Source: Planoprotostelium fungivorum (taxonomy: Eukaryota > Evosea > Variosea > Cavosteliida > Cavosteliaceae). Taken from it: a stretch of DNA of 30,228 nucleotides. The notes beneath the pieces were generated by a model. The model made no database searches. It worked only from the letters and a program-made list of their open reading frames with translations, and was not told the DNA's origin. This document shows, one piece after another, positions 1 to 30,228 of the stretch. The number at the start of each line of letters is the position of its first letter. The first letter of the stretch is position 1. The stretch spans positions 1 through 30,228 of the forward strand of contig MDYQ01000289.1 in assembly GCA_003024175.1 (NCBI GenBank), written 5' to 3'. A program made the position numbers and the translations under genes.

Positions 1-471
1 TCCACGCTGAGACCAGTCGATCCAATCGGGGGCGTACTGCATATCATTCAGACGATCATTCGGATGGATGGTCCATCAAAGACTCACTCTCTTGTTGAAG
101 ACGGGAGTCTTGGTGGAGTTATCGACTGGAGGCACAGAGATGGCTCCCAAGAGGTTCTTCAACTCCTCCTTGGTATGAGCGGAGAGGTGGTTGAGTCCGG
201 CCTTCCACGTCTTAGTGCTGTTGTTGTTGATCTCCCACACGCGATGAACCTTCTTCTTCCACAAGTTGAAACGGGTCTCCAGCTCGCTGAGGTGGTATTT
301 CTTGGCGTGTGTCTTCACCCATCTGAGGAACTCGGACTTGGTGGCGTTAGAAGGATGCAGATCGTTGACGGCATCGATGGGCTTTCTCCACCAGGGCTCG
401 TCATCGGCAGTCACAGAGAGTGCGGCGAAAGCCAGAACGGCCACCACGGCAAAGAAGAGAAGCTTGCTCAT
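1..471 (-). CDS. Cathepsin-like (papain family C1A) cysteine protease, 5' part only
   Basis: The gene reads leftwards from the ATG at 471. Exon 1 (471-88) encodes a signal peptide (hydrophobic core roughly residues 4-21) and an inhibitor I29 propeptide, with an ERFNIN-like stretch (ELETRFNLWKKKVHRVWEINN) followed by GLNHLSAHTKEEL. The frame would stop at 76, but a 51-nt GTGAGT...GCAG intron (87-37) splices in phase to exon 2 (36-1), reading YAPDWIDWSQRG. That is the usual start of a mature papain-type enzyme (PxxxDWRxxG). The protein is therefore a secreted or lysosomal protease zymogen and not a stand-alone I29 inhibitor. The catalytic Cys, His and Asn lie outside the window. Family assignment is firm; the activity of the missing half is unknown. 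Confidence 0.85.
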
Positions 472-534
472 CGTCTCTCCTTTCGAAAATGAGTAACTGC
501 ACCGCTAAGCCACATTGAAATGGAGGTGGAAAAG

Positions 535-540
535 TTTATA
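535..540 (-). promoter_or_regulatory. TATA-like box upstream of the cathepsin-like gene
   Basis: The minus strand carries TATAAA at 540-535, about 65 bases upstream of the protease ATG at 471. Position and orientation suit a core promoter, but the call rests on one short motif. Confidence 0.35.
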
Positions 541-1633
541 GGCAGCTCGTTGACGTACCAGCGGTAGTTAACGTGGAGGCCCGAATATGTCCCGACACAC
601 CTGTCACCAAGCTACTCTGTTTACCACGTCAGGGTATTTCAGCGAGTTTCGGGGCCATCAAACGAGACACCAGGCAGACGTACGCCTGTTCTTCTTCCTC
701 TGCGGACATCTACCAGACGATACTATGTATATTTAGGTAATCTCTCGCGGTAGTCAACACGCTGATACAGAGCGAAAAGAGACTGTGGAACGACAAATTT
801 CTTGAGATGGTCCAAGGATGGTGAGGTTCTTCATCGTTCCTCCTCTTTATCTGTGATCACCTCGGTTTGGGGATGTCTGATGGTGCATCGAGATTCAAAT
901 TGAACATCTCGCTTTCGTCCAACACGGCGATGACATCAGCAGGGTGTCCATCTGTGATGATGAGAAGAGGGGTAGAAGAGGGGTCACCTGTAACTCTTGA
1001 TGAATATTTGTCGTGATGGGAGTTTTGTTCTCCGTCATCCTGTGATGGTCACCATTGCCATGTCATTCAAAACATTCAGAAACGTACTGTTGTAGGTGAT
1101 GAACTAATACGATGGTGGCGGCAACAAGACGAGACACCTCAATGATGAATACGTACCACTCGATCTCCAATTGTAGAGCTTCATGTGCTTCTCTCACACG
1201 ATTACTGCCACGCCTCCATTGTATTCCATCCCTTCTGAATTTAATCCTCTTTGGAAAAAGAAACAACGATCCACCTGTCAAAGATCAGATAGATGATGTA
1301 GATGACGGATGCGGTCTCACTGAAGATACCAGAATCCCTAAACTGTGAAAATTCTGAAGTTCAGATGGAACTTAGCACGACTTCAACCTATTGCCTTCAG
1401 ATGATCATTCTTCGAACAGTAAACGATATCATCACTTTTGCCTCTTGTATGAGATGTTCAACAGAGAGCACATTATCCGATGCTTGCATGCTTCGGGTAT
1501 TCGCGAACTGATTTCAAACGACCCAATCTACAATTTCGAAGGCAATGGTCATCACGCGATCTGTATGGATAACGAGGAACACTATGAAAGAAACCATACG
1601 TGTATACCACTACAATTTTTATTGAGAGAAGTT
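541..1633. other. Gene-poor stretch, mostly unexplained
   Basis: No recognisable protein family was found. A plus-strand open stretch at about 1391-1690 (for example NREHIIRCLHASGIRELI) could be a degenerate coding piece. Its codons lack the C/G-ending bias of the neighbouring genes and no GTGAGT-type donor marks exons. It runs into the start of the inverted repeat at 1634, so any gene here may have been cut by that rearrangement. Confidence 0.4.
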
Positions 1634-2068
1634 GAAAGAGAAGACCAGAAGAGGAGAGAGAGAAAGAGAACGCCAGAGGCTGTACCTGGGACGTCTGGCC
1701 ATGTCCTTCATCCTTGACTCACACTCGCCTACCTTCATCGCGCTGCTCCTCTCCGTAGAGGAAGAGACAGCCACTCAGATCAGAGCAGACGTCCGACGCC
1801 TGGCTCTGTGCGGTTCTCCCTGCTCTGTAGAGACGTCGCGCAGAAGCACTGGCGCCTGCACAGAACAGCGAGAGTTGTTGGTGAGTCTGACGGTATCTGC
1901 CCCCGTCTCTCGCTCGCCACAACAGTGACAACAGCTCTACAGTCTTTCTTCGATCTCGTTGACTCGTGAGAGAGAAGAGAGAAGAGCTGACTGCTGTGGT
2001 TTGATGTGGTAGAGGAGCGCAACGTTGCCTTGTCTCTCGCCGTCCTGCATCTGTTCGACTCGATCAGT
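1634..2068 (+). repeat. Left arm of a large inverted repeat
   Basis: This 435-bp segment is repeated in reverse complement at 3101-3538. By eye the outer 260 bases or more (1634 to about 1898) are identical. The inner part has roughly a dozen substitutions and a 3-nt length difference. The outer end begins GAAAGAGAAGACCAGAAGAG. Possible target-site duplications were looked for at both outer edges and none was seen. Confidence 0.93.
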
Positions 2069-3100
2069 AATGGGAAGATGATCCGATGGAAAGGTAATGG
2101 CCACTGTGCGGTGAGGGATGACTCGGGAGTGGTGGAGGTGAAGAGAAGCCTTGCGTGAATTGTAGATATGGAATGCCAAGTAGAGTCTAAAGAAGCCGTC
2201 GTCGAAGAGAGGTCATCTCGGATGAGGTGCAGTGGGTAGCGTGTTCATACCTCTAGTAGAGGCTGTTCGTGTGTGTGTGTAGTACTATTAGTAGTAGTGG
2301 TTGTTCGTGTTGTGGCTGAGCGAAGAATGAAGCTGACCTGCTGCTTTTGTAACGCCACGTAACCGACTGTTCGTTCACCGAATGGCATTCACTGAATCCC
2401 ATTTTCTCTTAACGCGTAATTTTGGACGACTAGATTGACAGAGAATTGGATGAAATATCGAGGGTAGGAGGAATGTCTGACAGATCTGAGAACGCAAGTG
2501 AGATCTATTCCTCTAACATCGATGATTTTATCGATATCGATGGAGCTTCTTCTCAGCTTTATACATAAGAGACACATAGAAGGACGACTTAAGCTGTAAA
2601 TGAGCTCTGAAAGGCTCGAGAGGTGACACACAAGGACCGGAAGAGGGTTGGATAGGGACATCGTGAGCATTTTTTTGTTCTTTGCGACGAAATTGGAGTA
2701 AAACACGTCACATCGGTCACCCGATCGAGAAATTTGGAGGAAAACTTGTCAGATGTATCTCAGATCGAGAAATTTGGAAGAAATTTACAAGGCGCCTTCA
2801 CGCGGCAAAGGACGAGAGCGGTTGAGTTCACTTTTCAGCCAGCCACACAACGAACAAGCGGCTTCTACTACATACCTACCTTACTACTACGACATCTATC
2901 ACTCACACGAGTACTCTACCTATCATGCCTCGGCTCAACTCTTACTCTCCCCGACGGCTGAGATGAAGTGATCTGCTCCTTGCATCTTCCACCGGCTACC
3001 ACAACACCGCTTCCACACCTCTTTCGATGTACTGAGAGAACTCTCTGCAACATGGAACTTCATCAGGTGCTATTCTCACCACAACCTAGCTCACGATGCC
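2069..3100. other. Spacer between inverted-repeat arms
   Basis: The 1.03-kb spacer holds no recognisable transposase, reverse transcriptase or other mobile-element protein in any frame. Short open frames exist but lack motifs and consistent codon bias. It includes GT-rich runs near 2260-2310. If the whole unit (1634-3538) is a transposable element, it is non-autonomous. Confidence 0.5.
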
Positions 3101-3538
3101 ACTGATCGAGTCGAACAGATGCAGGATGGCGAGAGACAAGACAACGTTGCGCTCCTCTACCACATCAAACCACAGCAGTCAGCTCTTCTCTCTTCTCTTC
3201 TTACACAGGAGAACGAGATTGAAGAAAGACCGTGGAGCTGTTGTCACTGTTGTGGCGAGCGAGAGACAGAGGCAGATACCGTCAGACTCACCAACAACTC
3301 TCGCTGTTCTGTGCAGGCGCCAGTGCTTCTGCGCGACGTCTCTACAGAGCAGGGAGAACCGCACAGAGCCAGGCGTCGGACGTCTGCTCTGATCTGAGTG
3401 GCTGTCTCTTCCTCTACGGAGAGGAGCAGCGCGATGAAGGTAGGCGAGTGTGAGTCAAGGATGAAGGACATGGCCAGACGTCCCAGGTACAGCCTCTGGC
3501 GTTCTCTTTCTCTCTCTCCTCTTCTGGTCTTCTCTTTC
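3101..3538 (-). repeat. Right arm of the large inverted repeat
   Basis: Reverse complement of 1634-2068. Its last 49 bases (3490-3538, from CAGCCTCTGGCGTTCTCTTT) recur in direct orientation at 3610-3660, next to the RecQ stop codon, and a shorter pyrimidine-rich version lies at about 3566-3600. The arm edge thus sits in a locally duplicated pyrimidine-rich sequence that includes the RecQ 3' flank. Confidence 0.93.
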
Positions 3539-3660
3539 TACAGGCTTACAATAAAGAACGGATGTATCGAACTGTTTCTCTCTCTCCTCTTCTGTCTTCT
3601 CTTCCAATGCAGTCTCTGGCGTTCTCTTTCCCTCTCTCTCCTCTTCTGGTCTTCTCTTTC
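3490..3660. repeat. Direct duplication of RecQ 3'-flank pyrimidine-rich segment
   Basis: Two near-identical copies (3490-3538 and 3610-3660) of a segment starting CAG(C/T)CTCTGGCGTTCTCTTT, plus a partial copy at about 3566-3600, flank a 70-nt insert. The distal copy touches the RecQ stop codon (3659-3661), so it is the likely donor sequence. Confidence 0.8.
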
Positions 3661-6174
3661 AACTTCCTTTTTTATCCTCTGCAGCTTTCGTCCTCGTTCT
3701 CGCCTTCTTTGCGGGTGCTGGAACTGTGGCATCCTTTTGGAAGGTACCCAGGCAGATGTCACAATTGCCGCAATGAGCCGGTGCCTCTTCCCCAAAGTGC
3801 TGCACTCGATCAGCTCTTCGAGTCTACATCATCAGCGTCTCTCACGTTCACCAGCATCTGCCTGCGACACTTTGTCGTGTTCTCCACGTAAGCACCGATG
3901 TCGTCCAACTTATCGAACATCATGCTCTGCATGATTCAGTTGATGATCGTGATGATGATGTCACCCTCGCTTTCTTCTGGTACATTCCCTTGGACATGAT
4001 GCCCACGATGCGTCCTCTGTCTGTGGATTTGTGGAGCATCAGACAGTCACTCGGTAGTCCATCTCTTCCCTGTTCATCATCACCTCTTCACCATCATCGC
4101 AATCATCGATCTCATCATCAGATCGTGATCATCATCAACTCACAGCTCTTCCTGATTGTTGGTAATAAGCTTCCAGTGATGATGCCATGGCATGATGAAC
4201 CACGAATCTCAAATTGGCTTTATCGATACCTATCCCACTCAGTCCAAACCACAAGATAAACCCTAAACCCACCCATACCGAAAGCCGTCGTTGTACACAA
4301 GATCTTGATCTGGTGACGTGTCAGCTGTCGTGATATCTCGCGAGACATCATCTCACCCTCCCACTCATCCATTCTGCCTGAACTTCCGCTCTCATCTGAT
4401 GTGTCATTCCCGCGTGATAAAAAGAAACTGAAAATCCCTTCTACGTACCGCGTCACCATCCATCTACAACGAGCCAAACACCTCTTTCATCTTGTGAGAT
4501 AGCCTCTCGCAGTCTGTCGTGGTCATGCAGTAGACCAGACCACAGCTGTCTGGATGTTTCTCCTTGATGAATTGGATGACCTGCACCGCCGGGTCTTTCC
4601 CTTTTGACCTGACGTAATAGCTGACGATTTCAGCGTCTACAACTCGTTACGATGTCACGTGAGACGTCTCACCAGAGGTTGGGACGATTGTAAGAAGAGA
4701 CGATGACCGTGGCTGACTTCATCTCCATGGTGTTGATGATGTCTTCACGCACTACCTCTGTGGCTGATGCGGTACAACACACTATGGGAACCTCAGGGAA
4801 GGATCGCGCCAAAACGGATAATTTCTGAATCGTGTGAGAAATCTCGCGTGGATTTCGAATTCTCACCCGGTAGTTGGGGCGGAAGTCGTGACCCCACTCT
4901 GATATGCAGTGTGCTTCATCTACAACGAACCGTGATATCATCTTGGCCGCGTACAGATCCTTCAGTAGGTTCATCATCTGCTGGCGTTCAATCACTCATC
5001 AATCTTCTCTTCACCTGATCGTTCTGTCCGATCCTCTCTGGAGTCACGTACAACATCTTCATCTTCACGTGTGGGTTCTTCGTGGAGAAAGAATGGAGGA
5101 TGTCTGCTTCTATGTCGTTGATGGTCTTCCTTCTATCAGATGATGTCACCGATGATGACATCTGTCCCACGGGTACTCCACAAGCTTCGACTTTTCTATG
5201 GGGTGTCATTTTATTCTATTTTATTTCGAATAAAACTCTCACTTGACTTGGTCTTCCATTAAAGACAAGAGGGGAGACACGATGATGGTGAGGCCGTTAG
5301 AACATACTGCGGGGAGTTGATAGATGAGTGATTTACCACCACCAGTGGGGAGACCGATGAAGGTGTCACGGCCCTCCATGATGGAGTGGATGGCTTCTAA
5401 TTGATACTCTCGAAAGGAAGTGTTGTTGAAGATCTGAGGGAGTTAAGAATGGGTGACGTCATCGTGATCAGGGAAAGATGATGACGATAATGACGACGAT
5501 GGAGGCTCACGTGATAATTGGCAGAGTGGACTAATGGTGTGAAAGGAAAATCTCCACGGTATTTGTCCATGTGCTTCACATCCTTTCGAGGTGATACGTC
5601 CCTCTTCTTATCTCTTTGTGTTTTTCAGGAGATGATCGTGGGACAGACATCACCCGTGAGTTCTGATGTCATCTCTCCATCTCAATCGCCAATCACCATA
5701 GCTCATCCTCTCCTCTTTCAAAAGATCTTCCTTGATCAACTGTTTCTCCATTCCTCCTTGAACGAATAATGGTTCTTCTATTGTCATTCCGATTGCACGC
5801 CTATCTCGATCTTCGGTGTGTGATTCATCCATCATTTTCGGCTCTTCTTTTGCGATTTCAACTTTCGTCTCCTTCTTCTTTGCGACTGTCTTCTTCGTCA
5901 CTGCCTTCTTTGGTTTCGTCGTGGGTTGCTCTCCGTTCTCATTCTCCACGTTGGGCTTCAGAACTGCAATGGCAGGTTTGACGAGTCCGGAGGCCATCAG
6001 AGACTCCACCGATGGCTTCACGGATGGCGTCTTCTTTGCTCGCTTGATGGTGCTCGTGATGGGGTGATCTATAGAATCATCGAATGGGCCTCTCTTGAAC
6101 CATCTTCGGTTGATGTGGATGAGAGGATGTTGCCTGACGTGACATCGTTGCACCAGCCATGCCGATCTCAACAT
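3659..6174 (-). CDS. RecQ-family DNA helicase with N-terminal presequence
   Basis: ATP-dependent 3'-5' DNA helicase of the RecQ family, assembled from 13 exons (6174-5654, 5613-5511, 5433-5243, 5195-5015, 4980-4867, 4824-4673, 4620-4482, 4440-4357, 4309-4273, 4229-4144, 4069-3965, 3926-3852, 3799-3659), about 642 residues. Motif order is canonical: FREYQLEAI (Q motif), GLPTGGGKS (Walker A, about 235-243), [17 protein letters not shown] (DEAH, about 353), [41 protein letters not shown], and the RecQ zinc site C591, C606, C609, C612 (CRR...CGNCDIC). No HRDC domain follows. The N terminus ([16 protein letters not shown]...) is basic and free of acidic residues for about 30 positions, suggesting mitochondrial targeting. 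It joins the helicase in frame through two short exons, but exon 1 could instead be a separate gene. Confidence 0.9.
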
Positions 6175-6236
6175 CACAATGTGATTCGACGCTTTAGGAC
6201 ATCGATTCTACAACCCTCCTTCATTTTCAAAGTGAT

Positions 6237-7660
6237 CTACAGAGCATCCATCCACGTGTGCGCTTGATACCACGGACTGACGTCCCTTCCATTCTTCTCA
6301 GGCTGCCACAGACAGAAGGCTTTCTTAGGTGGTTTCCTCCACACGATGTCTTTCTTCAGCTGCTCCCTGCCAATGGCCTTCTCTTCGTTCTTCTTTCGAA
6401 AGAGTGCAGATTCATTCAAATTGTAGCCGACATTGACCGTAGGCACTACCTTTGTCACGATGAGTCGATGAAAGATGTGTGAGGACACATGATGATTCAT
6501 GATGATGAATGTGACGATCGTCTCTCACTTGGATTCGGTCGTAACCTGTTCTCCAATAATCTTTACAGACGAGATAGCACTCGCTCTCGGCACATTCTCC
6601 CATCTCAGATCTTCTGAACACGACTTGTTTCGTCTTCAGAGGTCGTGCGTCCATAACGGCCATACCATTCCAGCATGTGAACACCTGTCCATGTCAATCA
6701 TGATCATCCGATCTGAAATGAGATCATCACTTGAAAAGGTAACTTGGCCTTCCAGCGTATCCACGAGAATGGACTCTGTCTGAACCAGTCATGCGATCCA
6801 TCCATCTTCATCGAGTCGAGACCCTGAGGCTGCAGGAGGTAGCCGTTGATATCTCTGAAGACCCACTCGTCATACATGAATTCTCCATTGCCTCCGATCT
6901 TCCAATCTAAAGAGCAGCTGATATGTGCCTTCTGCTCTACGTGATGGTGCAGCATCTCTAACAGATCTCTTCCACACAGACCGACATCGTTATAGATGAA
7001 GACTAGGTCGTATCTCGCTCCTCTTTTCGAGAAGAGGAGAGGTTCCAAGAGCTCGTTTCTCAGTCTGGCCATGATGGCAACTCGATTGTCGGAAGGCCAG
7101 TCGATCTTCTCTGCATTGGTGCTGATGTGAACGTCTTCGTCTGAGACACCGAATAGACGTGTCATTTGAGGGACGACCCCATTGATGATGTCGCGTGTGA
7201 GATCTTTCGAGCCACTCTCGAGGATCGATAGACCTATCCGATCAGGCCCGAGAAAGTCGATGACCTCTGCGATGGCCAGGATCTGAGATGGAAGGAGCTC
7301 TTGTGTCTGATGTGTGTTCGTTGCGAATAAGACATTGAATGATGCGCGATGCAGATGTGAATATTGTGTGAAATCGATGGGAGGACAATCCAAGAGAGGC
7401 AGCGAGGTGTTATGAAATACCTGTCATCTTGTAAGATGTGACGAGTTGATTGAGATGTGCACCTCTTGGAGCATGCTCTTCACTTGATTCAATTTTTCCG
7501 TTGCTGGTTTCCAGCCATTAGTCCCATCGCTGCGTCTCCATTCAGATGTACATATAGACGACAACACTCACTCCTCTCTGACACTCCGCCCTTCGCACAG
7601 ATAGACACTGACATAAAGAACGAATATCAACCCCAGCGAAACCGTTCCGTTCCCCTTCAT
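6237..7660 (-). CDS. CAP59/alpha-1,3-mannosyltransferase-like glycosyltransferase
   Basis: Five exons (7660-7572, 7529-7463, 7420-6731, 6684-6529, 6449-6237) give about 404 residues. The N terminus has one hydrophobic segment (SLGLIFVLYVSVYLC), a signal anchor or signal peptide suited to Golgi or ER entry. The body matches the cryptococcal mannosyltransferase family (PF11735, CAP59/CMT1) in order: FVLFATN-type start, GPDRIGLSILESGSKD, MARLRNELLEPLL, YDLVFIYNDVGLCGRDLLEML, MYDEWVFRDINGY, CWNGMAVMDARP, and a Cys-rich CAESECYLVCKDYWRTGYDRI near the end. The family transfers mannose in the secretory pathway; the acceptor here cannot be deduced. The ATG at 7660 is the first in frame with the hydrophobic segment. 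Confidence 0.85.
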
Positions 7661-7876
7661 CTCATTTCCTCGCGTGATGCTTGTGTCGATCTTTTCGCGA
7701 TGTGTGACAGCACAAACAAAGAAGAGAAAAGAGAATAACTATAATAAACTATATTCCATAAGTACAAACGTCTTCGTGAATTGTACACGTTGTGAGAGAG
7801 CTCCGTGGTTCTGTACAGTCTCTCGTGCGTCCATAATTATTCTACTATCTACTATCTACAGCATGTCTGTCCATCT
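7661..7876. other. Intergenic gap between CAP59-like and HA-domain genes
   Basis: About 216 bases of AT-richer sequence, presumably 5' flank of the CAP59-like gene and 3' flank of the HA-domain gene. No further feature is visible. Confidence 0.5.
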
Positions 7877-8749
7877 TCACACGTTGAAGGGTGATGGGAG
7901 TCGAGGGAAAGGCTCTGCGGTGACCTTCTTCTTCTTCTTCTTGTCACCATCGGAGCCGCTCTCTTCAGAGATGTCTGTGGTTCCATCTCGACCGACTTGA
8001 GAGAAGTCGAAGCCGAGGGACTTGAGAAGGTCCACGCGGTCGGCGGGCATGTTCTTCTTTCGGTATGAGATCCTCTGATTGGAGACCCAGTACGCCAAAG
8101 TCTTGTAGCTCTCATGTTCTTTGGCGAAGGTGACGTTGCACGTGCCGTGCTTCTCCTTGTAGGTTTGGAGCTCTAAGAACCTCTCCATCCATCTGGCCTG
8201 GTGGGATTGTGCGATGTCCGGGTTGTTCTTCAAGACGGGGGGTGTGGGTAAGACGGGCTTGGGTGCCGGCTTCTTTGGTAGGGGGTTCGAGATGGAGCGT
8301 GCACCACGATTGGTGGCACCAATGACCTTCTGTGACTTGGATAGAGGCTCGGGGCTCTCGTGAGAATTGGAGAGGGACCTCTTGCGACCCAGAACGGGGT
8401 TAGAGGGGGCAGATTCTCTGAATGTGAGGGTCTTATGGAGGTCTTCATCGACCCTAAATTGGATGTTGACGACGGGCAAGTTCTTGAGGTTCAAGAGCTG
8501 AGATAAGAGTCAGGGTGACTGATGCAGGGGAAGATGGTGTCATCGAAGACGATTAAAGAGTAGACTCACCAAGGCACAGGCCTGATCGTCAGGCTCACCC
8601 TCCGTGAGGGATAGGACGGGGGTGTTGGAGGTGAGAGGCCTCAGGGGCTCTCTTGGATTATGTACATTCCTTCGATCAATAATGGATGATGGATAGGTAG
8701 GCGTCTGGCGAGCCATTAGGGAAGAAGGTGTGAGGAGGTTGACGGCCAT
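7877..8749 (-). CDS. Helicase-associated (HA) domain protein
   Basis: Two exons (8749-8570 and 8497-7877, 72-nt intron) encode 266 residues. Near residues 165-235 is one helicase-associated domain (PF03457 type): a Trp-led helix, ELQTYKEKHGTCNVTF, YKTLAYWVSNQRISYRKK, then LLKSLGFDF. This is the typical W...Y...HG.C.V...L..WV..QR..Y pattern. The N-terminal two thirds are low-complexity, rich in Ser, Pro, Lys and Arg (RKRSLSNSHESPEPLSKSQK), and a KKKKKK run near the C terminus may act as a nuclear localisation signal. The domain is thought to bind nucleic acid, but no helicase core is present, so a DNA-binding or chromatin role is only inferred. Spliced codons are intact with no sign of decay. 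Confidence 0.8.
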
Positions 8750-9745
8750 CTTCTTTTTCGTGTCGTTCGTTTCGGTGATGTTCCTCTGAGTTTGTGATCG
8801 TCTGTATCTGGATGAAAAGCCTTGCGTCTCCTTACTAGGCCTCTCTTCAGTGGTTATCCCTTTCGTTTGTTCTCTGTCGTCTATCGTAGCTTGTGAAACT
8901 CCCGTCGGTCTTGATCTGACCGCCCGCTGTGTTTTCTTTTTGCTTTGGAAAATGACCTGAGTTTGAACCGCTTGTCGACGTCGACAAACTTCCCTGAGCT
9001 CCTCAGTGGAAAACTGGTAGAAATCACGTTACCCTTCCTCCAACCTGCGTTTCCCTAATCGCAGAGATATTTACAAATAAGTGACCACGATGCATACAGA
9101 TGTACACCATATGACGTCTGTTTGAATTTTTCTCTTCTATCGGAGAGTTGCTCGTTCAAGGAACCCAGGAGCTGGCCGAACGAAATTTCCTTACGTAAGA
9201 AGAATGTTACCATGTGAAATTTAGGACGTTTACAAACTGTGCGCCCTAAAATTGGGTTGTAACCGTAAATTCCCCCGACGCAGGGAACCCAACGGTCCAG
9301 GAGAAGGAGGAGAGAGAGGAGAAGAGGGTAAGAGGTTCGTCTGTGCCCCTCCAGCCCAAGGGTCGTGGGAGAAATGAGCATCTTGACGGTTGGTGGAGAC
9401 AGAAGGATCGCCTTACGGAAAGCCGGCGGTTGGCTGAAAAGATGCTTCGCGGTCACCTGACTCCAACGAAGAGAAGGATAGAAGGCCTAAAAGAGGGAGA
9501 GAGGAGAGGGTGCTGTTAGGTCTGGGTGTCCGTGTCTCTGTTCGAGGTTCGCATCTTGGAGTGACAATCAGTGGCACAGACAGACACCTGAGACTCTTCT
9601 TCCGCGAACAAGTCGATTTAGTGGGAAATAAAAGATGCGATATTCCAGGTTTTAATGAATTGTTGGTATGGTAATGGCCGAGAGTTCGTAGGGCTCACAA
9701 CCTGGAAAGATGATGACGCAGATCTATGTACAACTCTCTTTACGT
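8750..9745. other. Intergenic region with an unassigned minus-strand open frame
   Basis: About 1 kb without a recognised gene. A minus-strand open frame at 9456-9055 (133 codons, with a hydrophobic PLLLSLLLLL stretch) has no family motif and no convincing splice neighbours, so I do not call it a gene. The part next to 8750 is probably the 5' flank of the HA-domain gene and contains the palindrome at 8972-8987. Confidence 0.4.
8972..8987. promoter_or_regulatory. Perfect 16-bp palindrome upstream of the HA-domain gene
   Basis: TTGTCGACGTCGACAA is exactly self-complementary and lies about 220 bases upstream of the HA-domain start. It could bind a dimeric regulator; the function is inferred only from symmetry and position. 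Confidence 0.4.
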
Positions 9746-10378
9746 TTATTGTTCGTGTCGATGCGTGCCCCCTTCTGATGCGCTATAGAGAGGGGAGTCT
9801 TCAGGCACCTCTGTGCCTTCGGTCGCAAATGAGACGGAGGGTAATATGAAACCGTCGACGACTGTCGGTGGATTCTGAATGACGACCAAACGAGACGGGC
9901 GTTGGGTGTCCATATCAGAGAGGACGAATGATTTGTGTTGTTTTCTCCTCCACAATTGAGGAAGCATTCTCGACTGTTGTGAGTCAGTCAAAGGTAAAAG
10001 GTGTTGTGAGTTACCCATTGGGAGTTGGATGTATCCTCTTCTTCAAATGATTCCGCCTCTTGGTCAATTTCTATCGTCCTCAATCGGAACATCCAGCTGT
10101 TGGTCTTAGTTAATTCAAGATGTTGGTGATGTTGATTAATTACCACAAGAAAACGATTAGTGTGCATTCCACGACTTCTTTCGCGCAGAACTCCAACCAA
10201 GTGTAACTTATCAGAAAGAAAACGACGAGTATAACGAGCTGTAACGTTCAGTGACAGACATTACTTCGAATCACCTCACCAGATTTTGGAAGAAGATGAA
10301 CGATACCACGATCTGTTGAAAGAACTTGATGAGTCTATATTTTTCAAAGACTGACAACACAACCGCCTCTTCTTCCAT
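9746..10378 (-). CDS. Small two-helix membrane protein, family unknown
   Basis: Four exons (10378-10280, 10238-10144, 10096-10015, 9973-9746) join with consistent phases to give about 167 residues. Residues about 18-48 (FFQQIVVSFIFFQNL joined to LVILVVFFLIS) and about 54-68 (VVECTLIVFLCWMF) are hydrophobic and only come together after splicing, which supports the model. An acidic patch (DQEAESFEEEDTS) and a polar, probably cytosolic tail follow. A Trp/Glu-rich link between the helices faintly recalls the C-terminal end of seven-helix GOST/TMEM87-type proteins, but I cannot claim homology. The 5' end may be incomplete. Transcription diverges from the sedolisin gene, with 266 bases between the two ATGs. 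Confidence 0.6.
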
Positions 10379-10644
10379 GATGATGTGCTTCTCTTCTGAT
10401 TCAAAGATCAGATGAGTAGAGTCAGAAAGAAAGATGTTTGCAAACATCACCTTGACAGCAGGTCGACCTGCTGCCAGATTTGCGGTTGGGCTTTGTACTT
10501 GGCATTTCTCGACTAGTTACCGAGCAGCACTCGCTAATAACCGTAAGATATACGATATCTCGCGGCAATTTAAGAACAGACAGGCCCGCGAATAAAGAGA
10601 GAAAAGGGATCGTCACAAGCCTCCGCATAGTTTAACAGGGCACC
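10379..10644. promoter_or_regulatory. Divergent intergenic promoter region with an 18-bp palindrome
   Basis: The 266 bases between the ATGs of the membrane-protein gene (-) and the sedolisin gene (+) must hold both promoters. They contain a perfect 18-bp palindrome, CAGCAGGTCGACCTGCTG, at 10456-10473. No clear TATA box was seen for either gene. Confidence 0.5.
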
Positions 10645-13114
10645 ATGAGAGTAACACCCGCTCTCTTGTTCTCTGTCTTATTCCTAGCCGTTTCGGCTGT
10701 CCAATTTGGCAATGTAAACGCTAAGCCAAGAGTGTCTATCGCTAGCCGATATGAGCTTCCCCACGGTTGGGTCCACACAGAGGATCCCTCCCACCAAGAT
10801 TCTGTAGAATTTATCATCCTTCTTAAGTGAGTGTCGTCCGTTATTTTTAACTCTCTACCGCATAATACCATATCGAAGCTTATGATCTTGTAGGCAACAA
10901 AACTTAGAGGCGCTGTCTGAGACCTTCGACTCTGTCAGCGATCCCCAGCATGCCAACTATGGAAAGTTTCTCACCTTCGAGGAGCTGAACCGTATGACCG
11001 CCCCTTCTGAGGCTGCCTTCTCTGCCGTCTCCGAGTGGTTGTCCAACTTTGAGGTCGAGACCACTCGCGGTGCCGATCACATCAAGGTGACCCCGATATG
11101 CAATCCCCCGTCCCATCCATTAACCCCATGCAGGTATCCACCAACGTTCAGACCGTCCAGAGAATGTTCTCCACTCAGATGAAGAACCATTTCCACATGG
11201 ACACCAAGAGAACCGTCATGAGAGCTCACGGCGACGTCTCCGTCCCCCACTCCATCTCTTCTCACGTCGACTTCATCGCTGGACTCACCGAGTTGTTCAC
11301 CGGTTCTTCTCAGGCCAAGTCCTACGGCAGAGCCCCCCGTCAAGAGCAGGAGATCATCATCACCCCCGAGCTGCTCAGAGCCTACTACAAGGTACCCAAC
11401 AACTTGGTTGGAAAGAACCCCAACAACCTCCAAGGCATCGCTGCCTTCAACGACTTCTTCTCTGAGGGTGCCCTCCAGGTGAAGAACATGCATTCTCATC
11501 TCCATCCGATCCCATCTGATCCATCGCAGGAGTTCATGCAAAAGTACAACGTTCCCGCCGTCAACATCAGCGTCGATGGAGAGAGCTGCCTTCCCAACTG
11601 TGATGAGGGAGAGAGCGATCTCGACATGCAGTACATGCTCGCCATGGCCCGCAACGTCGACCTCTTCTTCGTCCAGCAGGGTGCTAACTACTGGATCCTC
11701 CAGTTCGTCACCGAGGTACGTCCATCCTACCATCTACAACCCGCCATACTCACCCCCGCAGGTCACCCAGCGCCTCCCCCGTCTCCCCCTAGTCTTCTCC
11801 ATCTCTTACGGTTTCTCTGAGCTGGCACAATGCTCCGTAGCTACCGTGAACTGCGGCAAGTTGGGTTACACTGCCGAGCAGTACGTCACCCGCACGAACG
11901 TTGGACTTCAGAAGCTGGGTGCCGCCGGTGTCTCTGTTCTCGTCGCCGACGGTGATGATGGAGCCGCTTCCCTCGGTGCCGCCACCGGTAACTGTCCCAT
12001 CGATCCCAAGAGAGTGAGTTTCCCACCGAATCTCCCCTTCTCACCCCGATCAGTACTGCCCCGTCGGTGGTTGTGCCCACAAGACTTCTCTCTGCCCCGC
12101 TGTGACCATTGCAAACAGCCAGGGACAACAGTGCTTCTTCCCCAGCGGTATTGGATCTCTCGCCTGCCAGGCTGTCATCTCGGGTGCCGGTAATGCCGTA
12201 CAAGACGCCATGGAGGCCTTCGCCCAGCAGAACCAAGAGTGCCAGTGGAATTTGGACCAGGATGTCGCCCAGCAGCCTCACGTCTACTCTGCCTGCGAGT
12301 GCTCTCAGCTGAGAGAGGTCGAGTCCGAGGGTCTCACCATCTCTCCCTACACCTACGACCCCAAGAACGGTGCTCTCTTCGTCGCCGACTACCCCGCCAG
12401 CAGCCCTTACGTCACCAGGTGAGAGAAAACTCGGTGAAACCTCGCTGACAGGCCACAGTGTGGGAGCCACACAGTTCATCGCCTCGGCCGACGGTACCTC
12501 CATTGCCGGAGAGGTCGTCGCCAGCATCAAGACGGGATCACACATCACCACCGGTGGAGGTTTCTCTTCCTTCCAGCCCCAGCCCAAGTACCAGGCACAA
12601 GCCGTGGCACAGTGGCTGAAGCAGGCGAAGAAGGACGGCACCCTGCCCCCCTCTTACTCTTTCGACAAGAAGTTCAGAGCTTACCCCGATATCGCCTTCA
12701 ACGGTCACAACTACGCCGTCTTCCTATCCAAGTCCCAATCGGCAGAGTGCCCCTGGTGAGCTCCATCTACAACGTTGTAGACTGACTCTCCACAGTATCG
12801 AGACCCCCGTCGACGGTACCAGCGCCAGCTCCCCCGCCGTCGCCGGTCTCTTCACTCTCATCAACGATCAGCTGCTCAACGCTGGTAAGCCTCAGCTGGG
12901 TTTCTTGAACCCTCTCCTCTACCAGATGGCCGCAGAGAGCCCCAAGGCATTCAACGACATCACGCAGGGAGACACCAAGTGCAACAGAGGATACTGCTGC
13001 AAGTACGGATACAGCGCCGCCAAGGGATACGACCCCACGACTGGACTGGGCACCCCCAACTTTGTAGAGATGCTCAACTACATCAAGCTGAAGAAGGGAA
13101 TCACTTCCAGATAA
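10645..13114 (+). CDS. Sedolisin (peptidase S53), tripeptidyl-peptidase I-like
   Basis: Acid serine-carboxyl peptidase of family S53, eight exons (10645-10826, 10894-11086, 11134-11478, 11530-11715, 11762-12013, 12054-12418, 12459-12755, 12796-13114), 712 residues. A signal peptide (MRVTPALLFSVLFLAVSAV) precedes a pro-kumamolisin domain (DSVEFIILLKQQNLEALSE...ANYGKFLTFEEL) and the catalytic domain. Catalytic residues are visible: E268 and D272 in ESDLDMQ, the oxyanion Asp near 367 in VADGDDGA, and nucleophile S616 in DGTSASSPAVAG (usually SGTSAS). The calcium-site region (FNDITQGD...GYDPTTGLGTPNF) closes the protein. Codon use is strongly biased to C-ending codons, suggesting high expression. 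It is probably lysosomal or secreted. Introns are 40-67 nt. Confidence 0.95.
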
Positions 13115-13225
13115 AGAGTTTCTTCGCATGAGAATGCATGTTGCAGTCCTGTGTTTAAATGGTTCAAATTTTGATTTACAACGGAAGAATTCGGTCGATC
13201 ATCGTTAGTGATCGATCTACATCAA

Positions 13226-14229
13226 ATGCCCGGACCTCTCTCCATTCACGATTGGAAGAGAGATGGATTATCTCAAGTCGGTGAATACATCCACCCTGAT
13301 TGGCTTCTCGCAGATAGATCCGTCAGCATCGCTGTTGTCTTTCTCTATATTGCAGTCTTCTTCGTCCTGGATCGGGTAAACATACAAGCAAAGATCGAAC
13401 TAACGTGCAAAGAATACGAAAGCTTCTCAGCTGAGAGAGGGCTCAAGAAATGTGCTCTCCATCGTGCACAACGGAACGGCTCTGTTAGCAAGTCTACACA
13501 CCTTATATGAGATCTTTCTGACTCTGAAGTCTGTGAATCTATTAGATGAACCCTCTTATGGCACCCTCGTGATGGTGATTCCCACCATCATCGCACACTC
13601 TAAACCACTAAAGGCAGGGAGAATGATCTGGTTCTTCTTCGCGTGTCGCATCTTCCAGTTCTTTGGATCGGTGAGCCTTATGATCGATTGAAATCCAGTC
13701 TCTGACACAGACCACAGTTCTTCGGTCTGTTGAGAAGAGGACCCAACGGATTTGTCTACTCCGTTTGTTTCACTCACTGCGTCAACTTTTTCGTGTGGAG
13801 ATCCCTCGCCGAAGATGATCCAACACGACCAGGTGACTGATCTCCTCCATGTAAGACGTCTAAAACTTCTCCAGCACTCATCTTCGCCGGTATCAGCGCC
13901 CTGGGAGAGGCCATCATCTTTTCCATCTTCACCATCCAGTCTTTAGGTATCGACATCAGGTCCGCTCAACGCACATCCACCACTATCTTCCTCTTGACTA
14001 CCTCCATCAACGCCATACTGGCTTGGATGGTTCAGGCAGAGTGAGTCTCATCGGTGAGATGACGCGATGTTGACCACACGACAGAACAAAACTCTCCCAA
14101 ACCACAGAGAGGACGATGCTTCTATTTGCGATATCACAGACATTCCTCTCCTTCTTCTTCACGTTCAACCTCTTAAGACCGGAGCAGAAGCCTGCCGTCC
14201 AGGTCCGAAGAACCACGAAACAGAAATAA
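13226..14229 (+). CDS. ELO (fatty-acid elongase)-like membrane protein, His-box lost
   Basis: Five exons (13226-13375, 13431-13670, 13718-13832, 13875-14040, 14085-14229) give 271 residues, the usual ELO length. The layout follows elongases of the GNS1/SUR4 family: a short N terminus, helix 1 (SVSIAVVFLYIAVFFVLD), a LREGSRNVLSIVHNGTALLASLHTLYE block like the family's R..L..HN..L motif, a W-FF...F.FF segment (GRMIWFFFACRIFQFFGSFF) before LLRRGPNG, and C-terminal helices ending LFAISQTFLSFFFTFN. Where elongases carry the catalytic HxxHH box, this protein has FTHCVNFF, so elongase activity is doubtful. The assignment rests on pattern and topology and is moderate. It starts 111 bases after the sedolisin stop, on the same strand. 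Confidence 0.6.
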
Positions 14230-14604
14230 AACCATAGGGAGTGAAGTGTTGCATCAGTGTCGGTGCGTGATGTCACTGAGGGCTTTGGGAGTGCTAGATC
14301 GCCAGATTAAGAAGTGCTGGTGACTATCACATCGTTGATTTTCAATTTGGAATGTGAAATAAAATCCAAGCAGCTCCATTTATTGTGTGGGTCCAATTGG
14401 TGATGCAATGAGCCGAGATCTGTGTCGAGTGAGGTCACACACTTTCTCAATCGGTGAGGGGAGGGGTTTAGATTCGGAGAATCTCGTATAATCTCAGATC
14501 TTACGAACACCTCAAGAGGTGAAGTGAAAACGGAAGCACCTTACACATTCAAGGTATCTAGAAGAGAAGCTGCGCATCACGATCGTGACGGTCACGAGAG
14601 CATC
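14230..14604. other. Intergenic region between ELO-like and DUF4832 genes
   Basis: About 375 bases presumably holding the 3' flank of the ELO-like gene and the promoter of the next gene. An AT-rich TATAAT at about 14486 is the only promoter-like word. An upstream in-frame ATG at 14524 exists, but the signal peptide begins at 14605. Confidence 0.4.
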
Positions 14605-16111
14605 ATGCCTCTCCTCTTTCATCTGACACTGGCGGTGCTGGTGATCCTCGTACAGACTTCACGCCTCGAACTCTCCTTCTCACAAGACATCTCGAAGACA
14701 TCACGTAACCCGTTCAGAGGGTTCGTGAGCTTCTCACAGACGACAAATCCGAAGACGACTGCCTTTCCCACCTCCATGGAGTTTACATACATCGCTATGT
14801 CTTCTATCAATCCGGCAGATGGTTCGTATGATTGGACGGTCATAGAGGAGCTCGCCAACGCTGCCGCTGGAAGAGGCAACCACCTGGTATTTCGCATCCA
14901 CACAGACTTTCCTGGCTTGGGCTCTTCGCTTCCGCAGTATCTCACACAAGGTGACAGTGTACTCCCGACACCAACCACTCAACATACACAGGACGCAACA
15001 GAGTAAAGACGTTCCCCTATTCAGCATACGGAGGTGGCTATTCGCCAGATTACAGTGACACGAGACTCTTGAGTGCCATGGTTGCTCTGATCGAGAATCT
15101 GGGGAGACAATACGACGGAGACCACAGGATCGCCTCCATACAAATTGGACTGTTGGGGTTCTGGGGCGAGTGGCATACGACGGTAGACGAAGGTCTGAAA
15201 CCTCCATTCGCACCGCGAGATGTCCAATTGGCAGTTCTCAACGCGTGGTCCACATCATTCAACTCCACCATGCTAGTCAACACCGACGAAGAGTATCAGT
15301 ATTGGTCTACCGCAGAAGATGAGTCCCAGAAGAGTGGACAAGATCGGTTCGTCAACATCGGGCGTTTCGATTGCGGTTATGGAATGGGATCATTCAATGA
15401 GAGCGATCCAGAGAACCCAGACCACTTTTACCACAGGACTGTATCGTCTGGTGATGCGGTTGCATGGAGACACACCATGAGAGGAGGAGAGGTGTGTATC
15501 ACATCCACACCACCTTCTGATGAAGAACGAAGTTGCAACCGGCCATCCTCTCTGCTCAATTCCAGGATCCCACACCCATCGAGGAGTTCTTACCATCCGT
15601 CGCGGCCCTCCATACGTCATGGCTGCTGGCCGGCCCCATCTTCGAGCGCTACGAGCCAACTACCTCCGCTGCCTACGAAGCTTCCTTCCACCTGGGTTAC
15701 AATTTCTACCTCTCCTCTCTCTCCATCACATCACGACCGAACAACATCTCCTACGAAGTGCTCGCATGCATCACCAACACTGGAGTCGCACCTTTCTACT
15801 ATCCCCTCTATGTACGCGCAAGCATCAACGAAGGGGACGAACACGTCTTAGAGGGCAGTCCCAACAGCTACGGCGGCGGCTCATCTGCATGTGTGTCCAG
15901 TGTCTTGTCAGTGCCGTCATCGTCATCACGCCCCACACTCCGTCTCTGGCTCGATAGTCCCAACGCTCTAACCACGAACCCGATTTTTCTTGGAAATTCT
16001 AACGTCGATTGGATGGGGAGGGTCGCGATCGAGATGAAGAGGAACAGAGAAACGGGGGCGCTGATCATCAGGGGTAGCACGAAGAGCCAACAGAATGTAT
16101 CGAACTTGTAG
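14605..16111 (+). CDS. Secreted DUF4832/DUF4874-type protein
   Basis: Three exons (14605-14950, 14992-15491, 15533-16111; introns of 41 nt each) encode 474 residues. A signal peptide (MPLLFHLTLAVLVILVQTSR) is followed by NPFRGFVSF, the NPxRGF hallmark of DUF4874. Next come a glycosidase-like barrel segment (IGLLGFWGEWH, with GEW at a strand end), FVNIGRFDCGYGMG, MRGGELQPA and a C-terminal beta-rich DUF4832-like half (ISYEVLACITNTGVAPFYYPLYVR, then RLWLDSP). Many members of this family are predicted secreted polysaccharide-active or cell-wall proteins, but no reaction is established. The ATG at 14605 was chosen because it starts the signal peptide. The long final exon has no internal stop. Confidence 0.75.
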
Positions 16112-16114
16112 AAG

Positions 16115-16124
16115 TATATAAATA
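16115..16124 (+). promoter_or_regulatory. TATA-like sequence TATATAAATA
   Basis: Lies four bases after the DUF4832 gene stop and about 330 bases upstream of the first in-frame ATG of the SPRY-ankyrin gene. It could be that gene's core promoter with a long leader or upstream exon, or merely AT-rich 3' flank. Confidence 0.25.
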
Positions 16125-16453
16125 GAGTGTACATATGGACGTGTCGCTGTCGTCCGGTGACTTCCACCAGGAAGAATAATGGCTGAAATCTGCGATTCGC
16201 GTGTATGGGTTTCGCTTTTGGGGCTTTCAAACTAACACATGAGCGACCAAGAAGGTACATCAATAATGAACCTCTTCATACGTATAAATCTCTGTGCGAT
16301 ATCGTCGAGATATCGGGTTGATGGATGATATAAAGATGTTGACGCTTCCTAGGATTGGATGGTGAAGAACACATTGTCGGTTCTGAAGAGGACGATTCAC
16401 ATAGAAGATTAGAGACCCTCGAAGAGCCCCTCGAGAGTAAGATCGAATGTATA

Positions 16454-19400
16454 ATGTTCGTCCAATCTCAAGGTTCTTCAGGAAGAGAATTTAAATGGTC
16501 TTCGAATCGAGCCCGTTGTGCACCGAGCATAGAAGTCAGCCCCGACGAAACAATCGCATTTCGCCCGGCAAATCAAGGAAAGAACCCAGCAGTGCTGGCC
16601 ACTGAACCATTGACGTCAGACAGACCCCACTTTCGGGTGCAGGTGAGTTCAGACGATTTACTCTCCAATTGAGAATCGTCTCTGATGATACGGAAGGTGA
16701 CAAACTTGGGCTCATGGATAGGAATTGGTACGTCTATCGCGCCAGTTTATGTCATTCTCTTCTCATCGGTTCGCATGTGTTCCATCTTTTAATCATCACA
16801 GGTGTGGCTGATGATGAATTTATCGTCGACGGTGCCGCTGTATTGGGAAGCCAGGTGAGATCACATCCAAACTGCCGATCACTGTAATGCATCGTAGTGT
16901 TACGATCCTCCCTCACCATCCTCCCTTCCATCCTCTTATCTTCACAGATTCCCACGCCAGCCGGTTCACAGATACAGAGCATCAACAGTTCCTACTTTTG
17001 TCAAAAGTCATCCAAGATCAGAATCGCCAGCGGCCGCACGAAGAAGGTGAGAGACCTTCTCTATGCTTCTGACAAGTTCCAAGGCATCAAGAATGAACAC
17101 GAACGATATCATTGATGTGGCTGTGGACTACGACTCTGCCGGACGCAAGTTGAAGTTCTTCTACTGGCTGAACGAGCAACTGCAAGGATGCGTCGATATT
17201 TTCATCGAGCCGATCATACTGGCCAAGCAGGCTATCAGAGCTGACGAGTGAGTCGACTTTGATTCACTTTTCAAAATGATGAGAGCGAAATCGGATTTCA
17301 GCTGAACGTGAGATGCCTCGAGAAGGTTCTGAATGGAAGACAGTGAGGGATACTCCCAGGTCGATTTCAACAGTATCTCGTTAGACACGTTACGTCTGTA
17401 TCCTTGTGTGTGCCTCTCTGTTGGTTCATCGGTGGCATTCAAAAACGATGACAGACCCAGACTCTACCTCACCATCGAGAAGAAGCAGGTGAGTCCATCA
17501 CGAGAATTCAATACCCTTCCGATCGATTGACTCGTTGTAGACAGATCCGTGGCGTTGGTCCGTCTCGAATGAACGTAAAGCGACGACCATCGCCATCTCA
17601 CGGTGAGTTCCTCTTCATCAGAACGCGACCCTCTCATCAGAATGCAACCCTGAAGACAAAAGGGATGGACTCATCGCTACACGCGTCAGCAGTGACTCTA
17701 GGAATCCATCTGTCTTCACAGATCAACCTCTCACAAAAGCCAATCCACACTTTCGCGTTCAGATCACCAAACTCGGGCTGTGGATCGGAATCGGTGATCA
17801 AAATCCGACGTACCGGAGCGTAACCGATCGCAGGTGTCGCAGATGCGAACTTTGTACTGCAGGACAATGTCGTATTGGGAAGCCAACAGAACTGCGTCAA
17901 CAGCTCTTACTTCTGTCAGAATACGTGTAAGATCAGAATGAACGGAGAGGAGATGAAGGACGTCACGAGAGTCTTCGTCAACGACTTTTTAGACGTCCTC
18001 GTTGACTTTGACAACGACAGTATCCTCTCATCCATTCCATCTATCGTCCATTCTTCCTTGACGAGACAGACATCTTCTACTGGTTGAACGAGAGGCTGCA
18101 GGGATACATCTCTTGCAAGTGTCATCACCTGATGGAAGGTGAGCTGTATCCCGTCGTCAATCTGTCGACACAGACGGAGGTGAGGAGAAGGATGGAGGGA
18201 AACGTATTCATTCAATCAGGTCATGCTGCGAGTGTATGACCGACCCACGCTCTACATGCCCATCGAGAGACCGAAGGAGCCAAAAAAATCGCTCGTGCTG
18301 GAATCGAAAGGTGGGTCACTGCAGGGCTTCCGTTACGCGATGAATCGTGTCACTCCTTCCGTACTGCAAGAGGCGAAGAACGACATGCTGTTCGCCGCTC
18401 TACAAGGTGTGGCGAGTCGTAGATGGAAGATTCTGAGAAGAGTAGGGTACAAGAGTAAGGTGAGGGAGCAGAACTACCACGAGGTACCGCAGGAGACGAG
18501 GATTCTGATTCTACTGGCCCATGCGTACGATAAGTCGAGTCATTTTTACATGCTGCCCAGAGAGATCTTATCCTACATCTTTGAATTGGGTGAGTGATGC
18601 TCTATCTTGATCGTCACCGCGGAGATGTGATGATCGTGACCGATGATGCATGAGATGGATGCTGATGGAGAATAGGGGCGGTACAATATCAACATCACGA
18701 GATCATCAAATACTTGGTCATCAAGGAGAAGGCCAACGTGGATGACATCGAAGTGAACAGTCGCCACCAATATCCATTCACCATCGCGTGTGAGATTGGA
18801 AACATCGAGCTCCTCAAGTTGTTCATCGCTCACGGTGCCACACTGGTGATTACATCCCTCCATATCATCACCATCCTATCAACCTCTTATCAAATCATCA
18901 TTTCACTCTATCACATCTCTATTATTGTCTAGTGAACATAACGAATGCACGATTCATCAAATGATTATGATGATGAAGAGGATCAGGATGATATGCGAGG
19001 GCAGAAGGCTATCTACGGTGCAGTGTCAGGTCTGAAGGCGGCAGTCAACGACAGAGACCCCATCCGAATCAAAAAGTTTGTGCAGGAGACTTTCTTCTTG
19101 ATCGAAGAGATCCACATCAAGCCGGACATCGAGGTGAGAGACCTCGCGATGACATCATCTGACGTCACGCAGGTGCTCGTAGCAGCGTCTAAATCTGGAG
19201 ACCTGTCACTGGTGAAGCTGCTGGTAGAGAAGCATGAAATCTGTCCCAGGGTACTGGATAACGTCTACTCTCCCCTCATGGCTGCATCAGAGGAGGGAGA
19301 CAAGAACATTGTAGAATGTGAGTATCGTAATCATGTACGTAGCTAACAGTGGTAGACCTGCTGGAGAATGGAGCGGGAGATAGCATCACGTCAAGGTACA

Positions 19401-19549
19401 TGCAGAAGACAGCGAGGGACTATGCAAAGAACAACGACCACATGGAGGTGGTGAGGACACTCAAGAGACACGAAGAGAAACGGTCCAAGTTGGGGAAGAT
19501 GAAGCAGTTTTTCATCGGTTGGGGCAAGGGAAAGGGAGCAGCGATATAA
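16454..19549 (+). CDS. Tandem SPRY-domain and ankyrin-repeat protein
   Basis: Fifteen exons (first 16454-16642, last 19350-19549; most introns 32-96 nt) assemble to about 735 residues. Two successive SPRY-like domains share the same landmarks: HFRVQVTNLGSWIGIGVAD and HFRVQITKLGLWIGIGVAD; SSYFCQ; NDIIDVAVDYD and NDFLDVLVDFD; FYWLNEQLQG and FYWLNERLQG; LYPCVCLS and LYPVVNLS. A linker containing MLPREILSYIFELG leads into ankyrin-type helices (YPFTIACEIGNIELLKLFIAHGATL, LVAASKSGDLSLVKLLVEKH, YSPLMAASEEGDKNIVEL) and a basic tail. SPRY and ankyrin modules bind proteins, so an adaptor or ubiquitin-ligase substrate role is plausible but not shown. The start is uncertain: open frame extends upstream to about 16345, where an acceptor-like CTAG could mark an earlier exon. 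The intron before exon 13 (18846-18980) is the least secure. Confidence 0.75.
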
Positions 19550-19604
19550 AAAGAGTTTTCGAACATATCCCCTCAAACGTGCAATGTATTCAGAGAGATC
19601 CAAT

Positions 19605-23166
<3,562 letters not shown>

Positions 23167-23250
23167 GTTGTCTGGTTCAATTTGTATTCGTTGTCCACAT
23201 TCACGTGGAACTTTTCCTCTGAATCTGAATGACATCACGTGGACTTCCAT

Positions 23251-25349
23251 TTATTTCTTTGTCAGAGGCATGTACCATTCTTCACTGAGGCCAGCCTTTC
23301 TCCTGTCTTCTTCGTTGAACGGTGGCTTCAGGGGTCCTCTGAAATACTTTCTCACGAGTGCTTGGAAGTGTTCCACCTGTCTCTGTCATCACGAAGCCAG
23401 GAGATGGAAGGTGCGGATCGATGTGAGATGGAATTCACCTTGTCGATGGGAGGAACGGAGTTCTCACACATCCAAGCGAACCACTTGTGACCCGCTCCAA
23501 CGTGCGTGATCTCATCATCGTGGATGATCTTCAGGGTCTTCACGGACTCCTCATCCTTTGCCCTCTCGAACCTTTACGATGTTTCAATCCCCTCCGTTCG
23601 ATCCATCTCTCACTTTGCGATGGTGGCGGGATTGACATCTAGACCTCTGGCTTCGTGCACCATGTGAACGATGGCCAGTCGACACAAGAGATCGTGACTC
23701 GTTGTTGTGGCAGACTCCCACAGACCATTGTGAACTGGAAGGGCTCCGAATTCAGAGCCGAGGGCCTTCATTCTCTCGTTCAAGATGGTGAAGTGCTTCG
23801 ACTCGTCCAGTGCAACCTGCTCATCATCAGAGGGTCTATCAGTGGAGTGTGACTCACCTTGATGAAATCAGTGAAGAACTCTCTGGGTAGAGGTAGGTCA
23901 GAGCCCAGTGTTCGTGTTCCTGCGAACCTGGAGAGTGTGAGTGTCGTTTTCAGATACAAAAGAGGCTGTTCACCTGGCGACGATGTCCCAAGCCAAATCG
24001 ATGGCCCACTGTTCGATGTTGGCGAGGGAGTGCAACAGAGCGATACGACTGGCCTCAGTTCCTCCCTTTCCCCTCTTACCTTCTTTGCCGATCGGTACTA
24101 CGTTCAGCCTGCGATGTTCTCAGATTCTGATGTTTCATCAAATGTGATGATGTGATCACGTGATGATCATGAGACAGGATGAACAGAGCAAGTGATTGCG
24201 TAGAGTACGTGCCTGGCATCCCTGGGTGGTTCATCTGGCACGTTGACGATGCTTCCAGTCACGTGATCTATCTTCCCCTCGTTCCACAACTTCCCGGCCT
24301 CTCGACTGGTTGCCACCTTTTCCCTTCAATCTCCTCCCTCATTCTCATTTTCACCTTTTGTATGGGATCTGATGTATTGAGGACAAGTACGGCCCACTCA
24401 ACCAGAGTCCTTGGTGTCTCTGCAAGTGTTCAGTTCGGTGGATCGTGATGATCTCCATCTCACCTTGTATTCCCATTCTTTCGACTTCTCTCTCGATCTC
24501 TTTACAATCTTCGTTCGCTTTCTTCTTTCTGCGCCGACCAGTGGTCATGTCTATCGAGCATTAACTTTGCGATGGCATTGTGTGTGTGTCTCACCAACTG
24601 GTCTCTTCTCGACGATCAATTTCAGATCAGATCTCAGTCCAGTGTGAATGCTGATGTCGTCTTGATCGGTCAGTGATGTGGGACATGTCGATCGCGTTAC
24701 CTCCGTCTTCGGTGACATCATAAGTACAAGCCTTGAAACCGTGTGTCGAATTACCATCGTTCAGAGAGAATTCAAATTCATGATATGGGCAGATGACTGG
24801 ACGATCGTAAGATGGATGATGCGCGTGATAAGACTCGCCCACTCTCCCTTGTTCTGGCCAATCTTCTATGTCACCGACAGCTAAGTTACCTCCGCTGTGA
24901 GGGCAGACTGTTTCCATGCAGTAAAATTTGTCGTCATCGAGTTTGAACAACACCAGTTCTAACGTCTAAAGGAGGTGTTATGTCTCGCACTCGTTCCCTC
25001 CGACACATTACCTCCTGCGGAGGTGCAATGTTGTCAGACGAAGACTCTTCGGTTCCATGGATGGTGAGGTATGTCCTCTCTGTAAACTCGCTCTTCTTTC
25101 CCACGCACACTGCCATGTGATGTTTGAGAATCACATCTTTTCCTAAAACACGCGAAAACAAACAGCCAGTGAAAGGTGATGATCAGGTTTCAGATCGCCA
25201 GAGAACCAACCTACCGTCTTTGCGATCTGGGTGTGTTCTTCGTATTCGTGTCCAAAACGAAGGCTAGAGGAAATCGCATCGACTTTCACGACTGACTTCG
25301 AATGAACAAAAATGATACGATGCACGATCCTTTCATTGATGAGATGCAT
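23251..25349 (-). CDS. Rieske [2Fe-2S] domain fused to DUF455 ferritin-like protein
   Basis: Twelve exons with matching phases (first 25349-25211, then 25142-25012, 24965-24701, 24660-24595, 24550-24464; last 23376-23251) give about 507 residues. Near residue 111 is a Rieske cluster motif CPHS, paired with CPYH about 38 residues later, a wider gap than usual. After YDVTEDGDDISIHTGL, a 44-nt intron (24594-24551) leads in frame to a DUF455 domain: TLVEWAVLVLNTSDP, SRIALLHSLANIEQWAIDLAWDI, RTLGSDLPLP, VALDESKHFTILNERM, VHEARGLDVNPATI, IIHDDEITHVGAGHKWF, ending PPFNEEDRRKAGLSEEWYMPL. The Glu/His pairs look like a diiron site. The 24212-24109 intron appears to use a GC donor. The start is uncertain: ATG 25349 overlaps the upstream stop, and ATG 25116 is an in-frame alternative. 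If the 24551 intron is not used, these are two genes separated by two bases. Confidence 0.75.
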
Positions 25350-27338
25350 CACAGAATGAGGAGGTCCTTGGGTTGTCCTTTTCCCCTCGCTTCCCATCCA
25401 CTGTGAACGTCTTCCGTATCGATCCTCTCAAAGGTGGCCTCCGTTTGTTCGTTTCCTGTCCATCTCAGAATTGCACATCGTGAAGATGATGATGATCCAC
25501 CTCCACAGACGTAGATCCATCGATCATCGATATACATTCCATGCGTTCCCCATCTCGATGATGTCATGGGAGGGATCGTCTCCCAGTGATTCTTCGTCGT
25601 GTGATACCTCGTCGCCCTCGCCGACGTCACACCATCTACAACTCCTCCCACCACATAGATGTATTCCTACTCGTTTCAACTCACAAGAGATGAGAATCGT
25701 CACCCCGTGAGAGATGGCGCTGTGGTTGTATCTCGTCTCTCTCATGTTGGCCACAGAATGCCACTGACCGTCTCTGATGTCGTAATACTCTACGGTGTCC
25801 AAAGCCACACCCTCCGAGTTCATTCCACCGATGCTGTACAACAGCTCTCCCGATTGAACCATGGCGTGGGACTCGCGGTGGGATATCATGGGGGTCACCT
25901 TCTCCCACGTGTTGATGCTCCCGTTGTACCTCTCTACCTCGTTCACTGCGGCCATCACCTTCTCTCTATCATTCTCTCTCCTCTCTTTCATTCTCTCTCC
26001 TCTCTTTCATTCTCTCTCACCTTCTTTCCTCCCGTGCTCACGTTCGATCGACCTACGATGCTATCATTCTCGTATCGTTGAAAGATCACCTCCAGTGACG
26101 TAGATGTGATTGACATAAGATGCACTGGAGTGGTTCTCTCTCTCGCAATTCATGGGACAGATCTACCTCCTTCAGCTTCTGAGTCGATTCGGATGACTCA
26201 CCTGACTCCAACTGTTTGTGTTGGGGTCGAATACGTCCGCTGAAGTGGTGGCTCCGTTCTTATCTCTACCTCCGCTCACAAACACTTGTCCCTGAGACTT
26301 TCAATCTCATGTCTCAGCTCGCATGGAGATGATGATGGACGGGTGTCGATCACCTTGAAGGATAAGATGGAAAAGTTCTTCTTTGGATTGGGCATCATCG
26401 GTGTAGATTGCAACCCCATGGTGCTGTCCATCTGTCATCGTCCATCACGATGAGATGGATCACAAACCTGATGTCCAACAGACCGATCAATTCAGGTTGG
26501 GGAGTGTGGTGCATGCAGAAGAGTCTCCGCCTCGCTCGAAAAGTTCCATCAAAATCGATGACCCTGACGAGTCTGTCCAGTCCATAATATTCGGCTTCCA
26601 CCAAGAGGGCCCTTCTATGACTGGTGCTCTTCGTGTGAGGAATTTCTCCACTCCGCAGCCAGTCTAAGATTTGAGAGAACAGGGAAGGTGAACGATCGAA
26701 GAAGTAACAACCATCGTCCATCTTTGTCAACTCCATGGTGCCTGATCGAGATTCAGAAGATGGGCGTGACGATGGAAACAAATGGATGATCACCAGAAAA
26801 GAGGCCACAGAGACGTGAATTGGGCTGAGATGTGAGAGTGGACACTGTGGTGGTGAAGATGGTGCCGCCCACGTTGAGACGTATAGTGGTGGAGTTCTGT
26901 CTCTGCAGTTTGTTCAACCAGGACATCGTCTCACTCCAATTTTGTTCCTTCCCGCGAACGGTCGATTCCCTCTCATCGAGCTCTATCGCTTTTCTCTGTT
27001 GAGGTTGACGTAGGTCACAGCAGAAAATGCACCTCGATGGTCCGTTGAAAATTCTGAACGGCTTGAACTGCCTCCGTATTTCCCTCATTCATCAACTTTT
27101 CAAAGACCTGATGCCGAACGATTCATACTCCTCAGAATGTGTGGGTATGGTTGATTACCTTCTGCAAGGTTTTCGTCTGGAATACTATCCATTCGTGTAA
27201 CATAGATCCTTTGTTCGTATTGGCCACGGGTGACTTCATGGCTTCGATCCGATTGTGAGGGCCGAAATCCGAATTGTTTACCGCAATATCTACACCTGGC
27301 AGCCGATCGCAAGAGATCACCGTACGAAACGAGATCAT
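25349..27338 (-). CDS. KCTD-type BTB (T1) domain plus kelch-repeat protein
   Basis: Ten exons (27338-27159, 27107-27033, 26995-26794, 26741-26468, 26423-26354, 26291-26202, 26162-26090, 26052-26021, 25958-25704, 25666-25349) give 522 residues. After a coiled-coil-like, Glu/Gln-rich N terminus (about 60-115), a potassium-channel-tetramerisation BTB follows: IRLNVGGTIFTTTVSTL, then GCYFFDRSPSLFSQILDWLRSGEI and LLVEAEYYGLDRL. Kelch blades then appear (GQVFVSGGRDKNG...W, NHSSASYVNHIYVTGG, LLYSIGGMNSEGVALDTVEYYDIRDGQW, EYIYVVGGVVDG, WIYVCGGGSSSS). KCTD BTB domains often recruit cullin-3, and kelch propellers bind substrates, so a ubiquitin-ligase adaptor is a reasonable inference. The stop (25351-25349) shares a base with the next candidate ATG. 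Confidence 0.85.
25969..26022. repeat. 20-bp tandem repeat in a kelch-gene intron
   Basis: Two and two-thirds copies of TCATTCTCTCTCCTCTCTTT fill most of the 62-nt intron 25959-26020. The minus strand stays open through the repeat, so the intron could alternatively be retained as a Glu/Arg-rich coding insert. Confidence 0.85.
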
Positions 27339-28336
27339 TCTAGGTGTAGATCATGAGAGCAGATCATACAGAAACAAATCAAGTTTGTTGCACCCGAAGG
27401 ATGAATCAAGCACTCATCAACCACCAGGTGAGTCAGAAGTGGGAGTTTCCGCTTCTTTGTGGGGCATGATGACTCAAGATGATGAATTTTTCGCAATCGG
27501 GGTGCATTGACGATGGATTCTGTCGCTGATCGTAAAGTGTTCTATTCATCCTTATGGTATCGACGAGGTTGTTGTTTATCGTGGACCTCCTCAATTATAG
27601 GACCTCCTCAATTATAGGACCTCATGCAGAGTGAGTCAATGATCATCTCAGATCGCGTCACCATCATCATCACAATGCACGATTGACCTCACAAACTCGA
27701 TCGCGCCGGTGCTTCGAGAAGATGGAATTCGTACGCTTCAAGGATATCTCTGACAGTTACTTACAAGAATGAAGAAGAGGGCTTCATCGTACCACACAGT
27801 CTATCACCTCTCTGTTCAACTCGCTCTCGCTTGATCATCCCGAGTCTGTACAGGCAGGAGAACCAGGTGAGCTGTCCTCTCCCATTCGTTCGCTCACAGC
27901 AGTTCAGCTTTCACGCTGTTACCCATCATGGAACAATTGGTGGCCAGTCTTTGGGCTTGTCAAGGATATATCAATGGACGACATTGAGATGACTGATGAT
28001 GTTTGATTGATTAACAACAAAGGTGAGAGGTGGTGCGTTGTTGTTCTGTATACAGAGAGGACAGATCTACCCATCAGATGATGAACTTCAAGCTGTTGCG
28101 GCTGATGAAGCGAATGGATGCAAAGTCGATAATAAAGGAATTGTAAACCATCTGTGTTATTTCGTGTCATATCTCCACATCTCTTCCACCTTGCAAGGTC
28201 TGCGTGTAGCCGTTGTAATTGTATTAGAATCAGCGCAATGTTTGGGTTTATGCACCTCAGGCTCACAATGAAATCTCGATGGACTGAAAGAATGCATCTG
28301 CAGTGGGTCTAGTGTTTTACTACAGAGATACGATGG
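27339..28336. other. Unresolved region with possible plus-strand exons
   Basis: No family was recognised. Plus-strand open frame from about 27700 to 27869 (including LTVTYKNEEEGFIVPHSLSP and RSRLIIPSLYRQ) ends at a GTGAGC donor with a 36-nt candidate intron to about 27905. It may continue as FSFHAVTHHGTIGG or as FTLLPIMEQLVASLWACQGY in another frame. Another open piece lies at 28023-28270. Codon bias is weak and frames do not join cleanly, so this may be a decayed or fast-evolving gene. Confidence 0.3.
27584..27617. repeat. 17-bp perfect tandem duplication
   Basis: GACCTCCTCAATTATAG occurs twice in direct succession, followed by a third partial start (GACCTCATG). Confidence 0.95.
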
Positions 28337-28582
28337 CTATAGCCACGATGCACCCGTGGTGTAGCCGTGTGGAGTTGAGGCTTCCTTGTCTCCCTTAGAG
28401 GGAGATAGTATCGCTGTGGTGCCCGTCAGTTTTGCCCACAGAGGACCTCGCTCGTAGGCGACTCTCACGGGCCAACTGCTGGGCTCACAGGACACGCTGA
28501 GATCATCTGCAGTGTTGCAGAGCTGTTCAACTTCAGGAGAGGGAGAGAGATGGATCACGTAGGATCCTTTCTGGGTGGTGGG
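28337..28582 (-). CDS. Terminal exon of an unrecognised minus-strand gene (possible)
   Basis: A minus-strand frame from an acceptor-like CGCAG near 28583 down to a TAG at 28339-28337 encodes about 81 residues, beginning PTTQKGSYVIHLSPSPEVEQ. It contains four Trp and Cys-bearing segments (QLCNTADDLSVSCEPSSWPV, ERGPLWAKLTGTTAIL), and its codons end mostly in C or G like the confident genes. Upstream exons were not found; the sequence above it is minisatellite. No family is recognised. Confidence 0.35.
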   Translation of the reverse strand, partial: PTTQKGSYVIHLSPSPEVEQLCNTADDLSVSCEPSSWPVRVAYERGPLWAKLTGTTAILSPSKGDKEASTPHGYTTGASWL

Positions 28583-28620
28583 TTCTGCGATGGATCAGAT
28601 GGTGAGACGATGGGAGCGGT

Positions 28621-28717
28621 GATGATGGTGAGATGATGAGATGGAGGAGGATGGGTGAGACGATGTGATGGACGATGATGGTGAGACGGTGTGATGGAGG
28701 AGGATGGGTGAGACGAT
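28621..28717. repeat. Diverged 44-bp tandem duplication
   Basis: Copies at 28621-28664 and 28674-28717 share GATGATGGTGAGA...GATGGAGGAGGATGGGTGAGACGAT with a few mismatches, inside a wider GATG/GGTGAGA-rich tract (about 28590-28750). Confidence 0.85.
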
Positions 28718-28820
28718 AAATGGGTGACGGAATGGAATACGATGACGATGGTATATAATGGTTATCACAATGTCGGAACATGTGGGTTAGATGACGATGT
28801 CCAGCAGATGGTGAGAGGAG

Positions 28821-29395
28821 ATGGTGAACAAAGGGATATGGAACCTCGATAGAGAGAATAGAACCTCACCTCCTAACGTGCTCCAGCTACGTAGAGCTCC
28901 GGCACTTTCTCGCGAGCGCTCGCGGGTGCTACTCAGTTGTCATGTCTCCAACTGTAAGCGTGATTACGTGGCTATTGCTATCAATTTTAGCGAGAGAAAG
29001 AAAGGACAAAGGAACGAGGTAACCCTACTCAGACGTGATCGAGATGAGTGGATCCTCACCTTCGTGTTATCTGACAGAAGATCTAAGGCGACTGGATCGA
29101 GCGATATGCAATGCGATGTTTGCAAAAGAGAGGAAAGGCTCGTTGTTCAGCGTCAACGTCCGGATGATTCGATGATAATTTTCGAACCGCGCTGCCTCTC
29201 AGCAATTCATTCCGTGAGAAGTGATGTCCAGGTGCGTCTAATGTAAATGAGATAACATGTGATTGATAGCATTCCGATTCAACATCACCTAACAACTGCT
29301 TCATCTGTTTTGACGATTTCTGTGACATCCTATGGTGTCTATTGCTGGAAATGTGTCCGTACACGAGTGGATACCGAGTGATGAGAAATCCTACA
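28821..29395 (+). CDS. Unrecognised protein, possible two-exon gene
   Basis: A 141-codon plus-strand open frame starts at ATG 28821 (MVNKGIWNLDRENRTSPPNV). A GTGCGT donor at 29233 may splice (37-nt intron) to a Cys-rich exon from about 29270 reading HSDSTSPNNCFICFDDFCDI and ending near 29395. The protein is polar, has paired cysteines (SCHVSNC, MQCDVCKRE) and could bind a metal, but no domain is recognised. An uninterrupted frame of this length is uncommon here. Codon bias is weaker than in the confident genes, so it may be a young or non-coding frame. Confidence 0.35.
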
Positions 29396-29460
29396 CATAA
29401 AACATGAGCCCTCATTTTTTATTCTCATCCTGTACTGGTCAATGCCCTCACTCAGTTTAA

Positions 29461-29508
29461 CGTGATGTACGACGAGGAGGTCAACGAGGGGTGTGCTCGT
29501 ACATCACG
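29461..29508. repeat. 12-bp perfect inverted repeat (hairpin)
   Basis: CGTGATGTACGA at 29461-29472 and its exact complement TCGTACATCACG at 29497-29508 enclose a 24-nt loop. The plus strand is also open here (LTQFNVMYDEEVNEG...), so the hairpin may be coincidental within coding sequence. Confidence 0.7.
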
Positions 29509-29535
29509 ATATAAGGCGCCCAGCAAGGATGAGTG

Positions 29536-29964
29536 ATGATTGACGTGATTAGGACAAGACAGAATGGTCAGACCCTCTTCTCAATACTTACAGTCGAGAA
29601 GAGTCTCTTGCATCTCTGCTCGAAGAAGAAGATCACCCACACGCCCTACCAGTCCAACAGCTACATCATCGTCTGCCCTGAAGCGAGAGCGTTTCAATCC
29701 CCTGACCGAAAGATCATCATCAACATACCGATTTGGAGAGGACATCTTGAACGTGATGATTATGAATGAATAGAAATGATCGATGGAGTGGCTGAGATCT
29801 ATTGGGACAGTGGTGGCGAGACATCAGCATCCAAGAGAAACTGGGATACACAATTGTATTTAGAAGGCAGTCCGGTCAGGACCAACACCCTACCATACAA
29901 AGAATTGATGACAAAGCGTGATACGACAACGGCAAAGGTGAACAGTTGCTCTTGGGGGACGTGA
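29536..29964 (+). CDS. Unrecognised gene interrupted by an in-frame TGA or 21-nt intron
   Basis: From ATG 29536 the frame reads NGQTLFSILTVEKSLLHLCS, KKKITHTPYQSNSYIIVCPE and DRKIIINIPIWRGHLERDDYE, then TGA at 29767-29769. The same frame continues afterwards as MIDGVAEIYWDSGGETSASK to a GTGAAC donor near 29938 or a stop at 29964. Codons such as ATC, AAC, TAC and GTC dominate the first half, as in confident genes. The stop lies within GT...AG at 29753-29773, a 21-nt interval divisible by three. Either a miniature intron, stop readthrough or a decayed gene would explain it. An upstream exon at about 29446-29532 is possible. No family is recognised. Confidence 0.4.
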
Positions 29965-30029
29965 ATTTGCGTGAATCTGGCGCCAAAAATTATAATTCGG
30001 GTCTCACTTTGAGTTTTGGGTTTGCAGTC

Positions 30030-30120
30030 GGGCAGCTCCAGTGGCCGAGCTGGTTGCTCACTCCGCCTTGTCTGGCCGCGTGACACCAGTGATCGGACCC
30101 TGGGCTGTCCACTTTTTTTT
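30030..30120 (+). other. tRNA-like / polymerase III-like element (candidate)
   Basis: GGGCAGC (30030-30036) can pair over seven positions, one of them a wobble, with GCTGTCC (30104-30110), 81 nt overall. Inside are TGGCCGAGCTGG (30042-30053), close to the tRNA A box, and GATCGGACC, loosely like a B box. A run of eight T (30113-30120) follows, as in a polymerase III terminator. The T arm and anticodon arm do not fold canonically, so it is at best a tRNA-derived element or pseudogene. Confidence 0.3.
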
Positions 30121-30165
30121 ACCTCAAAAAAAAGAAAGAATAGAAGAAGAAAGAGAGATCAGAAT

Positions 30166-30185
30166 GGGTTTTAGGGTTTAGGGTT
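30166..30185 (+). repeat. Short interstitial TTTAGGG repeats
   Basis: GGGTTTTAGGGTTTAGGGTT contains two TTTAGGG units, the plant-type telomere word. The same word occurs on the minus strand at about 4260-4270 inside a RecQ intron. Two units are too few to indicate a chromosome end. Confidence 0.7.
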
Positions 30186-30228
30186 CAACAGTTTTATTAC
30201 GCGCGTAGTGGCCTGGCACTAAGGCCAG

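Follow-up and report, generated by a model that had tools for sequence, protein, structure and literature searches.

A probable fusion of a Rieske ferredoxin-like domain to a putative diiron DUF455 protein in Planoprotostelium fungivorum

The diiron oxygenases aldehyde-deformylating oxygenase, R2lox, VlmB and MiaE present their metal ligands in the order E / ExxH / E / ExxH, and in each case the reductant is a separate protein. A Rieske ferredoxin serves as electron donor to the diiron site in multicomponent monooxygenases, the example being T4moC of toluene-4-monooxygenase. In those enzymes too the Rieske component forms a subunit of its own, and the hydroxylase comes from another family.

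Designed sequences made it possible to link the DUF455 family (PF04305) to a SCOP family (PMC4520260), and a Cryptococcus DUF455 protein is included among genes given an oxidation-reduction function (PMC6200987). Two other papers merely list the domain (PMC4545925, PMC6214176). The passages of this literature that deal with DUF455 give no function for it, and those in PMC11119756 and PMC4554924 concern DUF4551 and DUF4559.

The window analysed here is a stretch of 30,228 nucleotides of Planoprotostelium fungivorum (contig MDYQ01000289.1, positions 1 to 30,228). A Rieske frame followed by a DUF455 gene is arranged head-to-tail on the minus strand, and splicing of 11 exons with removal of 10 introns between 25116 and 23251 yields an open, phase-consistent frame of 452 amino acids (Table 1). 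The proposed GC-AG intron (24109-24212, minus strand) is the longest of the gene at 104 nt and its boundaries are the least certain of the model.

Table 1. Features of the Rieske-DUF455 gene model in window coordinates.
Feature	Position	Strand	Content	Basis
Exon 1	25012..25116	-	ATG at 25116; Rieske domain starts (MAVCVG...); Pfam match from residue 3	
Exon 2	24701..24965	-	Rieske core; ligands C56/H58 (CPH) and C94/H97 (CPYH)	
Exon 3	24595..24660	-	Rieske part ends, linker begins	gene model
Intron 3 (disputed)	24551..24594	-	44 nt, GTGAGA...TTAATGCTCGATAG; final three bases are the in-frame TAG	
Exon 4	24464..24550	-	basic linker (MTTGRRRKKKANEDC...); contains the alternative ATG 24548	
Exon 5	24355..24419	-	DUF455 begins (residue 189)	
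Exon 6	24213..24316	-	followed by the proposed GC-AG intron 24212-24109	
Exon 7	23974..24108	-	first diiron-type ligand, E263	
Exon 8	23858..23927	-	DUF455 part	
Exon 9	23614..23816	-	ligands E304/H307 and E354	
Exon 10	23439..23571	-	ligands E387/H390	
Exon 11	23251..23376	-	holds the stop TAA	

The original prediction extended the gene to 25349, a boundary that we correct to 25116. Position 25349 is probably not the start: its ATG shares bases with the stop codon that closes the Kelch-repeat frame upstream. A start at 25349 is disfavoured also by the Rieske match, which opens at residue 3 counted from ATG 25116, and the frame has no further ATG between 25116 and the preceding stop. An upstream coding exon joined through a GTTGGT donor is possible, if unsupported. 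Packing is tight at both ends of the gene. At 25347-25351 (minus strand) the sequence TGATG combines the Kelch stop with an overlapping ATG, and at 23248-23253 (minus strand) the TAA of the Rieske-DUF455 gene directly abuts another ATG. The likelier start of the downstream gene, which is of GH31 type, lies 84 nt past this TAA, in a region without a Pfam match.

Are the two frames joined by an intron or divided between two genes? As had been predicted, the Rieske frame stops at TAG 24553-24551 with ATG 24548 opening the DUF455 frame two bases on, and excision of 24594..24551 (TTG/GTGAGA...GATAG/AC) takes out the stop without breaking the frame (phase 1). The likeness of this intron to others of the locus had been described as exact. 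The yardstick here was the remaining introns of the same gene together with those of the second DUF455 gene of the genome, 15 in number and later 16 when an intron of that paralog was added. These 16 span 38-104 nt with a median of 45 nt, 12 falling within 38-46 nt, and one paralog intron (L011 3430-3470) has the same GTGAGA and GATAG ends. The likeness holds for length, donor and acceptor. It does not extend to the exon side of the donor, which is TTG where AAG, CAG and GAG prevail among the comparison introns. With a matrix built from the 15 other introns the donor lies in the top 9.6% of 3710 GT dinucleotides in the window; among its 4096 AG dinucleotides the acceptor ranks within the top 21%. 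A branch-point-like TTAAT (YTNAY) occurs at -14, an argument that is weak because 7 of the 15 other introns lack such a motif in the 22 nt before the acceptor (8 of 15 have it). When the segment 24660-24500 was subjected to 1000 dinucleotide shuffles, 35% of the products held some in-frame joining intron of 36-110 nt and 6% held one as good or better, so that the splice signal by itself is only moderate evidence for the join.

The same 6% can be counted in favour of two closely packed genes, a 159-residue Rieske ferredoxin whose frame closes at TAG 24553-24551 and, behind it, a DUF455 protein with ATG 24548 as its start. Each frame has a usable stop or start, and the compactness of the region, with the overlapping Kelch stop and the short distance to the GH31-type gene, is in keeping with such an arrangement. 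Against it, a 3′ end plus a promoter could not fit into a spacing of 2 nt, and coincidence would have to account for a GTGAGA donor, a length of 44 nt and a matching phase. A comparison of an intron with 14 codons plus stop, 2-nt gap and start gives 7.0 bits for the intron on sequence, and 10.8, 12.4 or 14.2 bits when a mean gene spacing of 100, 300 or 1000 nt is assumed, although we caution that these likelihoods are rough, depending on assumed priors, on training with two genes and on a codon table that includes the fused gene itself. With 11-14 bits against it under those priors, the two-gene model is unlikely. Far less probable still is a polycistronic or trans-spliced transcript, in which one pre-mRNA would provide separate Rieske and DUF455 proteins with AG 24552-24551 as the trans-splice acceptor. 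That AG does sit two bases ahead of the ATG, but the GTGAGA donor at 24594 is then left unexplained; a search for a spliced leader gave no Rfam match in the window at gathering thresholds. Splicing of intron 3, and with it a single fused gene carrying both domains, is probable on the sequence considered here. Of the gene models compared, the fusion has the better support, and the original structural prediction is probably right.

The N-terminal part matches the Pfam Rieske domain (PF00355) over residues 3-109 with an E-value of 1.2e-8 and 35.2 bits, above the cut-off of 20.3, and the cluster ligands are present in the CxH and CxxH pairs, C56 with H58 and C94 with H97. More specific assignments fall short of their thresholds. 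Rieske_4 (PF22543), which describes soluble Rieske-type ferredoxins, scores 23.6 bits against 28.4, and NirD (TIGR02378), the top NCBIfam match, 30.3 bits against 74.65. The best solved relative is a mouse Rieske domain-containing protein (PDB code 3d89), which we take to be RFESD, with a weak E-value of 8.7e-4. Both have a soluble Rieske domain and share the ...SGG.L..G.IED... region; they differ in the spacer between the ligand pairs, 20 residues in the mouse protein and 35 here, and in the fusion to DUF455. The longer spacer (24780-24907, minus strand) includes a histidine-rich stretch, ESYHAHHPSYD. A hidden in-frame intron was considered as the explanation for its length, and by eye no GT-AG pair keeps CPYH in frame without loss of GDIED. 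Five other Rieske matches in the genome look, again by eye, oxygenase- and AIF-like.

The C-terminal part is a complete DUF455 domain, matching PF04305 over residues 189-446 (E 4.8e-97, 324.8 bits against a cut-off of 34.3) and profile positions 1-246 of 247. It shares 42-47% identity with three alphaproteobacterial proteins. Six ferritin-type ligands, E263, E304xxH307, E354 and E387xxH390, are invariant in six aligned proteins and their equivalents are invariant in 44 bacterial DUF455 sequences. An AlphaFold2 model of a Sphingomonas relative, rather than of the fusion itself, has a mean pLDDT of 93.5 and positions the ligands on four long helices, so that the pattern E / ExxH / E / ExxH falls on a four-helix core as far as the helices of the bacterial model apply.

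Structural comparison of this bacterial model by VIA-align places aldehyde-deformylating oxygenases at ranks 1-13 (top Z 14.2), with VlmB (Z 13.3), R2lox (13.2) and a MiaE-type protein (2itb, 13.1) also close; scores nearly as high go to a Dps-like protein (13.6) and to bacterioferritins (13.1), and Z values of 13-14 are not specific among helical bundles. Foldseek E-values for the model are 0.07 or worse. The fold resembles that of the diiron oxygenases, whereas at the level of sequence none of their solved structures matches the bacterial DUF455 profile at E 0.1 or better; the profile finds only R2lox and ribonucleotide-reductase-type chains, at E 0.11 or worse. Fold and ligands together support a putative ferritin-type diiron protein.

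PF04305 is found in two places only in the genome, the window and C448. The C448 gene (L011 2701-3926) encodes a stand-alone DUF455 protein with all six diiron-type ligands and no Rieske part, of 309 amino acids in a first model and 295 if one extra intron is allowed. Its arginine/serine-rich N-terminus looks like a mitochondrial signal. In the phylogenetic tree a split supported at 100/100 sets both eukaryotic copies, together with mostly alphaproteobacterial rows, apart from 20 other-genome rows and one viral-collection contig; the alphaproteobacterial rows were mostly picked for similarity to the fusion, and a long branch leads to the paralog. Support for the fork that contains the fusion is 84/83, and in a first tree, which contained L015, both eukaryotic rows lay in an open fork. 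In the two trees the DUF455 part of the fusion groups with mostly alphaproteobacterial rows and is closest to alphaproteobacterial proteins among the sequences sampled. The viral-collection contig (L096 4001-4849) encodes a DUF455 protein of 33% identity, which pairs with an other-genome row at 83/91.

Does the fusion occur elsewhere? The search covered bacterial, plasmid and viral-collection sequences. No Rieske-DUF455 fusion is present in the best 80 of at least 574 relatives drawn from at least 593 genome-contig stretches; the lowest query residue matched in these 80 is 123 and the Rieske ligands occupy 56-97, so none of them reaches the ligands. All 80 loci are titled Pseudomonadota, nearly all Alphaproteobacteria, with L017, L042 and L058 lacking a class name. 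Viral contigs gave one relative among 96 stretches, restricted to residues 142-442, and plasmids gave 15 records with 144 as the lowest residue matched; neither set contains a fusion. In 299 Pseudomonadota genomes, with only the best candidates per genome scored, 124 matched, 120 through DUF455 (lowest residue 142) and four through the Rieske part only, none through both. Phyla beyond Pseudomonadota were covered only through the best 80 contig relatives, the viral contigs and the plasmids. The bacterial members of PF04305 found here have no Rieske fusion. A literature search returned no paper dealing with both DUF455 and Rieske domains. As eukaryotic proteomes and domain-architecture databases lay outside the comparison, an annotation of it may already exist elsewhere.

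At E 0.01 the Rieske query finds nothing in flanks of approximately 4 kb around 40 of the 120 DUF455 loci, taken as every third by rank, with the caveat that 13 of the 40 stretches are shortened by contig ends and that a single-sequence query may miss divergent Rieske domains. One motif-scan match among these 40 (L150) has the look of chance. At E 1e-4 the query matches no frame in the best 80 loci plus four plasmid loci. A loose motif scan of the same 84 returned 16 matches, 14 of them within the 80, and a single true-looking Rieske motif, in L089 (7889-8779), approximately 3 kb downstream of DUF455. Rieske families are present elsewhere in all four bacterial genomes checked.

A frequent bacterial neighbour is a peroxiredoxin. 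In 55 of the best 80 of at least 574 relatives a same-strand peroxiredoxin frame lies within 200 nt upstream of DUF455 or overlaps it; the flank holds none in 21 and a more distant one in four, two of the 80 (L066 and L072) having no upstream sequence. Of the 40 sampled loci, the 12 highest-ranking include 10 with an upstream peroxiredoxin, and the remaining 28 include none. One neighbouring peroxiredoxin was typed as AhpC/TSA, nearest to PrxQ-type models though under their cut-offs. DUF455 of the alphaproteobacterial kind (L016-L095, L129-L140) is often directly 3′ of a PrxQ-like peroxiredoxin gene.

Such proximity leaves a peroxidase-type role open for DUF455, since a peroxiredoxin gene adjoins it in most alphaproteobacterial loci examined. 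The fusion could be real and its DUF455 part act as a peroxide reductase of the rubrerythrin kind, or as a protective protein, instead of an oxygenase; the Rieske domain would then be its electron donor. The pairing in 55 of the 80 loci and in the top-ranking of the 40, and the typing of the one neighbour speak for this, as do the near-equal fold matches to bacterioferritins and the Dps-like protein; the absence of the pairing from the other 28 of 40 loci and the run of aldehyde-deformylating oxygenases through fold ranks 1-13 speak against it, and we regard it as rather doubtful, if less so than a pair of separate genes.

We somewhat favour, for fusion and mechanism taken jointly, a self-contained Rieske-to-diiron oxygenase or peroxidase. 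One minus-strand gene would encode an RFESD-like Rieske [2Fe-2S] ferredoxin domain at the N-terminus, joined through a basic linker to a complete DUF455 domain at the C-terminus. A separate reductase, encoded outside the gene, would most likely feed electrons to the Rieske cluster, which would pass them across the linker to the diiron site. That site may then activate O2, in the manner of aldehyde-deformylating oxygenase or MiaE, or reduce peroxide. The original prediction saw in this combination a self-contained reductase/oxygenase that might reveal the role of DUF455. Its structural part is probably right, since the fusion model has the better support and the ligand set is full, which makes a covalent pairing of a Rieske module with a putative diiron protein the likeliest interpretation; the oxygenase or reductase role is an inference, and the functional claim is plausible.

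More tentatively, the DUF455 family may consist of diiron enzymes that activate O2 or peroxide and whose physiological donor, named by the fusion, is a soluble RFESD-type Rieske ferredoxin, the covalent Rieske domain having possibly replaced the bacterial partnership with peroxiredoxin in the eukaryotic lineage. DUF455 is common, occurring in 120 of the 299 sampled Pseudomonadota genomes. Fusion to an electron carrier in nature classically points to a partner, and it opens the way to direct testing. In this compact eukaryotic genome the fusion suggests, without proving, that the carrier supplies electrons to the DUF455 part.
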